From NCBI GenBank assembly GCA_947381905.1, contig CANCXL010000001.1, positions 105,970-169,969 on the forward strand: a stretch of DNA of 64,000 nt. Reading direction: 5' to 3'. The first letter of the stretch is position 1. Each line of letters opens with the position of its first letter. Shown here piece after piece: positions 1 to 64,000 of the stretch. The stretch comes from an uncultured Clostridiaceae bacterium (lineage in GTDB: Bacteria > Bacillota > Clostridia > TANB77 > CAG-465). The notes below the pieces were generated by a model, which saw only the letters and a list, made by a program, of their open reading frames with translations, made no database searches and was not told where the DNA came from. Both the position numbers and the translations under genes were made by a program.

Positions 1-368
1 ACTGTAAGCCAGCAATAGACAAAAGTTTGGATATGGGAAATATTGTAGCACCATACTATCAGCTAGATAGTAAAATGAGTGATGTACTTAATGCTATAAA
101 AGGTAAAAAGGTATATATCACTTTTGATACAGATTTTCTAAATCCAGCTGTTGCACCGGCTACAAATTGCCCAGAACCTGGTGGACCTTCTTATAAGGAG
201 ACTTTAGATTTCATGAAACACATTATCAATACATCTGGAGATGTGATTGGAATAGATTTTGTGGAATATAATCCAGACGAAGAAGGTGCAAATTTAACAG
301 GCACAACAATCGTTAATCTAATTATGGAGGTATTAAGCTACATGAAAAACAAAAACACTACTTCTTAA
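1..368 (+). CDS. Agmatinase/arginase-family ureohydrolase, 3' part only
   Basis: The reading frame is open to the left edge, so only the C-terminal ~120 residues are present. The segment TFDTDFLNPAVAPATNCPEPGG is the ureohydrolase signature (normally SxDxDxxDPxxxPGTGTPxPGG) that supplies manganese-binding Asp residues, followed by the conserved D-x-VE-Y-x-P-x-x-D end. Family members hydrolyse agmatine, arginine or related guanidino compounds. Compared with the usual motif, D-P is N-P and P-G-T is P-A-T, so substrate is uncertain. It ends 23 nt before the ABC-F gene and may share its transcript. Family is fairly sure; agmatine as substrate is inference. Confidence 0.8.
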   Translation, partial: CKPAIDKSLDMGNIVAPYYQLDSKMSDVLNAIKGKKVYITFDTDFLNPAVAPATNCPEPGGPSYKETLDFMKHIINTSGDVIGIDFVEYNPDEEGANLTGTTIVNLIMEVLSYMKNKNTTS

Positions 369-391
369 CTAAAAGAATGGAGGAATGACTT

Positions 392-2068
392 ATGTTAGAT
401 GTAGAGCTTAGTAATGTTACATTAAATTACGGATTTAAAAACATCTTAGATGGAGCGACATTTCAGGTTAATAGTGGTGACAAAGTTGCCATTGTTGGAG
501 ATAATGGAACTGGTAAAACGACAATCTTTAACCTTATCTATGGCATTGACATACCAACTAGTGGTACAGTGTCTAAAAGAAAAGAAGCAACAGTAGGTTT
601 TCTAAAGCAAATTGCTCCTGAGGCTCAAGATGGAATTACTGTAAGAGAATTTTTAGGAAAAGCCTATGGTGATATTTTTGAGCTTCAGGCAAGGATGCGT
701 GAACTTGAATACGTTATGGGAGATTCTAACACCAGTGCTTCTGATCTTCAAAAGGCGATGGATGCATATGGTAAGGTACAAGATATGTTCCAAACACAAG
801 GTGGGTACGAGGTTGAGTCTAACATTGAAAAAATGGCGGCAAACCTTAAAATCTCTGACATTTTAGATCAAGAATACAACTCATTAAGTGGCGGACAAAA
901 GACTATTGCATGTCTTGCTCAAATGCTTCTTTTAAGACCAGATATTCTTCTTTTAGATGAACCAACCAACCATTTGGATATTCCAACATTAGGTTGGCTT
1001 GAGGAATTTATTAAAGGATATCCTGGGGCAGTGGTACTTGTATCGCATGACAGATATTTCTTGGACAAGACTATTAGTAAAATCTTTGCAATTGAAGATG
1101 GAAAAATTAAGACTTACCTTGGAAACTATACTCAATATGTAGAAGCTGTAGCTGCCGAACGTGAACTTCAGGCGCAAGCTTATGTAACTCAACAGAAAAA
1201 GATTGCAGATATGGAAGATACAATTCGTAAAAATAGAGCATGGGGAGCACAAAGCAGTGAAAAAGCTTATAGAGTTGCAAAACAACTCGAAAGACGTATT
1301 GATGAAATGGACAAAGTTCAAAAGCCCAAATCACAAAGAGACATTGCACTTAATTTTACAGCAGACACCAGATCTGGTAATGATGTGTTAAAACTTGAAG
1401 ATTTGTGCTTTGCGTATGATGATGGCGAAATTATTCTTTGCGGGGCAAACTTAGACATTAATTACCAAGATAAAGTTTGTCTTATAGGCAAAAATGGTTG
1501 TGGCAAATCAACTATTCTTAAAATTGTCTTAGGGCAAATTAAGGGTTATGAAGGTCAAGTTACAATTGGAAGCAATGTAAAGATAGGTTATCTTCCGCAA
1601 CATGTATCTTTTGACGATGAGAAGATAACTATCCTTCAAGAATTCCAAAAGCATTTTAGTGGTACTCTTACACAGGCTTATTCTACTCTTGCTGCCTTTC
1701 ATTTTTATGGTGAAGAGGTTCATAAACGTATATCTTCGCTTTCTGGTGGAGAAAAAGTTAGACTGAAGTTTGCAGAACTTGTTCAAAATGACGTAAACTT
1801 TTTAGTTTTAGATGAGCCTACCAATCATTTAGATGTAAGAAACAGAGAGATTTTAGAAGAAGCGCTTGAAAGTTTTTCTGGTACAGTTCTTTTTGTATCA
1901 CATGATAGGTATTTCGTTAACAAAGTTGCAAACAGAGTAGTAGAACTTGAAGGTGGTGAGCTTATAGATTACTTAGGTAATTATGATTTTTATCATGAAC
2001 ATGCGGTGAGTTTCCCCCAAGACGGCCCTTCAGAGCAGGGCCCAAAAAAGGTACTAAGACGGAACTAG
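392..2068 (+). CDS. ABC-F ATPase (ribosome-associated type), 558 aa
   Basis: Two ABC cassettes without membrane segments. The first has Walker A GDNGTGKTT, signature LSGGQKT and Walker B ILLLDEPTNHLD; the second has GKNGCGKST, LSGGEKVR and FLVLDEPTNHLD. A charged linker of roughly 90 residues lies between them, the ABC-F interdomain (P-site tRNA interaction motif) linker. Such proteins act on the ribosome as translation factors or antibiotic-resistance factors; which one cannot be told from sequence alone. Start ATG follows GGAGG at good spacing. The last ~15 residues (Pro/Gly/Gln/Lys/Arg-rich) are encoded by unusually GC-rich DNA. A strong hairpin follows the stop. Confidence 0.9.
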   Translation: MLDVELSNVTLNYGFKNILDGATFQVNSGDKVAIVGDNGTGKTTIFNLIYGIDIPTSGTVSKRKEATVGFLKQIAPEAQDGITVREFLGKAYGDIFELQARMRELEYVMGDSNTSASDLQKAMDAYGKVQDMFQTQGGYEVESNIEKMAANLKISDILDQEYNSLSGGQKTIACLAQMLLLRPDILLLDEPTNHLDIPTLGWLEEFIKGYPGAVVLVSHDRYFLDKTISKIFAIEDGKIKTYLGNYTQYVEAVAAERELQAQAYVTQQKKIADMEDTIRKNRAWGAQSSEKAYRVAKQLERRIDEMDKVQKPKSQRDIALNFTADTRSGNDVLKLEDLCFAYDDGEIILCGANLDINYQDKVCLIGKNGCGKSTILKIVLGQIKGYEGQVTIGSNVKIGYLPQHVSFDDEKITILQEFQKHFSGTLTQAYSTLAAFHFYGEEVHKRISSLSGGEKVRLKFAELVQNDVNFLVLDEPTNHLDVRNREILEEALESFSGTVLFVSHDRYFVNKVANRVVELEGGELIDYLGNYDFYHEHAVSFPQDGPSEQGPKKVLRRN

Positions 2069-2071
2069 TGT

Positions 2072-2115
2072 AAAGAGGTAGCATATGCTACAAACTATGC
2101 TACCTCACTCTTTCT
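2072..2115 (+). terminator. Intrinsic terminator after the ABC-F gene
   Basis: Perfect 11-bp arms GAGGTAGCATA (2075-2085) and its complement (2096-2106), followed by a broken T-rich tail. Confidence 0.75.
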
Positions 2116-2140
2116 ATTGTTGCAGATAGGAGGTATTGCT

Positions 2141-3352
2141 ATGAATAGAAAAGTAGAAGATTACATCAAATCTATCTTTTCACAAAATCCTAGTGTAATA
2201 GCAAATCCTACATGCTATGTATATGATTTGGAAGAAATTACAAACAGGATTGGAGAGATAGAAAAGTATAAACTTAAGAATGTTTCGCTGTACTATGCAA
2301 TGAAGGCAAATCCAAACTTGGAAGTTTTGGAACATGTTTTGTCACATAAGATAATTGCTGGAATTGAAATTGCGTCAATTGGCGAGCTAGAAAAGGCAAG
2401 GAGTATTGGTCTTACAGATAATTCAAGAGTTCTTTTTACAGGTCCTGGAAAAACAGTTCAAGAACTTGAGGAAAGTGTAAAAAGTGGCTTAAGATTTATC
2501 AACGTAGAATCGGTGGTTGAAGCAATTCGTATAAATCAAATTGCCAAAAAGCTTGGCATAGAAAAAGTCAATGTGCTTTTAAGAGTAAATATTAATTACT
2601 TTTTAGATGGCGCAGAGGAATATATGGCAGGCAAATCTACGAAGATGGGAATTGATCAGGCAAGGTTTTATGAGGATTATGAGGTTATTTCAAAACTTAA
2701 TCATATTAATGTTTGTGGATTTCATGTATTTGCAGCGGATGGTGTTTTAGATTTTAATGTACTTCTTAGGTATACAGACTTTGTATTTAGGTTTGTAAAA
2801 GAGGCAGAAAAGACAGTAGGCATTGTGGATGTTATAGACTTTGGCGGAGGATTTGGTATAGATTATACAAAATCCGGAAAGTATTTTGATACGAAAGCGT
2901 ACTTTAAAGGCTTAAATGAACTGATAAAAAAATACTCTTTTGAAAATAAAGAGTTTATCCTCGAACTTGGAAAGTATATTGTGGGAAGCGCTGGATATTA
3001 TGCAACTCAAATTGTAGATATCAAGGACTGTAAAGGTATGAAGCATATCGTTACAGCAGGAGGCGTAAACCATATGAGACTACCAATTGCGACTGATAGA
3101 AAACATCCTGTATATATAGTAGAGATGGGAATTCCTAAACTCTATGATAAACAGACTGAAGTTTCAAATGAAACTGTAGATATAGAAGGTCCGTTATGTA
3201 TGACGGAAGATAAGATATCATGGGATGAATTCATTAAATCAGCTAAAATTGGAGATGTTGTTGTTTTGACTCAATCTGGCGCTTATTGCTATAGTGCATC
3301 TACGCTATGGTTTTTAAGTCATCAGATGCCACTAGAGTTAATAATTAAGTAA
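2141..3352 (+). CDS. Fold-type III PLP-dependent decarboxylase (DapDC/BtrK-like)
   Basis: About 403 residues with alanine-racemase-like barrel plus C-terminal beta domain. The PLP lysine sits in LYYAMKANPN near residue 57; GGGFGIDY binds the cofactor phosphate; GPLCMTED carries the catalytic Cys and GAYCYS the C-terminal signature of the meso-DAP/ornithine decarboxylase family. The EPGR motif of DapDC reads ELGK here, which points away from true diaminopimelate decarboxylase and toward BtrK-like acyl-carrier or polyamine-type relatives. I start at ATG 2141 because AGGAGG lies 7 nt upstream; a longer frame from 2117 lacks this. A nearby agmatinase-like gene would fit polyamine metabolism, but that is inference. 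Confidence 0.8.
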   Translation: MNRKVEDYIKSIFSQNPSVIANPTCYVYDLEEITNRIGEIEKYKLKNVSLYYAMKANPNLEVLEHVLSHKIIAGIEIASIGELEKARSIGLTDNSRVLFTGPGKTVQELEESVKSGLRFINVESVVEAIRINQIAKKLGIEKVNVLLRVNINYFLDGAEEYMAGKSTKMGIDQARFYEDYEVISKLNHINVCGFHVFAADGVLDFNVLLRYTDFVFRFVKEAEKTVGIVDVIDFGGGFGIDYTKSGKYFDTKAYFKGLNELIKKYSFENKEFILELGKYIVGSAGYYATQIVDIKDCKGMKHIVTAGGVNHMRLPIATDRKHPVYIVEMGIPKLYDKQTEVSNETVDIEGPLCMTEDKISWDEFIKSAKIGDVVVLTQSGAYCYSASTLWFLSHQMPLELIIK

Positions 3353-3373
3353 TTTAGTGTAAAAATCATTATA

Positions 3374-3411
3374 GGAGATTTCTGCCAAGTGCAGGAGTCT
3401 CCGCTTTTTTT
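3374..3411 (+). terminator. Strong intrinsic terminator
   Basis: 12-bp arms (3374-3385 and 3391-3402, two G-T wobbles) with a 5-nt loop and a long T run from 3405. Confidence 0.92.
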
Positions 3412-3413
3412 CT

Positions 3414-3441
3414 TTGTTTTTTATCTGTATTATGGTATAAT
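3414..3441 (+). promoter_or_regulatory. Promoter for second ABC-F gene
   Basis: TTGTTT at 3414, 16-nt spacer, TATAAT at 3436-3441, just after the preceding terminator. Confidence 0.75.
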
Positions 3442-3464
3442 ATTCCCATATGTTAGGTGGTAAT

Positions 3465-5360
3465 ATGAATTATAAAATAGTAAATGGATCAATAAGTTAT
3501 GGATCAGAAACCATACTTGAAGAAATAAATTTTGAAATAAAAGAAAAAGATAAAATTGCCATTGTAGGGAGAAATGGATGCGGTAAATCTACTCTTCTTA
3601 AAGCTATAATAGATAATAGTATGTTAGAGGAAGGGGTAGGAGAAAATAAATTTGGCGTATATAAGCAAGGTAATATAGAACTTGGATATTTAAAGCAAAT
3701 TCAATTTGAAGATAATGATATATCTTTAGTAGAGGAAATACGAAAAGTATATAGTGATATTATCCTACTTGAGAATAAAATTCAAAAACTAGAAAGTGAG
3801 CTTCAAAATAATTCAGATGAAAAAATTGTAAAAGAGTATACAAATGCACTAGATAGATATAAATTAATGGATGGATATACATATAAGAAGGAATATGAAA
3901 CTGCTATTTTCAAATTTGGATTTACAAGAGAAGACATGAATAAAACTCTTAATGAATTCTCTGGTGGACAAAGAACAAAAATTGCATTAATAAAATTAAT
4001 ACTTAGCAAACCAGATATTCTTTTACTTGATGAGCCAACAAACCATTTAGATATTACAACAATAGAATGGCTAGAATTATATTTAAAGAATTATTCTAAA
4101 GCGATAGTTATAGTATCTCACGATAGAATGTTTTTAGATAAAATAGTAAATAAAGTATATGAAATTGAATATGCGTCAATGACAGAGTATACTGGAAATT
4201 ATTCATCTTTTGAAGTACAAAAAAGAATGAATTATGAAAAGCAATTAAAGGATTACGAATATCAGCAAAAAGAAATAAAAAGACTAAGAAATATTGCAGA
4301 CAGGTTTAGATATAAGCCTACAAAAGCCAAAATGGCACTTTCTAAGCTAAAAATTATTGAAAGAATGAAATTAGTCGACGAACCTAATAAATATGATTTA
4401 AAGTCCTTTTCAACTAATTTTAAGCTAAGCAAAGAAAGTGGAAATTTGGTTTTAAGAGTTCAAGATTTAAAAATAGGATATGATGAAATAATAGCAGATA
4501 TTTCTTTTGAACTATATAAAGGTAAAAAACTTGGAATAATTGGAGCAAATGGAAAGGGAAAATCTACATTGCTAAAAACTCTAACTCAAGCTATACCAAA
4601 TAAAGGTGGAAAGTTTGAATATGGGTATAATGTAGATAAGGCATATTTTGATCAGCAAATGGAATTTAAAAATCCAGAATACACAGTATTAGAAGACTTC
4701 GAAAATGAATTTCCAAATTTAACTATTACACAAACTAGGTCTGCACTTGCATCGTTTATGTTTTATTCAGACGATATAGAAAAGCAAATAAAGCTTTTAT
4801 CTGGAGGTGAAAAAGTAAGACTTGAACTATGTAAAATACTAAAACGTGGGCCCAATTTATTACTTTTAGATGAGCCTACTAATCATTTAGATATAGTAGG
4901 TAAAGAATCACTAGAAAATTTACTTCAAGCATATACAGGTACTGTTATTGTTGTATCACATGATAGATATTTTATAAATAAAATAGCAGATGCATTACTA
5001 GTATTTGAGGAGAACAAAGTTACCTTTTTTGATGGTACATATTCAGAATATATGGAAAAGAAAAGTGATGAAGATATGACAAAAACTTATACTAAGCAAG
5101 AAAAGGAGAAAAGTAGTAATAATTCATATTTAGAAAATAAAGAAAAAAATAGAATAAAGAATAAGATAAAAAGAATAGAAAATGAAATAGAGAATAAAGA
5201 GGCGAAAATAAAACAAATACAGGAGGAAATGGTAAAAGAAGAAAACTGTACAAGTTATATTAAACTTAACGAATTTCAAAACGAAATACAAAATCTAGAG
5301 GAAGAAATAGAACAAAAGATGCAAGAATGGGAAGATTTAAACAAACAAATGGATGAGTAG
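3465..5360 (+). CDS. ABC-F ATPase with C-terminal coiled coil, 631 aa
   Basis: Second, distinct ABC-F protein. Cassette 1: GRNGCGKSTLL, FSGGQRTK, ILLLDEPTNHLD; cassette 2: GANGKGKSTLL, LSGGEKVR, LLLLDEPTNHLD. After the second cassette a ~90-residue Lys/Glu-rich heptad region forms a predicted coiled coil, as in Uup-type or other long ABC-F members. No membrane segments. The start at 3465 has AGGTGG upstream; an in-frame ATG 15 nt earlier has none. Own promoter and a terminator on both sides make it monocistronic. Its sequence and AT-rich codon usage differ from the ABC-F at 392, so this is not a recent duplication. Confidence 0.9.
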   Translation: MNYKIVNGSISYGSETILEEINFEIKEKDKIAIVGRNGCGKSTLLKAIIDNSMLEEGVGENKFGVYKQGNIELGYLKQIQFEDNDISLVEEIRKVYSDIILLENKIQKLESELQNNSDEKIVKEYTNALDRYKLMDGYTYKKEYETAIFKFGFTREDMNKTLNEFSGGQRTKIALIKLILSKPDILLLDEPTNHLDITTIEWLELYLKNYSKAIVIVSHDRMFLDKIVNKVYEIEYASMTEYTGNYSSFEVQKRMNYEKQLKDYEYQQKEIKRLRNIADRFRYKPTKAKMALSKLKIIERMKLVDEPNKYDLKSFSTNFKLSKESGNLVLRVQDLKIGYDEIIADISFELYKGKKLGIIGANGKGKSTLLKTLTQAIPNKGGKFEYGYNVDKAYFDQQMEFKNPEYTVLEDFENEFPNLTITQTRSALASFMFYSDDIEKQIKLLSGGEKVRLELCKILKRGPNLLLLDEPTNHLDIVGKESLENLLQAYTGTVIVVSHDRYFINKIADALLVFEENKVTFFDGTYSEYMEKKSDEDMTKTYTKQEKEKSSNNSYLENKEKNRIKNKIKRIENEIENKEAKIKQIQEEMVKEENCTSYIKLNEFQNEIQNLEEEIEQKMQEWEDLNKQMDE

Positions 5361-5373
5361 TTTACTCATCCAT
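5349..5373. terminator. Bidirectional terminator overlapping two stop codons
   Basis: Perfect 11-bp arms ATGGATGAGTA (5349-5359) and complement (5363-5373) with a 3-nt loop. It contains the stop codons of both convergent genes. Confidence 0.85.
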
Positions 5374-5878
5374 TCGTATTATTTACTAATACAAGTGACT
5401 TTACAAAAGATTCCTTATCCTTGTTATATCGTCTAAACTCATTTGAAAATGTATCATATTCAGAAAGTTCTTTTGCGCTTTCTGGATCTATTTTTCTTTC
5501 AAATATATAACCTAGCTCTTTTGCTTTATCAATTGGTAAGGCAATCATAAGAGTAGTATCAATTACATATTCTCCACATACAGTCCAAGCATGATTACCA
5601 TTTGGTGAATTTTTAGTACCAGCAAGTGGCATAAATTTACCATAGTATAAATCAACTCTAGGTATGTTTTGTGCAATATATCTAGATGCTAATCCACAAT
5701 GACCAATATTTAGACCATATAAAAATGCTTCTTCAAAGTATCTTAATTCGTCTTCATATAGTTTATCTAGCTTAAAGCTAAATACAAAATTCTTAAATTC
5801 TTCATTCCATGCATAATAGTTTAAATCTATATTAATCATTTTAGAAATTGTATTTCTTAATTCTTCTGATGGTAACAT
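5366..5878 (-). CDS. Transglutaminase-like (papain-fold) protein, paralogue 1
   Basis: 170 residues starting at ATG 5878 (GGAG 10 nt upstream; a TTG at 5887 is too close to it). The order GHC (Cys61), NHAWT (His96), YVIDTT (Asp107) matches the Cys-His-Asp triad of transglutaminase-like/papain-fold enzymes. No signal peptide or membrane segment, so a cytoplasmic enzyme is likely. It aligns without gaps over about 110 residues with the next gene upstream, including the N-terminal LPSE block, so the two are tandem duplicates. Substrate unknown; the fold assignment rests on motifs only. Confidence 0.6.
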   Translation of the reverse strand: MLPSEELRNTISKMINIDLNYYAWNEEFKNFVFSFKLDKLYEDELRYFEEAFLYGLNIGHCGLASRYIAQNIPRVDLYYGKFMPLAGTKNSPNGNHAWTVCGEYVIDTTLMIALPIDKAKELGYIFERKIDPESAKELSEYDTFSNEFRRYNKDKESFVKSLVLVNNTNG

Positions 5879-5931
5879 TAGTTCCAATCTCCTTTCATTA
5901 TATTTCTAGGTATTATATCATACATCAGGCT

Positions 5932-5964
5932 AAAAAAAAAGACTATAGTATAACTATAGTCTCT
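5932..5964 (-). terminator. Terminator of paralogue 2
   Basis: On the minus strand, perfect 9-bp arms (5953-5961 and 5941-5949) with 3-nt loop, followed by nine T. Confidence 0.92.
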
Positions 5965-5970
5965 TTAGTG

Positions 5971-6489
5971 CTACATTGCTTGTTGTATTTTAGCTCCCAA
6001 ATATAAAGTTTTTTGATGCGCTGAAACTTTTTCTTTCTTTTTAGGTACTTTTTTGATAAAATGTTCTTCTGGTGAGATTATAGTAGAACTTTGTTTATTC
6101 AATATGAACCTAAAATCATATCCAATACATTTTGCAATTTCTACTGGTATTTCAACCATTAAAGTAGGATCAATTACATAGTCGTCCATTATCAACCATG
6201 CATGTTCACCTCGCCCAGAACATCCATATCCTGCCACAGGAATAAAAAATCCTATACATACTTGTGCATCTGGTAGACATCTAGAAAGATATTTACATGT
6301 AAGAATATTATTATTAACATTTAGTCCTTGTGAAAATATATCTTCCAATGTAGAAAGATAATCGTCTAATTCTAAATCTAGACTAGTTCTTAAAATTTCC
6401 TTTCTTAAATCCCGTCTCCAAGCAAATCTTGTTAAATCGTATCCTAATTCTTTTGAAATATTATATCTCAAAATTTCTGATGGTAGCAC
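5971..6489 (-). CDS. Transglutaminase-like protein, paralogue 2, nucleophile lost
   Basis: 172 residues from GTG 6489, chosen because it aligns with Met1 of the neighbouring paralogue (VLPSE against MLPSE) and has AAAGGAG 8 nt upstream. His96 (EHAWL) and Asp107 (YVIDPT) are kept, but the position of Cys61 in the sister protein is Asn61 (sequence NVNNN); a different Cys lies at 65. The C-terminus is longer and Lys-rich. It may be a pseudoenzyme partner or regulator of the sister protein. No membrane segment. Function unknown. Confidence 0.6.
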   Translation of the reverse strand: MLPSEILRYNISKELGYDLTRFAWRRDLRKEILRTSLDLELDDYLSTLEDIFSQGLNVNNNILTCKYLSRCLPDAQVCIGFFIPVAGYGCSGRGEHAWLIMDDYVIDPTLMVEIPVEIAKCIGYDFRFILNKQSSTIISPEEHFIKKVPKKKEKVSAHQKTLYLGAKIQQAM

Positions 6490-6703
6490 TGGCACCACTC
6501 CTTTCAAAAAAAGTCTTCCATATTATAGCATAATTTCAACATTATGTAAAGCAAATACTAAAATTATACAATAATAGACAAAAATTATATTAAAAAATGA
6601 GAATACTTTACCAAAAAATACTAAAATGCTATAAAACATAGTAATTAACAGTATTTAATATAAAATTCAACCATTCTATAGTATATATAAGTTAAATTAA
6701 ACA

Positions 6704-6715
6704 GAACAAATGTTT
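6704..6715. promoter_or_regulatory. LexA/DinR (SOS) box
   Basis: GAACAAATGTTT matches the Gram-positive LexA operator core GAACRNRYGTTY at every position and overlaps the -35 box of the umuC-like gene, the arrangement expected for SOS repression. Confidence 0.8.
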
Positions 6716-6741
6716 ACAATAACAAAATTACGTGATATAAT
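6713..6741 (+). promoter_or_regulatory. Promoter of umuC-like/yolD-like operon
   Basis: TTTACA (6713-6718), 17-nt spacer, TATAAT (6736-6741). Confidence 0.88.
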
Positions 6742-6765
6742 CATACTAGAGAGGAGGAATTATAG

Positions 6766-8022
6766 ATGAATAAAACATACATATGTATAGATATAAAATC
6801 TTTTTTTGCATCTGTGGAATGTGTTGAAAGAAAGTTAGATCCATTTACTACAAATCTTGTTGTTGCTGATGAATCTAGAGGAAAAGGTACAATTTGTCTT
6901 GCTGTTTCTCCTAAAATGAAAATGCTTGGAGTAAAAAATAGATGTAGATTATTCCAAATACCTAATAATATTAAATATATTGCGGCAAAACCTAGAATGA
7001 GTAAATACATAGAGTATGCTGCTAATATATATAGTATATACTTAAAATATGTTTCAAAAGATGATATACATGTATATTCTATAGATGAAGCGTTTTTAGA
7101 TGTTACAGAGTATCTTAACACATATAAAAAGAACGGAATAGAACTTGCAAAGCTAATATTAAGAGATATTTATACATCTTATGGTATTACGGCAACAGCA
7201 GGAATTGGCACAAATTTATATTTATCTAAAATTGCGCTAGATATATTATCTAAACATAATGCTTCTAATATAGGATATTTAGATGAAGATACATATATAA
7301 AAGAATTATGGTATTATGAACCATTATCAGATTTTTGGCAAGTTGGAAAAGGAATAGAAAAAAGATTAAGGAAACTTAGAATAAAAAATATGTATGATAT
7401 TACAAGAACTAATCCTAAAATATTATATAAAGAATTTGGAATAAATGCAGAATTACTAATTGATCATGCATGGGGGAAAGAAACCTGCACGATATCGGAT
7501 ATAAAACGATACAAACCCAAAAGTAATTCTATATCTACAAATCAAGTATTATTTAAAGATTATACATGGAATGAGGCAAGACTAGTATTAAAAGAAATGG
7601 TTGAACTAAAAAGTTTAGAACTTGTAGAGAAAAATTTAGTAACTGATACATTAACGTTATATATAGGATATTCGAACAATATTATTAAACCAAGCGGTGG
7701 AACATATAAAATATCATTAAAAACCAATACTTTTACAGAACTTTTAAAAGGGTTTATGAGCTTATATGATAAAACAACGAATATGTTTATGCCAATAAGG
7801 AGAATTGGTATTGGCTTTGAAAAAGTAGAAGAAGAAAAATACATACAAATGGATTTTTTTATAGATAGAAATAAAATAGAAAAAGAGAGAAAAGTGGAAG
7901 GTGCTATAAGTAACATTAGAGCAGAACTAGGCAATAATGCAATACTTAAAGGAATGAACCTTGAAGTTGGAGCAACTACAAAACTTCGTAACACTTTGAT
8001 AGGAGGTCACAATGCTAAGTAG
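6766..8022 (+). CDS. Y-family translesion DNA polymerase (UmuC/UvrX type)
   Basis: 418 residues. CIDIKSFFASVE gives the first catalytic Asp and the steric Phe pair, YSIDEAFLDV the second acidic pair (SIDE) of Y-family polymerases; a helix-hairpin-helix thumb and C-terminal little-finger region follow. The protein bypasses damaged template bases during SOS-induced replication. ATG 6766 follows AGGAGG. It overlaps the yolD-like gene by 11 nt, the pairing typical of Bacillus uvrX/yqjW loci, and carries a LexA box in its promoter. Family certain; the exact subfamily is inferred from the YolD partner. Confidence 0.92.
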   Translation: MNKTYICIDIKSFFASVECVERKLDPFTTNLVVADESRGKGTICLAVSPKMKMLGVKNRCRLFQIPNNIKYIAAKPRMSKYIEYAANIYSIYLKYVSKDDIHVYSIDEAFLDVTEYLNTYKKNGIELAKLILRDIYTSYGITATAGIGTNLYLSKIALDILSKHNASNIGYLDEDTYIKELWYYEPLSDFWQVGKGIEKRLRKLRIKNMYDITRTNPKILYKEFGINAELLIDHAWGKETCTISDIKRYKPKSNSISTNQVLFKDYTWNEARLVLKEMVELKSLELVEKNLVTDTLTLYIGYSNNIIKPSGGTYKISLKTNTFTELLKGFMSLYDKTTNMFMPIRRIGIGFEKVEEEKYIQMDFFIDRNKIEKERKVEGAISNIRAELGNNAILKGMNLEVGATTKLRNTLIGGHNAK

Positions 8023-8323
8023 ATTAGAAAGAGCAAAACAATTTCTACCTTTTGATGCTCTTAAAGGATTACAAGATGCATTAAGAGAAAAAGAAGTAGA
8101 ATATGTTGAAATGATAGAATTAAGCGATGATAAAAAGGAAGAACTATGCAGAAAATTACAGATTTTATATGTTGGAGAAACAATATACGTAACATATTAT
8201 AATAAAAATCATTATACTAAAATTAAAGGAAAATTATTATATATTAATCCTTTAAAAAAGAGTATAAATGTCTCTAAAATTGAAATACCTTTTGAATATA
8301 TAAAAGATATAGACGTAGCTTAA
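8012..8323 (+). CDS. YolD-like protein
   Basis: 103 residues. The start (LSRLERAKQFLPFDALKGL) and the central GETIYVTYY segment resemble the YolD-like family, small proteins nearly always encoded beside UvrX/YqjW-type Y-family polymerases. The ATG lies inside the polymerase gene with AGGAGG 7 nt upstream, so the two are translationally coupled and SOS-controlled together. The biochemical role of YolD is not settled; a polymerase accessory function is inferred from linkage. Confidence 0.85.
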   Translation: MLSRLERAKQFLPFDALKGLQDALREKEVEYVEMIELSDDKKEELCRKLQILYVGETIYVTYYNKNHYTKIKGKLLYINPLKKSINVSKIEIPFEYIKDIDVA

Positions 8324-8340
8324 AGGTAATTAAAAAATGA

Positions 8341-8372
8341 AATAAGATTAAACAAATATGTTTAATCTTATT
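8341..8372. terminator. Bidirectional terminator
   Basis: Perfect 14-bp arms (8341-8354 and 8359-8372), 4-nt loop, T-rich tails on both strands, between convergent genes. Confidence 0.9.
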
Positions 8373-9159
8373 TTCTTAATGTTAGTGTTTTTACTTTAAA
8401 ATCTTTAGATTCGTATCCCCATGGATTAGAAATAAATCTAGTGTTACTTTGTGTAAAGTCTGATTCTATATGATCATGTCCATATATCCATACTGGTGCT
8501 TTAAATGAATTAACACTGCAGTAATAACAACTGTTATTCTTATTGTTAACTGGTGGTGTATGTGTTATTATTAGATCTAAATCATTAGGTAAATTATCGT
8601 ACCATTTTACACTTTCTTTGTGTAGTGCCATTATTTTATCTCTTTTAGATAAATTAGATAATATGAGCCTTGAATCATTTGAATAAAGGTAATAAAAAAG
8701 CCAACCAGATATTCCTTGAGGTAAGTACCACATTGTGTCTCCTGCGATTTTAAATCCATTATAGCAAATCATTCCATTGTTAGAGTTAGTTCTATCTAGA
8801 AATATGATTTTTTCATTTTCTTTTAGTAAGCTACAAATTTTATTTATTTTATTTAAGCTATTATAATCAAATTCTTTTTTCATATTTTTATTTAGCATAG
8901 ACGATATGTAATATTCATGATTACCAGCAACAAAAAGTACTTTATCATAATATTTAGCACATTCTTCTAAAAATACTATACTAGATTTTATAAACTCGGA
9001 AATATCTCCAGCAATAACGAGTATTTGACCATTTACTTTAGGCTTAATATTTTTATCTATAAATTCTTTAATAGACTCTATACTATAGCCATTATTATCA
9101 GATTTTATATAAAAACTAAGGTGTAAATCAGATATATAATCTACATTTAAACTTTTCAT
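8368..9159 (-). CDS. Calcineurin-like metallophosphoesterase
   Basis: 263 residues with the full metal-site series in order: DLH near residue 11, GD (VIAGDIS), GNHE, THTPP and GHDH. These bind the di-metal centre of calcineurin-like phosphoesterases, which cleave phosphomono- or diesters. No signal peptide, so it is cytoplasmic. ATG 9159 has AGGAGG upstream; the stop codon lies just beyond the shared terminator hairpin. Single-gene unit with its own promoter. Substrate cannot be named. Confidence 0.88.
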   Translation of the reverse strand: MKSLNVDYISDLHLSFYIKSDNNGYSIESIKEFIDKNIKPKVNGQILVIAGDISEFIKSSIVFLEECAKYYDKVLFVAGNHEYYISSMLNKNMKKEFDYNSLNKINKICSLLKENEKIIFLDRTNSNNGMICYNGFKIAGDTMWYLPQGISGWLFYYLYSNDSRLILSNLSKRDKIMALHKESVKWYDNLPNDLDLIITHTPPVNNKNNSCYYCSVNSFKAPVWIYGHDHIESDFTQSNTRFISNPWGYESKDFKVKTLTLRK

Positions 9160-9214
9160 TTAATCTCCTCCTAAAAAAATTATTTTTTGAAATTATAAAT
9201 ATTAAAGCTAGTAA

Positions 9215-9243
9215 ATTATATCACATTTACAGCAAATTGTATA
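9215..9243 (-). promoter_or_regulatory. Promoter of phosphoesterase gene
   Basis: On the minus strand TATACA (9243-9238), 17-nt spacer, TATAAT (9220-9215). Confidence 0.7.
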
Positions 9244-9292
9244 CATAATAATTATAATATAACAGTATGTGTGTTTAATTTTTATATTAAAT

Positions 9293-9321
9293 TTGAAAAT
9301 ATGTATAATGTATTGTATAAT
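9293..9321 (+). promoter_or_regulatory. Promoter of fem-like operon
   Basis: TTGAAA (9293-9298), 17-nt spacer, TATAAT (9316-9321), 28 nt before the start codon. Confidence 0.88.
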
Positions 9322-9348
9322 AATGGAGAATTGAAAGAGGGAAAATAA

Positions 9349-10410
9349 ATGCCAATATTAGATTTTAATAATAAAAAAGAAGTAGAAGAATATAATAATT
9401 TTTTACATTCATATAGTTTTATGAGTTTTATGCAAGATTTAAAGTGGGGAAAAGTAAAAAATAATTGGTCACAAGAAGCGGTCTATTTAAAAAAAGATGG
9501 AAAGATATATGCTGCTATGATGATACTTATTCAAAAATTACCACATATGAATGTATCATTCATGTATGCACCTCGTGGACCTGTTTGTGATGTATATGAT
9601 ATAGAAACTGTTAATGCATTAGTAAAAGAGGCAGAACCTATTGCTAAAAAATATAATGCATATGTTTTTAAATTTGATCCTCAAGTTGTATATGATGATA
9701 AACTAGATAATTTATATAAAAACGCTGGATATAAAACAAGTGGTAAAAATCCTAATCCAGATGATGTCATTCAGCCATTAAATGATGCTGTGTTATATCT
9801 TGAAGGAAAAACAGAGGAAGAGTTAATGAAGAGTTTTGCTGAAAAAACAAGGTATAATATTAGATTATCTGGAAGAAAAGGTGTAACAGTTAGATATTCA
9901 AGAGATAAAGAGGACTTAAAAACATTTTACGATATATATAAAGTAACAACAATTAGAGACAAAATTGGTTGTAGACCATATGAATATTTTGAAAGAATGC
10001 TTGAAGCATATAATGAAGATGAGTTAAGAATATATATAGCAGAACATGATGGAGATAAACTTTCAGCAGCAATTGCTACTTGCTATGGAAATGAGCTTTT
10101 TTACGTATATGGAGCAAGCTCTAATGAAAAAAGAAATTTAATGCCAAACTATGCGATGCAGATGGAAATGATTAGATGGGGAATAGAAAGAAAATGCAAG
10201 ACGTATAACTTTGGTGGCATAATCCATCTAGATCAAAATGATGGACTATTTAAATTTAAAATGGGATTTTGTAAAGAAGAAGGTTTAGAAACATATATAG
10301 GCGAATTTAGCAAAGTATATAAACCAGCAACATTTTTTGCAGTAACAAAGCTTTTACCAATTAAGAAGAAAATAGAAAGAAAGATTAGAAAGTCTAGAAA
10401 AAGTAAATAG
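9349..10410 (+). CDS. FemABX-type aminoacyltransferase (peptidoglycan bridge)
   Basis: 353 residues matching the FemX/MurM family: an early hydrophobic FMQDLKWGKVKNNW block, the APRGP motif, and the double GNAT-like fold ending in NFGGI...FKMGFCKEEG. Such enzymes use aminoacyl-tRNA to add the first residue(s) of the interpeptide bridge to lipid II at the inner membrane face. The ~60-residue antiparallel coiled coil of true FemA is not obvious, which favours the single-residue FemX-like type. The C-terminus is strongly basic. It leads an operon with a MazG-like gene 16 nt downstream. Confidence 0.85.
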   Translation: MPILDFNNKKEVEEYNNFLHSYSFMSFMQDLKWGKVKNNWSQEAVYLKKDGKIYAAMMILIQKLPHMNVSFMYAPRGPVCDVYDIETVNALVKEAEPIAKKYNAYVFKFDPQVVYDDKLDNLYKNAGYKTSGKNPNPDDVIQPLNDAVLYLEGKTEEELMKSFAEKTRYNIRLSGRKGVTVRYSRDKEDLKTFYDIYKVTTIRDKIGCRPYEYFERMLEAYNEDELRIYIAEHDGDKLSAAIATCYGNELFYVYGASSNEKRNLMPNYAMQMEMIRWGIERKCKTYNFGGIIHLDQNDGLFKFKMGFCKEEGLETYIGEFSKVYKPATFFAVTKLLPIKKKIERKIRKSRKSK

Positions 10411-10426
10411 TAACAGGAGGAAAATA

Positions 10427-10744
10427 ATGAACGAGATAATTGATAATTTAAAAGAGTTTAATAAAGAAAGAGAATGGAGTAAGTTTCATACACCAGAAAA
10501 TTTAGCAAAATCAATTTCTATAGAATCAGCAGAACTTCTTGAATGCTTTCAGTGGAGTGGTGATGACTTTAATAAAGAAGAAGTCTATGAAGAACTTGCT
10601 GACGTCTTTACTTACTGTTTTCAAATGGCAATTACATTAGGTATTGATCCTAAAGAGATAATTTTAAAGAAATTAGAAAAAACTAAAAGAAAGTATCCTG
10701 TTGAAAAATCAAAAGGAGTTAGTACAAAATATAATAAATTATAA
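10427..10744 (+). CDS. MazG-like nucleotide pyrophosphohydrolase
   Basis: 105 residues of the all-alpha NTP pyrophosphatase superfamily. The metal ligands are visible as SIESAELLE followed by EELADVFTY (ExxE...ExxD pattern). These enzymes hydrolyse nucleoside triphosphates, often non-canonical or dCTP, to the monophosphate (house-cleaning). AGGAGG precedes the ATG. Co-transcribed with the Fem-like gene, with no obvious functional link. Substrate unknown. Confidence 0.88.
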   Translation: MNEIIDNLKEFNKEREWSKFHTPENLAKSISIESAELLECFQWSGDDFNKEEVYEELADVFTYCFQMAITLGIDPKEIILKKLEKTKRKYPVEKSKGVSTKYNKL

Positions 10745-10790
10745 AAAAAAGGAGCCTTAAATTCTAAAGATGATTAAGGCTCTTTAATTA
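10745..10790. terminator. Bidirectional terminator
   Basis: Perfect 9-bp arms GAGCCTTAA (10752-10760) and complement (10774-10782), flanked by an A run upstream and a T-rich stretch downstream. Confidence 0.85.
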
Positions 10791-10793
10791 TAA

Positions 10794-11126
10794 CTAAATT
10801 CCAAGTTGATAGTTTGGATTATTATATATAAAAGAATTTGTTGAGATTGTTACAAATTTAATTGAGAATATATCACAATATAATAAGTTGTTATCTTGAA
10901 CAGATCTTAAAACTATATAACTTGCACCTACGTCTAGTAAAACACCAATTCTATCTTGTAAACTGCAAGTACCAATTAAAAATTCTACTTTTAATAGTTT
11001 ACCTATGTAATTTCTTAAAAAGGCTGGGGTGTAAATTGAATTGGTTAATGTCTCAGGCATATTTGATGGGGTTGTTGTATTGTTATTTAGTTCAGCAGTT
11101 TGACGATTATTTATATCATTTAACAT
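10794..11126 (-). CDS. gerQ: GerQ-like spore coat protein
   Basis: 110 residues. A Gln/Asn-rich N-terminus is followed by FLRNYIGKLLKVEFLIG...DRIGVLLDVGASYIVL...IFSIKFVTI, which resembles the core of Bacillus GerQ (LNRGK...DKIFTGIIEQAGRDHIIL...LDYVTF). GerQ is a coat protein needed for CwlJ localisation or function during germination. The gene lies 14 nt downstream of a cwlJ-like gene on the same strand, the same pairing as in Bacillus, which is the strongest support. Sequence similarity alone is modest. Confidence 0.7.
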   Translation of the reverse strand: MLNDINNRQTAELNNNTTTPSNMPETLTNSIYTPAFLRNYIGKLLKVEFLIGTCSLQDRIGVLLDVGASYIVLRSVQDNNLLYCDIFSIKFVTISTNSFIYNNPNYQLGI

Positions 11127-11140
11127 ATAAATTCTCCTTT

Positions 11141-11587
11141 CTATGTAGTTTTATAAATTTCTGTAGGTGTATAGAAACAGTGATTTATAATTCTTGTATG
11201 TAATTTCCCTGTACCATTGTATGGAAACTCACTTGGACAACTTGGTTTGTAAGGATTCATAAACCATAGACATATTCCAACCTCATTTAATCTATTACCA
11301 CTTAATGCCCAATCCGCAATAGAATAATGTAATTCAGTTGGATTCATATTATATATGTTTTGAGGATTATATTGTCCTCTTAACATATCTGTAGCACAAT
11401 TAAATTGTCCAGTTTGAAAAATTATATTTCGTATATTTCCACCTTGGGATACTCTAAAGTATTCACCTTCATTTGAATTTGTTCTATTCATTACAACAGA
11501 AGCCACAGCTTTCATACCATTTTCTCCTTCACCACCAGCTTCACACATGACTATTCTTGCTAGAAGCTCTCTATCTGAAAAACTCAC
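11141..11587 (-). CDS. cwlJ: CwlJ/SleB-family spore cortex hydrolase
   Basis: 148 residues, without signal peptide as in CwlJ. The Hydrolase_2 domain is complete: LLARIVMCEAGGEGENGMKAV (catalytic Glu), the VVMNR segment and the closing NHCFYTPT block. Such enzymes degrade cortex peptidoglycan during spore germination. GTG 11587 start with GGTGAT upstream. It heads a two-gene operon with the gerQ-like gene. This pair implies a sporulating ancestor or organism. A sporulation-sigma promoter is expected, but none could be called reliably. Confidence 0.88.
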   Translation of the reverse strand: MSFSDRELLARIVMCEAGGEGENGMKAVASVVMNRTNSNEGEYFRVSQGGNIRNIIFQTGQFNCATDMLRGQYNPQNIYNMNPTELHYSIADWALSGNRLNEVGICLWFMNPYKPSCPSEFPYNGTGKLHTRIINHCFYTPTEIYKTT

Positions 11588-11697
11588 TTTATCACCTACT
11601 TTTATATAATATAATATGATAATACTAAAAAAATGTTAAACAAGTATTTGTAAATAAAGCCATTATTATAATATTTATAGTCAATATTCGATAATTA

Positions 11698-11726
11698 TTG
11701 ACATTTACGCGTTCGTGTGGTAAAAG
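11698..11726 (+). promoter_or_regulatory. Probable promoter of GH13 gene
   Basis: TTGACA (11698-11703), 17-nt spacer, weak -10 TAAAAG (11721-11726). Confidence 0.6.
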
Positions 11727-11787
11727 ATATGTAAGCCAATAGTTTATTTTATGGCTAAAATAAATATTTTAGTTAGGAGGAAAAAAG

Positions 11788-13644
11788 ATGATTAGCGAAA
11801 TCTATTGTAGCTTAGATCCAAAATGTAAGGATCCTGTTGGACCTGTTAGAGAAGAGTCAGAAGTAAAGTTCAGCATACGGTTAGACAAGGTAAGCATTGT
11901 TGAGTCTCCTAAACTTGTTATATTTAGGATTGACAAGTGGGATGAGCGGGAAGAGATTGATCTTAAACTCGCAAACGCAACCCTTAACAACAATTATTAT
12001 TCTTGTACGTTTACGCCTAAAACTGCTGATGTGTATTATTACTATTTTACTCTGAACATTAACGGGAAGTACGAAGAGATAAGGAGAGATCGTTTTGCCA
12101 AGTCTTGCTTTGGCGGTAAGGAAAATGAGTGCTTTCAGCTTACGGTTTTCACAAAGGAAATTTCCGTTCCGGATTTTATGAAAGGTGCTACCTTTTATCA
12201 GATATTTCCGGACAGGTTTTGCAACTCTGGACAGCCGAAGGAAAATGTTCCTGATGACAGAAACGTGCATAAAGATTGGTACGAAAATCCGGACTATTTG
12301 CCAAACGACAAAGGACTCATTCTCAACAATGATTACTTTGGAGGAGATTTGAAGGGTATTACCGAGCACCTTGATTACATTGAGTCTTTGGGCATAAGTA
12401 TTATTTACTTGAACCCTATATTTGAGGCGCATTCAAATCACAGGTACAACACAGCGGATTACTTAAGAATTGATCCTATGCTTGGTAAAGAAGAAGACTT
12501 TGCAGAACTTTGTGCTGAAGCCCAAAAACACGGAATTCGTATTATCCTTGATGGTGTGTTTAATCACACTGGTTCTGACAGCGTGTACTTTAACAAAGAA
12601 AGAAGATATGCAACAGTTGGTGCCTATACCAGTCAGGATAGCTCGTATTACAACTGGTACTGCTTTTTCAACTATCCGGATGGATACGACTCTTGGTGGG
12701 GATTTGACACTCTTCCAAAGATTAACAAAAATTCAGAGGAAGCCATTGAGTTTTTCTGTAACGTTGTTAAAAAATGGATAAGACTTGGAGCTTCTGGCTT
12801 TAGGTTTGATGTTGTAGATGAACTTACCAACTATATGTTGTATAGGTTGTCTAAATCCATTAAGGAAGAAAAAGTGTACGATGAGCAGCCATCTGTCATA
12901 GGCGAGGTTTGGGAAGATGTTTCCACTAAGGAGGCATATGGAGAAAGAAAGCATTACTTTACAGAGAACACATTAGACAGTGCAATGAACTATGTGTATA
13001 AGGATGCACTTTTCCATTTCTTTGAGGCAAAAGATTCAGAGGCACTTTTAGACACCATCATACGTACTATCGAAAATTATCCTAAAGATAATCTGGATGC
13101 AATGATGAACATGATTTCTGGTCATGACATTGAGCGTGCGATTACACGTCTTGCAAAAGGCTCTGCAGGAGATAGAGATAGATACTGGCAAGGAGCAAAC
13201 GACTACCTTGATCCTGAATCTTATGAAAGAGGTAAGAGAATGCTTAAGCAGATGGCTGTAATACAGTATTTCTTACCGGGCAATCCATGTTTGTACTATG
13301 GTGATGAAGCGGGTGTTTACGGATTTAAAGATCCGCACAACAGAAAAACGTATCCTTGGGGAAGAGAAGATCAAGATCTTATCCGTTTTTTCCAGATGCT
13401 TGGAAGAATAAGGAAGGATAATCCGTTCTTAAGAGATGCAAGCTTCATTCCTATCCTGTTTCACGGCGGTCTTTGTACCTTTGCAAGAGAGTCTTTGAGT
13501 CGCGATGAGAGACTTTTAGTGGGAGTAAATCTTACAGAAAAGCCACTCGACTTAGAACTTTTCGATGCTAAAGAAGTACTTTACACAACAGATGCTCCTA
13601 AAGTGAAAAAACTCGTTCCAAATGGTTCTATCATTTTGAAGTAG
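11788..13644 (+). CDS. GH13 alpha-glucan hydrolase (neopullulanase/cyclomaltodextrinase-like)
   Basis: 618 residues, no signal peptide, so intracellular. A ~120-residue N-terminal beta domain precedes the GH13 barrel. Region I DGVFNH (~255), region II GFRFDVVDE with the nucleophile Asp (~340), region III GEVWED with the acid Glu (~372) and region IV GHD (~447, usually NHD) are all present. It would cut maltodextrins or cyclodextrins. AGGAGG precedes ATG. The DNA is visibly richer in GC (one 60-nt line is 45 percent) and uses codons such as CTT, AAC and CCG more than its neighbours, suggesting acquisition or strong expression. Single gene with its own terminator. Confidence 0.9.
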   Translation: MISEIYCSLDPKCKDPVGPVREESEVKFSIRLDKVSIVESPKLVIFRIDKWDEREEIDLKLANATLNNNYYSCTFTPKTADVYYYYFTLNINGKYEEIRRDRFAKSCFGGKENECFQLTVFTKEISVPDFMKGATFYQIFPDRFCNSGQPKENVPDDRNVHKDWYENPDYLPNDKGLILNNDYFGGDLKGITEHLDYIESLGISIIYLNPIFEAHSNHRYNTADYLRIDPMLGKEEDFAELCAEAQKHGIRIILDGVFNHTGSDSVYFNKERRYATVGAYTSQDSSYYNWYCFFNYPDGYDSWWGFDTLPKINKNSEEAIEFFCNVVKKWIRLGASGFRFDVVDELTNYMLYRLSKSIKEEKVYDEQPSVIGEVWEDVSTKEAYGERKHYFTENTLDSAMNYVYKDALFHFFEAKDSEALLDTIIRTIENYPKDNLDAMMNMISGHDIERAITRLAKGSAGDRDRYWQGANDYLDPESYERGKRMLKQMAVIQYFLPGNPCLYYGDEAGVYGFKDPHNRKTYPWGREDQDLIRFFQMLGRIRKDNPFLRDASFIPILFHGGLCTFARESLSRDERLLVGVNLTEKPLDLELFDAKEVLYTTDAPKVKKLVPNGSIILK

Positions 13645-13668
13645 CTTAAGTAAAGACAGTTCTTTTTG

Positions 13669-13700
13669 GCGCACCACGAACTTTGTGGTGCGCTTTTTCT
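13669..13700 (+). terminator. Terminator of GH13 gene
   Basis: Perfect 9-bp GC-rich arms GCGCACCAC (13669-13677) and complement (13685-13693), then TTTTTCTT. Confidence 0.95.
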
Positions 13701-13702
13701 TG

Positions 13703-13735
13703 AAAAAAATAGATATAAAATTATTTATATCTATT
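13703..13735 (-). terminator. Terminator of small membrane protein operon
   Basis: 12-bp perfect arms (13724-13735 and 13708-13719), T run on the minus strand at 13709-13703; overlaps the stop codon of the gene at 13731. Confidence 0.85.
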
Positions 13736-14138
13736 CTTCATTATTGTTATTTTCGTTATAATATGAATTTACTTGATTGATTTGAGAATTGTTGTTATTC
13801 TCATCTTCGGTATTAAAATCATTATTAAAGCTATTTACTGAATCCTCATTTTTCACTTTATTTTCTTCTTGCTGAATATTAAAATCTTGGCTAGGAATAC
13901 TAGAATTATCAGATGAATTTGAATTTTTAAAATTTTTTTCTGTTTCTTTGCTAGGAATAATATCTGTTTTATCTATTGTTATTTCATCTATGTCTGAGTT
14001 GTTAGTTATATTGCTTAAATCTGTAGTTATATCTTTAGATTTTGTATCATTTTTTTTAGTAACAAGTATTGTTAGTATTAAAACTAATATAATTATTGTT
14101 ACTATAACTGGAATTATAAATTTCTTGTTAAATTTCAT
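13731..14138 (-). CDS. Membrane-anchored low-complexity protein, unknown
   Basis: 135 residues. A short Lys-rich start is followed by one hydrophobic segment (about residues 8-27, Ile/Val/Leu/Thr) and then about 105 residues rich in Asn, Asp, Ser and Glu without recognisable domain. No lipobox Cys, so it is predicted to be a single-pass anchored protein with an exposed acidic tail. Good SD (GGAG) before ATG. Lies 19 nt downstream of the next small gene, probably co-transcribed. Function not recognised. Confidence 0.65.
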   Translation of the reverse strand: MKFNKKFIIPVIVTIIILVLILTILVTKKNDTKSKDITTDLSNITNNSDIDEITIDKTDIIPSKETEKNFKNSNSSDNSSIPSQDFNIQQEENKVKNEDSVNSFNNDFNTEDENNNNSQINQVNSYYNENNNNEE

Positions 14139-14157
14139 GGTAGATCTCCTCTAAATA

Positions 14158-14364
14158 TTACATTTTCTTATATTTTTGTTTTAAATCATTTATTTTTTTC
14201 GCATATTCTTTGTTTAATTCTTTAAATTTGTCTTTATATTCTCTTAAGCCTTCAAATGTATTTTGACAATTAAGTGCGTCTCTGATTCTTTTACTTTTAT
14301 CTTTATACCAACTATTAAGTTCTTCATATTCTGATTTTAGTTCTGGATTTATTTTTTTGAACAT
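14158..14364 (-). CDS. Small charged helical protein, unknown
   Basis: 68 residues, about half Lys/Glu/Asp/Arg, with repeated amphipathic helical stretches suggestive of a coiled coil; one Cys (~33). AAGGAG lies 8 nt before ATG 14364, which supports a real gene. No known domain recognised. First of a two-gene unit with the anchored acidic protein. Confidence 0.6.
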   Translation of the reverse strand: MFKKINPELKSEYEELNSWYKDKSKRIRDALNCQNTFEGLREYKDKFKELNKEYAKKINDLKQKYKKM

Positions 14365-14516
14365 TTAAATTCTCCTTAGTTTATTACTTATCTAAATTTT
14401 ATAATATACATATATAATTTGCAATAATAATTTAGTATATATTAAAAAATAGAACTATAACAAGTATAGTTCTACGTATTATATAGTTTCAAATATATGT
14501 GGTTGTTTAAATATAG

Positions 14517-15182
14517 CTAGTTTTTAATTTTTTTTGCTAGATATAGAAATGGAGTATCGCATATAGCAATAATACATTCTATAAGGCTTCCAACTAAAGC
14601 TATCGAGATCATATCCCTTACTGTATAAATTCCAGAAAATGCTAAAAATATAAAAGCAAAATTTTCTAAACAATTGCATATTATTGTAGATATATTATTT
14701 CTAATCCACATTTTTTTGCCATTAAATTTATCTTTAAGCTTATTATATAAGTATACATCTGCAAGATTAGATAAAAAATACATTACTACGCTAGATATAC
14801 ATATTCTTGGCGCGAGTCCAAATAAGGTTTTCATAGCATCATTTGTTAAATCTATTGAGTTAGGAGTAAAAAACAAAGTTATTTGTGTAACTATAAGATA
14901 TATAATTACAGAAAATAATCCCATATATACACCTTTTTTACTTTCCTTTAGTCCGTAGCATTCAACAAGAATATCTGTTGCTAAGAAATTTGATGCAAAT
15001 AATACATTCCCAAGTGTTGTAGTCATACCAAATACATCTACATTTTTTGATACTTGTATATTTGCAAGAACTGTTGCAATGCCTATCCATAAAAATAGAC
15101 CTTCTTTTTTAAATAATTTTTTTGTGAGTAATAATAAACTAAATACTATTATTATCTCAACAAATAATAAAATTTCATTCAT
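14517..15182 (-). CDS. Queuosine precursor transporter, YhhQ family
   Basis: 221 residues, about six membrane segments. ANIQVSKNVDVFG, the ATDILVECYG block and the RNNISTIICNCLEN region are typical of the YhhQ/COG1738 family that imports queuosine precursors (preQ0/preQ1) for tRNA modification. The preQ1-I riboswitch directly in front of it gives independent support. AGGAGG is used as SD and also forms the 3' strand of the aptamer. Monocistronic. Confidence 0.9.
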   Translation of the reverse strand: MNEILLFVEIIIVFSLLLLTKKLFKKEGLFLWIGIATVLANIQVSKNVDVFGMTTTLGNVLFASNFLATDILVECYGLKESKKGVYMGLFSVIIYLIVTQITLFFTPNSIDLTNDAMKTLFGLAPRICISSVVMYFLSNLADVYLYNKLKDKFNGKKMWIRNNISTIICNCLENFAFIFLAFSGIYTVRDMISIALVGSLIECIIAICDTPFLYLAKKIKN

Positions 15183-15189
15183 AATTATT

Positions 15190-15229
15190 CCTCCTAGTTT
15201 TTTTATGTGGGAGGATCTCGAACCACAAT
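15190..15229 (-). promoter_or_regulatory. preQ1-I riboswitch
   Basis: Minus strand: a 5-bp stem TGTGG/CCACA closes a TTCGAGATCC loop and is followed by the A-rich TAAAAAAACTA tail ending in AGGAGG. This is the preQ1-I architecture. The loop TCCT can pair with the AGGA of the Shine-Dalgarno, so ligand binding should shut translation of the transporter. It begins within a few nt of the predicted transcription start. Confidence 0.85.
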
Positions 15230-15235
15230 GGAATA

Positions 15236-15265
15236 AATATAAATATATTATATATCATTTGTCAA
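15236..15265 (-). promoter_or_regulatory. Promoter of preQ1-controlled transporter
   Basis: Minus strand TTGACA (15265-15260), 18-nt spacer, TATATT (15241-15236). Confidence 0.8.
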
Positions 15266-15316
15266 ATAATGTAGTAAATAGTAGACTGATTGTAATTTAT
15301 AGAAATCTTTAAACTA

Positions 15317-15345
15317 TTGACTTTTATATAAAAAAAATGTATAAT
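15317..15345 (+). promoter_or_regulatory. Promoter upstream of GT2 gene
   Basis: TTGACT (15317-15322), 17-nt spacer, TATAAT (15340-15345), about 210 nt before the start codon, implying a long leader. Confidence 0.85.
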
Positions 15346-15402
15346 TTAAGAGTAATATTTATATATTAAACCTAAATGTAATAAATAATAATTACTACCA
15401 GT

Positions 15403-15446
15403 TTATAGGCTATGGAATGTTAGAGTTCTTACCTATAATTTTTTTT
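15403..15446 (+). terminator. Possible leader terminator before GT2 gene
   Basis: 7-bp arms TTATAGG (15403-15409) and CCTATAA (15432-15438) followed directly by eight T, inside the leader between promoter and glycosyltransferase. Confidence 0.5.
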
Positions 15447-15556
15447 GAACAAATATATGTTTTTGATAGGGAAAATGATAAATTTATGTATAAAAAACAT
15501 ATAAATTTGATTGATTATATCAAACTATTTTTAGTGTGATATAGAACGGAGGCGTT

Positions 15557-16630
15557 ATGGATAAAGTTACAGTTGTTATTCCTATATATAATGTTGAAAG
15601 ATTTCTTAAAGAGGCGATAGATTCTGCTATTAATCAAACATACAAAAATATAGAGATTATTTTAGTAGATGATGGTTCAACAGATAATTCAGGAAATATT
15701 TGCGATGAGTATGTAAAGTTAGATAATAGAATTAAAGTGATTCATAAAGAAAATGGTGGACTTTCTACTGCAAGAAATGCTGCTTTAGAAGTGTATACTG
15801 GAAAATATATTATGTTTTTAGATTCAGACGATTTTTTAGAACTTGACGCTGTTGAAAAAATGTATAACAAAATAGAAGAAAAAAATGCAGATTATGTTAT
15901 TGGAAATTATATTAATGCAACAGAAGAAGGCGAAAAATGGGAAAAGCCAGTATTTGATTTAGAAAAATATAAAGAGTTTAAATTATCAATAACTGACTAT
16001 AAAAATTCATTTTATATAATGAATTCTAGCGTATGTAATAAGATATTTAGAAAAGAATTCTTAGATAAGTTAAACATTAGATTTATTGAAGGATTACCAG
16101 CAGAAGATGCTATTTTTACAACATATTGCTTTATGCATTCAGATAATGTATATTATACTCAAGCAATTGTATTTAATTATAGACAAAGAAAAGGTGGTTC
16201 TATAAGTAGTCATTGCTCAATAAAGTATTTTGAGGGAATAAATAAGGCATATAGAATGATCTATGAAAATTTTAGAGATAGCAATAATCTAGGATATTAT
16301 AGATATTTTTATGCCAAAAGTATGAATTATACTATGTATAAACTTATAGATTCTGTAGTTGTTTCAGAGGATGAAAAGAGACAAGTATTAAAGGATATGT
16401 TATGGTTTTATAAGTTAACTTTTGAACTTGAAGTTCCTGCGTGTCAAGATGCTATTGAAGCAATAATAGAAGAAGCGGTAAGTGGGAATATAGAAACTGC
16501 ATTAAAATATTGTAATATATTAAAAGAAGCAAGAACATATATGACTATGCAAGAAAAAGAAAAAATGTCTAAACCAGATGCTGAAATGTATCAAAGAATA
16601 TCAGTGCTAGACGAGAAATATAGTAAATAA
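15557..16630 (+). CDS. Family 2 glycosyltransferase
   Basis: 357 residues. N-terminal GT-A domain: VVIPIYNVERFL, VDDGSTDNS, GGLSTARN and the metal-binding FLDSDDFLE; no membrane segments. It transfers a sugar from a nucleotide donor to a surface polysaccharide or teichoic-acid-like acceptor on the cytoplasmic side. The C-terminal ~120 residues are not recognised. GGAGG precedes the ATG. Monocistronic with a ~210-nt leader containing a possible attenuator. Confidence 0.9.
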   Translation: MDKVTVVIPIYNVERFLKEAIDSAINQTYKNIEIILVDDGSTDNSGNICDEYVKLDNRIKVIHKENGGLSTARNAALEVYTGKYIMFLDSDDFLELDAVEKMYNKIEEKNADYVIGNYINATEEGEKWEKPVFDLEKYKEFKLSITDYKNSFYIMNSSVCNKIFRKEFLDKLNIRFIEGLPAEDAIFTTYCFMHSDNVYYTQAIVFNYRQRKGGSISSHCSIKYFEGINKAYRMIYENFRDSNNLGYYRYFYAKSMNYTMYKLIDSVVVSEDEKRQVLKDMLWFYKLTFELEVPACQDAIEAIIEEAVSGNIETALKYCNILKEARTYMTMQEKEKMSKPDAEMYQRISVLDEKYSK

Positions 16631-16670
16631 AAAGAATACAAATGCAGTTATAATGAAGAATTAGAAAAAA

Positions 16671-16707
16671 GTACCAGATGAAATATACTCATCTGGTACT
16701 TTTTTTA
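16671..16707 (+). terminator. Terminator of GT2 gene
   Basis: Perfect 11-bp arms GTACCAGATGA (16671-16681) and complement (16689-16699), then seven or more T. Confidence 0.95.
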
Positions 16708-16720
16708 TTATAATTATACT

Positions 16721-17368
16721 TTACCAAATAAAATTTGATTTTAATGCTTCACCATTATCTACTAGTAAGTCTTGACCTGTCATACTTTTGTTTATTACAG
16801 ATATAAAATAAATAAATTCTGCAATTTCTTCTGGTGAGGCCCATTTATTTAGCATAGTTTCATTTAAAACTGCATTCCATAGTTTTTTATCATCAATTAT
16901 GTGTTTGTTAAGTTCAGTTGTAACACCTCCAGCGCTTATAGCGTTAGACGTTGCTCCAAATTTTGAAATACGCAATGCTACGTTCTTCATGTATGTTACC
17001 ATTCCACCTTTGCTTGCTGCATATTCTGGAAATTCGGCACCTGTTAATGCACTCGCAGATGCATTAAAAACTATAGACTTTATGTTAGGTTGAATACCAT
17101 ATTTTTCTGTTATATTTATTGTTCCTTTTAGGTTAATATCTATATCTTTTCCAGACTCTTGTACACCAGCATTATTTACTAAAATATCTATATTATCTAT
17201 ATCAGGTAATTTTTTATTTGTTATGTCCTCAATAATATGTGTATAATGTGGATTATTAATTGTACTTTCGCAAATATCTATTCCTATTACGTCATGTCCT
17301 TCGTTTAAAAATTTTAATGCAGTAGCTTTGCCAATTCCACGTGATGTTCCTGTTATTAGTATTTTCAT
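16721..17368 (-). CDS. Short-chain dehydrogenase/reductase
   Basis: 215 residues of the classical SDR family: GTSRGIG nucleotide loop at the N-terminus, NNAG at about 66, catalytic Ser region NASAS and the YAASK active-site pair near 135. It oxidises or reduces an alcohol/ketone with NAD(P). The chain is shorter than the usual ~250 residues because the region after the Rossmann start is compact. AGGAGG-like SD before ATG. Single gene, substrate unknown. Confidence 0.88.
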   Translation of the reverse strand: MKILITGTSRGIGKATALKFLNEGHDVIGIDICESTINNPHYTHIIEDITNKKLPDIDNIDILVNNAGVQESGKDIDINLKGTINITEKYGIQPNIKSIVFNASASALTGAEFPEYAASKGGMVTYMKNVALRISKFGATSNAISAGGVTTELNKHIIDDKKLWNAVLNETMLNKWASPEEIAEFIYFISVINKSMTGQDLLVDNGEALKSNFIW

Positions 17369-17424
17369 TTTTTCCTCCTAAAATATAATACTATTATATC
17401 ATAATAGTTCAATAGTAAAACAAA

Positions 17425-17446
17425 ATAAGCTCTAAAAAGAGCTTAT
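17425..17446 (-). terminator. Terminator of zinc-ribbon membrane protein gene
   Basis: 9-bp arms (17438-17446 and 17425-17433) with AAAA/TTTT loop, T-rich after it on the minus strand; overlaps the stop codon. Confidence 0.8.
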
Positions 17447-18357
17447 AATAAACCATAATTTGTATGTTCACCAGTACTATCAAAAATCATATATTCATGT
17501 GGATGTTGTCCAGAATGTTTATTTGTCATTTTTATAATAGTATCTTTATTTTCTTGAATAATCTTTACTTCTATGTAAAATGTATCGTGCATATCTTTAT
17601 CTGATTCGACTTCCACATAACATGTACCATCAAGTCCAGGTCTATAGTCATGTTTTTTTGTAAAAGTTGTTATATTCCATTTTTCGGTAGATATACAGTC
17701 ATTACATAGAGCGATTATTATAAATTTTTTACTTGTTTCTACAACGTATCCAATATATGTTCCATATTTTTTACTATAAATCTCACTTAATATTTTGTTC
17801 TTTAGGTCATCAAAAGATTCTTTATGATTGTGATTTTCATCTGTAAAATTATTAGAAATCTCTTTTTCTTTTGCTTTATCTTGTAATCCAAGCATAAATT
17901 TATCATTTATTGGCATAACTAGATCTTCTGGTGTAAGTCTTCTAACATTAAGTAATTTTTCTTTAGAATCTACTACAAATGGAGAATACTCTTCATTTGT
18001 AGTATTGGTAGTTAATTTTTCTCCACAGGCATAGCAATATTCTCTTGATAAGTGATTTAGACTATTACATGTGTTACATTTTTTTTCACCAATAGATATA
18101 GTATTTGCATAAGATATATTAGTACTTGATTTTTTTATGTTAGTAATATAAATACCGAAAAACATGTCTAAAATTATGCATACTAATATATTGAATAAAC
18201 TTAAATGAACTATGGATACAAATGTAGAAAATATAGATATTACAAGCAAAATATAAGCTAGAACTAGTTTATCTGATGTTGTTATTTCTTTTTGTGAGTT
18301 ATTTGATTTTATTGAAAATATGAAAAATATAAAAAATAATATAGGTATTATAGACAT
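17443..18357 (-). CDS. Membrane protein with zinc ribbon, unknown
   Basis: 304 residues. Two or three hydrophobic segments in the first ~95 residues, then a cytoplasmic zinc ribbon with CNTCNSLN and CYACGEKL (two CxxC pairs, ~105-130), an acidic linker, and a C-terminal beta-rich region of about 110 residues. No enzyme motif recognised. AAGGAGG precedes the ATG. Stand-alone gene. Ribbon plus membrane anchor is a common architecture of uncharacterised Firmicutes sensors, but no role is assigned. Confidence 0.65.
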   Translation of the reverse strand: MSIIPILFFIFFIFSIKSNNSQKEITTSDKLVLAYILLVISIFSTFVSIVHLSLFNILVCIILDMFFGIYITNIKKSSTNISYANTISIGEKKCNTCNSLNHLSREYCYACGEKLTTNTTNEEYSPFVVDSKEKLLNVRRLTPEDLVMPINDKFMLGLQDKAKEKEISNNFTDENHNHKESFDDLKNKILSEIYSKKYGTYIGYVVETSKKFIIIALCNDCISTEKWNITTFTKKHDYRPGLDGTCYVEVESDKDMHDTFYIEVKIIQENKDTIIKMTNKHSGQHPHEYMIFDSTGEHTNYGLL

Positions 18358-18479
18358 TATTCTGCCTCCTTATGTATTATACAATTATATATCAAATAAT
18401 AAAAAGATAAAATATAAAAGATTAAATTTAAAATAACTTTAATATCAGACAATATTTTTGCATATTTTTAAAAAAAGTA

Positions 18480-18508
18480 TTGATTTTTAAAATCATTAGT
18501 GCTATAAT
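18480..18508 (+). promoter_or_regulatory. Promoter of tRNA-Pro
   Basis: TTGATT (18480-18485), 17-nt spacer, TATAAT (18503-18508). Confidence 0.88.
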
Positions 18509-18521
18509 TATCATTGTCAAT

Positions 18522-18597
18522 CGGGGTGTAGCTCAGTTGGTAGAGCGCGTGGTTTGGGACCATGAGGTCGCAGGTTCGGGTCCTGTCACTCCGACCA
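18522..18597 (+). tRNA. tRNA-Pro (anticodon TGG)
   Basis: Complete cloverleaf: acceptor CGGGGTG with CACTCCG, D arm GCTC/GAGC, anticodon stem CGTGG/CCATG around loop TTTGGGA with anticodon TGG at 18555-18557, T arm around TTCGGGT, and an encoded CCA end. It reads proline codons CCA/CCN. Confidence 0.97.
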
Positions 18598-18636
18598 TAT
18601 ATAGGAAGCCCAACCTTAAATAGGGGCAAATTTATA

Positions 18637-18672
18637 AAGATTTGGAATAGTGAACACTTCCAAGTCTTTTTT
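18637..18672 (+). terminator. Terminator of tRNA-Pro transcript
   Basis: 11-bp arms (18637-18647 and 18658-18668, one wobble), followed by six T. Confidence 0.88.
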
Positions 18673-18759
18673 ATTATATTTTAGAATAATTTATCCAAAT
18701 TTATATGTGTTTAATTTTATTAATCATTTATAAAATTTTACAAAATTTACATAAAAAGC

Positions 18760-18788
18760 TTGCATTTGAAATTTGTATATGCTATACT
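18760..18788 (+). promoter_or_regulatory. Promoter of lysine transporter operon
   Basis: TTGCAT (18760-18765), 17-nt spacer, TATACT (18783-18788). Confidence 0.82.
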
Positions 18789-18821
18789 CATAAACAATAA
18801 AATATTTTGTCATTAAAAAAT

Positions 18822-18987
18822 AATGATAGAGGTCGCGAGATTCAAGAGTAGAATGTTTTATAGAGTTAGGTTCTCAAAAACATTTGAAAGGGGAAATCGC
18901 CGAAGTGATATTTATAACCTAAGTAAATATTGCTGGGACATTGCAAAATATGTAATGGACTGTCACTTATGTGGAGCGCTATCTAAT
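18822..18987 (+). promoter_or_regulatory. Lysine riboswitch (L box)
   Basis: Conserved L-box blocks occur in order: GATAGAGGTCGCGA (18825 on), AAGAGTAG, GAAAGGGGAAATCGCCGAAG, TTGCTGGG, GACTGTCA and GGAGCGCTATC (to 18983), the last pairing with the first as P1. A transcription terminator follows at 19048, so lysine should switch off the downstream ABC transporter by premature termination. Confidence 0.95.
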
Positions 18988-19047
18988 ATTTGAAATATAT
19001 ATTAAACTATGTGTTTTTTACACTAGTTTAACTGTGATTTTGATATT

Positions 19048-19091
19048 AAGACCCTATATGTTCTACGTAAGTGAACATATGGGGTCTTTTT
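19048..19091 (+). terminator. Riboswitch expression-platform terminator
   Basis: 16-bp arms (19048-19063 and 19073-19088, one wobble) followed by a short T run, placed between the L box and the first gene. Confidence 0.93.
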
Positions 19092-19130
19092 GTATGTCAA
19101 AATATTATTAAATTCAAGGAGGAATTATTT

Positions 19131-19979
19131 ATGAATAGAAGAAATATAATCATTGTAACAACTATTGCAGTTATTGTTGTAATAGCAGTAGTAGTATTAT
19201 TAAGAAATGGAAATACAGAAGAACAAAAGAGAAATGTTTTACGTGTTGGAATGGAATGTGCATATGCACCATATAATTGGTCTCAAACTGATGATTCAAA
19301 TGGGGCAGTACCAATTAAAGATAGTACAAATTATGCTTATGGATATGACGTAATGATGGCAAAAATCATTGCAGAAAAACTTGATTGTGATCTTGAAATA
19401 TATCAAATTGATTGGGATAGCTTACCTATAGCTTTGCAATCTAATAGAATAGATTGTGTTATTGCTGGACAATCTATAACAGCTGAAAGATTAGAGTCAG
19501 TAGATTTTTCAACACCATATTATTACGCGTCAATTGTTACTTTAACAAACAATTCAAGTAAATATGCGGATGCTTTAGGAGTATCAGACTTAGAAGGAGC
19601 AACATGCACATCACAAATTAATACTTGTTGGTATGATACTTGCCTTCCACAAATAAAGAATGCAAACATTTTGCCAGCAATGGATACAGCACCAAATATG
19701 CTTGTAGCATTAAACTCTAATACGGTTGATTTAGTAGTAACAGATATGCCAACTGCTATTGCAGCTTTACAAGTATATAATAATATGAAGTTATTAGATT
19801 TTACAGGACTAGAGGACAATTATAATGTATCAGAAGAAGAAATTAACATAGGTATTTCTGTAAGAAAAGGTAATAGCGAGTTACTTGAAAAGATAAATAA
19901 TGTATTAAAAGATTACACAGAAGAAGATTTTAAAGATATGATGAATAAGGCTATTGATGTTCAACCATTAGCAGAATAG
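19131..19979 (+). CDS. Lysine-type amino-acid ABC transporter, substrate-binding protein
   Basis: 282 residues, family 3 solute-binding protein: LRVGMECAYAPYNW start, GYDVMMAKIIAEKL, WDSLPIALQSNRIDCVIAGQS and STPYYYA segments. The N-terminus is a hydrophobic helix (residues 6-24) with no lipobox Cys, so it appears membrane-anchored rather than a lipoprotein. ATG 19131 has AAGGAGG upstream; a longer frame from 19071 would begin inside the terminator and is rejected. Lysine specificity is inferred from the L box. Confidence 0.9.
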   Translation: MNRRNIIIVTTIAVIVVIAVVVLLRNGNTEEQKRNVLRVGMECAYAPYNWSQTDDSNGAVPIKDSTNYAYGYDVMMAKIIAEKLDCDLEIYQIDWDSLPIALQSNRIDCVIAGQSITAERLESVDFSTPYYYASIVTLTNNSSKYADALGVSDLEGATCTSQINTCWYDTCLPQIKNANILPAMDTAPNMLVALNSNTVDLVVTDMPTAIAALQVYNNMKLLDFTGLEDNYNVSEEEINIGISVRKGNSELLEKINNVLKDYTEEDFKDMMNKAIDVQPLAE

Positions 19980-19988
19980 GAGGCTTAT

Positions 19989-20804
19989 ATGTCATTACCT
20001 CAAAGTTTTATTGGAAGAATAATATTTATAATTGAAAAATATGGAATGTCTATGCTAAAAGGTGCTGGAACTACTTTAGTTATTGCCTTAATTGGAACAA
20101 TTGCTGGATGTATTATTGGTTTCATAGTAGGAACAATACAAGCAACACCAATTAATAAAAAGGATTCTATATTAAAAAGAATATTGCTAAGATTTGTAAA
20201 AATAGTTTTAGATATTTATGTTGAAGTGTTTAGAGGAACACCAATGATGGTACAAGCAATGTTTATATTTTATGGTTCTGCTGTATTATTTAATATACAT
20301 ATGGATATGTGGACTGCAGCATGTTTTATCGTTTCAATAAATACAGGAGCTTATATGGCTGAAACAGTTAGGGGAGGAATACTATCTATTCCAGATGGTC
20401 AAACAGAAGGCGCAATGGCAATTGGAATGAACCATTTTCAAACAATGTTATATGTTGTTTTACCTCAAGCATTAAAAAATATTATGCCACAGATTGGAAA
20501 TAATTTAATTATAAATATAAAAGATACTTGTGTTCTTTCAGTAATTGGTGTAGTAGAATTGTTTTTTGTAACTAAAACTGTATCAGGTGCATATTACACT
20601 GTATTTGAAGCAAATACAATAACTATGGCTATGTATTTGTTTATGACTGTGGTATTATCAAAATTACTTAGAATTATTGAGAAAAAATTAAACGGACCAG
20701 AAAATTATTCACTTTCTACTACAGATACACTAGCATATACAAGTGGATTGTTAAAATATCCTAGTAAGGAGGAACAGCATGAAAAAGAGTATAATAGAAG
20801 TTAA
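19989..20804 (+). CDS. Lysine-type amino-acid ABC transporter, permease
   Basis: 271 residues, His/Glu/Gln/Arg-type permease (HisM family). [16 protein letters not shown] starts the first membrane helix, [12 protein letters not shown] is the conserved family block, and the EAA loop reads [22 protein letters not shown]. About five helices in the inner membrane. GGAGG 6 nt before ATG; 9 nt after the binding protein and overlapping the ATPase by 26 nt. Confidence 0.92.
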
Positions 20805-21516
20805 ACATTTAAAAAAATCTTTTGGAAATCATGAGGTTTTAAAGGATATAAATTTTTCAGTAAAACCAGGAGATGTAACAAGTATTATAGGAGCATCAGG
20901 ATCTGGAAAGTCTACTTTATTAAGATGTATTAATTTATTAGAAACTCCAACTAGTGGAGAAATATTATATAATAACGAAGATGTTTTATTATCTAAAAAT
21001 ATTCCATCATATAGAGCAAAAGTAGGAATGGTTTTTCAAAATTTCAATTTGTTTGAAAACATGAATGTCCTTCAAAATTGTATGATAGGTTTAACAAAAG
21101 TACTAAAACTAGATAAAGAAAAAGCCAAAAAGGAAAGCTTATTCTTTCTTGAAAAAGTAGGAATGTTGCCATATGTTAATGCAAAGCCAAGACAGCTTTC
21201 AGGAGGACAAAAGCAAAGAGTTGCGATTGCAAGAGCACTTGCAATGAGGCCGGATGTGTTATTGTTTGATGAACCAACTTCTGCTTTAGATCCTCAAATG
21301 GTTGGAGAGGTACTTAGTGTAATAAAATCATTAGCTAAAGAGGGATTTACAATGATAATTGTTACTCACGAGATGGCATTTGCAAGAGATGTATCAAATC
21401 AAGTGGTTTTTATGAGTGATGGTGTAATACTTGAAAAAGGTACTCCAGAGGAAATATTCGTATCTCCTAGAAATGAAAAAACAAGAATTTTCTTAGATAG
21501 GTTTATGAATTATTAA
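20779..21516 (+). CDS. Lysine-type amino-acid ABC transporter, ATPase
   Basis: 245 residues with Walker [13 protein letters not shown]-loop MVFQNFNLF, signature [15 protein letters not shown], Walker [13 protein letters not shown] and His switch VTHEMAFA: a GlnQ/HisP-type ATPase that powers uptake. The ATG is inside the permease gene with AGGAGG 7 nt upstream, so translation is coupled. Last gene of the riboswitch-controlled operon. Confidence 0.95.
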
Positions 21517-21520
21517 TAAA

Positions 21521-21547
21521 AAGCTGTAATATAAACTATTACAGCTT
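21521..21547. terminator. Bidirectional terminator
   Basis: Perfect 11-bp arms (21521-21531 and 21537-21547), T and A runs on either side. Confidence 0.92.
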
Positions 21548-21553
21548 TTTAAC

Positions 21554-22558
21554 TTATAGTTCAAAAGAACACTTATATGGAAGTATGTTATTAAGAGCTT
21601 GATTAATTTCTTGTTTAGCCCTTTCAAAGTCTATATCCATATAAACATCATTTATACAAACTATCTTATATTTTCTATCATTTATATCTTTAATTGTTGA
21701 TGTATTATCGTTTAGATATGTATAATATTTTGTTTCGTTTTTCTTTGGAATAAAATTGCCACTTGCAAGTTGCCAATATCTACAAAGATTGTGACTTATA
21801 TCTGAAGGTTTTCTAAACTTATTATTACAGGCTTTATCTAAAGCTTTTTCTTCTTTGGACCATATTTCCTTGAAAGTACTCTTTAAATATGGCTGAGCAG
21901 AATGTAGCTCTTTAAAACCAGTAAATTTATTTTTAGAATTTGTTATTTTTTTAGTTATATCGTTGTAATCTTCATATAGTGGATTATATACTTTGTCTAA
22001 ATTATTTTTTATAAAAGTTTCTTTTTGGAAATGTTTATTTAATATAGCAATAGAATTTGCAAGCATAAAGTAGTATGTATCGTTATATACATGAGGTATT
22101 ATTATTGTTTCACAATATATGTCAGTTGGTAAACCATCTTTAAAGAAGAAATCCTTATCTATATTATCTATAACGAAAATGTCGTCATTGAATAAAATGA
22201 ATTTCTCAGATAAATCATTTATTCTATGTAAGTTCATTTCTATTACATTAGAATTAAAAGTTGGAAGATATTTTTCAGGAATATAATCTTTATGATTAAC
22301 TAATTTTAGTTTTGGATGATTAATATTTAACCATTTAGGTATTTGCCCACAAGTAATAAAAAATATATTGTTTACCCATGGCATATATTTATCAATTCCT
22401 CTAAATAAAAAGTGGAGATTATCGCAATCTCTAAATCTATTTATACTTTTATTACCTTCAATATTTGAATATTTATTTTTTTCAATTAACCATTTTTCAT
22501 CATTGCCATCTACCCATAAGATAACAACATCTATTTTTTCATCATTAGATATATACAT
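21554..22558 (-). CDS. Stealth-family sugar-phosphate transferase
   Basis: 334 residues. IDVVILWVDGNDEKW is Stealth region 1; the RFRDCDNLHFLFRGIDKYMPW...LFNDDIFV stretch is region 2 with its DD pair; HSAQPYLKS is region 3. Stealth proteins transfer hexose-1-phosphate to build phosphate-linked capsular or cell-wall polymers, and are related to human GNPTAB. No membrane segment. GAAGGAG before ATG and a fully consensus promoter. Lies next to DUF1919-like and GT2 genes, consistent with a surface-glycan locus. Confidence 0.9.
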   Translation of the reverse strand: MYISNDEKIDVVILWVDGNDEKWLIEKNKYSNIEGNKSINRFRDCDNLHFLFRGIDKYMPWVNNIFFITCGQIPKWLNINHPKLKLVNHKDYIPEKYLPTFNSNVIEMNLHRINDLSEKFILFNDDIFVIDNIDKDFFFKDGLPTDIYCETIIIPHVYNDTYYFMLANSIAILNKHFQKETFIKNNLDKVYNPLYEDYNDITKKITNSKNKFTGFKELHSAQPYLKSTFKEIWSKEEKALDKACNNKFRKPSDISHNLCRYWQLASGNFIPKKNETKYYTYLNDNTSTIKDINDRKYKIVCINDVYMDIDFERAKQEINQALNNILPYKCSFEL

Positions 22559-22590
22559 AAATCACACTCCTTCTATAAAATATTTTTATT

Positions 22591-22619
22591 ATTATACATT
22601 TTTCGACATAATTTGTCAA
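22591..22619 (-). promoter_or_regulatory. Fully consensus promoter of Stealth gene
   Basis: Minus strand TTGACA (22619-22614), 17-nt spacer, TATAAT (22596-22591). Confidence 0.93.
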
Positions 22620-22652
22620 TAATATAACCTTTCTAATAACAAATGAAGACAT

Positions 22653-22678
22653 AAAAAACCTAGACGATTTGTCTAGGT
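22653..22678 (-). terminator. Terminator of GT2/DUF1919 operon
   Basis: Minus strand 8-bp perfect arms (22678-22671 and 22665-22658), followed by six T. Confidence 0.9.
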
Positions 22679-22688
22679 CAGTAAGAAA

Positions 22689-23309
22689 TTATTTGAAAAT
22701 TTTATTATAATTTATTCTTTCAAGATATCTTCTTTTAATTATTCCATATCTTTTTAATATTTTACCTGGAATAAATTTTTTCGGCTTTGTAATTAAAAGT
22801 ACATTTTTTAATTTTAAATATTTTTTGTCTTTTATTTGATTTTTATATAGTATTAATAATTTGTTATTTAAATTTAAGCTTAAAAACTCATCTATTAATT
22901 CCTCATTATATTCTGTTAAATGGAAAATATAATAACAATTATCATAATCAATTCTTTTTATACGTTCATTCCATTTTTCTTTTGCTATTTCAAATGAAGA
23001 ATAATGCATAAATCTAATAGTTATAATAGGTAATTCATTAGATTTTAGTTGTCCTATAGGGTATTTTTCCTCTGATGGTATTTCTTGAATGTCTAACGTA
23101 TTATACTTTTTTATATATTTGATATAGTTTAAGAAGTCAAGATTGTTTATATATAAATTTATTGTAGGTGAAAAGAATTTCATGCCAATGTCATTATATA
23201 TACAGCCACCACAGCAATCATTACATATTATTGAAAAGTTTTTATTTTTTAGTTTAGCATATTTTTTTCTTCTATAATTTATCCATTTATCATTTTCTTT
23301 ATTTTCCAT
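22689..23309 (-). CDS. DUF1919-like polysaccharide-associated protein
   Basis: 206 residues, strongly basic. The segment FSIICNDCCGGCIYNDIGMKF...SPTINLYI matches the DUF1919 pattern (FTIISNNCWGG-IY-DLG...TPF-GLFI), a family repeatedly found in exopolysaccharide clusters with no established biochemical activity. No membrane helix. Follows the GT2 gene by 10 nt on the same strand and so is co-transcribed. A role in surface-glycan synthesis is inferred from context. Confidence 0.75.
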   Translation of the reverse strand: MENKENDKWINYRRKKYAKLKNKNFSIICNDCCGGCIYNDIGMKFFSPTINLYINNLDFLNYIKYIKKYNTLDIQEIPSEEKYPIGQLKSNELPIITIRFMHYSSFEIAKEKWNERIKRIDYDNCYYIFHLTEYNEELIDEFLSLNLNNKLLILYKNQIKDKKYLKLKNVLLITKPKKFIPGKILKRYGIIKRRYLERINYNKIFK

Positions 23310-23319
23310 TATTAATCCC

Positions 23320-24306
23320 TTATTTCTTTAATAAATATATACTATCAAATAAATCCCAATATAATTTTCTATTGCTACTTAGTACTAGAGCACTTATTAA
23401 TCTATATGGTTCTAATTGACTTTTAATAAAATCAGAATCAACACTTTCTATAGCAATTTTAAAATGAGTATACATATTTAAGATCTTATCACTTTTAAAT
23501 AATTCTGTATAATTGTTAAGTCTCATTTTTTCATGTGCACTTGTATACATTCGTATAAAAGTTTTGTACGCATACTGTTTAATATGTGGATAATTTTCTA
23601 ATATAAATTGAAATTGTGCAAAATGTGCATCTAGATTATCTATTAGATTTTCTTCGCTAAATACGGATGTTGTTGCACCGTCTCTTCCACATAGATAATA
23701 ATACATTTCTTCATTTGTATAAGCTATTTTTGGTGCTCTGTTTACTAATTTATATGCAGTAGCAACATCTTCGTATTTTTTTCTATATGGAAATTCGATT
23801 CCATCAAATAGAGCGGTTTTATACAAATTTCCTGTTACAAATATAGTATTGTTTTCTAGCATGTATTTTAAAGCTTCTTCACTATTAAACATAGTGTCAT
23901 ATATTTCTTTGCTATTTTTTTGTATTCCATTTTCTTCAGTAAAGCATAATTTTTCTGCCATTATCATATCTGCATCATATTTTTCTAATATACTTACCAT
24001 TTTAGAGATTGCATTTAAATCTATAGTGTCATCACTATCTACTAAAATTAAATAGTCTCCAGTTGCTTTTTTTATACCAAAGTTTCTTGCGTCTGAAACA
24101 CCACCATTTTCTTTGGTATATAATTTAATTCTGTTATCTGTTTTAGCTGCATTTTTGGCAATTTCATAAGAGTTATCTGTTGAACCATCATTTACAAGTA
24201 TTATTTCTATATTTTTATATGTTTGACTAGTTAGTGTATCTATACATTTTAATACATAATTTTCAACATTATAAATTGGTACAACTATACTTACTTTTTT
24301 GTTCAT
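23320..24306 (-). CDS. Family 2 glycosyltransferase
   Basis: 328 residues: VSIVVPIYNVENYV, VNDGSTDNS, GGVSDARN and VDSDDTI give the GT-A nucleotide-sugar and metal sites; the rest is helical, soluble. Adds sugars to a cell-surface glycan. Related in its N-terminus to the GT2 at 15557 but with a different acceptor domain. First gene of the operon with the DUF1919-like gene; a palindrome sits in its promoter. Confidence 0.9.
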   Translation of the reverse strand: MNKKVSIVVPIYNVENYVLKCIDTLTSQTYKNIEIILVNDGSTDNSYEIAKNAAKTDNRIKLYTKENGGVSDARNFGIKKATGDYLILVDSDDTIDLNAISKMVSILEKYDADMIMAEKLCFTEENGIQKNSKEIYDTMFNSEEALKYMLENNTIFVTGNLYKTALFDGIEFPYRKKYEDVATAYKLVNRAPKIAYTNEEMYYYLCGRDGATTSVFSEENLIDNLDAHFAQFQFILENYPHIKQYAYKTFIRMYTSAHEKMRLNNYTELFKSDKILNMYTHFKIAIESVDSDFIKSQLEPYRLISALVLSSNRKLYWDLFDSIYLLKK

Positions 24307-24340
24307 AGTTATATTAAACCTCCATAATTATTGTATCTAT

Positions 24341-24370
24341 ATATTAGCATATTGATTACCAATAATCAAT
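24341..24370 (-). promoter_or_regulatory. Promoter with palindromic operator candidate
   Basis: Minus strand TTGATT (24369-24364), 17-nt spacer, TAATAT (24346-24341). A perfect inverted repeat ATTGATTA / TAATCAAT (24351-24370) fills the spacer and overlaps the -35, a plausible repressor site. Confidence 0.55.
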
Positions 24371-24445
24371 AAAATAAAATATAAAGAATGTAACATGATG
24401 TAACTATGATGATATTATGACATATAGTATTAAGAGGTATTGACT

Positions 24446-24607
24446 ATGCAAGGATGTGAATTTGTAACTTTTATTTCAGCATTAGCATGTGCAATTGCAA
24501 AAGATAAAACTCCAAATGAGATAAATATATTATCTACGATTTTTAGTCAATTAGGAGATACATTAGCAACTCTTGCTGCCATAAACTCAAATAATTGCAA
24601 TGAATAA
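24446..24607 (+). CDS. Small clostridial protein, 53 aa (DUF6774-like)
   Basis: Begins MQGCEFVTFISALACAIAKD and ends NSNNCNE. AAGAGG lies upstream of the ATG and a strong terminator right after the stop, so it looks like a real single gene. The pattern (FIS-LACAI...NEI..L..IFSQLGDTLATLAA) resembles small proteins common in Clostridia, which I believe are grouped as DUF6774. Four Cys in total counting both ends (4, 15, 51 region). No function known. Confidence 0.7.
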   Translation: MQGCEFVTFISALACAIAKDKTPNEINILSTIFSQLGDTLATLAAINSNNCNE

Positions 24608-24643
24608 AAGTAATCATCCAAAAAATTGAAATGATTACTTTTT
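24606..24643. terminator. Bidirectional terminator
   Basis: 12-bp perfect arms (24606-24617 and 24631-24642), T-rich on both strands; lies between the 53-aa gene and trkH. Confidence 0.9.
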
Positions 24644-24656
24644 AAATATTATTTTT

Positions 24657-26078
24657 TTAATCTTTTTTTCTTATACTTGTAAATAGTGTTATTATTGGGA
24701 ATATTTCAAGTCTTCCAAGTAACATTCCAATAATAAAAACTAGTTTAGATAGTACACTAAATCCAGCAAAGTTAGATATATTAAAACAAAGTCCTACGTT
24801 TGCAAATGTTGTAAACACTGAATTTATAGTTGTCTCTAAATCAAAACCATTAAAGCTTACTATAAAAATCATAATACATAATAGCCCTATATATAAAAAT
24901 AAAAATGTATTACTACTTTTTATTGTGTCTTCAGACACTCGTTTTCCTTCAAAAGTGATAGTTTGTATGCTATTTGGATGTATTAGCTTCATAAGATCTC
25001 TTTTAACTGTTTTAAATGCAAGTATTAATCTAGAAATCTTAAATCCGCCACATGTACTTCCTGCACAAGCACTTATAAGCATTAGTACTAACATTAATGT
25101 TCTACTTGCTGTTGGGTATATATTTATATCTCCGATGCTATACCCTGTACTTGTCATAATGGATGAAACGTGAAACGCTGCTTCTTTAAATGCTATTGAT
25201 ACGTTATTAAAAACATTAATTGTATTAAAGAAAACTATTGCAATGCTAATTGTAAATATTAAAAAATATGTTTTTAATTCTTCACTTTTTAGAGCAGATT
25301 TTATATCTTTCATTAATATTAAGAAATATATATTAAAATTTACTCCAAACAGAAACATAAAAATAGTAATTGTCCATTGGCAAAAACTTGAGTATGTTGC
25401 AATAGATGAGTTTAATACTGCAAATCCACCAGTTCCTGCTGTCCCCATTGAAATAAGAATACTATCAAATATAGACATTTTACCAATTATAAGTAATATA
25501 ATTTGAGTAATTGTAAGTGAAATATATATTCCATATAGATAAATTAAAGTTTTCTTTATACTTGGAGCAAGTTTTCCAACACTTGGACCTGGCATTTCAG
25601 CTTTTAAAATATGCATTGATTTATCTGATTTTGAAAGAGGTATAATTGCCATTACAAATGCAAGAATTCCCATACCGCCAATAAAATGTGTAAAACTTCT
25701 CCAAAATAAAATTCCTTTTGACAATCTTTCAACATCTTTAAAAATAGTTGCGCCTGTTGTTGTAAAACCAGATACTGTTTCAAATAAACTATCTATTAAG
25801 CTTGCATCATTATTAATGTAAAATGGTAGTGCTCCTATAATGGAAATTATTATCCAAGACAAAGCTACAATTTTTAGTCCATCTTTTGAATATATATTTT
25901 CAGAGTTAAGTTTAATACTATTTAATATCAATCCAATTATTAAACTTACTATTTGAGGAATTAGAAAACAGATATAATTTTCGTTATATATTAAAGAGGT
26001 TATAATAGGAAATATAAATAGTATGGAAAAACCAATTAATACTTTTCCTATGTATTTAAAAATAATTCTACTGTTCAT
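24657..26078 (-). CDS. trkH: Potassium uptake channel subunit TrkH
   Basis: 473 residues, about ten membrane helices arranged as four pore repeats. The selectivity-filter loops are visible as SGFTTTGAT, GTAGTGGFAV, IMTSTGYSIG and FANVGLCF. It forms the K+ path in the inner membrane and works with the TrkA gating ring. Starts 1 nt after the trkA stop codon, so the two are tightly coupled. Family assignment is firm. Confidence 0.95.
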   Translation of the reverse strand: MNSRIIFKYIGKVLIGFSILFIFPIITSLIYNENYICFLIPQIVSLIIGLILNSIKLNSENIYSKDGLKIVALSWIIISIIGALPFYINNDASLIDSLFETVSGFTTTGATIFKDVERLSKGILFWRSFTHFIGGMGILAFVMAIIPLSKSDKSMHILKAEMPGPSVGKLAPSIKKTLIYLYGIYISLTITQIILLIIGKMSIFDSILISMGTAGTGGFAVLNSSIATYSSFCQWTITIFMFLFGVNFNIYFLILMKDIKSALKSEELKTYFLIFTISIAIVFFNTINVFNNVSIAFKEAAFHVSSIMTSTGYSIGDINIYPTASRTLMLVLMLISACAGSTCGGFKISRLILAFKTVKRDLMKLIHPNSIQTITFEGKRVSEDTIKSSNTFLFLYIGLLCIMIFIVSFNGFDLETTINSVFTTFANVGLCFNISNFAGFSVLSKLVFIIGMLLGRLEIFPIITLFTSIRKKD

Positions 26079-26079
26079 T

Positions 26080-27435
26080 TTATTTCACCAAATCGTTTAA
26101 TGATTTAAAATCGTTGTTGTTTGTAACAACTAATATGTTATCATTAAGCTTTAATTCATCATTTCCTCTTGGATATATAATGTTTCTACCTCTTTGAATA
26201 GCTGTAATTAAAACGTTTTCTTTGAATTTTAAATCACTTATTTTTCTGTCTTTTAATTTAAAATCTTCTTTTATCTTAAATTCTAAAATCTGAAATATAT
26301 TATCTCCAAAATTATATATAGCTTCACATGAGCTGGCATTACTGTTCTGTTTTGCTCTAACATATTGAATTACATGGTTTGCAGCAATTTTATGTGGAGT
26401 AACTACAGAATCTATATTTGCTATATCTGTTATGTTATCCAGATTTATATGGTTAATTTTAGTTATAACTTTAGGCACATTTAAGTTTGATGCAAACATT
26501 GAATAAACTATGTTTTCCTCATCTATACTAGTTAGTGGCACAAAAGCATCACAAGTACGTATTCCTTCTTCAAATAATATATTTTGATCAGATAAATCAC
26601 CATTTATAACTAAAATATTTGGTAGTTCTGTTGCAATATCATCGCATCTTTTGATATCATATTCAATTATTTTTACATGCATTCCCATATCTAGAAGCAT
26701 CTTTGATAGATATACAGCAATGTTTGATCCACCACCAATTATAACATTTTTAGTTTTTTCACTAATTTGTTTAGCATATTTTAAAAAAGAGTTAATATCT
26801 TTCCTTGTTCCTGTTATATGTACAATATCATTTGTTTTTAGCTTTGTGTTTCCATCAGGAATTATTATTTTATCTTCTCTTTCAATGGCACAGATTATAA
26901 CATTGTTTTTAAGCTTTTTAGATATATCTTCTATAGACTTATTTTCTAAACTTGTTTTTTCTGTAACCTTTAATGATATAACATTAATTTTTCCCTTAAA
27001 AAATGATGTAGCATCTATTGCACTAGGTATACTCAAAGTCTGTGCTATTTGAGATGCGGCTAAGTATTCAGGATTTATGGTCATTGAAAGACCTAGTTCT
27101 TCTTTAATTAAATTTATAGAACTAGAATATTCAAGTGAGCGTATTCTTGCAATTGTGCTTTTAGCGCCAAGTTTTTTCCCTATTAAAGCACACATTACAT
27201 TTTCTGAATCTTCTTTCATTACTGAAATTAAAAGGTCAGAATTACTTATTCCAGATTCTATTAAAATGTTAGAATCTAAACCATTACCTTGAATATAATT
27301 TACGTCTTCATTGTTTATAAGACTTTCTTTTCCATTAAATTTTAAATCAATTAATGTTACTTCGTGTCGTTCTTTTACAAGGAGTTTAGCAAGATGTTCT
27401 CCTAGTTTACCAACTCCTACAATAATTATTTTCAT
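26080..27435 (-). CDS. trkA: Potassium uptake regulator TrkA
   Basis: 451 residues with two RCK units: N-terminal Rossmann IIIVGVGKLGEHLAK and a second one at about 225 (VIIGGGSNIAVYLSK), each followed by a TrkA-C domain. It binds NAD(H)/nucleotides and gates TrkH. First gene of the trkA-trkH operon with a good promoter. No c-di-AMP or K+ riboswitch was seen in the 230-nt upstream region. Confidence 0.95.
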   Translation of the reverse strand: MKIIIVGVGKLGEHLAKLLVKERHEVTLIDLKFNGKESLINNEDVNYIQGNGLDSNILIESGISNSDLLISVMKEDSENVMCALIGKKLGAKSTIARIRSLEYSSSINLIKEELGLSMTINPEYLAASQIAQTLSIPSAIDATSFFKGKINVISLKVTEKTSLENKSIEDISKKLKNNVIICAIEREDKIIIPDGNTKLKTNDIVHITGTRKDINSFLKYAKQISEKTKNVIIGGGSNIAVYLSKMLLDMGMHVKIIEYDIKRCDDIATELPNILVINGDLSDQNILFEEGIRTCDAFVPLTSIDEENIVYSMFASNLNVPKVITKINHINLDNITDIANIDSVVTPHKIAANHVIQYVRAKQNSNASSCEAIYNFGDNIFQILEFKIKEDFKLKDRKISDLKFKENVLITAIQRGRNIIYPRGNDELKLNDNILVVTNNNDFKSLNDLVK

Positions 27436-27461
27436 TCTATCCCTTCTTTTTTATGTATGAT

Positions 27462-27490
27462 ATTTTAACATACTTAAAATTAAATGTAAA
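27462..27490 (-). promoter_or_regulatory. Promoter of trkA-trkH
   Basis: Minus strand TTTACA (27490-27485), 17-nt spacer, TAAAAT (27467-27462). Confidence 0.82.
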
Positions 27491-27669
27491 CAATTGTCAT
27501 ATAAGTATAAATATAAATTTTATTAGTTTTTAGAATTTTTAAAAGTACTAAAAACATGTAAACTAAAATAACTGTTTTTCTTTAATTACCTCGAAATTAT
27601 TGACTTTATTGCTCAAAAAGTATAAGATATATGGTGTAAATATCTATGTATTAACAGAAAGGATGAAAA

Positions 27670-28071
27670 ATGAAAGTATATTGTGGTACAGACATAATAG
27701 AAGTAGAAAGAATAAAAAAAGCAATACTTGAAAATCCAAATTTTAAAGCTAATATATTTTCAAAAAAGGAAATAGAAGAGATAGAAAAATGTTCTAATGA
27801 TGATGTAAGATATCAAAGATATGCTGGAAGATTTGCATCTAAAGAGGCAATATATAAAGCTATTTCTAAATTTACTGTAAAGTCAGATTATAGTCCAAAG
27901 TTTTTGGATGTTGAAATTGAAAATGATGTTGAATTTAAAGGAAGACCTAAAGTAAATGTACTTAGCAAATCATTAGAAGAAGTTTTTGTTAGATACAAGA
28001 TAAAAATAGACTTAAGTATTTCTCATGTTAGAGAAAATGCTATAGCTATGGCTGTAGTAAATATAGATTAA
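27670..28071 (+). CDS. acpS: Holo-[acyl-carrier-protein] synthase
   Basis: 133 residues. GTDIIEVERI at the start supplies the Mg-binding Asp and GRFASKEAIYKA the catalytic Glu/Lys of AcpS; KIDLSISHVRENAIAMAV closes the domain. It attaches the 4'-phosphopantetheine arm from CoA to ACP. GAAAGGATG SD. Heads a housekeeping cluster running through metG, lepB, holB and ricT; its stop overlaps an upstream ATG of the metG frame. Confidence 0.95.
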   Translation: MKVYCGTDIIEVERIKKAILENPNFKANIFSKKEIEEIEKCSNDDVRYQRYAGRFASKEAIYKAISKFTVKSDYSPKFLDVEIENDVEFKGRPKVNVLSKSLEEVFVRYKIKIDLSISHVRENAIAMAVVNID

Positions 28072-28091
28072 TGATAAGGAGTGAAAATTTG

Positions 28092-30029
28092 ATGGAAGAA
28101 AATAAGAAATACTACGTAACAACACCTATATACTATCCAAGTGGAGATTTTCATGTAGGAACATGTTATTGCACATTAATGGCTGATACATTAGCAAGAT
28201 ATAAAAGATTAAGAGGTTATGATGTATTTTTTATGACAGGCACAGATGAGCATGGACAAAAAATAGAAGAAAAAGCAAAAGCAAGAGGTATAACTCCTAA
28301 GGAATATGTTGATGAGTTTGTTGCAAAGGCAAAAGATTTGTGGAAAGTTTTAGATATTAGTTATGACAAATATATGAGAACCACAGATGAATATCACGTA
28401 AAAGCTGTACAACAAATATTTGAAAAACTACTTGCAAAAGGTGATATATATAAAGGTGAATATAAAGGATTATATTGTACACCATGTGAATCATTTTGGA
28501 CTGAAACTCAACTTGTTGATGGAAAATGTCCAGATTGTGGAAGGGAAGTAAAAGAAGTAAAAGAGGAGAGTTATTTCTTCAAATTATCTAAATATAAAGA
28601 TAGACTTTTACAGTACTATGAAGAACATCCAGAATTTTTAGAGCCAGAAAAAAGAAAGAATGAAATGGTTAAAAACTTTTTTGATAAAGGGCTAGAAGAT
28701 TTATGTGTAACAAGAACAACAATTGACTGGGGAATTAGAGTTATATCTGATCCAAAACATACAGTATATGTTTGGTTAGACGCTCTAACAAACTATATTA
28801 CAGCATTAGGTTATACAACAGATCAAGATGAGATGATGAAAAAGTATTGGCCTGCAGATTTACATTTAGTTGGTAAAGAAATTTTTAGATTTCATTCAAT
28901 TATTTGGCCAGCAATTCTTATGGCATTAGATTTACCATTACCAAAGAAAGTGTTTGGACATGGATGGCTAGTTGTAAATGGAAATAAAATTAGTAAATCA
29001 TTTGGAAATTATAAAGATCCAAGAATATATATTAGAGATACAAGTGTTGATGCATTAAGATATTATCTAATAAAAGAAATTACTTTTGGAGACGATGGAA
29101 ATTTTTCAGAAGATTTATTTATAGAAAAAACTAATTCAGATTTATCTAATGATCTTGGAAATTTAGTAAGTAGAGTTACAGCAATGGTTGAAAAATATAA
29201 TCAAGGAATTGTAGTTAAAAATGACTCGTTACCACTTGAAGATATAGATAAAGATTTAATTAATTCGGCAGAAGAAATGATACCAAATTTTGAAAAATAC
29301 ATGGATGATTTGAAAACAAACGAAGCAATAGCAGAAATTTGGAAATTAATTTCTAAAGCAAATAAATATATAGATTTAAGTACTCCTTGGGTACTTGCAA
29401 AAGAAGAAAATAAAGACAGATTAAATCAAGTACTATATAATTTAGTTGAGACAATTAGAATTGTAGCTGTACCTTTACAATGTTTCTTTATTGAAACACC
29501 TTCAAAGATAATGAATCAAATAGGTGTTACAAAAGAGGAAATGACTTGGGAAAGTGCGAAAACTTTTGGCGTACTTAAAGATGGTACTAAAGTTTCTAAA
29601 GGAGAAATATTATTCCCTAGAATAGATAAAACAGAAGAATTATTTAAAGTTGAAGACGAAGTAGTAGAAGAGACTCAAGAGGAAGAAAGAAAAGGAATAA
29701 TAACAATAGATGAGCTAGATAAAGTAGAATTGAAAGTAGGACAAATAAAAGAAGTTGAAAAAGTTGCAAAGTCTAAAAAATTATATAAATTACAAGTAGA
29801 TGTTGGAGAAAAGGAACTAAGAACAATAGTATCTGGACTTGTACCATATTATAAAGAGGAAGAACTACTTGGAAAACAAGTTGTTGTAGTAACTAATTTA
29901 CAGCCAGCTAAGCTATGTGGAGTAGAATCTAATGGAATGCTACTTGCAGCAGGTGACTATGATGTGGTAAAATTATTAGTGTTAGATAATAACAATGGCA
30001 TACTAGAAAATGGTTCAAACATACACTAA
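28092..30029 (+). CDS. metG: Methionyl-tRNA synthetase
   Basis: 645 residues from ATG 28092, preceded by AAGGAG; an in-frame ATG at 28071 sits on the acpS stop and is less likely. HIGH motif appears as FHVGT, KMSKS as KISKS. The connective peptide carries CTPCESF and CPDCG, the metal-binding CxxC pairs. The C-terminal ~110 residues (from ITIDELDKVELKVG) are the EMAP/Trbp111 tRNA-binding OB domain. Charges tRNA-Met in the cytoplasm. Confidence 0.97.
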   Translation: MEENKKYYVTTPIYYPSGDFHVGTCYCTLMADTLARYKRLRGYDVFFMTGTDEHGQKIEEKAKARGITPKEYVDEFVAKAKDLWKVLDISYDKYMRTTDEYHVKAVQQIFEKLLAKGDIYKGEYKGLYCTPCESFWTETQLVDGKCPDCGREVKEVKEESYFFKLSKYKDRLLQYYEEHPEFLEPEKRKNEMVKNFFDKGLEDLCVTRTTIDWGIRVISDPKHTVYVWLDALTNYITALGYTTDQDEMMKKYWPADLHLVGKEIFRFHSIIWPAILMALDLPLPKKVFGHGWLVVNGNKISKSFGNYKDPRIYIRDTSVDALRYYLIKEITFGDDGNFSEDLFIEKTNSDLSNDLGNLVSRVTAMVEKYNQGIVVKNDSLPLEDIDKDLINSAEEMIPNFEKYMDDLKTNEAIAEIWKLISKANKYIDLSTPWVLAKEENKDRLNQVLYNLVETIRIVAVPLQCFFIETPSKIMNQIGVTKEEMTWESAKTFGVLKDGTKVSKGEILFPRIDKTEELFKVEDEVVEETQEEERKGIITIDELDKVELKVGQIKEVEKVAKSKKLYKLQVDVGEKELRTIVSGLVPYYKEEELLGKQVVVVTNLQPAKLCGVESNGMLLAAGDYDVVKLLVLDNNNGILENGSNIH

Positions 30030-30069
30030 ATAATGTGTGTTTATATATTTAGGGAGGTAAACAAAAGAT

Positions 30070-30879
30070 ATGAACGATGAAAACAAGGAAGAATTAAAAA
30101 AAGAGACTCTAGATACTCAAACAACTAAGTTTGAAGATGGTGGAGAACTTAAAGAGCCAAAGAAAAATGTTCCTGAAGATAGTGAGAAATATTATGATGA
30201 TATAGACTATCAAAATAAGCAAGAGGTAGAAGAAGTAAAAGCAAAAACAAGAAGTGTCTTAAGAGAAGTTTTTGATTGGATTTTATGTTTTGTTGTTGCA
30301 TTTGTAATTTATTTATTGATTAATTACTTTTTCATATGTGCACCAGGTGTAAAACAATACTCAATGTATCCAACAATACATAATGGAGAAAAAGTTTTAA
30401 CAATTAGACCTTGGCTTAAAGGAGAAAAGTATAATTATGGTGATATAGTTACTTTTGAAGCTCCAATAGATAATAAGCTATATTTAGCAGAAGAAAAAAT
30501 AGATGCACCATATACTGCTCAATATATGAATTATACTGGTCTTACATTATTTTTATATGACTTTTTAGATGTTAATAAAGTAAGTTATATAAAAAGAGTA
30601 ATTGGACTTCCTGGAGATCATATAGTTATACAAGATGGAAAAGTATATAGAAATGATGAATTACTAGTAGAAGATTATGTAAGAAAACAAGGAGCTACTA
30701 TTGTTGAAGAGGAAGAGTATTCAGATGTTATTGTTCCAGAAGGCACTTTATATCTAATGGGAGATAATAGAGAAGAAAGTCTAGATTCAAGAGCTTTTGG
30801 TTGTATTCCATATGATAGAGTAAATGGTTATGTAATATGTAGAATTTGGCCATTTAATAAATTTGGTGGTATAAAATAA
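30070..30879 (+). CDS. lepB: Signal peptidase I
   Basis: 269 residues. An acidic cytoplasmic N-tail of about 60-70 residues precedes one membrane helix (DWILCFVVAFVIYLLIN). The catalytic Ser is in QYSMYPT, the general-base Lys in IKRVIGLPGDH, and GDNREESLDSRAFG is the family signature. Removes signal peptides at the outer membrane face. The long charged N-tail is unusual. GGAGG before ATG; 40 nt after metG and 14 nt before holB. Confidence 0.95.
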   Translation: MNDENKEELKKETLDTQTTKFEDGGELKEPKKNVPEDSEKYYDDIDYQNKQEVEEVKAKTRSVLREVFDWILCFVVAFVIYLLINYFFICAPGVKQYSMYPTIHNGEKVLTIRPWLKGEKYNYGDIVTFEAPIDNKLYLAEEKIDAPYTAQYMNYTGLTLFLYDFLDVNKVSYIKRVIGLPGDHIVIQDGKVYRNDELLVEDYVRKQGATIVEEEEYSDVIVPEGTLYLMGDNREESLDSRAFGCIPYDRVNGYVICRIWPFNKFGGIK

Positions 30880-30893
30880 AAAGGAGAATAGAT

Positions 30894-31736
30894 ATGTTTG
30901 AAAATATTGTTGGACTAAATAAGCAAAAGGAAATTCTAAGCAAAAGTATAGATAGTGGCAATATTTCTCATGCATATCTATTTTTTGGCAATACTGGTAT
31001 TGGAAAATTGAAGCTTGCAAAAGAATTTGCAAAGAAAATATTGAAAACAGATAATTTAGATAATCATCCAGATTTTAAAATTATAACAAAAAAAGAAGAC
31101 AAAAAAGATATACTTGTTGAACAGATAAGAACAGAATTAATTGATGATGTATATATTGTTCCTGCAGCAGGAGAAAGAAAAGTATATATAATAGATAATG
31201 CCGAATCGTTAAATATAGCATCACAAAATACGCTATTAAAAACTCTTGAGGAGCCACCAAGATATATTACAATAATATTAGTATCTTCAAATATTAGTGC
31301 TTTTCTTACAACAATTCTATCACGAGTAAATCAGATACCATTTGAAGGGATAACTAATGATGAGCTAAAACAATACATATATGAAAAGTATAGTATATCA
31401 TTTAACGATAATATGCTTGAGTATATAAATGGATCTATTGGAAAAGCTGAAGATATAATTAATAATAATTTACAAAATAAGTTTGAGAAAGTAGACGAGC
31501 TTTATGTTGCTTTAAATAGCATGAATACTATTGAGTCTATGAAAATATCTCAAGCTATAGAATTTGGAAATGACGATCTTTTAGACTATCTTGAGTATAT
31601 TTTATATAAGAATAATAAATTTAATTGTATTAAATTAGTGGAAAATGCCAAAAAAAGATTAAAATTTAATGGAAATTATGATATAATAATCGATAGTATG
31701 CTACTAAGAATAATAGATAGCATTAAGGAGGCATAA
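30894..31736 (+). CDS. holB: DNA polymerase III delta' subunit
   Basis: 280 residues of the clamp-loader AAA+ fold. VGLNKQKEIL...ISHAYLFFG and LEEPPRYI are typical. The P-loop is GNTGIGKLK (no Ser/Thr after Lys) and the SRC motif reads LSRVNQ, and no zinc-finger Cys cluster is present, so nucleotide binding by this subunit is probably lost. Its stop abuts the ricT start. The holB-ricT order is conserved in Firmicutes. Confidence 0.92.
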   Translation: MFENIVGLNKQKEILSKSIDSGNISHAYLFFGNTGIGKLKLAKEFAKKILKTDNLDNHPDFKIITKKEDKKDILVEQIRTELIDDVYIVPAAGERKVYIIDNAESLNIASQNTLLKTLEEPPRYITIILVSSNISAFLTTILSRVNQIPFEGITNDELKQYIYEKYSISFNDNMLEYINGSIGKAEDIINNNLQNKFEKVDELYVALNSMNTIESMKISQAIEFGNDDLLDYLEYILYKNNKFNCIKLVENAKKRLKFNGNYDIIIDSMLLRIIDSIKEA

Positions 31737-32612
31737 ATGAAGAAAGTAGGAATTAGATTTAAAAGGACAGGAAAGCTTTCTTATTATATAATAGATAATG
31801 ATGAAATAAAGATTTCAGATAGCCTTGTTTGTGATACAGAAAAGGGTGAAGAAATTGGCGTTGTGGCAAAAATTATGGAAATAGAAGATGAAGAAGAACT
31901 TCAAAAGGTAAAAAGGTTTGCAACACAACAAGATTTTGATAACCAAAAGGAAATGGATGAAAAGGCCAAAGAGGCATTAAAATTTTGTAAAGAACAAGCT
32001 AAAAAATTAGAATTAGATATGAAAGTACTTACTGCTGAATATACTTTAGATGGAACAAAATTAACAATATATTTTGTATCTGAAGATAGAGTAGATTTTA
32101 GAGAACTAGTTAAGATAATTGCATCTAAATATAGGGCAAGAATTGAACTAAGACAAATTGGACCAAGAGATGAGGTAAGAGAGTATCCAACACTTGGAAT
32201 GTGTGGAAAAGAAGTATGTTGTAGAACGTATATCTCAAATTTTGACCCTGTAACAATAAAGATGGCAAAAGAGCAAGGATTACAAATAAACATGTCTAAA
32301 CTATCTGGGGCATGTGGTAAGCTAATGTGTTGCTTAAGATATGAAGAAGAATTATATAAAGAAAACTTAAAAAAACTTCCAAAAGTTGGAGAGATAGTTA
32401 GAGTAAAAGGTGAGAAAGAAAGAGGAAAAGTTACATCTGTAGATATATTAGGTCTTACAGTAAAAGTTAGATTTGGTATAGATGACGAAGATGAAGAAAG
32501 ATATGAAACTTATCCAGTAGATAAAATTAAGTGGACACCAAAACAACCTAAAAAGGAAGAAAAACAAGAAGATATAGATGAAAATAATGAAAATGAAAAT
32601 ATAATAGAGTAA
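31737..32612 (+). CDS. ricT: PSP1-domain protein RicT (YaaT)
   Basis: 291 residues with the PSP1 domain: KEEIGVV-type start, FRELVKIIASKYRARIELRQIGPRDE, and the Cys-rich LGMCGKEVCCRTYIS and GACGKLMCCLRYE segments, which in Bacillus RicT help hold [4Fe-4S] clusters in the RicAFT complex controlling RNase Y cleavage and development. The tail is acidic. ATG directly follows the holB stop codon. RicA/RicF partners are not in this window. Confidence 0.93.
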   Translation: MKKVGIRFKRTGKLSYYIIDNDEIKISDSLVCDTEKGEEIGVVAKIMEIEDEEELQKVKRFATQQDFDNQKEMDEKAKEALKFCKEQAKKLELDMKVLTAEYTLDGTKLTIYFVSEDRVDFRELVKIIASKYRARIELRQIGPRDEVREYPTLGMCGKEVCCRTYISNFDPVTIKMAKEQGLQINMSKLSGACGKLMCCLRYEEELYKENLKKLPKVGEIVRVKGEKERGKVTSVDILGLTVKVRFGIDDEDEERYETYPVDKIKWTPKQPKKEEKQEDIDENNENENIIE

Positions 32613-32636
32613 AAATTACTAGGAGGTGAGATAGTA

Positions 32637-32813
32637 ATGAAATATAGAATTAATGATTCATGTATTGCTTGCGGAGCATGTGAAATGAATTGCCCAGTTG
32701 GTGCTATATCTATGGGTGATGGAAAATATGAAATTGATCCAGAAAAATGTATTGGATGTGGAACTTGCGCTTCAATATGTCCAATGGGAGCTCCTGAAGA
32801 AGCAGAAGACTAA
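32637..32813 (+). CDS. 2[4Fe-4S] ferredoxin, 58 aa
   Basis: Two CxxCxxCxxxCP motifs: CIACGACEMNCP (from residue 9) and CIGCGTCASICP (from residue 38), the classic clostridial low-potential ferredoxin layout; acidic C-terminal tail. Carries single electrons between redox enzymes in the cytoplasm. AGGAGGTGA lies upstream of ATG. Last gene of the acpS-to-ricT cluster, before a strong terminator. Confidence 0.95.
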   Translation: MKYRINDSCIACGACEMNCPVGAISMGDGKYEIDPEKCIGCGTCASICPMGAPEEAED

Positions 32814-32831
32814 TAAATGAAAACAATAAGA

Positions 32832-32861
32832 TAGAGAAGATAAAACTTCTCTATTTTTTAT
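32832..32861 (+). terminator. Terminator of acpS...ferredoxin cluster
   Basis: Perfect 9-bp arms ATAGAGAAG (32832-32840) and complement (32847-32855) with a T-rich tail. Confidence 0.93.
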
Positions 32862-32886
32862 TTTTTAAAAATAGTTTACATAAATT

Positions 32887-32915
32887 TTGACAAACACTAA
32901 AAATTGTGGTATAAT
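32887..32915 (+). promoter_or_regulatory. Consensus promoter of anchored protein A
   Basis: TTGACA (32887-32892), 17-nt spacer, TATAAT (32910-32915). Confidence 0.93.
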
Positions 32916-32983
32916 TATTTTATTGTTCACAATTTTAGAAATTGTAATAAATGTATATTAGATGTAGAAAGGATTTGTAGTAT

Positions 32984-33775
32984 ATGAAAGAGAAATTAAA
33001 TGATGTAAGAGATTTAGTAAAAGGAATAAAAAAGGTTGAAAAAGAAAAGAAAAATGAACTTGAAAATGCAAAAAGAAATTATAAAAAAACAGTAAAATAT
33101 GTTGCTGCTACTATTGGAATAAGCATTGTAGCACTATTTTCAATTATGGCTCGTAATCCAAAGGATATTGTAACTCCTGCAGATATTCCAACATATCAAG
33201 AGGATGAAATCAAAAATGATGACGATTCTAAAGACGATAATTCAAATAAAGATGATATAGATGATAATGAAGTAGTACCAGAAGATTACGATGAAGGTAC
33301 TCAAACTAAAAAATATAATCCTACAACAACTATAGGAGAAGAAGAAAAAATGTCTCATGGAACAGCAATTGAAGATACACTATATAATGAATCAACTGTA
33401 ACAGATGGAAAAGATAGTTTTAAACCAGAAGTAGAGGATAATTCTCAAACAGTTGAGGCGCTAAAAAAAGCAGAAGAGAATAATATAAATGTTGTACAAG
33501 GTGATAAAAAAGATGAACATGGAAATTTGACAGGAGATACAATTACAGCAACTGAAGATCATACTAGTGGTACAAATGTAGACTTAGATTATGAAAAAGA
33601 GGATAAAACAGATAAAGGACAAATAAATGTTGAAAATAGTACTCCTGCAACACGTAGTGAAGATATGAATCAAGATAATTCTAAAGAGGATATTACTTCT
33701 ACATCAGATGATAGATTAGATGAACTTATGAATAAAACTAAAAAATCAATTGAAGATGACGGCTTTGAAAGATAA
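32984..33775 (+). CDS. Membrane-anchored modular protein A (shared module family)
   Basis: 263 residues. A basic cytoplasmic helix with KGIKKVEK (14-20) and NYKKTVK (32-38) leads into one membrane segment (~38-56). Outside lies an Asp/Lys/Thr-rich tail with a module at ~151-198 (VVQGDKKD...GNLTGD..TATEDHTSGT) and a C-terminal SDDRLDEL (241-248). The same blocks recur in the proteins at 34332 and 41591. No known domain recognised. Consensus promoter and ~70-nt leader. A cell-surface role is inferred from topology. Confidence 0.7.
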   Translation: MKEKLNDVRDLVKGIKKVEKEKKNELENAKRNYKKTVKYVAATIGISIVALFSIMARNPKDIVTPADIPTYQEDEIKNDDDSKDDNSNKDDIDDNEVVPEDYDEGTQTKKYNPTTTIGEEEKMSHGTAIEDTLYNESTVTDGKDSFKPEVEDNSQTVEALKKAEENNINVVQGDKKDEHGNLTGDTITATEDHTSGTNVDLDYEKEDKTDKGQINVENSTPATRSEDMNQDNSKEDITSTSDDRLDELMNKTKKSIEDDGFER

Positions 33776-33786
33776 TTAAATTATTT

Positions 33787-33824
33787 AATACCATTAGAGA
33801 TTTTATCTTTAATGGTATTTTTAT
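33787..33824 (+). terminator. Terminator of protein A gene
   Basis: Perfect 10-bp arms AATACCATTA (33787-33796) and complement (33810-33819), T-rich tail. The following stretch to 34007 is AT-rich with no gene but carries repeated ATGCC(A/T)AAA motifs. Confidence 0.88.
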
Positions 33825-34007
33825 ACATTTGTAAAAAATCTTTCTATCTATTAATATAATAGCAATTAAATTTATTTTGTAATATATTTGAGATTTGTAT
33901 TTTTATACAATATAAGATATAAGTATAATGAGATAATTTATTCCGTACATATAAATAATCAAATTATGCCAAAATAATATTAAAAATGCCTAAATTTTAC
34001 ATAATTA

Positions 34008-34036
34008 ATGACAAATATGCCAAAAAGTGGTATAAT
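34008..34036 (+). promoter_or_regulatory. Promoter of 34077-35147 operon
   Basis: ATGACA (34008-34013), 17-nt spacer, TATAAT (34031-34036). A TATGCCAAAA motif lies in the spacer. Confidence 0.82.
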
Positions 34037-34076
34037 AATATTATGAAAAGAAAATATAAATAAGGAGGTAATATTT

Positions 34077-34304
34077 ATGAAGAGTAGAAGAGAATTAGAA
34101 GAATTAAAAGAACAATTAGACAATGAAGAGATAACAGTTGATGATTTAGATGAAGAAACTCAAGAACAACTAATAGAGTTGTATAAAAAAGAGTTTTTAG
34201 AAACAAGAGATAATATCGAAATTATAAAAGAAGAAATTAAGATGTATGAGGAAAAAACAGAACAAGTTAAAGAGGCTCTAAAAGACTATATTAAAAAACA
34301 ATAA
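34077..34304 (+). CDS. Small acidic coiled-coil protein, unknown
   Basis: 75 residues, about 45 percent Glu/Lys/Asp, with two long amphipathic helices (ELEELKEQL and the IIKEEIKMYEEKTEQVKEAL stretch) and a short DDLDEETQEQ turn between. AAGGAGGT precedes the ATG. It lies 27 nt before anchored protein B on one transcript, so it may act at the cytoplasmic side of B. No family recognised. Confidence 0.65.
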   Translation: MKSRRELEELKEQLDNEEITVDDLDEETQEQLIELYKKEFLETRDNIEIIKEEIKMYEEKTEQVKEALKDYIKKQ

Positions 34305-34331
34305 TTTAAATATAGAAAGGGTGTGTAAATT

Positions 34332-35147
34332 ATGAGTGTTAAAGAAAAATTAGTTTCAATAATTGGAATGAATAAGGGTATTAAGAAAGTTGAACAAAAA
34401 AATCAACAATATTTAGAAGATGCTCAAAAGAATTATAAAGAGACTATAAAAAATGGTGCTAAAATATTAGGAGTTACTGCTATTACATTTCTTGCAATAG
34501 TTGCGGCTAGAGGACATAGTATTAAAGTACATGCCGTAAATGAAGTACAAGATAATAATCCTGTTGTAGAGCGCTCAAATGATGATATAGAGACATCTGA
34601 ACAAGCAGTTGAAAAAGTAGAAAAAGAATATAACATTAAAGTTGATACATCTAAAGGACAGGATTTAAAAGATGAAAAGAAAAATACTATAACTAAAGAG
34701 AATGTAGATAAAGGCGAAGTAAAAGTTGAGAAAGAAACACCAACTGAAGTTAAATATGTAGATAATAGCAAGGAAGAAGAAACTACTCAAAAAGCAGTAG
34801 AAAAAGCTAAAGAAGAAAAGGTAAATGTTGTACAAGGGGAAGTAAAAGATAAAAACGGAAACTCAACAGGAGAAAAAATTACAGCAACAGAAGGAAAAAC
34901 ATCTAATACTATTCAAAACAATACAGTAAAAACTCCTGAAAAAAATAACGTTTCAACACAAGCCCAAGAAAATAAAACAGAGAAGAAGAAAATAGATGTA
35001 AGTGGTGCTAAAGAAAGCAAATCTGTAAATAATAATACAAAGAGTGCAAAAGAGAGCACAATGTCAGATGAACAACTTCGTAAAATAGCTGGAGAAACTG
35101 AAAGTACAGCTAAAACTCAACCATCTAATAGTGAGTATTCAAGATAA
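34332..35147 (+). CDS. Membrane-anchored modular protein B (shared module family)
   Basis: 271 residues. Cytoplasmic KGIKKVEQ and NYKETIK blocks match protein A, followed by a membrane segment (~42-59). The external tail is Lys/Glu/Thr/Asn-rich, with the shared module at ~143-193 (VVQGEVKD..GNSTGEKITATEG), an IDVSGAKES block (221-229) also found in protein C, and a SDEQL end motif (245-249). GGGTGTG SD. Co-transcribed with the coiled-coil gene. No enzymatic motif; likely surface-exposed. Confidence 0.7.
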   Translation: MSVKEKLVSIIGMNKGIKKVEQKNQQYLEDAQKNYKETIKNGAKILGVTAITFLAIVAARGHSIKVHAVNEVQDNNPVVERSNDDIETSEQAVEKVEKEYNIKVDTSKGQDLKDEKKNTITKENVDKGEVKVEKETPTEVKYVDNSKEEETTQKAVEKAKEEKVNVVQGEVKDKNGNSTGEKITATEGKTSNTIQNNTVKTPEKNNVSTQAQENKTEKKKIDVSGAKESKSVNNNTKSAKESTMSDEQLRKIAGETESTAKTQPSNSEYSR

Positions 35148-35163
35148 AAATAAAAGTATATAA

Positions 35164-35198
35164 AATAACACCTATATTTTAATAGGTGTTATTTTTAT
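35164..35198 (+). terminator. Terminator of protein B operon
   Basis: Perfect 12-bp arms (35164-35175 and 35182-35193), T-rich tail. Confidence 0.9.
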
Positions 35199-35207
35199 AA
35201 CTTTAAA

Positions 35208-35236
35208 TTGACATAAAATAAATGTTGTAGTATAAT
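35208..35236 (+). promoter_or_regulatory. Consensus promoter with no ORF behind it
   Basis: TTGACA (35208-35213), 17-nt spacer, TATAAT (35231-35236). The first substantial start codon is almost 390 nt away, beyond two terminators. Confidence 0.9.
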
Positions 35237-35242
35237 ATAAGA

Positions 35243-35492
35243 ACATCATTAGAGTATGCCAAAAATAATTATTTAAGGGGATTTTTGGTTGTTTAGCAGC
35301 ACAGAGATTTTTTAAGAAAACATTAGATTGAATATTTTATATTTAATAAAAATTTACATTAGCAAAAAAATTATATTATAAATTAATACTATGAAAAACT
35401 TTACCTTCATTCGTAGAAATTAATTAATACTTTAGTTCAATTTATATGTTTTCAATATAGAGATAGGGAAAGAATTTCTCTACTTTTTTTAT
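35243..35492 (+). ncRNA. Candidate non-coding RNA, about 250 nt
   Basis: Bounded by a consensus promoter and an intrinsic terminator, with no ORF of note (the first ATG gives six codons). Near its 5' end an 8-bp hairpin CCAAAAAT / ATTTTTGG is visible (35259 on). No known RNA family recognised. It could be a stable small RNA or an orphan leader left after loss of its gene. Confidence 0.5.
35458..35492 (+). terminator. Terminator of candidate ncRNA
   Basis: 7-bp arms AGGGAAA / TTTCTCT (35465-35481) with 3-nt loop, overlapped by an alternative TAGAGA pairing, then seven T. Confidence 0.75.
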
Positions 35493-35498
35493 TTTTTG

Positions 35499-35532
35499 AG
35501 TCACTAAAGATATATATTTTTTAGTGACTTTT
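35499..35532 (+). terminator. Second, tandem terminator
   Basis: 10-bp perfect arms AGTCACTAAA (35499-35508) and complement (35520-35529), then T-rich. Confidence 0.75.
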
Positions 35533-35571
35533 GTCATCGCGAAATGTTACATGAAATACGAGATAAAAACA

Positions 35572-35618
35572 TTACCACCTTTTAATAATTCTATGTTATA
35601 TATAGAGTGGGGTGGTAA
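35572..35618 (+). promoter_or_regulatory. RBS-sequestering hairpin candidate
   Basis: TTACCACC (35572-35579) is perfectly complementary to GGTGGTAA (35611-35618), which is the Shine-Dalgarno region of the gene at 35622. Pairing would hide the ribosome binding site. Confidence 0.5.
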
Positions 35619-35621
35619 ATA

Positions 35622-36644
35622 ATGAAAGAAAATATTGAAGATTACAGAAGAGATGGATTAATTAATTTAGACGAGTATTTAAAAAATAATCCATCAAATT
35701 TTACATATCCATATTATATTAATGGATATGATGAAAACAATTTTTGGACAAGAGTCGCAAAAGAGGATGAAGAAAAATTTATATATGTTAAACCAAGAAA
35801 TGGTGAGTATAAAGACATGCAATTTAATGTTTATTCTGAACTTGTATATGAAGAACTACTAAAACAAGTTGGAATAAAATGTGTATCTTTTGATATAGCA
35901 CAATATGATGGATGCTATACTACAATTTCTGAAAATATGTTAGATTCTTATCCACAAAATGAATTTATTATTAATAGTACAGAACTATTAGAAAGTAGAA
36001 AATATCCTAGTATGGTAAACGAATATGACATTGAAGACTTATATGACGCTATAGATGAATATTGCAGATGTGAATATATAGGAAATGATGTATCTAAGAA
36101 ATGTATTAGAGACATTCAAAAAACATTAGTTGCAGATATATTTGCTTTATCTACAGATAGAGATGTTAAAGACTATGATTTTATTGCTGGTATAGACTAT
36201 GATGGTGCCGAAGTGCTAGAACTTGCGCCACTTTGTCATAATACATATGCTTTAGGATCTAATTTTACAGATGATGAAATATATGAGATGCTAGATAATG
36301 AGGATATGCTTGCAGATAGACTGGACTATTGTCATTTTGATGCTGGAGTTCCAGAATATAAAAGAGACTATAATAATCCATATTGGGAAGATACATTATA
36401 TTACTTGATGGATGAAGATGAAGAAAATTATAGGTTTGCCAAAGAGTGTGCATATAGTATGGATATAGAAAAAGCAATATATAATGTTGAAAATAAAATA
36501 AACGCCAAAATTCCATCTACATATAAGTTGTTTATGGATGAGGTGTTTAAAAATAGACTTCAAAGAATATGTGAATGTATAGGTCTGGATTATTATAAGG
36601 TTATAGATAGTAAAGAATTGGAACAAGAAATGGAGGAGATATAA
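35622..36644 (+). CDS. HipA/CtkA-like kinase-fold protein with altered catalytic residues
   Basis: 340 residues, soluble. FIYVKPR (Lys57), YSELVYEEL (Glu73), DRDVKD (179-184) and LAPLCHN (201-207) line up with the HipA kinase elements: P-loop/Lys region, GNHDAHAKN catalytic loop and LTPAYD metal site. The catalytic Asp and following Lys are kept, but the metal-binding Asn is Asp and the final Asp is His, so activity is doubtful. Its start codon is preceded by GGGGTGG in a hairpin. It overlaps the next gene by 1 nt. HipA assignment is motif-based and tentative. Confidence 0.5.
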   Translation: MKENIEDYRRDGLINLDEYLKNNPSNFTYPYYINGYDENNFWTRVAKEDEEKFIYVKPRNGEYKDMQFNVYSELVYEELLKQVGIKCVSFDIAQYDGCYTTISENMLDSYPQNEFIINSTELLESRKYPSMVNEYDIEDLYDAIDEYCRCEYIGNDVSKKCIRDIQKTLVADIFALSTDRDVKDYDFIAGIDYDGAEVLELAPLCHNTYALGSNFTDDEIYEMLDNEDMLADRLDYCHFDAGVPEYKRDYNNPYWEDTLYYLMDEDEENYRFAKECAYSMDIEKAIYNVENKINAKIPSTYKLFMDEVFKNRLQRICECIGLDYYKVIDSKELEQEMEEI

Positions 36645-36976
36645 TGAATATAAATGTTTTATGGAATGATGTAGAGGTTCTTAATATTGAAAAAGTAAAT
36701 GGACTATATATATCACATGTGTTTACAGAAAATTTAGTTAAAGCGCAAAAAACTGGATTTCCTATTTATTTTTTAAAGCAAATTTGTACAGTGTCAGATG
36801 AGTTACCAGCATTTGTAAGAAATAGAATATACAATATAAAGAATGTAAAAGAAAAGATTGCTAATAATATAGATTTATCTGAAGAGGAAATAGAAAAAAA
36901 TATTTATGAATATATAAATGCAACAGGATGTAGAAGACCTACAGATAAATTTAGTATAAAGATAACTGTAAAATAA
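36644..36976 (+). CDS. HipA N-terminal-domain-like small protein
   Basis: 110 residues. An NVLWNDVEVLNIEKVNGLY start, an FTENL...AQKTGFPIYFL middle and SDELPAFVRNRI resemble the N-terminal subdomain of HipA (ending lP-ff-nLlPeG), here as a separate polypeptide. ATG overlaps the stop of the kinase-like gene (TAATG), so production is coupled one to one. A HipB-like DNA-binding antitoxin is not present nearby. Tentative; could also be an unrelated small family. Confidence 0.45.
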   Translation: MNINVLWNDVEVLNIEKVNGLYISHVFTENLVKAQKTGFPIYFLKQICTVSDELPAFVRNRIYNIKNVKEKIANNIDLSEEEIEKNIYEYINATGCRRPTDKFSIKITVK

Positions 36977-36987
36977 AAGAAAAAATA

Positions 36988-37016
36988 TTGAATTTTAAAA
37001 AATATTATGTTATACT
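36988..37016 (+). promoter_or_regulatory. Promoter of T-box/valS operon
   Basis: TTGAAT (36988-36993), 17-nt spacer, TATACT (37011-37016). Confidence 0.85.
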
Positions 37017-37029
37017 TTAAACATATTGA

Positions 37030-37293
37030 TATAAAAGCAATGATCAAGAGGAGTAAAATAGAGGTTGCTTTAAGAGAGAAAGACTCATAGGCTGAAAGGT
37101 CTTTTAAGTAAACATGTTTGAAGGTAGCTTGGGAGCTGGTATAGTGAAGTTATAAAATGTGTAGTTATACCCCGTTACAGTCGGTAAATCTGGAATAAAG
37201 AGCATGTAAAATATAGCGTTTACATGAATTAAGGTGGTACCGCGAATCACAGTCATTCGTCCTTAAATATTAAGGATGGATGACTGTTTTTTT
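37030..37293 (+). promoter_or_regulatory. T-box leader, valine specifier
   Basis: Stem I start GCAATGATCAAGAGGAGTA, the universal T-box AAGGTGGTACCGCG (37231-37244) and a downstream terminator are all present. The specifier appears to be GTA (37139-37141) in the context GGTATAGTGAA, matching valine. Uncharged tRNA-Val should stabilise the antiterminator and turn on valS. Confidence 0.95.
37249..37293 (+). terminator. T-box expression-platform terminator
   Basis: Arms starting ACAGTCAT (37249-37266) and complement (37270-37287) with a 3-nt loop, then seven T. Confidence 0.93.
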
Positions 37294-37326
37294 ATGTTAT
37301 TTTAGATGAAAGGAGATAAAGAAATT

Positions 37327-37524
37327 ATGCTTAAGAGTTTTGGCTTGTTAGTAGCACTCGTCTGCTTGTTATTATCGATTATTATAGTTTTAAATGCAAG
37401 ATGGGTAATAAATTGCATTGATAGTAGTAAAGATTTAGAAAATAAAATGGTTGGAAGAATAAAGGTCGTCTCTACACTCGTGAGTATAGTATCTTTATAT
37501 GTAGTAACTATTTTAATAAAATAA
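37327..37524 (+). CDS. Small two-helix membrane protein in the valS operon
   Basis: 65 residues from ATG 37327 (AAAGGAG 11 nt upstream; the longer frame from 37306 includes that SD). Two hydrophobic segments (LLVALVCLLLSIIIVL and LVSIVSLYVVTILI) flank a charged loop with DLENKMVGRIK. It sits between the T-box and valS, 18 nt before the latter, so it should respond to valyl-tRNA charging. No family recognised. Confidence 0.7.
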   Translation: MLKSFGLLVALVCLLLSIIIVLNARWVINCIDSSKDLENKMVGRIKVVSTLVSIVSLYVVTILIK

Positions 37525-37542
37525 TGAAGGAGAGAGAAGAAA

Positions 37543-40164
37543 ATGGAAAATAATTTTAATTATTCTAAAAGAGAAGAAGAGATATATAATGATTGGGAAG
37601 AAAAAGGCTATTTTAAACCAAGTATGGATAAGACTAAAGAAAGCTATTGTATAATGATGCCACCTCCAAATGTAACAGGTAAGCTTCATATGGGACATGC
37701 ACTTGATGCGTCTATACAAGATTTTTTAATTAGATATAAAAGAATGCAAGGTTTTAACACTTTATGGGTTCCAGGAACAGACCATGCAGCTATTTCTACA
37801 GAGATGAAAGTTGTACAAAGCTTACGTGAAAAAGGAATTAAAAAATCTGATTTAACTCGTGAAGAATTTTTAGAAAAAGCATGGGATTGGACTAGACTTT
37901 ATGGTGGAACAATACAAAAACAACAAAGAAAAATGGGATGCTCTTGTGATTGGTCAAGAAGTCGTTTTACACTAGATGAAGGTCTTTCTAAAGCAGTTGA
38001 AACAGTATTTTTAAAACTTTATGATAAAGGATATATATATAAAGGCAAGAGAATGATAAACTGGTGCCCAAACTGTAAAACATCAATATCTGATGCAGAA
38101 GTTGAATATAAAGAAGAGGCATCACACATCTGGCATATTAAGTATCCAATTAAAGACTCAGACGAGTATTTAGTTGTTGCAACAACAAGACCAGAGACAA
38201 TGCTTGGAGACACAGGTGTTGCTGTAAATCCAAAAGATGATAGATTTAAACATTTAATTGGTAAAAAATGTATATTACCAATTATGAACAAAGAAATACC
38301 AATAATTGCAGATCCTTTTGTAGAAATGGAATTTGGAACAGGATGTGTTAAATTAACTCCTTGCCATGATCCTAATGATTATCAAGCAGGTATAAAAAAC
38401 AACTTAGAATTTGTTGAGGTATTTGATAGTAATTTAGTAATGAACGACTTAATTCCAGAAGTTGCTGGGATGAATGCATATGATGCAAGAAATGTTGTAG
38501 TAGATATGTTAAAAGAACAAGGATATCTATTAAAAATCGAAGACTATACACATAATGTTGCAAAATGTGAAAGATGTAAAACAACAATAGAGCCAACAAT
38601 TTCAGATCAATGGTTTGTAAAAATGGGTGAACTTGCAAAACCTGCAATAGAAGAAGTAAGAAATGGTAATATTAAATTTATACCAGCTAAATATGATAAA
38701 ACATATTTTAATTGGATGGAGAATTTACAAGATTGGTGTATATCTCGTCAACTTTATTGGGGACATAGAATACCAGCATATTATTGTGACGAGTGTGGAC
38801 AAATTCATGTTTCAAGCGAAGCACCAGAAAAATGTAGTAAATGTGGATGTGAGCATTTGACACAAGATCCAGATACTTTGGACACATGGTTTAGTTCTGC
38901 ACTATGGCCATTTTCAACTTTAGGTTGGCCAGAAGAAACAGAAGATTTGAAGACATTCTATCCAACAAATACATTAGTAACAGGATATGAAATTATATCA
39001 TTGTGGGTATCTAGAATGATATTCTCAGGTCTTGAATATGTTGGAAAGAAACCATTTTCAGATGTTATTATACATGGTATGGTAAGAGATGATCAAGGAA
39101 GAAAAATGAGTAAAACACTTGGAAATGGTGTTGATCCACTAGATGTTATAGAAAAATATGGTACAGATGCTTTAAGATTTTCACTTATACTTGGAATAAC
39201 TTTTGGAAATGATATAAGATATATACCAGCAAAAGTTGAGCAAGGCGCAAATTTTGAAAATAAGCTATGGAATGCATCAAAATTTGTAATTATGCATCTA
39301 GAGAAATATACTGGTAAATATGACTTAAATAAGCTTACATCAGAGGACAAATGGATACTTTCTAAAGTAAATAGACTTGCTAAAGAAATGGCTACAAATA
39401 TAGATAATTATGATTTAGGTGTAGCAACACAAAGGATTTATGATTTTATATGGAATGAGTTTTGTGATTGGTATATTGAGCTTGTTAAGACTCGTCTATA
39501 TGATGATAAATGTTCAACTTCACAAGAGGCAATGTTTACATTAAAAACTGTACTAGAATATAGTTTAAAGATGCTTCATCCAATTATGCCTTTTGTTACA
39601 GAAGAAATTTATACAACTCTAAATTCAAATAGCGAAAGTATAATGGTTTCTAGTTGGCCACAATATAAAGAAGAATTTAATTTTGAAAAAGATGAAAATG
39701 ACATTGAAATGCTAAAATCTATAATCACAGAGATAAGAAATATACGTAATAATATGAATGTTCATCCATCTAAAAAATCTAAATTAATATTTGTTACTCA
39801 AAAATATGACAAATTATTAGAAGATAGTAGAGCATTTATGGAAAGACTAGGATATGCTAACGAAATAGCAATACAAAAAGACAAAGATACAATTCCAGCA
39901 AATGCTATGTCAATTATGCAAAAAGATTTAGAATTATATATTCCTTTTGAGGACTTAGTAGACATTGAAGCTGAAATAGAAAGATTAAACAAAGAAAAAG
40001 ACACTGCAATGTCTGAACTTTCAAGAGCACAAGGTATGCTTTCTAATGAAAAATTTGTAAGTAAAGCTCCAGAAAAATTAATAGAGGCAGAAAAGGAAAA
40101 AGTTCAAAAATACACAGAAGTTATTGAAAAAATTGACAGCAGATTAAAAGAATTAAAAAAATAG
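37543..40164 (+). CDS. valS: Valyl-tRNA synthetase
   Basis: 873 residues. HIGH motif PPPNVTGKLHMGHALD near residue 45, editing domain with TTRPETMLGDT, two CxxC zinc-type pairs (CPNCKT and CDECG...CSKCG), KMSKS as KMSKTLGN near 526, anticodon-binding domain, and the C-terminal ValS arm coiled coil. Charges tRNA-Val. Preceded by a valine T-box, which independently supports the call. AAGGAG SD. Confidence 0.98.
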   Translation: MENNFNYSKREEEIYNDWEEKGYFKPSMDKTKESYCIMMPPPNVTGKLHMGHALDASIQDFLIRYKRMQGFNTLWVPGTDHAAISTEMKVVQSLREKGIKKSDLTREEFLEKAWDWTRLYGGTIQKQQRKMGCSCDWSRSRFTLDEGLSKAVETVFLKLYDKGYIYKGKRMINWCPNCKTSISDAEVEYKEEASHIWHIKYPIKDSDEYLVVATTRPETMLGDTGVAVNPKDDRFKHLIGKKCILPIMNKEIPIIADPFVEMEFGTGCVKLTPCHDPNDYQAGIKNNLEFVEVFDSNLVMNDLIPEVAGMNAYDARNVVVDMLKEQGYLLKIEDYTHNVAKCERCKTTIEPTISDQWFVKMGELAKPAIEEVRNGNIKFIPAKYDKTYFNWMENLQDWCISRQLYWGHRIPAYYCDECGQIHVSSEAPEKCSKCGCEHLTQDPDTLDTWFSSALWPFSTLGWPEETEDLKTFYPTNTLVTGYEIISLWVSRMIFSGLEYVGKKPFSDVIIHGMVRDDQGRKMSKTLGNGVDPLDVIEKYGTDALRFSLILGITFGNDIRYIPAKVEQGANFENKLWNASKFVIMHLEKYTGKYDLNKLTSEDKWILSKVNRLAKEMATNIDNYDLGVATQRIYDFIWNEFCDWYIELVKTRLYDDKCSTSQEAMFTLKTVLEYSLKMLHPIMPFVTEEIYTTLNSNSESIMVSSWPQYKEEFNFEKDENDIEMLKSIITEIRNIRNNMNVHPSKKSKLIFVTQKYDKLLEDSRAFMERLGYANEIAIQKDKDTIPANAMSIMQKDLELYIPFEDLVDIEAEIERLNKEKDTAMSELSRAQGMLSNEKFVSKAPEKLIEAEKEKVQKYTEVIEKIDSRLKELKK

Positions 40165-40170
40165 TGATAT

Positions 40171-40200
40171 AAAAGATGGTGTTATGCCATCTTTTGTTTT
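40171..40200 (+). terminator. Terminator of valS operon
   Basis: 9-bp arms AAAAGATGG (40171-40179) and complement (40187-40195), T-rich tail. Confidence 0.88.
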
Positions 40201-40206
40201 CTTCAA

Positions 40207-40235
40207 TTGACTACATAATTTAGATATGGTATAAT
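40207..40235 (+). promoter_or_regulatory. Promoter of secreted Ig-like protein
   Basis: TTGACT (40207-40212), 17-nt spacer, TATAAT (40230-40235). Confidence 0.88.
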
Positions 40236-40263
40236 TTAAATTATAATAAGGAGACAATAATTT

Positions 40264-41181
40264 ATGAAAAATAAAATAATATATATATGTATGATTTTTG
40301 TTATGATAGTAACATTTACATGCACTAATTTAGTTATTGCTGCATCTAAACCAAGAGTTGCAGTTGGAGGACCAAGTTCTGGAACTGCAGAGGTTGGTGG
40401 AACTATAAGGTATACTGTAAATATATATAACAATGCTACAAGTATAAATCTTAATTCTGGTAGTATTACAGTACATAATGCATCTGCAAATGTTAGCGTT
40501 GAAGGCTCTGGAAATACATCTAGAACAATTGTACTTTCAAATATTCAGGGAAGTGTTGGAAGTTCAGTATTTATAACAGTAGCAGCTGGAGTTGCAACTA
40601 ATGAGAAGGGCTCATCTCTTGCAACACCACAATCTACTTCATTTACGATTGTTGCAACTACTCCTTCAAATCCACCACCACCAGGTAATAATCAAAATAA
40701 TAATAATAGTGGTAATAATGGAAATAACGGTGGAGGCAATACCTTACCACCAAATAGTGGAAACAATAATAGGCCACAAGATAAACCAGAAGAGAAGAAA
40801 GATGAAACTGCTCCTACTATGGAGATTGGAAGCTTAAGTAAAAAGAGTGTAAAAATTGGAGAAGATATTTCTTTTGAAGTACAATATAAAGATGAAACTG
40901 AAATGGGAGAGATTACTCTAAATAAAAATGATATTACTCTTTATGGATTTAAAGCAGATATAAAAGTATCTGGTGATGGAAATAAGAGAGTGGTAACATT
41001 ATCTAATATTCAAGGAAATTTAGGCGGATTAAAGTATATAAAGATAGGTACTAAAACAGCAAAGGATAAAGCAGGAAACCAAGTTAAAGAAGATGGTAAG
41101 ACAGAAATGTTTAAAGTTGTAGATAATAGCACCAAAAATAAACCAGACGATTGGATAGAAAATCCAAATACAGGAAGATAA
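40264..41181 (+). CDS. Secreted protein with two Ig-like repeats
   Basis: 305 residues. Signal peptide MKNKIIYICMIFVMIVTFTC...VIAAS, likely cleaved after Ala near 27. Two beta-sandwich repeats (about 30-135 and 185-285) share the pattern G(S/D)GN..R.(I/V).LSNIQG followed by an A-K-A-(G/N)-x-K/S segment, joined by a Pro/Asn/Gly-rich linker. No membrane anchor; the C-terminal PNTGR has no hydrophobic tail, so it is not a sortase signal. Probably an exported surface or matrix protein. AAGGAG SD; own promoter and terminator. Confidence 0.75.
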   Translation: MKNKIIYICMIFVMIVTFTCTNLVIAASKPRVAVGGPSSGTAEVGGTIRYTVNIYNNATSINLNSGSITVHNASANVSVEGSGNTSRTIVLSNIQGSVGSSVFITVAAGVATNEKGSSLATPQSTSFTIVATTPSNPPPPGNNQNNNNSGNNGNNGGGNTLPPNSGNNNRPQDKPEEKKDETAPTMEIGSLSKKSVKIGEDISFEVQYKDETEMGEITLNKNDITLYGFKADIKVSGDGNKRVVTLSNIQGNLGGLKYIKIGTKTAKDKAGNQVKEDGKTEMFKVVDNSTKNKPDDWIENPNTGR

Positions 41182-41189
41182 TATTAACC

Positions 41190-41219
41190 AGTTGATAGTG
41201 AAAACTATCAACTTTTTTG
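41190..41219 (+). terminator. Terminator of Ig-like protein gene
   Basis: Perfect 10-bp arms (41190-41199 and 41204-41213) with GAAA loop, then six T. Confidence 0.95.
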
Positions 41220-41249
41220 TTTATTTTTTGCATAATATTATGTAAAATG

Positions 41250-41278
41250 TTGAATTTTACATAAAACAATGATATAAT
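41250..41278 (+). promoter_or_regulatory. Upstream promoter P1 of protein C
   Basis: TTGAAT (41250-41255), spacer beginning TTTACATAAAA, TATAAT (41273-41278). Confidence 0.85.
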
Positions 41279-41364
41279 AATAGTACCAAATATTTATATT
41301 GTCCCTTTTTGTGTAAGGCAATTGTGAATTCTTATTGTAGCTTAGGTTATATAGATGAAACAAC

Positions 41365-41393
41365 TTGAATTTTACATAAAATTGTGGTATAAT
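41365..41393 (+). promoter_or_regulatory. Downstream promoter P2 of protein C
   Basis: TTGAAT (41365-41370), spacer beginning TTTACATAAAA, TATAAT (41388-41393). Near copy of P1, 115 nt downstream of it. Confidence 0.88.
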
Positions 41394-41447
41394 ATAAGTA
41401 TCATAAAGTGTTTAGTATTTAATACTAATGTATTAAGTGAATTTATT

Positions 41448-41491
41448 AAAAAATCTTAGATGCTGACTATATTTATATAGTGAGATTTTTT
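41448..41491 (+). terminator. Leader terminator (attenuator candidate) before protein C
   Basis: Outer arms AAAAAATCT / AGATTTTTT (41448-41456, 41483-41491) and inner arms ACTATA / TATAGT. It lies between P2 and the start codon, so transcription must read through it. Confidence 0.65.
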
Positions 41492-41590
41492 GTATTTACT
41501 GTACATGTGAATTTATATACTTTTCTGCTGATTGGTCGTCTGTTCGTACGTTAACGAATAATAAATAATAGAAAAGAAGGAGAATGTGAA

Positions 41591-42856
41591 ATGAATTTAA
41601 TTTCAAAAATCAAAAAATCTTTGTTAGAGAACAAAGAAGTATCAATCGCTGCATTAGCAGCAGTATCTACTTGTGTAGGAAATATGGTATTAGGAGGAGA
41701 ATGCAAACTATTTGCAGCTAGTGTAATATTTGCTTTAATTGCAAACTTATTCCTATTTATCAAATGGACTAAACAAGAAGACTATACCGATAACGGTAGA
41801 AAGGTAGCAAAGTTTGCTAAATTCGTATTAGTTGCCATAGCTGTATTATTTGTAGCTTTTGGTTTTTACTGCAAAGCAACTAACCACAAACATTTTCAAC
41901 CAGAAGAAGCACAAACAATAACAACTGATGGTAATGAACCAGAAGGAAATGATCAAGAAGATCAAAACAACGATGAAAACAACAACGAAGGAAACACAAA
42001 TCAAGGTTCTAAACCTTACACTCCAGCTAAATGTCCTGAAGATGAGAAAATCTCAACAACTAAAACAATTACTGAAGAATCTAAAACTGAAACAAAAGTT
42101 ACAGTAGAAAATGAAGAACCAGTTAAAGTTGAAGTTGAAGATAACTCAAAAGAGGAAGAGATTACTCAAGAAGCAATCAAAAAAGCTGAAGAAAACAATA
42201 TTCCTGTAGTAGAAGGTGACGTTAAAGACGAAAATGGAAATTCTACTGGAGATAAAATTGTAGCTACAGAAGGTCATACATCTGGAACAGACTTAGATTT
42301 AAACACAAATAAAGATGAAGAACCAAAGAAAGTTACAAACAATGGAGACAGCAAAGTAGACGTTTCTCAAGCTAAACCAAGTCAAACAGTTAACAAAAAC
42401 GAAAATGTTGAATCAAATGAAACAGCATCTTCAGACGATAGACTAAACGAAATTTTTGGGGTAGAAGAAGATATCGTAACAGAAGAAAAAGTTGAAATTG
42501 AAACAACTCCAAACGATGTAACTGTTGTTGAACCAGAAACTAAGGAAGAACCAGTAATCGACAATGTTGCTACACAAGATGAAGTAAAAGAAGAAGTTGA
42601 AACAAAAGTTGAAGAAACTAAAAAAGCAGTTGAAGTTAAAGCAATTGATGGTTATGAAACTTACGTTAATTCTTCAGTACAATTCAAAATCAGTGGAGAC
42701 GTTGATTCAATCGATGGACTTGATGGTATTGATTACAGCTTCAGCAATGGAGTATTAACAATCAACACTGGTAGTGAAGCAACAACATTAAGTGTTGACG
42801 TAAACGGTGTAAACACAGTATCATTTGATGTAACAATCAATGGAATTGTAAAATAA
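41591..42856 (+). CDS. Membrane-anchored modular protein C (shared module family)
   Basis: 421 residues. Two hydrophobic hairpin segments (~18-58) and a third (~76-94) anchor it. The external part has an acidic Asn/Glu linker, a Thr/Lys/Val-rich stretch, the shared module (~182-233, VVEGDVKD..GNSTGDKIVATEG), VDVSQAKPS (256-264), SDDRLNEI (281-288) and a C-terminal beta-rich domain (~345-421). Codons such as AAC, ATC and GTT are visibly more frequent than in neighbours, which with two promoters suggests high expression. AAGGAGAATG SD. No known function. Confidence 0.72.
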   Translation: MNLISKIKKSLLENKEVSIAALAAVSTCVGNMVLGGECKLFAASVIFALIANLFLFIKWTKQEDYTDNGRKVAKFAKFVLVAIAVLFVAFGFYCKATNHKHFQPEEAQTITTDGNEPEGNDQEDQNNDENNNEGNTNQGSKPYTPAKCPEDEKISTTKTITEESKTETKVTVENEEPVKVEVEDNSKEEEITQEAIKKAEENNIPVVEGDVKDENGNSTGDKIVATEGHTSGTDLDLNTNKDEEPKKVTNNGDSKVDVSQAKPSQTVNKNENVESNETASSDDRLNEIFGVEEDIVTEEKVEIETTPNDVTVVEPETKEEPVIDNVATQDEVKEEVETKVEETKKAVEVKAIDGYETYVNSSVQFKISGDVDSIDGLDGIDYSFSNGVLTINTGSEATTLSVDVNGVNTVSFDVTINGIVK

Positions 42857-43049
42857 GTTTACGTATAATGCTAGAACGTTAATTAAATCTTTTTGATTGG
42901 ATAAGGCATACTTGATTGATTTGGTATTTTATCTTGAAGGTATTAAGACAAAGATAATCAATTAGTATAAATTACAGTACATGTAAAAAAATAAAGTGGT
43001 TTGATTTTATGATTAGTTAAAATTTTGTATCTTATGATATATAAATTAC

Positions 43050-43251
43050 TTTTCATGAAATAGTTTACATGGACAAAAAATTGGCTCGCATCAGGAACTC
43101 GCAATTTGAACTATGGGCAATATACTGATTCCGCATTAATTACTATACAATGAAACTTTAAACCAATGCAGATGAGTATTAGATTTGGTCCTGTATGCCA
43201 CAATCCTATTTAAAAAGAGAACACAAGTAATTTATGTGTTCTTATTTTTTT
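43050..43251 (+). ncRNA. Candidate structured non-coding RNA, about 200 nt
   Basis: No ORF. An extended -10 (TGATATATA, 43035-43043) could start it and a clear terminator ends it. Paired blocks include ATACT with AGTAT and GCATT with AATGC (43121-43190 region), and GGAC with GTCC further out, giving a long imperfect hairpin with internal loops reminiscent of 6S-type folds. The stretch 42857-43049 before it holds only AT-rich 3' sequence. Confidence 0.4.
43218..43251 (+). terminator. Terminator, plus strand
   Basis: 8-bp perfect arms AGAACACA (43218-43225) and complement (43235-43242), then a seven-T run. Confidence 0.88.
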
Positions 43252-43264
43252 GTCTTTTTAAGGT

Positions 43265-43292
43265 AAAAAAAGGCTATCCCCGAAGGGATAGC
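43265..43292 (-). terminator. UUCG-capped terminator, minus strand
   Basis: Minus strand 8-bp arms GCTATCCC / GGGATAGC closed by a TTCG tetraloop, then C and seven T. It ends the tRNA-like transcript. Confidence 0.93.
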
Positions 43293-43340
43293 TTGAAAAA
43301 AAATTATTAAAAAGGATTACTTTAATCCAAAGGATTAAAG

Positions 43341-43407
43341 CAAGTAGACCGGATTCGAACCGATACACCGTCTATGACGAGCTCTTCCTAGTTGAGCTTA
43401 CTACAAC
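43341..43407 (-). other. tRNA-like element (degenerate or non-canonical)
   Basis: Minus strand. D arm AGCTC/GAGCT and T arm ATCGG-TTCGAAT-CCGGT are intact and GTAG/CTAC forms four acceptor pairs, but the three terminal acceptor pairs are mismatched, no CCA is encoded, and only 15 nt lie between D and T arms (about 22 needed), leaving CGTC/GACG around three bases instead of an anticodon loop. It is not a working tRNA, yet a consensus promoter ends 3-8 nt upstream and a hairpin plus a strong terminator follow. Confidence 0.6.
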
Positions 43408-43410
43408 ATA

Positions 43411-43439
43411 ATTATATCATCTAATATATCGTTTTTCAA
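43411..43439 (-). promoter_or_regulatory. Promoter of tRNA-like element
   Basis: Minus strand TTGAAA (43439-43434), 17-nt spacer, TATAAT (43416-43411), with a TGA extension. The transcript would begin at or next to the tRNA-like 5' end. Confidence 0.82.
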
Positions 43440-43455
43440 GTAGTATTTACGAATA

Positions 43456-43464
43456 TGATATAAT
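43456..43464 (+). promoter_or_regulatory. Extended -10 promoter of radical SAM gene
   Basis: TGATATAAT (43456-43464); no convincing -35. Divergent from the tRNA-like promoter. Confidence 0.6.
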
Positions 43465-43478
43465 TATTTTGGTGTTTT

Positions 43479-44375
43479 ATGATGAATGAATATAAAAAAT
43501 GTATGATGTGTCCACGAAGATGTGGAGTAGATAGAACTAAAAGAGCAGGTGCATGTAATGCTACAGATAAGATTAAAGTAGCTCTTGTGTCTGTTCATAA
43601 TTTTGAAGAGCCATGTATTAGTGGCAAGGAAGGATCAGGAACTGTATTTTTTTCTAATTGCAATTTAAGATGTGTTTACTGTCAAAACTTTCATATATCA
43701 AGAGATGGTTATGGAAAAGAAATAACTATTAATAGACTTGCAGAGATATTTATAGAGCAACAGAAAAGAGGAGTAAACAATATAAATCTTGTAACTCCTA
43801 CTATGTATGTAGATAGTATAATAGAAGCCATTAAAATTGCGAGGGATAATGGACTTAAAATACCAATAGTATATAATTCTAGTGGATATGAAAATATTGA
43901 AACTATAAAAAAACTTAATGGATATATAGATATATATTTACCAGACTTTAAATATGCAACAGACAGGCTGGCTTTAAAATATTCTGGAGTAAATAACTAT
44001 ACTAGCTCTGTAATTCCTGCAATATATGAAATGATATCACAAGTTGGAAGTCCGCAGTTTGATGATAGAGGTATTTTAAAAAAAGGAGTAATTATTAGAC
44101 ATATGGTACTTCCAAATAATGTATTAAATTCTAAAATGGTATTAAAGAAAATTGCAAAAAATTATAAAGGAAAAGCACTAATTAGTGTTATGGCACAGTA
44201 TTTTCCATCAGGAAATGCAAATAAATATCCTGAAATAAACAGAAAGGTATCAAAAAAAGAGTTTTTAGAGGTAGAAGAGTATCTTTATAGTATAGGACTG
44301 GAAAACGGTTATATTCAAGAATTGGGCGAACACGAAGAGGAATATGTACCAGATTTTAATTTAGATAATGTATAA
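43479..44375 (+). CDS. Radical SAM protein, PflA/AmmeMemoRadiSam-related
   Basis: 298 residues. N-terminal Cys pattern CMMCPRRCGVDR...GACNA, then the cluster motif CNLRCVYCQN (CxxxCxxC, ~65-74), barrel strands INLVTPTMY and YLPDFKY, and the family block HMVLPNN. It binds a [4Fe-4S] cluster and SAM to make a radical; related proteins activate glycyl-radical enzymes. No obvious partner gene adjacent. SD is weak (GGTG); ATG 43482 is an equal alternative start. Confidence 0.88.
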   Translation: MMNEYKKCMMCPRRCGVDRTKRAGACNATDKIKVALVSVHNFEEPCISGKEGSGTVFFSNCNLRCVYCQNFHISRDGYGKEITINRLAEIFIEQQKRGVNNINLVTPTMYVDSIIEAIKIARDNGLKIPIVYNSSGYENIETIKKLNGYIDIYLPDFKYATDRLALKYSGVNNYTSSVIPAIYEMISQVGSPQFDDRGILKKGVIIRHMVLPNNVLNSKMVLKKIAKNYKGKALISVMAQYFPSGNANKYPEINRKVSKKEFLEVEEYLYSIGLENGYIQELGEHEEEYVPDFNLDNV

Positions 44376-44386
44376 CATAAATTATT

Positions 44387-44421
44387 AATCATCTCATATA
44401 CTTAATTGAGGTGATTTTTTT
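44387..44421 (+). terminator. Terminator fused to the dapF start region
   Basis: 10-bp arms AATCATCTCA (44387-44396) and TGAGGTGATT (44407-44416, one wobble), then seven T up to 44421. The 3' arm contains the dapF SD and the T run leads into its TTG start. Confidence 0.75.
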
Positions 44422-45277
44422 GGTTTCATTTACTAAAATGCAGGGGTGCGGAAATGATTATGTATATATAAATAATGATGAGGAGAAGATAATTGATTTA
44501 TCTGATTTTACAAAGAAAGTTTCAAATAGAAACTTTGGAATAGGATCTGATGGATGTATCTTTATTTTTAAAGAATATTTTGAAGATGATATATTTAAAG
44601 ATATGAATCTTGATGCAGATATTTATTTTAGAATTTTTAATCCAGATGGTACTGAGGCAAACATGTGTGGTAATGGAATTAGATGTGTTGCCAAATATGC
44701 TTATGATAAAGGATTAGTAAAAGACAGAAAAATGAAAATAGGCACAAAGTCTGGAATAAAAGATGTTGAAGTAGATAAAGAGTGTAAAAACGTAAAGGTA
44801 AATATGGGAGTACCTATTTTTAATACAGATAAATTAGAAATAAATTATCCAAAAGATGTAATAGTTAATGAACGTTTTTTTGTAGAAGATATTGAGTATT
44901 ATATGACTTGTTTATCTGTAGGTAATCTTCATACTGTTATATTTGTTGATGATGTGGATAATATAGATATACAAAAATATGGAAAAGCAGTAGAAAATAT
45001 GAAAATTTTTAAGGATAGAACCAATGTAGAATTTGTTCAAATTATAGATAGAGAAAATATTAAAATTAGAGTATGGGAAAGAGGAGTTGGAGAAACTTTA
45101 GCATGCGGTACAGGAGCTACTGCGTCTGTTATAGCCGGCTACTTAAATGGGGTTACAGAGAATATATGCAATGTGAATTTAAAAGGAGGAAAACTAGAAA
45201 TAAGATATAATGAACTAACAAATGAACTTTGTATGATAGGAAAAGCAGAGATGGTATTTGAAGGAAAGCTATACTAA
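44420..45277 (+). CDS. dapF: Diaminopimelate epimerase
   Basis: 285 residues from TTG 44420, chosen because the family starts with (V)SFTKMxGxGNDYV and GAGGTG lies just upstream; GTG 44411 would sit in that SD. The two catalytic Cys are in EANMCGNGIRC (~75) and ETLACGTGA (~220). Interconverts LL- and meso-diaminopimelate for lysine and peptidoglycan synthesis. Translation initiation lies within an intrinsic terminator hairpin, which may limit expression. Confidence 0.95.
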   Translation: MVSFTKMQGCGNDYVYINNDEEKIIDLSDFTKKVSNRNFGIGSDGCIFIFKEYFEDDIFKDMNLDADIYFRIFNPDGTEANMCGNGIRCVAKYAYDKGLVKDRKMKIGTKSGIKDVEVDKECKNVKVNMGVPIFNTDKLEINYPKDVIVNERFFVEDIEYYMTCLSVGNLHTVIFVDDVDNIDIQKYGKAVENMKIFKDRTNVEFVQIIDRENIKIRVWERGVGETLACGTGATASVIAGYLNGVTENICNVNLKGGKLEIRYNELTNELCMIGKAEMVFEGKLY

Positions 45278-45279
45278 TA

Positions 45280-45308
45280 TTGAGAATTGTTTAAATTTGG
45301 GATATAAT
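45280..45308 (+). promoter_or_regulatory. Promoter of Nudix gene
   Basis: TTGAGA (45280-45285), 17-nt spacer, TATAAT (45303-45308). Confidence 0.82.
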
Positions 45309-45327
45309 TTAAGTGAGGTAATATAGT

Positions 45328-45891
45328 ATGAATTTAAAACGAGAAATAATGAATTATATCCCAGTAAATGAACAAGAAGAAAAAGATAAAGAGTTTATTC
45401 TAAAAGCTATGGATAGTTATGACGATATTTTAACAAGAGAAAATGAAGTAATGCATTTTACATCATCTGCATGGGTTGTAAATAAAAATAGAGATAAAGT
45501 TGTAATGATTTATCATAATATATATAATTCGTGGGGATGGACTGGTGGACATGCCGATGGAAAAGAAGATTTATTATCTGTTGCTAAAAGAGAAGTAGAA
45601 GAAGAGACTTCTTTAAAAAATATTAATGTATTATATGATGGAAAGATTATGGCGCTAGATGTATTACCTTGTGCTGGTCATTTTAAGAGAGGAAAGTATG
45701 TAAGTAGTCATATACATATTTCTGTAGCATATATTTTTGAGGCAGATGATGGTGAAGAAATGAGAATAAAAGAAGATGAAAACTCAAATGTTGCATGGCA
45801 ACCAATAGATAGGGCTGTAAATCTTTCTACTGAACCACACATGAAACCAGTATATCAAAAACTTATTAACAGAATTTACCAGATGAAATAA
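45328..45891 (+). CDS. Nudix hydrolase
   Basis: 187 residues. The Nudix box runs from GHADGKEDLL to AKREVEEET (Gx5Ex7REVxEE, ~73-95), binding Mg and a nucleoside diphosphate-linked substrate. An N-terminal helical region and the FTSSAWVV strand precede it. Cytoplasmic. GAGGT SD, own promoter 3 nt after dapF. Substrate unknown; the layout resembles the small IPP-isomerase-like Nudix group, without proof. Confidence 0.9.
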   Translation: MNLKREIMNYIPVNEQEEKDKEFILKAMDSYDDILTRENEVMHFTSSAWVVNKNRDKVVMIYHNIYNSWGWTGGHADGKEDLLSVAKREVEEETSLKNINVLYDGKIMALDVLPCAGHFKRGKYVSSHIHISVAYIFEADDGEEMRIKEDENSNVAWQPIDRAVNLSTEPHMKPVYQKLINRIYQMK

Positions 45892-45904
45892 TTATTAAAA
45901 TATG

Positions 45905-45933
45905 TTGTTTTTTGTAAAAAAAGATTATATAAT
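45905..45933 (+). promoter_or_regulatory. Promoter of gene at 45968
   Basis: TTGTTT (45905-45910), 17-nt spacer, TATAAT (45928-45933). Confidence 0.8.
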
Positions 45934-45967
45934 AAATATATTAATAATTTAATACTGGAGGGAGTAT

Positions 45968-46651
45968 ATGGAAATAAGAGAAATCTTTGATACTATTGAA
46001 AGTGACCCTAATATGGATAAAGAGCTTCAAGATGATATTTTAAATAAGATAAATAGCATAGCCAAAGCAGACCAATTGGTAGATGGCTTAGAGGAAAAAA
46101 TCGAGCAGCATAAAGATGAGCTTTCAGAAAAAGAGTTAAAATATATAATTAATAAATGCATATCATATAAGAGTGTTTTTTATAAATTTAGAAATGGTGG
46201 AATTGTAGATTATGATCAGCTAAATGATATTACTCGTAGAATATTTGAGTTAGAAGAGAGTATTAGAAAAAATGATTTTGCAGTTTGGAAAGCAGAACTA
46301 TTATCATATAAAGGTTCAAAACAAGATAAAGAAGAAGATAAAATGTTAAAAAACATGCTTATGGTAGTACCAGAAGAACAAAATGTTGTAGAGAAAATAA
46401 CTAGAATGTTTAAAAGAGCTTTATGGAAAATGCAACAGAAAAATATAGCTAAATCTACTCAAAACCAAAATGATACTGTAATTGAACTTCCTCAAAATAG
46501 TATGAATATAGATATTCCAATACATGAGGATTATAAGGAAGATAAAAAAATAGAAGGTGATGTTGAAAAGTCAACAGAAGAAATAGAAGACGAACTAGAA
46601 ACAAAATTTGGAGATGATTTTATTGAAAATGAAGAAATAAAGAATAAGTAA
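45968..46651 (+). CDS. Hypothetical soluble acidic protein
   Basis: 227 residues, no signal or membrane helix. Predicted largely helical in the first ~140 residues (for example DELSEKELKYIINKCISYKS), then a Lys/Asn linker and an acidic tail ending in EEIEDELETKFGDD...ENEEIKNK. GGAGGG SD and a clear promoter and terminator make it a real single gene. Nothing recognised; the acidic tail could be an interaction region. Confidence 0.6.
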   Translation: MEIREIFDTIESDPNMDKELQDDILNKINSIAKADQLVDGLEEKIEQHKDELSEKELKYIINKCISYKSVFYKFRNGGIVDYDQLNDITRRIFELEESIRKNDFAVWKAELLSYKGSKQDKEEDKMLKNMLMVVPEEQNVVEKITRMFKRALWKMQQKNIAKSTQNQNDTVIELPQNSMNIDIPIHEDYKEDKKIEGDVEKSTEEIEDELETKFGDDFIENEEIKNK

Positions 46652-46672
46652 AACTTATTCTTTATTTTTTAT
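46636..46672 (+). terminator. Terminator overlapping stop of 45968 gene
   Basis: 13-bp perfect arms (46636-46648 and 46654-46666), then T run. Confidence 0.9.
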
Positions 46673-46682
46673 GTGTTGAAAG

Positions 46683-46711
46683 TTGACATAAGTACAGATA
46701 TGTGCTATAAT
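46683..46711 (+). promoter_or_regulatory. Consensus promoter of gene at 46811
   Basis: TTGACA (46683-46688), 17-nt spacer, TATAAT (46706-46711). Confidence 0.92.
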
Positions 46712-46715
46712 AATA

Positions 46716-46810
46716 GTGCATTTATATATATAGAAATCAGAGATAATTTGCATGATAGATATTTTCTTGTATGGAAAATGCACAAATATTTTTTTAAAGG
46801 AGGCCATTTT
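46716..46810 (+). promoter_or_regulatory. Structured leader of gene at 46811
   Basis: GTGCATTT (46716-46723), at the predicted transcript 5' end, is complementary to AAATGCAC (46776-46783), and a T-rich tract and AAAGGAGG follow directly. An inner ATTTTC/GAAAAT hairpin competes with it. This could act as an attenuator or RBS switch. Confidence 0.4.
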
Positions 46811-47209
46811 ATGGTAAAAGTTAATTGTGAAAAAAAATTAAAAGGAGTGTCTAAAGATAGACAAAATGAAATCGCGGTGAATATGAGTGTTAAAAACACT
46901 GATCATATTTATTATGATATCAATTATCCGCTTGTTATAAACAGCGAATCAAAAGTTATGGAAATATTTGTATTAGAGGACGAAGAAAATGAAGAAGTAA
47001 ATGTCATGGTTACAACATTAGATGTACCAAAAACTATAAGGGTAGTCTTTAAAGACGAGTGTCCAAAATACTCTGAACAAAGAGAAAGTGGAGATGCAAC
47101 ACCTTATACTGTGGACATTAGAACAACAATGTCTTTGGAAGAATTTCAAGATAGACTTGTGCTTTGTAACGATGAGTCAGATATAGAAGATATTGCAGAT
47201 GAACTTTAA
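46811..47209 (+). CDS. Hypothetical beta-rich soluble protein
   Basis: 132 residues from ATG 46811, with AAAGGAGG upstream; the frame is open from 46673 but that start would lie before the promoter's -10. Alternating hydrophobic pattern (VMEIFVLEDEENEEVNVMVTTL, about 56-77 with two short strands) suggests a small beta domain, then a helical acidic end SDIEDIADEL. No family recognised. Confidence 0.6.
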   Translation: MVKVNCEKKLKGVSKDRQNEIAVNMSVKNTDHIYYDINYPLVINSESKVMEIFVLEDEENEEVNVMVTTLDVPKTIRVVFKDECPKYSEQRESGDATPYTVDIRTTMSLEEFQDRLVLCNDESDIEDIADEL

Positions 47210-47212
47210 AAT

Positions 47213-47246
47213 AATTACTGGAGATTTATTTCTCCAGTAATTTTTT
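47213..47246 (+). terminator. Terminator of gene at 46811
   Basis: 12-bp perfect arms (47213-47224 and 47231-47242), T run to 47246. Confidence 0.95.
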
Positions 47247-47263
47247 GCTATAATACGTAAAAC

Positions 47264-47292
47264 TTGAAATTTACATAAAAATATGGTATAAT
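47264..47292 (+). promoter_or_regulatory. Promoter of gene at 47452
   Basis: TTGAAA (47264-47269), spacer starting TTTACATAAAA, TATAAT (47287-47292). Close copy of the two protein C promoters. The 150-nt leader after it contains a GAGCT/AGCTC hairpin and a 20-codon reading frame (47340-47402) without a well-placed SD. Confidence 0.88.
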
Positions 47293-47451
47293 ATAAGTGT
47301 ATATTATATTATTTAAAGGAGCTAGATTAAGCTCTAGTTATGCTGAAAATTATGAAGCAGTTTTGTGCTGTTATTTCTAGTGTTTCTAGTAGCGTTTTTT
47401 AAACAATATTAGTATAAATATACAAAAGAATAAAGGAAAGAGGTTAAACAT

Positions 47452-47688
47452 ATGAAAAATTTATTAAAAAAGGAAGAAACAATGGAAATATTAAAGAGAG
47501 GAGAATTTGGAAGCAACAAATTTAGAAAAGCTGTAAGAAAAGCATATTCAGACTTTAAGATTGAAAAATATCAAAAAGGAAAAAATGTTTTATTTGAACA
47601 AGGTTCTGGAAGAGTTGCAATAGTACCAGTAGATATCGTTGAAGACATTATAGGTACAAAAGTTGAATTATTTTCTCGTGCAGCATAA
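47452..47688 (+). CDS. Small basic protein, unknown
   Basis: 78 residues, Lys/Arg-rich. FGSNKFRKAVRKAYSDFKIE forms a basic helix, followed by a short strand region (KNVLFEQGSGRVAIVPVDIVE). AAAGAGG lies 8 nt before ATG 47452; ATG 47482 with AAGGAAG is a second option. The basic helix could bind nucleic acid, but no family is recognised. Long leader and strong promoter suggest regulated, substantial expression. Confidence 0.6.
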   Translation: MKNLLKKEETMEILKRGEFGSNKFRKAVRKAYSDFKIEKYQKGKNVLFEQGSGRVAIVPVDIVEDIIGTKVELFSRAA

Positions 47689-47692
47689 ATTT

Positions 47693-47728
47693 CAAAAGGT
47701 GGTTAAAAACTGCCTTTTGTTTTTTTTG
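47693..47728 (+). terminator. Terminator of gene at 47452
   Basis: 7-bp outer arms CAAAAGG / CCTTTTG (47693-47699, 47713-47719) followed by about nine T. Confidence 0.9.
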
Positions 47729-47781
47729 CTTGCATATTTATATAAAAATATAAATATTATATATTATAAATAATCTATTAA

Positions 47782-47810
47782 TTGACATAATGATCGAAAA
47801 ATGTTATAAT
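47782..47810 (+). promoter_or_regulatory. Consensus promoter of gene at 47866
   Basis: TTGACA (47782-47787), 17-nt spacer, TATAAT (47805-47810). Confidence 0.92.
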
Positions 47811-47865
47811 ATCTTATGTAAACATCGTAGATAGTCTGAAAAAAATTTTGAAAGGAGGAGTTTGT

Positions 47866-48258
47866 ATGTGTAATAATATACGTGCAAATATTTTAAGAAA
47901 AGAAGTTAAAAAGGAGGTCGTAAAGGACAAAATATCTGATTGGTTAGAAAGTAGACCAATTATTCCTAAAAATACTACTGCAATTAATTTAAGAGAGGCA
48001 GATAAAGACTTAATTAATTATGTTAGTGGACATCCACTAAAATTGCATGACGGAACAAGAATCCATAGTATTAGTGCAGAGACTATTGATGAAGTATATA
48101 AAGCAGTAACTATTGAGTATTGTTTTCATAAGGCTAATAAAAAGAATACAACTACTATAAAAAGATATGTAAATGATAACTTGATAGATATAGAATCATT
48201 TTTAGCAAATAGTCAATCAATATTCCAATTAAGAAATATTGATCTTAACTATAAATAG
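47866..48258 (+). CDS. Hypothetical protein, 130 aa
   Basis: Start ATG 47866 with AAAGGAGGAG upstream; the frame is open from a TTG at 47848 that overlaps that SD. Soluble, mixed helical: a basic N-terminal helix (ILRKEVKKEVVKDKISDWL), a central GHPLKLHDGTRIHS segment and a helical C-terminus. No domain recognised. Own consensus promoter and terminator. The 230 nt after it up to the next promoter are AT-rich with no visible feature. Confidence 0.6.
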   Translation: MCNNIRANILRKEVKKEVVKDKISDWLESRPIIPKNTTAINLREADKDLINYVSGHPLKLHDGTRIHSISAETIDEVYKAVTIEYCFHKANKKNTTTIKRYVNDNLIDIESFLANSQSIFQLRNIDLNYK

Positions 48259-48288
48259 AAAAGAAGTGGAAATCCACTTCTTTTTTTC
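48259..48288 (+). terminator. Terminator of gene at 47866
   Basis: 9-bp perfect arms AAGAAGTGG (48261-48269) and complement (48274-48282), extended by A/T pairs, T run. Confidence 0.93.
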
Positions 48289-48458
48289 TGTTATAATTGT
48301 TTATTAATAATTTTTAATCGTTTTATATAAAAATGTATGTTAGTTGATAAAAAACGCTATTATAACCAAAATCTGGCAAAAATAGACACATATTATGTGA
48401 TAAAATAAACTAAAATACAAAAATATACAAAAATTATTAAAAAGATTTGTTAAAAAAC

Positions 48459-48487
48459 TTGTATATTTGTAAAAGCTATGATATAAT
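48459..48487 (+). promoter_or_regulatory. Promoter of epimerase gene
   Basis: TTGTAT (48459-48464), 17-nt spacer, TATAAT (48482-48487). Confidence 0.82.
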
Positions 48488-48514
48488 GAACTCCTTTTTG
48501 ATAGGAGGCTACAG

Positions 48515-49378
48515 GTGAATATAGAAATAATTACTACACCTAGTGGAGCAGAGCTTACTAGTATAAAGTATCAAGGAATAGAATATTTACATCAAGGAGA
48601 TAAAGTATTAGATGAAAATGGTAAGATATACTGGAAAAGAAGAGCGCCTATCCTTTTTCCAATAGTAGGGAGTTTGAAAAATAATACAACTATTATAAAT
48701 GGGAAAAAATTTGAAATGTCACAACATGGTTTTGCGCGCGACATGAAGTTTGACATAGTAAAAATATCAGAAAGGGAACATATATATGTGTTAAAATATA
48801 ATGAAGAAACATTGAAGATGTATCCTTTTAAATTTGAACTGTATATTAGTTACATTGTGGATAATAATACTCTCACGATTAAATATAGAGTGAAGAATTT
48901 AGATGATAAAGCAATGTTTTTCGGAATTGGCGGTCATCCAGCGTTTGTTATTGATTTGAAAAATAACAAATATAGAGTTGAGTTTGAAAATGAAGAGGAA
49001 AATATAAGGTTTTATCAGTTAGATTGCGGACTTGTCTCGTACAAGAATGATCATGTAAACAAGTCTGTATTGTCTACTAAAAAATGTATCAATATTCAAA
49101 AAGATACTTTTACGCATGATGCGATCATAATGAGTGGGTTGAAATCAAAAAATATAAGGTTGTATGAAAATGATAAATTAAAGTTAAATGTAAATTTTTC
49201 AGGTTTTAAGTATTTGGCTTTATGGGCAAAAAAAGCTGCGCCTTTTTTATGCATAGAACCATGGTATACTACTGCCGACTATACAGATAGTAACCAGATT
49301 TTTGAGGATAAAAAGGATAATATAAAACTTGGAATAAACGAAGAGTTTGAATGTGAATATAAAATCACGTTTGAATAG
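48515..49378 (+). CDS. Aldose 1-epimerase-family protein (LacX-like)
   Basis: 287 residues of the galactose-mutarotase fold: RRAPILFPIVGSL, the SQHGFARD segment with a catalytic-type His, and FGIGGHPAF (second His), with LCIEPWYTTAD carrying a candidate acidic residue. Interconverts alpha/beta sugar anomers or binds sugar phosphates in the cytoplasm. GTG start with ATAGGAGG 8 nt upstream. Monocistronic; sugar unknown. Confidence 0.9.
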   Translation: MNIEIITTPSGAELTSIKYQGIEYLHQGDKVLDENGKIYWKRRAPILFPIVGSLKNNTTIINGKKFEMSQHGFARDMKFDIVKISEREHIYVLKYNEETLKMYPFKFELYISYIVDNNTLTIKYRVKNLDDKAMFFGIGGHPAFVIDLKNNKYRVEFENEEENIRFYQLDCGLVSYKNDHVNKSVLSTKKCINIQKDTFTHDAIIMSGLKSKNIRLYENDKLKLNVNFSGFKYLALWAKKAAPFLCIEPWYTTADYTDSNQIFEDKKDNIKLGINEEFECEYKITFE

Positions 49379-49400
49379 ATTAAAAATATAATTTGGTTTG

Positions 49401-49432
49401 AAGTATATTAGGAAACTAATATACTTTTTTTT
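49401..49432 (+). terminator. Terminator of epimerase gene
   Basis: 11-bp perfect arms (49401-49411 and 49416-49426) with GAAA loop, T run. Confidence 0.95.
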
Positions 49433-49438
49433 ATAAAT

Positions 49439-49465
49439 AAAGAACACCTAAAATAGGTGTTCTTT
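49439..49465 (-). terminator. Terminator of metK
   Basis: 11-bp perfect arms (49455-49465 and 49439-49449), T-rich on the minus strand beyond. Confidence 0.88.
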
Positions 49466-49469
49466 AATT

Positions 49470-50639
49470 TTATGTATTACTGTTTATATAATTTAAAATG
49501 TCTTTTACTTTATCTGTTTTTTCAAAAGATACGTTTAAATCCTCTCTTCCAATATGACCATAATGAGATAAATCTCCGTATATAGGAGTTCTTAAATTAA
49601 GAGAATTGATTATTCCTTCTGGTGTAAAATCAAATGTATTTTCTATTGCTTTTAAAATAATGTTATCGGGTACTTTAGAAGTTCCAAAAGTATTTATATA
49701 TATTGATACAGGTTTAGATACTCCTATTGCATAAGATAATTGTATTTCACATTTTTGTGCTACACCAGATGCAACTATGTTTTTTGCGGCATATCTTGCC
49801 ATATAAGCTGCACTTCTATCTACTTTTGTAGGATCTTTTCCACTAAATGCACCACCACCATGTCGTGCATATCCTCCATATGTGTCAACAATAATCTTTC
49901 TTCCTGTAAGTCCACTATCACTTTCAGGCCCTCCTATTACAAATCTTCCTGTAGGATTAATAAATATTTTAGTGTTCTTATCAATTAAATTTGTAGGTAT
50001 TGTTTTTAATATTATTTTTTCGTAGATATCTTTTCTTAATTTTTCTGTAGATACAGTGTCTTTATGTTGAGTAGATACTACGACTGTGTCAACTCGCTTT
50101 GGAATATCTTCTTCATATTCAACTGTTACTTGAGTTTTTCCATCAGGCATTAGATAATCTAGTATTTTTTCCCTTCTTGTTTTTTCAAGTTCTTTTGCAA
50201 GTTTATGTGCAAGAGAAATAGGAAGTGGCATTAATTCTTCTGTTTCATTACATGCATATCCAAACATAATTCCTTGATCTCCTGCTCCAAGGGTAGTCTC
50301 ATCATCTAAAGATGAATTTACTCCTTGTGCGATATCTGGTGATTGCTCTTGTATCCCAACAATTACCTTGCAGTTTTCTACATCAAAACCAGAACCTTTA
50401 GTTGTATATCCGATTTTTCTTAATGTTTCTTTTACTATTTTTTCATAGTCTAATTTAGCTTTTGTAGATATTTCTCCAAAGATAAAAACAGTATCTTTAG
50501 ATATAGATGTTTCACATGCAACTCTAGAATTTGAATCTTCTTTTAATGCTGCATCAAGTACAGAATCTGAAATGTAGTCACACACTTTGTCTGGATGACC
50601 ACTTGTAACAGATTCAGAAGTAAATAAATAATTTGTCAT
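49470..50639 (-). CDS. metK: S-adenosylmethionine synthetase
   Basis: 389 residues from ATG 50639 (TTAGGAGG upstream; the frame extends to 50657 without support). [19 protein letters not shown] at the N-terminus, [12 protein letters not shown] and the [19 protein letters not shown] loop are MetK signatures binding ATP, Met, Mg and K. Makes SAM from methionine and ATP. Controlled by the S-box directly upstream, a feedback loop on its own product. Confidence 0.98.
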
Positions 50640-50676
50640 AATAATTCCTCCTAACAAAGCATCAAAACATCGGCAT

Positions 50677-50706
50677 AAAAAAGACTAGCTACGGCAAGCT
50701 AGTCAA
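50677..50706 (-). terminator. S-box expression-platform terminator
   Basis: Minus strand 8-bp arms GACTAGCT (50704-50697) and AGCTAGTC (50690-50683), then six T. Confidence 0.93.
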
Positions 50707-50713
50707 TAAAAAA

Positions 50714-50804
50714 CTTATCTTTCGGTTATGCCGCAGGAATTAGCACCTTACTATAGCAGGTTGCTGGACTTCATAGGGCCTGTCCCTCAGTCACTCTGGA
50801 TAAG
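50714..50804 (-). promoter_or_regulatory. SAM-I riboswitch (S-box)
   Basis: Minus strand contains CTTATCCAGAGTGACTGAGG at the 5' end, GGACAGGCCCTATGAAGTCC, CAGCAACC, AAGGTGCTAATTCC and the closing GATAAG that pairs with CTTATC. All S-box blocks are in the canonical order. High SAM should favour the terminator at 50677 and repress metK. Confidence 0.96.
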
Positions 50805-50824
50805 GTATATTTTAATGTACATTC

Positions 50825-50853
50825 ATTCTAACACCATAAAAGAAATAAGTCAA
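50825..50853 (-). promoter_or_regulatory. Promoter of S-box/metK
   Basis: Minus strand TTGACT (50853-50848), 17-nt spacer, TAGAAT (50830-50825). Confidence 0.8.
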
Positions 50854-50867
50854 CACAAATTTGCATA

Positions 50868-50900
50868 TTATTTGCAAATAATGCAAAAATAGAGTATAAT
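50868..50900 (+). promoter_or_regulatory. Promoter of exonuclease gene with palindrome
   Basis: TTGCAA (50872-50877), 17-nt spacer, TATAAT (50895-50900). A perfect 14-bp palindrome TTATTTGCAAATAA (50868-50881) covers the -35 and could be an operator. Confidence 0.75.
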
Positions 50901-50926
50901 TTTACTTGTTAACAAGGAGAAATAAT

Positions 50927-51445
50927 ATGTTTGAAGATAGTTTTGTAATAGTAGATCTCGAAACAACAGGATTAAGTCCAAAAAATGGAGAGATAATAGA
51001 AATAGGTGCAATAAAGGTTATAGATAATAAAGTGGTAGATAAAATGGATGTATTTGTAAAACCATCTAGACCTCTTACATGGTTTACTACAAATTTGACT
51101 GGTATAACAAATGAAATGGTTGATGAGGGACTATCTACAAAAGATGCGTTAAATGTTTTTAATGAGTTTTCATCTGGATTAAGGCTTATGGCACATAATG
51201 CAAAATTTGATATGAGTTTTTTAAATACATATATGCAAAAAGAACTTGGACAAGGAGTAAGAGATGATTCTATGGATACATTACTTCTTTCTAGAGCAAT
51301 ACTTAAGGATGTGCCAAATCATAAGCTTGGAACACTTGCAGATTATTTTGGAATAGATTATACAGGAGCACATAGAGCTCTAAAGGATTGTGAGATAACT
51401 CTTGATGTGTATAATAATTTAAGAAAAAAATTTAACGGAGAGTAG
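50927..51445 (+). CDS. DEDDh 3'-5' exonuclease (DnaQ/epsilon-like)
   Basis: 172 residues. Exo I VDLETTGLS (Asp, Glu), Exo II HNAKFDMSF, Exo III HRALKDCEI with the DEDDh His. Removes nucleotides from 3' DNA or RNA ends using two metal ions; it is a stand-alone exonuclease, not the PolC-embedded domain. ATG 50927 has AAGGAG upstream; the frame is open from 50906. Directly followed by the GrpB-family gene with no gap. Confidence 0.92.
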   Translation: MFEDSFVIVDLETTGLSPKNGEIIEIGAIKVIDNKVVDKMDVFVKPSRPLTWFTTNLTGITNEMVDEGLSTKDALNVFNEFSSGLRLMAHNAKFDMSFLNTYMQKELGQGVRDDSMDTLLLSRAILKDVPNHKLGTLADYFGIDYTGAHRALKDCEITLDVYNNLRKKFNGE

Positions 51446-51991
51446 GTGGAAAAAGTGGATAACATTGGACTTAAACGTGGTGCATTAGAACTTTACGATT
51501 ATGATAGTAATTATCATAATATATATTTAAAGGAAAAGTATAATTTAGAACAATTATTTAAACATAGATATGTTTTAATAGAGCACGTTGGAAGTACAGC
51601 TATAAAAGGAATTAAATCTAAACCAATAATAGATATTCTTTTGGTAGTAGAAGATATGCAAAGCTTTATTAAATGCGTAAACTTAATTTATAGTGAAGTA
51701 TTAGAGCCTAAGGGTTATACTACTAAAGAAGAAAGTAGAGGAGAAGAGTTTTTAATAAGAAAAGAAGAAGATGGAAAAGTAAAAGCTTTTATTCACGTAT
51801 TACCAATAACTTCTCCAGAAATAAATCAATATATTGTGTTTAGGGATTATTTGAATTCTAATGCTAAAGAGGCAAAGGAATATGAAGCTTTAAAAGAGAA
51901 ACTTTTAGTAAAGTATAAAGAAGATAGACCTCGTTATACAGAGGGAAAGAATGAATTTATAAAAAATATAATAAAAAAAGCGAGTATATAA
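51446..51991 (+). CDS. GrpB-family (UPF0157) nucleotidyltransferase-fold protein
   Basis: 181 residues. ELYDYDSNYHNIY start and IEHVGSTAIKGIKSKPIIDILLVV (GS...D-x-D-like) are the GrpB pattern with a nucleotidyltransferase-like core; the FRDYLNSNAKEAKEYEALKEKL helix closes the family domain. Enzymatic role is not settled. Starts right after the exonuclease stop; GTG 51446 (GGAG SD) and GTG 51455 (AGGTGG) are equally possible starts. Confidence 0.88.
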   Translation: MEKVDNIGLKRGALELYDYDSNYHNIYLKEKYNLEQLFKHRYVLIEHVGSTAIKGIKSKPIIDILLVVEDMQSFIKCVNLIYSEVLEPKGYTTKEESRGEEFLIRKEEDGKVKAFIHVLPITSPEINQYIVFRDYLNSNAKEAKEYEALKEKLLVKYKEDRPRYTEGKNEFIKNIIKKASI

Positions 51992-51994
51992 AAA

Positions 51995-52028
51995 AGAAGA
52001 ATATAGATAAATTCTATATTCTTTTTTA
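51995..52028 (+). terminator. Terminator of exonuclease/GrpB operon
   Basis: About 10-bp arms (51998-52007 and 52013-52022), T run 52022-52027. Confidence 0.9.
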
Positions 52029-52030
52029 AA

Positions 52031-52159
52031 TTAACAATTACCACAAAAACAAAATAATAAAACAAGTAATAAAAGTATTAATATAAAATTGCCATTGCAA
52101 AATAAATCAGTAAAGCAATTACTACATGAATTTTGTGAGTTATTGCAACAATTATTCAT
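52031..52159 (-). CDS. Cys-rich microprotein, 42 aa, coupled to peroxiredoxin
   Basis: Begins MNNCCNNSQNSCSNC and ends FCFCGNC; eight Cys (4, 5, 12, 15, 21, 37, 39, 42) flank one hydrophobic helix (FILILLLLVLLF, ~25-36). AAGGAGATGG within the end of the peroxiredoxin gene is its SD, and the start codon is 1 nt after that gene's stop, which argues for real, coupled translation. It could be a thiol-rich membrane peptide (metal, redox or spore-coat related). No family firmly recognised. Confidence 0.7.
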   Translation of the reverse strand: MNNCCNNSQNSCSNCFTDLFCNGNFILILLLLVLLFCFCGNC

Positions 52160-52160
52160 A

Positions 52161-52826
52161 TTACCATCTCCTTAAGTCGTTATTATCATTATTAAAACAT
52201 AAATACCAATCTATACAATTTGGGTTATTTGTTTTCATTTTATCCATAAGTTCAACATAGTTTTGAGGTGAACGCATTATTGCATTACTTCCTGGTACCC
52301 AATTTGCTGGTGTTAACACACCTTCTGAATCAGTAATTTGCAGTGCATCTACCATTCTTAAAATTTCTGTTATATTTCTTCCATTTTCAGCAGGATATAT
52401 CAATATGCATCTTATTTTTTGGTTAGGATCAATTATATATACATTTCTTACAGTATGTGAATCAGAATTTTCATCTGCCATCATTCCATACATATTAGCT
52501 ATTTCTTTATTTGAATCAGATATTAATGGAAACGGAATCTGAGTTCCAGTGTTTTTTTCTATATCTCTCATCCATGCAATATGAGATGGATTGCTATCTA
52601 CACTTAATCCTAAAAGCTCACAATTTCTTTTATTAAATTCATCATTTAATTTTGAAAATGCAATTATTTCTGTAGTACAAATAGGGGTAAAATCTGAGGG
52701 GTGGCAAAAAAATACCAACCATTTTCCTATGTAATCTGTAAGTTTAATTGGTCCTAAGGTGCTATTTGCTACAAATCTTGGTGCACTACTTCCAAGCTGT
52801 GGCATAGTTACTTTATTTTCTTCCAT
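52161..52826 (-). CDS. Peroxiredoxin, Prx6-like
   Basis: 221 residues from ATG 52826 (AAGGAGG upstream; the frame is open to 52925). The peroxidatic Cys50 lies in HPSDFTPICTTE (PxxxTxxC); the length and long C-terminal domain with NWVPGSNAIMRSP match the Prx6/1-Cys group. Reduces H2O2 and organic peroxides. Cys41 and C-terminal Cys residues (NCIDWYLCF) might act as resolving thiols. Its 3' end contains the SD of the Cys-rich microprotein. Confidence 0.92.
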   Translation of the reverse strand: MEENKVTMPQLGSSAPRFVANSTLGPIKLTDYIGKWLVFFCHPSDFTPICTTEIIAFSKLNDEFNKRNCELLGLSVDSNPSHIAWMRDIEKNTGTQIPFPLISDSNKEIANMYGMMADENSDSHTVRNVYIIDPNQKIRCILIYPAENGRNITEILRMVDALQITDSEGVLTPANWVPGSNAIMRSPQNYVELMDKMKTNNPNCIDWYLCFNNDNNDLRRW

Positions 52827-53148
52827 TATAAATCCTCCTTGATATAGACTATGAATTATTTTTGTTTTCGTGATAAAACTACTAAAAATAATGATAAATT
52901 GTAATTTAATATAAAATAAGTTCAAAAAACGACGAATAAAGTAGATTTTGAAAAATATTGGATTTTTAGTTGTATAATAGCGAAGTAATTAAAGAGAGCT
53001 ACTATACAATTAGATATGAAAACTAAATTAATAAGTCTATTCTATAAAGCAAAACGTATGTAGTTCTTAGAAATAACATTTAAATTAAAGAAGAGAAGGT
53101 TAGAGAAGGGGTGAATACATAAGAGATATAAGATGTAATACGACAAAA

Positions 53149-53176
53149 AAAGAATATAGCACAAGCTATATTCTTT
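53149..53176 (-). terminator. Terminator of CmpB-like gene
   Basis: 12-bp perfect arms (53165-53176 and 53149-53160) with 4-nt loop; seven T on the minus strand from 53151 downward. The 170 nt to its right, 52980-53148, hold no convincing gene. Confidence 0.93.
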
Positions 53177-53201
53177 AAAAGATGTTTTTAGCGAAATTTG
53201 T

Positions 53202-53906
53202 CTATTTTTTCACTGTTATATTATGATAAAAGAATTTTAAAACTTCGTCAGTAAAAATATTATCATAGAATACTTCTATATTATTTTTGGGAGGAACATT
53301 ATTTCTTCTGGCTCTTTGTCTTAGGACAACACTTGAAGAAAAAATCATGTCAAAAACTACAAAACATACAAGTATAATAGTAAGTATCTTTCCAAGTTTT
53401 GTATGTATTTTTTCTATCATTTTGGTTAGAAATGGATATATTATCCTAACCCAAAATATTCCTAGAAATCCCCATAAAAAACAATATAGTAAGCTGGTTC
53501 TATTGTTTAGTATTCCGAAATTACTTGGTTTGTATACCCATGATACAGTCCCAAATACAAGCTCTTGAAAGACACTACATGCAGCCTCAAATAATCCACC
53601 AATTATAAAAGAGCTAATATATAACATTAAATTACTTTTACTACGTAGTCCATATAGCAATAGAGTTATTACAACAGCACCACATCCATATACTGGGTTT
53701 AAAGGCTCAAGTATTAGAGCTGTTCTATATTCAAAATAACCATTTGTTAGAATGCACCAAATTGTCTCAACTATTACACCAGCTAAACATCCTATATAGA
53801 ATATCCAAAATAATTTAAATAGTGATATTTTATCACTTAGATTTGTTTTTGTAGTATCTTCTTTTTCTTTACTTACATTGTTATTATTATTTTCAAACTT
53901 ATTCAT
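53202..53906 (-). CDS. Membrane protein, putative ABC-transporter type IV (CmpB-like)
   Basis: 234 residues, about six membrane helices. FWIFYIGCLAGVIVETIW, then ALILEPLNPVYGCGAVVI (the N-x-x-YG-G block) and FQELVFGTVSWVY are features of the PF06541-type family, proteins annotated as type IV ABC-transporter components without clear function. N-terminal Asn-rich cytoplasmic tail. Monocistronic with its own terminator. Confidence 0.8.
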   Translation of the reverse strand: MNKFENNNNNVSKEKEDTTKTNLSDKISLFKLFWIFYIGCLAGVIVETIWCILTNGYFEYRTALILEPLNPVYGCGAVVITLLLYGLRSKSNLMLYISSFIIGGLFEAACSVFQELVFGTVSWVYKPSNFGILNNRTSLLYCFLWGFLGIFWVRIIYPFLTKMIEKIHTKLGKILTIILVCFVVFDMIFSSSVVLRQRARRNNVPPKNNIEVFYDNIFTDEVLKFFYHNITVKK

Positions 53907-54056
53907 TTCTCACCTATTATATTATTTTATAATCAATAAATAATATATAACAAAAACATACAATATACAAGATATATAATAAAAAGCATACAAGTTATGT
54001 ATAAATAATCAGTATGCAAAAATTTTAAGCATTAAAGTAGAAGGCGGAAAATTATA

Positions 54057-54851
54057 ATGAAAAAACTATTAAAAAAGGTATCTATTTCAACTATAATAAT
54101 GTCAATAAGTGCATTTATTTTACCTATAATACAAGGAATAATAACTCATAAGCTAGAGGATTTTAACTATTTTAATATGGCTAAAAATACTTTAATTTTT
54201 ATTTTTAAGTGTATAGTTGTTGTAATGACATTTAGTATTCCCTTATGGATAATGTTAATTATACTTAGTATCATTATAATATATAAACATTATAGTAATA
54301 TATATAATTACTATAATAAGGATAAAAAGCTAAAATTATATAAAACACAATATTATGATGGACTAATATATACATGGGAATACAGTACTAAAAATAGAAA
54401 AAACATTGTAGAAAAAATAAAGCCTGTTTGCGAATGTGGTTGTGATTTGATGGTAGAGAGTACATATAAAGGAAAATATAAATACAAAGGATATCTTGTA
54501 TGTCCTAGTTGCCATAAGGGATATAAAAATACTTTTGAAAAGAATAAAGATGCAGTTAAAAGGTTAGTTATCTTTAAGTATAATAAAATGATAGATAAAA
54601 TCCCAAAATATGTAAATCTTAAAGGGCTTACTAAAGTTGAAAAAAATATCATAAAATTATTTTATGATAAAAGATTAAAAATATATACGAGTGAAAAAAT
54701 AATTTTAGACTTTAGAAAATATAACACTTCTATTGAAAATCTAGTTGAAAGAGGAATTCTAAAGAGAATAAATAGTGTTGATGTTGTTTGTAGCTATAGT
54801 GGTGGATTATTTAAATTAACAGATGAAGCATTAAAAAGTCTAAATAAATAA
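54057..54851 (+). CDS. Membrane protein with zinc ribbon and winged-helix-like tail (SieB-like layout)
   Basis: 264 residues. Two membrane helices (~10-28 and ~48-78), a cytoplasmic treble of Cys CECGCD and CPSCH (~127-150) likely binding zinc, and a C-terminal region (from ~190) LTKVEKNIIKLFYD...LVERGILKRI that looks like a winged helix. Two helices plus this tail is the layout of superinfection-exclusion SieB-type proteins, but the zinc site is extra. Assignment is by architecture only. Stand-alone gene. Confidence 0.55.
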   Translation: MKKLLKKVSISTIIMSISAFILPIIQGIITHKLEDFNYFNMAKNTLIFIFKCIVVVMTFSIPLWIMLIILSIIIIYKHYSNIYNYYNKDKKLKLYKTQYYDGLIYTWEYSTKNRKNIVEKIKPVCECGCDLMVESTYKGKYKYKGYLVCPSCHKGYKNTFEKNKDAVKRLVIFKYNKMIDKIPKYVNLKGLTKVEKNIIKLFYDKRLKIYTSEKIILDFRKYNTSIENLVERGILKRINSVDVVCSYSGGLFKLTDEALKSLNK

Positions 54852-54854
54852 GAG

Positions 54855-54880
54855 ATAGAAGGCTGCTGCCTTCTATTTTT
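54855..54880. terminator. Bidirectional terminator
   Basis: 9-bp perfect arms ATAGAAGGC (54855-54863) and complement (54868-54876), T run after. Confidence 0.9.
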
Positions 54881-54895
54881 AAAAATAATATAATA

Positions 54896-55324
54896 CTAAT
54901 CTTTTTTCTTAAAATAATATCTAAATAGCATTCCAAATCCTATAGCTATCATTCCAATTATTAGAATATAGTCGTATAAAGTCATAGCTGTAAGGTGAAT
55001 ATTTGTATTCATTATTACACTTACTAAGATAAATATGGCACCAAGTGCACTAACTATTTTTGGCCAAATAGATTTTGGATTGTAAAACATCCAAGCAATT
55101 CCAAATAATAATGGTAAAATTACTAGTCCAAAGCCAATATTAAACCCTAAAAAATGTAATCCCCACATACCAGCTGTTACTACAATTTTTCTACTTAAAA
55201 TAAATACTCCTACTGCTAAGAAAATTACACCAAGCACAAAATATAGAGGATCTCTTTCTTTTTCTGGTGTATTTTTCTTTACATCATTTAATATTTTCTC
55301 AACTCCACTTTTTTCTTCTTTCAT
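54896..55324 (-). CDS. Four-helix membrane protein, unknown
   Basis: 142 residues: a charged N-terminal cytoplasmic part (~25 residues) then four hydrophobic segments ending in a Lys-rich FRYYFKKKD tail. GGTGAAAAT SD before ATG. No conserved active residues; not matched to a named family with confidence. Stand-alone. Confidence 0.6.
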   Translation of the reverse strand: MKEEKSGVEKILNDVKKNTPEKERDPLYFVLGVIFLAVGVFILSRKIVVTAGMWGLHFLGFNIGFGLVILPLLFGIAWMFYNPKSIWPKIVSALGAIFILVSVIMNTNIHLTAMTLYDYILIIGMIAIGFGMLFRYYFKKKD

Positions 55325-55433
55325 ATTTTCACCTCAAAAACGTAAAACTCATATATATTATATCGTAAAAAAATGTGTTAGTAAATAGTTTTAAATAGAT
55401 ATAAAAATAAATTGTAGAAATAAATATTTTTTC

Positions 55434-55462
55434 TTGATTATAACAAATATTCATGTTAAAAT
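55434..55462 (+). promoter_or_regulatory. Promoter of adhE
   Basis: TTGATT (55434-55439), 17-nt spacer, TAAAAT (55457-55462). Confidence 0.8.
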
Positions 55463-55493
55463 CTAATTTGGGTTTAAGATAGGAGGATTATTT

Positions 55494-58085
55494 ATGGAAG
55501 AGATAAACGTATCAGAAATGATTAATGAACTTGTAAAAAATGCTAAAGAGGCTGAAAGAGAATATATGAACTTAGACCAAGCAGCAATAGATGAAATTGT
55601 TAAACAAATGTCAATTGCAGCAAATGCTAGACATATGGAACTAGCAAGACTTGCCGTAGAAGAGACAAAAAGAGGCGTAGTCGAAGATAAGGTTACAAAG
55701 AATATATTTGCATCAGAATATATTTATCATAATATTAAATATGATAAAACAGTTGGTGTAATTGAGGATAATGAGCTTGAAGATTATGAACTAGTTGCAG
55801 AACCTGTTGGAATAATTGCTGGTGTTACTCCAGTTACAAACCCTACAGCAACAACAATATTTAAATCTTTAATTGCTGTAAAAACAAGAAATCCAATTAT
55901 ATTTGGATTCCATCCATCTGCACAAAAATGTAGTGTAGAAGCAGCAAAAACAGTATTAGAAGCAGCTGTAAAAGCAGGAGCTCCTAAAAATTGTATTCAA
56001 TGGATAGAGTATCCATCAATAGATGCTACAAATGCATTAATGCACCATGATGATGTTAAAATTATACTTGCAACTGGTGGCTCAGGAATGGTTAAATCTG
56101 CATATTCATGTGGAAAACCAGCCCTTGGAGTTGGACCTGGTAATGTACCATGTTACATACACAAAAGTGCAAAACTTAGAACATCAGTTACAGATTTAAT
56201 AATGTCTAAAAATTTTGATAATGGAATGATTTGTGCCTCAGAACAATCTGTTATTGTAGATAAAGAGATTAAAAATGAATTTGAAAAATTAATGAAAGAA
56301 TATGGTTGCTATTTCTTAAATGAAAAAGAAAAAGAGCAATTACAAAAATATATTATTGTTGAAAAGAATGGAACAATCAATATTAATTCAACTATTGTTG
56401 GACAGTCAGCATATACAATAGCAAAAAATGCTGGTATTGATGTTGATCCTAAAACTAAAATATTAATTACAAAAATTGACGGAGTTGGAGATAGTTGTCC
56501 ATTATCTAGAGAAAAACTTAGTCCTATTCTTGCATATTATGTTGTTGAAAATGAGGATGAAGCAATAGATAAAGCATGTAAGCTATTAGAATATGGTGGA
56601 CTTGGACATTCAGCAGTTATTCATGCAGAAGATAAAGACGTAATAGAGGAGTTTGGACAAAACATGAAAGCTGGTAGAATTATTGTAAATTCACCATCAA
56701 CTCATGGTGCAATAGGTGATATATATAATACAAATTTACCGTCACTTACACTTGGATGTGGAACATTTGGAGGAAACTCAACAACTTCAAACGTTTCTGC
56801 TGTAAATCTAATTAATATTAAAAGAATGGCTAAAAGGAGGGTTAATATGCAATGGTTTAAAGTTCCTAATAAAATATTCTTTGAAGCTGGATCTATTCAA
56901 TATTTAGAAGTAATGAGAGATATTTCTAGAGTATTTATAGTTACAGATCAATCAATGGTAAAACTTGGATATGTAGATAAAATATTATATTATTTAAGAA
57001 ATAGAAAAAACAAAGTGCATTCATATATCTTTGATCAAGTTGAACCAGATCCATCATTTGAAACAATTAATAATGGTGTAGAGATAATGAATAAATTCGA
57101 ACCAGATTGTATTATTGCTCTTGGTGGTGGTAGTGCTATAGACGCTGCAAAAGGTATGTGGCTATTATATGAACAACCAGATGTTGATCTTAATGCAATG
57201 AAAAATAAATTTATGGATATAAGAAAAAGAGTATATAAAATAGAAGATTTAGGTAAAAAAGCTAAGATGGTAGCTATACCTACTACAAGTGGAACTGGTT
57301 CTGAAACAACTTCATTTGCTGTTATTTCAGATAAAGTTAAAAACATGAAATACCCACTTGCAGATTATGCTTTAGTTCCAACTGTTGCTATTGTTGATCC
57401 AGAACTTGTATACTCATTACCTGCAAAATCTGTAGCAGATACTGGTATGGATGTATTAACACATGCTCTAGAGGCTTATGTATCTAATATGGCAAATGAT
57501 TATACAGATGGTTTAGCAGAAAAAGCCATTCAACTTGTTTTTGATTATTTAGTTGAATCATATAATTCATCAGATAATAAACTTGCAAGAGAAAAAATGC
57601 ATAATGCAAGTACAATTGCTGGTATGGCATTCTCTAATGCATTCTTAGGAATAAATCATTCATTAGCACATAAAATTGGTGCTGAATATCATGTTCCTCA
57701 TGGAAGAGCAAATGCAATATTATTACCATATGTTATTAAATATAACTCAATAATGCCAGATAAATTTGTATCATTCCCTAAATATGAATACTTTGTTGCA
57801 GATAAAAGATATGCAGAAATTGCTAAACGTCAAGGATTACCATGCAAAACTACAGAACAAGGTGTTGATTCATTAATAAAAGCAATTAGGGATATGATGA
57901 AAAAATTGAATATGTCTATGTCATTTAAAGATGAAGGTATTGATGAAAAAGAATATATGTCAAAAGTTGAAGAACTTGCATATAAAGCTTTTGAAGATCA
58001 ATGTACAACTGCAAATCCAAAATTACCATTAGTTGAAGATTTAAAACAAATTTTAATTGATGCATATTATGGAGAAGAAAAATAA
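55494..58085 (+). CDS. adhE: Bifunctional aldehyde/alcohol dehydrogenase
   Basis: 863 residues. N-terminal CoA-acylating aldehyde dehydrogenase (to ~440): [23 protein letters not shown] and the catalytic Cys in [10 protein letters not shown]-terminal iron alcohol dehydrogenase (from ~450): [13 protein letters not shown] nucleotide site and iron ligands in [12 protein letters not shown] and [20 protein letters not shown]. Converts acetyl-CoA to ethanol with two NADH, assembling as spirosomes. AGGAGG SD. Marks a fermentative anaerobe. Confidence 0.98.
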
Positions 58086-58107
58086 GTTATATAAAAGATA
58101 ATAAGAG

Positions 58108-58141
58108 AGCAATTAGATATTTACATCTAATTGCTTTTTTC
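58108..58141 (+). terminator. Terminator of adhE
   Basis: 11-bp perfect arms AGCAATTAGAT (58108-58118) and complement (58125-58135), T run. Confidence 0.95.
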
Positions 58142-58179
58142 TAAAAAAGAAAAAATAGATATATAATTTAAATTTACAT

Positions 58180-58208
58180 TTGACAAAATAAAGTAATTGT
58201 AGTATTAT
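58180..58208 (+). promoter_or_regulatory. Promoter of ilvBN operon
   Basis: TTGACA (58180-58185), 17-nt spacer, TATTAT (58203-58208). Confidence 0.88.
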
Positions 58209-58241
58209 ATAACCATTAAAATTTGAAAGGAAGTAATTATA

Positions 58242-58286
58242 ATGAAAAATATTAATAAAACTCTAACAGTCGGACTACTTATTTAG
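58242..58286 (+). CDS. ilv leader peptide, 14 aa
   Basis: MKNINKTLTVGLLI, preceded by GAAAGGAAG. Seven of 14 residues are Ile, Leu or Val, concentrated at the end (LTVGLLI). It lies between the ilv promoter and a terminator, and its codons form one strand of the leader structure, as expected for ribosome-mediated attenuation by branched-chain amino acid supply. Confidence 0.8.
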   Translation: MKNINKTLTVGLLI

Positions 58287-58409
58287 GCACTGGTATCTAT
58301 TGTAGATACGAGTGCACGTTGTCGTACCTACAGTAGTCTTAGAGTTGTATTAATAATATAAATAAATATACAAAAAAAGCTATGTAGGTAAAACTGCATA
58401 GCTTTTTTC
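58259..58409 (+). promoter_or_regulatory. Attenuator leader of ilvBN
   Basis: AACTCTAA and GACTACT (58259-58266, 58273-58279) pair with AGTAGTC and TTAGAGTT (58332-58346), enclosing a hairpin GCACT..GTATCTA / TAGATAC..AGTGC (58287-58315). TACCTAC (58325-58331) is also complementary to GTAGGTA (58384-58390) in the terminator 5' side, a possible antiterminator. Resembles leader motifs described in front of ilvB. Confidence 0.75.
58375..58409 (+). terminator. Attenuator terminator
   Basis: 10-bp arms AAAAGCTATG (58375-58384) and complement (58397-58406), T run, upstream of ilvB. Confidence 0.92.
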
Positions 58410-58463
58410 TATATAATTATTGTATAAAATTTTAATTATTTAAATATTATGGGGGTGTTTAAA

Positions 58464-60200
58464 ATGAAGATTACAGGAGCTGAATTATTTGTAAAGGCTT
58501 TAAAAGAAGAAAATGTAGATACTTTATTTGCATATCCAGGAGGACAGGCAATAGATTTATTTGATGCTTTATATGAAGATAAAAACATAGATGTTATCCT
58601 ACCTCGTCATGAACAAGCTCTAGTTCATGAGGCTGATGGATATGCTCGTTCAACAGGAAAGGTTGGCGTATGTTTGGTAACAAGCGGACCAGGCGCTACT
58701 AATCTTGTTACTGGTATAGCAACAGCGAATTATGATTCTGTACCACTTGTGTGTTTTGCAGGACAGGTACCTACACATCTTATTGGAAATGATGCATTCC
58801 AAGAGGTAGATACAGTAGGAATAGTGCGAAATATTTGTAAATATGCTGTAACTGTTAGAAAAAGAGAGGATTTAGCAAGAATAATACATAATGCTTTTTA
58901 TATAGCAAGAAGTGGAAAACCTGGAGTTGTTGTTGTAGATATACCAAAGGATATTCAACTTGCTTTAGGTTCAGATGAGTATCCAAAAGAAATTAATATT
59001 AGAGGGTATAATCCTAATACATCAGTACATATTGGTCAAGTAAATAAGGCAATGGATATATTAAATAAAGCTAAAAAGCCAGTATTTTTAATTGGTGGTG
59101 GAGTAAATATTGCTCATGCAAACAAAGAAATGCAAAAACTTGCAGAAATTACAGGAGTACCAGTAGTTACTACTATGATGGGAAAAGGAGCAATTCCTAC
59201 AACACATGAATTATATGTTGGAAATCTAGGTATTCATGGAAGTTATGCAGCAAATACTACAATTTCAAACTGTGATGTTTTATTTTCTATTGGTACAAGA
59301 TTTAATGATAGGATTACAGGTAAAATTGAAGAATTTGCAAAGGGAGCAACAATTATACATGTAGATGTTGATCCTGCTGCAATTTCTAAAAATATTTCCG
59401 TAGATATTCCAATAGTTGCTGATGCAAAACTTGCTATTGAAGCACTTATTAAGAAAGCCAAGAAGCTTAATATATCTAATTGGATTGACGAAATAAATAG
59501 TTGGAAGAATAATTTCCCAATAAAAATGGTAGAGAATAATGATATCTTAACACCAGAATATATAATTAAAACAATAAATAAAATGTATGATAATGTTATA
59601 ATCACAACCGATGTTGGACAAAATCAATTATGGACTACTCAGTTTATTGATATAGATGAAAATAAAAAATTGCTTACTTCTGGTGGACTGGGAACAATGG
59701 GATATGGGTTACCTTCTGCTATTGGTGCAAAACTTGCTTGTCCTCAAAAGGATGTTATTAGTATTTCTGGTGATGGTGGAATACAAATGAATATTCAAGA
59801 ACTTGCAACAGCAGTGTGTTTAGAACTTCCTATTGTAGTTTGTATATTAAATAATGGATATCTTGGAAATGTTAGACAATGGCAAGAAATGTTTTATAAT
59901 AAAAGATATTCTTCAACTTGTTTAAAATATAGAAAATCATGTGATAAAAACTGTAAAGATAAATCAAAATGTTGCCCAGAGTATACGCCAAACTTTATTA
60001 AACTTGCACAAAGCTATGGAGCAAAATCTATTAGAGTAACAAAAAGGGAAGAAGTAGAAAAGGCATTTGATTATGCAAAAGGAAACAAAAACATACCAAC
60101 AATAATAGAATTCATTATTGATGATACATTAAATGTAACACCTATGGTACCACCTGGTAATACTCTTAAAGATATGCTATTTGTAAAGGAGGAAGAATAA
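58464..60200 (+). CDS. ilvB: Acetolactate synthase large subunit
   Basis: 578 residues from ATG 58464 (GGGGGTG upstream; ATG 58449 overlaps that SD). ThDP enzyme: AYPGGQAIDLFDALYE, catalytic Glu in LPRHEQAL, GDGGIQMNIQEL...NNGYLGNVRQWQ as the GDG...NN diphosphate/Mg site. Condenses pyruvate for Val/Leu/Ile synthesis. Odd feature: about 24 residues (~487-510) with five Cys (C-x6-C-x3-C-x5-CC) inserted before PNFIKLAQSYGA. Forms the holoenzyme with IlvN, next gene. Confidence 0.97.
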   Translation: MKITGAELFVKALKEENVDTLFAYPGGQAIDLFDALYEDKNIDVILPRHEQALVHEADGYARSTGKVGVCLVTSGPGATNLVTGIATANYDSVPLVCFAGQVPTHLIGNDAFQEVDTVGIVRNICKYAVTVRKREDLARIIHNAFYIARSGKPGVVVVDIPKDIQLALGSDEYPKEINIRGYNPNTSVHIGQVNKAMDILNKAKKPVFLIGGGVNIAHANKEMQKLAEITGVPVVTTMMGKGAIPTTHELYVGNLGIHGSYAANTTISNCDVLFSIGTRFNDRITGKIEEFAKGATIIHVDVDPAAISKNISVDIPIVADAKLAIEALIKKAKKLNISNWIDEINSWKNNFPIKMVENNDILTPEYIIKTINKMYDNVIITTDVGQNQLWTTQFIDIDENKKLLTSGGLGTMGYGLPSAIGAKLACPQKDVISISGDGGIQMNIQELATAVCLELPIVVCILNNGYLGNVRQWQEMFYNKRYSSTCLKYRKSCDKNCKDKSKCCPEYTPNFIKLAQSYGAKSIRVTKREEVEKAFDYAKGNKNIPTIIEFIIDDTLNVTPMVPPGNTLKDMLFVKEEE

Positions 60201-60201
60201 T

Positions 60202-60702
60202 ATGGAAAAAAGATGGATTTGTCTATTTGTTGAAAATGAGATAGGCGTTCTAGCAAGAATATCTGGATTATTTTCTTCTAAATCATATAATATAGAATCT
60301 CTTACTGTTGGAACAACAGAAGATCCAACAGTATCACGTATGACTATTTCTATGATTTCTGACGATAAAACTTTTGAGCAAATAAAAAAGCAACTAAATA
60401 GAAGTGTAGAAGTAATTAAAGTTGTAGATTACACAGATATTCCAATTCACAGAAAAGAACTTGTATATATAAAAATAAATTCATGTAATGAAAAAGATAA
60501 AATAGAAATATTTAGACTGGCAGATATATATAAATTAAAGATAATAGACTATGGAAAAACATCAGTAATTATTGAATGGACTGAAACAGAGTCTAAAGTA
60601 AATGATCTTATTGAACTACTTAAGAAAACCTTCCTAAATAGAGTAGAAATCGCACGTGGAGGAAGTGTGGCAATTGAAGCTATAAGCATTGCAAATAAAT
60701 AG
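60202..60702 (+). CDS. ilvN: Acetolactate synthase small (regulatory) subunit
   Basis: 166 residues. N-terminal ACT domain with the ENEIGVLARISGLFSSKSYNI block binding the feedback inhibitor valine, followed by the ALS_ss C domain (YIKINSCNEKDKIEIFRLAD...RGGSVAIE). One nt after the ilvB stop; SD AGGAGG is inside ilvB. Activates and regulates IlvB. Sometimes named ilvH. Confidence 0.95.
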   Translation: MEKRWICLFVENEIGVLARISGLFSSKSYNIESLTVGTTEDPTVSRMTISMISDDKTFEQIKKQLNRSVEVIKVVDYTDIPIHRKELVYIKINSCNEKDKIEIFRLADIYKLKIIDYGKTSVIIEWTETESKVNDLIELLKKTFLNRVEIARGGSVAIEAISIANK

Positions 60703-60749
60703 AATTATTATATTAATAATACTATAAATGCTTAAAAATAAATAAAAAC

Positions 60750-60785
60750 AAGAGTAATTAGATATATTTCTAATTACTCTTTTAT
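60750..60785. terminator. Bidirectional terminator
   Basis: 13-bp perfect arms (60750-60762 and 60769-60781), T-rich on both strands. Confidence 0.93.
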
Positions 60786-60806
60786 TATATATTAATTAGC
60801 AAAACA

Positions 60807-61385
60807 TTATTTAATATTAGATAGATATTCTTCTAACGTAATTCCCTTTTCAAATATACTAGTTGCAATATCCTTTCCAATATATCTAATGTGCCATGGT
60901 TCATATGGATATCCGGTAATATCTTCTTTATTATCTAGATATCTTAATATAAACCCAAACTTATGAAGATAAGGATGAATAAATTCTTGAAAGACTTTAT
61001 CGACTCTTTCAAAGTTATCATTTGTACTAATATATCCTTCATTATCAAAATAAATTGCAAGGTCTATTGCAAGACCAGTATGATGCTCACTGCATCCTGC
61101 TGGGGCTACAATGGAATCTGCGTAACTTTTACCATATTTTAGTATAAATTCATTGTATAGTTCTTTTTGTCTTTTAACGGAGCGATATGCTCCATCTATA
61201 CCTATAGTTATATTAAACTTTTCTTTTATAAATTGATTTAGACTTAAGTATGCATTATATGTTTCTTCTTCTACTAAAGTAATTTCATTATCTATATCAA
61301 TGGTCTCTATAAGATTAACTAAGTCTTCTATATTATCTGGCACTTTATTATTTTTATTTACTAGTAGTGTATATTTATTAAACAT
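60807..61385 (-). CDS. M15-family D,D/L,D-carboxypeptidase (VanY/LdcB-like)
   Basis: 192 residues. The zinc site SEHHTGLAIDL (HxxGxAxD, ~100-110) and EPWHIRYIG (catalytic Glu and ExxWH His) are complete, with GAYRSVKRQKELY the substrate-side helix. Trims terminal D-Ala from peptidoglycan stems or precursors. No signal peptide or lipobox is visible, unusual for this family, so it acts on cytoplasmic or turnover products, or is exported in another way. GGAG SD before ATG 61385, extended -10 TATACT at 61422-61417. Confidence 0.9.
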   Translation of the reverse strand: MFNKYTLLVNKNNKVPDNIEDLVNLIETIDIDNEITLVEEETYNAYLSLNQFIKEKFNITIGIDGAYRSVKRQKELYNEFILKYGKSYADSIVAPAGCSEHHTGLAIDLAIYFDNEGYISTNDNFERVDKVFQEFIHPYLHKFGFILRYLDNKEDITGYPYEPWHIRYIGKDIATSIFEKGITLEEYLSNIK

Positions 61386-61492
61386 AAAATTTCTCCTTAA
61401 TAATACTCTTGTATTTAGTATAGCACATTACAATGTTAGTTAAAAGTATAAATCTAAATTATTACCTATTCATTGCTAACTCAAAATTTGAT

Positions 61493-61522
61493 TTGCATAT
61501 AATTGTTGTTTAATGGTATAAT
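61493..61522 (+). promoter_or_regulatory. Promoter of HAD nucleotidase operon
   Basis: TTGCAT (61493-61498), 18-nt spacer, TATAAT (61517-61522). Confidence 0.78.
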
Positions 61523-61554
61523 CAGTTATATAAATTTATATAAGGAGATTAAGT

Positions 61555-62127
61555 ATGAAAATTGGAATAGATATAGATGATACTATTGCAGATAGTTATG
61601 ATAGTTTTTTAAAATGTGCTTTTGAATATGACAAGACGCTAAGAAATACAGGTATTGTATCTAAAAAAAGATTATACCATTATGATTTTGACTGGACAGA
61701 GGAAGAGATAAGTAACTTCTATAAAGTATATTTTGGTAGATCTTTTGGTGGAGTAACACCTAAAGAAGATGCAATGGAAATACTAAAAAAGCTAAAAGAT
61801 GAAGGACATCAAATTGTGTATATAACGTCACGTAATAATATGGATACAAAATTTAGTGCATACGATATTACTATGGAATGGATGAGAAAATATAACGTAC
61901 CATATGACGAAGTAATAACAGAGTGTAATGATAAAGAGGCGATATGTTTAAGAGAAAAAGTGGACGTCTTTATAGATGATAGTGAATCTCAATGTACAAA
62001 TACAGCAAGGAACAAAGACATAATGGTTATATTATATGATGAGTTCAATATGCACGTTGATTATGATAAAAGCCCTCGAGCCAATACATGGAATGAAATT
62101 TATAATATAATTAAATCTATGGAGTAG
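61555..62127 (+). CDS. HAD-family 5'-nucleotidase (NT5C-like)
   Basis: 190 residues. GIDIDDTIADS is HAD motif I with nucleophile and acid Asp; YITSRN is motif II; VDVFIDDSESQC is motif IV. The cap is a small helical insert as in NT5C/YorS-type deoxyribonucleotidases, which dephosphorylate (deoxy)nucleoside monophosphates. AAGGAG SD. May be co-transcribed with the Ppx/GppA-like gene 64 nt downstream. Substrate inferred only from the family. Confidence 0.85.
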   Translation: MKIGIDIDDTIADSYDSFLKCAFEYDKTLRNTGIVSKKRLYHYDFDWTEEEISNFYKVYFGRSFGGVTPKEDAMEILKKLKDEGHQIVYITSRNNMDTKFSAYDITMEWMRKYNVPYDEVITECNDKEAICLREKVDVFIDDSESQCTNTARNKDIMVILYDEFNMHVDYDKSPRANTWNEIYNIIKSME

Positions 62128-62191
62128 ATATTTTTAAAAAACTAGTGTATATTATATAGAACAAAATAATTTATACAAAAGGAGAGATTAT

Positions 62192-63085
62192 ATGAAACAT
62201 TATTATATTGATTTAGGCTCATCTACAATAAAAGTGTATTGCAATGAAAATGAGCTTAAACTATTAGAGGAAAATACAATTTATTTTAAAAACGATTTTG
62301 ATGCTCAAAAAGGAATTAGTAAGCAAAATTTAAGTGAATTATGTGAGTATTTTGAACAAATCAAACAAAAATATGACTTGAAATACGATAATACAAGCAT
62401 TTTTGTAACTGGTATATTTAGAAATTTAGTTCAAGAAAGAAAGCAAGAACTAGTAAAGCTATTTAATGATAGATTCGATCTTCATTTTAACATTATAAGT
62501 CATGGAATAGAAAATTATTATTTAGCTAAAGCTATGGAAAATGAATATAATGATAAAAAAGTTTTAATTATTAACATGGGTGGAAAGACAACCGAACTTG
62601 TAACATATAAAGGAACAAAAGTTATTGGAAGTCAAAATTTAACAATTGGTGTTGCAGACTTATTAAACAACTTTGAAAAAGTTAATATGACTTATAGTGA
62701 AGACACAGTAGAGGATATGGAAAAGTTTGTAAGTGAAAAAATGGAAGGAATAGAGATTGATACAGATTATGATTGTGCAATATTTACTGGTGGAGAGGAA
62801 AGATTTGAGCTTTTAACAAACTTTAATCTTATTCCTAACACTTTATTTAATGATAATATTCATAAGTATATGGTAAGTATAGAGGATTATATATCTGGAA
62901 CAGAAAATGTGTTTTATAATATATCTTTAGAAGAACTATATAAATTAATGCCAAGTAATCCAAAGTGGATGGATGGTGCAAGGTCTGGCGCTATTATTCC
63001 ACTTGTATTATTTAAACTTGCAAATGTAAAATGGATTATACCATCAGATTTGAATTTAATTAATGGTGTTATAAATGATTTATAA
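62192..63085 (+). CDS. Ppx/GppA-like ASKHA-fold protein
   Basis: 297 residues. YIDLGSSTIKVY is the first phosphate loop of the ASKHA fold and INMGGKTTELV the second; CAIFTGGEERF the adenosine-type motif. Family members hydrolyse polyphosphate or pppGpp. The chain is only the two-domain core and the usual catalytic Glu of the Ppx motif is not clear, so activity is uncertain. AAAGGAG SD. Terminator follows. Confidence 0.75.
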   Translation: MKHYYIDLGSSTIKVYCNENELKLLEENTIYFKNDFDAQKGISKQNLSELCEYFEQIKQKYDLKYDNTSIFVTGIFRNLVQERKQELVKLFNDRFDLHFNIISHGIENYYLAKAMENEYNDKKVLIINMGGKTTELVTYKGTKVIGSQNLTIGVADLLNNFEKVNMTYSEDTVEDMEKFVSEKMEGIEIDTDYDCAIFTGGEERFELLTNFNLIPNTLFNDNIHKYMVSIEDYISGTENVFYNISLEELYKLMPSNPKWMDGARSGAIIPLVLFKLANVKWIIPSDLNLINGVINDL

Positions 63086-63100
63086 TATATAATCTAAAAT

Positions 63101-63134
63101 AAAAAAGTGTATCAAATATATGATACACTTTTTT
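63101..63134. terminator. Bidirectional terminator
   Basis: 14-bp perfect arms (63101-63114 and 63121-63134), A and T runs on both sides. Confidence 0.95.
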
Positions 63135-63144
63135 ATAATTAATA

Positions 63145-63615
63145 CTATTTTACAATTTCAAAAGATAACCTATCAAACATTTCTTTTGCTGATTCTTCTG
63201 AAATAGAATTAGATAATAATAATCCTGTATTTGAATCATTTATTTTTATAATATAATCAAATTCAGTATTATTATAATTAAAGTAAAGGTATGTTATACC
63301 ATCTTTTTCACCTTTATCTGAATTAACTATTCCGTCTATTAAATCCATACTTGACTCATAAACTTCATATGCTGACGCTTCTATAAACGTACCTCTTGAT
63401 ATTATACCATCATCTTTAGTTATTGAAAAAGGCATATCTTGTGTCATAGAATATCCATCAGTTGTATTTAAACTTAATGTGATTTTATCCCCAGTGTTTA
63501 CCTCATAAGTATATGATAATTTAGTTGTGAATTTTCCAAATATTAGTATAGTTGCAATAATTATAACAGCAACTACTATTACTCCAATAGCAATAAATAA
63601 CCCTTTTTTCTTCAT
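63145..63615 (-). CDS. Membrane-anchored extracellular protein, unknown
   Basis: 156 residues: MKKKG start, one hydrophobic helix (LFIAIGVIVVAVIIIATILIF, ~6-26) and a ~125-residue external beta-rich domain (YTYEVNTGDKITLSLNTTDG, later YLYFNYNNTEFDYIIKIN). No lipobox Cys. AGGAGG SD. No family recognised. Same general topology as the anchored proteins elsewhere in the window, but no shared module. Confidence 0.65.
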   Translation of the reverse strand: MKKKGLFIAIGVIVVAVIIIATILIFGKFTTKLSYTYEVNTGDKITLSLNTTDGYSMTQDMPFSITKDDGIISRGTFIEASAYEVYESSMDLIDGIVNSDKGEKDGITYLYFNYNNTEFDYIIKINDSNTGLLLSNSISEESAKEMFDRLSFEIVK

Positions 63616-63750
63616 ATGTTTTCCTCCTATATATAAATAACTTATATATTTTAGTATAGCATAAATATAATAAAATTTGAACTATATATTTTATTATAAA
63701 GTATATAATATTTTTAATTTTCTTACAAATAATATTAGAGGTGATAGAAA

Positions 63751-63954
63751 ATGGAAAATAATGAAAAAGGAACTCTTCCAATAGGATTTTCAATGAGTTT
63801 GGCACAAAATAAAAAAGCATTAGATAGTTATTCGAATTTATCTAATGAAGAAAGGGAAAGATTAAATGAATTTATTAGCTCGTCTTTGACAAGTGATGAA
63901 GCAAAAAGCAGAATAGAAAATATTATTTCAAATCTTGAAAATAATAATTATTAA
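63751..63954 (+). CDS. Small hypothetical protein, 67 aa
   Basis: TLPIGFSMSLAQNKKALDSYSNLSNEERERL recalls short clostridial proteins with a LPxGFxMALAQN start, followed by a helical tail (SSLTSDEAKSRIENIISNL). AGAGGTGATAG SD before ATG. No function known. A promoter follows it at the window edge for a gene outside. Confidence 0.65.
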   Translation: MENNEKGTLPIGFSMSLAQNKKALDSYSNLSNEERERLNEFISSSLTSDEAKSRIENIISNLENNNY

Positions 63955-63958
63955 TAAT

Positions 63959-63987
63959 TTGCTTTTTTATGTAAAGTGTAGTATAAT
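63959..63987 (+). promoter_or_regulatory. Promoter reading out of the window
   Basis: TTGCTT (63959-63964), 17-nt spacer, TATAAT (63982-63987). Confidence 0.75.
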
Positions 63988-64000
63988 TGTTTCGTAACAA

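Follow-up and report, generated by a model that had tools for sequence, protein, structure and literature searches.

The window, by which we mean the whole 64,000-nt stretch of DNA analysed here, belongs to a genome of 1.73 Mb that is 97% complete, and contains two adjacent genes, P0001 and P0002, preceded by two conserved, putative upstream signals.

35592..35601, forward strand: putative extended -10-like element TATGTTATAT, conserved in an alignment of 13 orthologue upstream regions.
35609..35615, forward strand: Shine-Dalgarno-like GGGGTGG, kept as G(G/A)GGTG in the alignment of 13 upstream regions.
35622..36644, forward strand: P0001, predicted degenerate HipA/CtkA-type kinase (pseudokinase), 340 aa, assigned from its ORF, orthologues, AlphaFold model with fold match, residues and dN/dS.
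36644..36976, forward strand: P0002, putative HipS-like partner (S1 of the pseudokinase), 110 aa, assigned from its ORF, model with fold match and S1 family tree.
Sites within P0001: Gly loop at residues 35-42; Lys57; catalytic loop at 176-190 (D179, D184, D186); former metal site H206.

The stop codon of P0001 and the start codon of P0002 share one nucleotide (TAATG), and both ORFs lie where a prior reading of the bare DNA letters (hereafter, the sequence-only reading) had placed a kinase-like gene and a separate small gene overlapping it by 1 nt. Judged by sequence comparison, the two frames are real genes and not chance ORFs, because an alignment of 13 sequences of 51-65% protein identity retains both, at a dN/dS far below 1. 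The TATGTTATAT element does not appear in the list returned by a consensus promoter scan; we infer a promoter function for it. A hairpin formed by TTACCACC and GGTGGTAA, considered as a means of sequestering the ribosome-binding site upstream of P0001, was rejected, as the alignment shows the conserved -10-like element directly before the Shine-Dalgarno-like sequence instead, which probably leaves the upstream arm of the hairpin outside the transcript.

Upstream, the window encodes, in this order, MetG, a signal peptidase, a DNA polymerase III delta-subunit-type protein, PSP1, a ferredoxin and three Pfam-less proteins, and the gene pair is followed by a T-box leader (37031-37267), a 72-aa ORF and ValS. 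The leader matches RF00230 (123.6 bits), spans 37031-37287 together with its terminator, and precedes the 72-aa ORF and valS. The neighbours that were compared with Pfam yielded no helix-turn-helix (HTH) or other DNA-binding gene, in keeping with the earlier remark that no DNA-binding antitoxin is seen. The same locus occurs in metagenome-assembled genomes (MAGs) labelled uncultured Clostridia, several of which come from the animal gut. The three proteins without significant Pfam match (263, 75 and 271 aa) occupy 32984-35147, after the ferredoxin gene and before the pseudokinase; the 75- and 271-aa proteins have relatives elsewhere in the window (41591-42856) and near valS at locus L039, and the 75-aa protein has further ones at L037 and L040. 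The window's ValS (37543-40164) is 83% identical to those of genomes G004, G016 and G026, whereas the other pseudokinase genomes carry a ValS of about 57% identity at the corresponding place, and this split between four genomes and the rest suggests a replacement of ValS. The same three genomes, out of the four sharing the window's type of ValS, are the only ones in which the pseudokinase has lost Asp179.

P0001 has no Pfam match at E<=10 and no NCBIfam match, and a PF07804 (HipA_C) search of the window's own genome misses it. It is homologous to kinases that match HipA_C, this domain being matched by 16/16 relatives. Its AlphaFold model (pLDDT 88, pTM 0.89) aligns over 280 residues with CtkA (Z 23.1), and with HipA and HipT at Z 14-18. 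Structure prediction, on which the sequence-only reading had made its kinase-fold claim depend, thus gave a kinase fold, and the assignment of P0001 to the HipA/CtkA kinase fold is, at the level of a predicted model, well supported. The model of P0002 (pLDDT 86) has the HipS proteins of E. coli and Legionella as its best matches (Z 6.0 over 94-95 residues) and also resembles HipA N-subdomain-1; a Z of 6 is modest by itself, yet the top 19 entries of the fold comparison are all HipS or HipA. By Foldseek alone the match is weak (E 0.07). The earlier proposal that the small protein is HipA-N-domain-like is therefore upheld by fold comparison but not by Pfam, and sequence searches of the PDB with pseudokinase and small-protein profiles gave chance-level matches only.

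The replacement of catalytic residues was assessed by comparing 13 pseudokinase orthologues with 22 active relatives. In P0001, the segment STDRDVKDYDF contains D179, K183 and D184, the last occupying a position that is Asn in 22/22 active relatives, and the segment APLCHNTY contains H206, where all 22 carry Asp. Both substitutions had been pointed out from the sequence, correctly, and they proved to be clade-wide: the catalytic Asn is Asp184 in 13/13 orthologues, and the metal-site Asp at 206 is replaced by His or Ser in 13/13 (His in 12). Further fixed changes, not named by the sequence-only reading, affect the Gly-loop Lys (Asn40 in 13/13) and two glutamates (Thr208 and Tyr31, each in 12/13). 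The statement that the protein keeps the catalytic-loop Asp and Lys applies to P0001 itself but not to the clade, in which Asp179 is retained in 10/13 orthologues (Asn in G016 and G026, Ala in G004) and Lys183 varies freely. The clade thus lacks the HipA-type set of catalytic Asp/Asn and metal-binding Asp (184 and 206 changed in 13/13, D179 lost in 3/13). Considering the clade-wide replacements, the loss of Asp179 in three orthologues and the freedom of Lys183 to vary, ordinary kinase activity has likely been lost in this clade.

The gene has nevertheless been kept. In three close pairs, the kinase has a dN/dS of 0.06-0.10 and S1 one of 0.08-0.12. The cleft, taken as four segments, has a mean entropy of 0.50 versus 0.97 for the whole protein, a value as low in 1 of 339 circular shifts and obtained with or without the variable residues 181-183; it is the most conserved part of the pseudokinase. 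Within the genus, 14/14 genomes of one subclade, defined by a PSP1 at least 79% identical to that of the window, carry the gene, as against 0/14 of the others, and it is absent from the remaining 371 of the 385 searched genomes of the order. Its chromosomal site, between metG and valS, is fixed. In one genome (G020; L014 1492-2517), from a MAG that is 77% complete, the frame is split by a single stop into 218 and 119 aa, by mutation or assembly error, and in the other 13 it is open. A mobile or phage origin of the pair was considered and set aside: tblastn with an active relative returned no relative in phages or plasmids, and pattern scans of viral contigs with both kinase profiles likewise none, both searches reaching moderate distance only.

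Among known systems, the closest in layout are the hipJS modules, in which a short kinase comes first, HipS lies downstream and no HTH gene is present (Gerdes et al. 2021, PMC8262856). P0001 is likewise short, lacks N-subdomain-1, comes first and is followed by a HipS-like gene, with no HTH gene among the neighbours tested, and this layout also fits its active paralogues. The kinase-first order and missing HipB, which the sequence-only reading had treated as oddities, are therefore present here but not new, having been described for hipJS in 2021 (PMC8262856). Unlike P0001, the published HipJ kinases keep four kinase motifs, and the active modules found here differ from hipJS in carrying two HipS-like genes, S1 and S2. 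With HipBST of E. coli O127 and Legionella the locus shares a kinase core and a separately encoded HipA N-subdomain-1-like protein, with matching folds, but HipBST has the order B-S-T, whereas here HipB is missing, the small gene lies downstream of the kinase and the catalytic residues are replaced. CtkA of Helicobacter pylori, the closest solved fold to P0001, is only 15% identical to it, and P0001 differs further in lacking the catalytic residues and in being paired with a HipS-like protein. P0001 also matches PDC-M03A of the phage-defence candidate PDC-M03 in PADLOC (E 4.9e-13); the match of P0002 to PDC-M03B is weak (E 0.021), with 245 positions in the latter versus 110 aa. The literature searched gave no case of a pseudokinase of HipA type in the context of a toxin-antitoxin system; as far as our searches reach, what appears to be new is a pseudokinase that occurs throughout a clade, where it is fixed together with a HipS-like partner of its own.

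The distribution of active relatives points to the origin of the pair. Five genomes (G003, G005, G014, G020 and G025) have an active kinase and its S1 immediately before the pseudokinase, with S2 as well in all but G005; in the window's genome, an active kinase-S1-S2 module resides on another contig (L002; kinase at 1336-2340, S1 at 2350-2664, S2 at 2768-3013). In the sister subclade, such a module occupies the pseudokinase's site in G008 and G010, and no kinase is found at that site in G013, G021 and G023. The kinase and S1 families each divide, in parallel, into an active and a pseudokinase group, and a HipS-type S2 follows 23/24 active kinases (the exception being the G005 locus) versus 0/14 degenerate ones, the latter comprising 13 pseudokinases with downstream sequence plus a kinase of G009, although these counts are not phylogenetically independent. 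The simplest account, drawn from these comparisons, would be a duplication of a kinase-S1-S2 module, after which one copy lost both catalysis and S2.

Several loci show related arrangements. The G009 kinase (L024 1465-2789), located at a different site, is a second degenerate kinase, with the motifs SNRDSTNF and PLYANG; it has an S1 partner but no S2. It was considered as a possible case of independent loss of catalysis. Its S1 clusters with the S1 of the active G008 kinase (97/94), but the kinase tree places the kinase itself weakly with the pseudokinases, and an AU test disfavours a grouping with the G008-type kinases (p 0.035). In G012 (L004 449-1369), the active kinase has disappeared, but S1 and S2 still precede the pseudokinase, resembling orphan antitoxins. 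Two CtkA-like HipA_C kinases that stand alone, one in G024 (L081 2805-3662) and one on contig C2 of the window's genome (L088 1465-2487), have intact motifs (DRHNGNWGF and DRHGGNWGF); the former occupies the pseudokinase's chromosomal site.

Taken together, the folds, the residue replacement, purifying selection, the fixed site and the parallel divergence of kinase and S1 are supported by sequence comparison and predicted structures. The explanation that we consider best, and to which we give roughly an even chance, is that a HipA/CtkA-type kinase with degenerate catalytic residues and the HipS-like protein dedicated to it, an old duplicate of a hipJS-type module, were domesticated as a core gene of the subclade and act by binding. 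The pseudokinase module envisaged by the sequence-only reading is accordingly well backed by the kinase fold, the HipS fold of the partner and a clade-wide catalytic replacement under purifying selection. P0001 and P0002 would form a complex that no longer phosphorylates a target. In E. coli, HipS blocks HipT by a tryptophan wedged at the Gly-rich loop (PMC10627512), and a P-loop shift was reported for Legionella (PMC9325769); by analogy with HipS-HipT, the pseudokinase cleft may be where S1 docks. Since catalysis has probably been lost, what selection maintains in the cleft would be binding or an altered reaction, and the conserved cleft may still bind a ligand, a nucleotide or a protein. The pair would then most likely compete with or restrain the cell's own active Hip kinases, as a decoy or trans-antitoxin, with S1 as the partner of the pseudokinase and S2 as the true antitoxin, of active kinases only. 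That such control in trans, by an antitoxin or decoy fixed in the whole subclade, is what the pair actually does remains a tentative proposal and may well be wrong. It is favoured by the presence of a closely related active kinase in 13/14 pseudokinase genomes, but dependence on an active paralogue is weakened by G012, which lacks a close one, and by the active kinases belonging to differing subfamilies and being unlinked to the pseudokinase in eight genomes.

A rather unlikely alternative is that the pair is a housekeeping regulator outside toxin control, binding a translation component such as a tRNA synthetase, possibly the neighbouring ValS, and tuning it without phosphorylation. This would suit a fixed core gene at a single site between metG and valS, and tRNA synthetases are the targets of characterised Hip kinases (PMC8262856); however, the neighbourhood is weak evidence by itself, several genomes have valS on the other strand, and the same pseudokinase clade occurs with two ValS types. 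It seems quite improbable that the cleft (D184, D186, H206, K57) was rebuilt for another reaction, for example, nucleotide transfer rather than phosphate transfer. The pocket residues D184, D186, R180, N207 and K57 are invariant in the 13 orthologues in spite of the changes at the standard positions, but ligand or partner binding can also explain this invariance, and G004 lacks both H206 and D179, the latter being missing from G016 and G026, too. It is highly doubtful that P0001 is a diverged toxin kinase that has stayed active and that P0002 neutralises, as in a hipJS-type toxin-antitoxin pair. The operon layout, the coupled genes, the HipS fold of the partner and the retention of D179 in most orthologues would fit it; yet the catalytic Asn, the metal Asp and the Gly-loop Lys are all replaced, S2 is missing, and the fixed, core distribution is unlike that of a mobile toxin-antitoxin module. 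The earlier "variant toxin" suggestion has no support. Finally, that the pair is a decaying remnant of such a module is hardly credible, the single stop in G020 being outweighed by 13 genomes with open frames, low dN/dS, a conserved cleft and presence throughout the subclade.

Hip kinases have been studied as toxins, which halt translation and bring about persistence. If the domesticated pseudokinase acting by binding is indeed what this locus encodes, a Hip-type module with a dead kinase has been made a core gene, which would mean that such modules can be converted into something that the cell keeps. The association of S1 with dead kinases versus that of S2 with active ones suggests a division of labour, and the pair would offer a natural test of the roles that HipS-like proteins may have besides kinase blocking.
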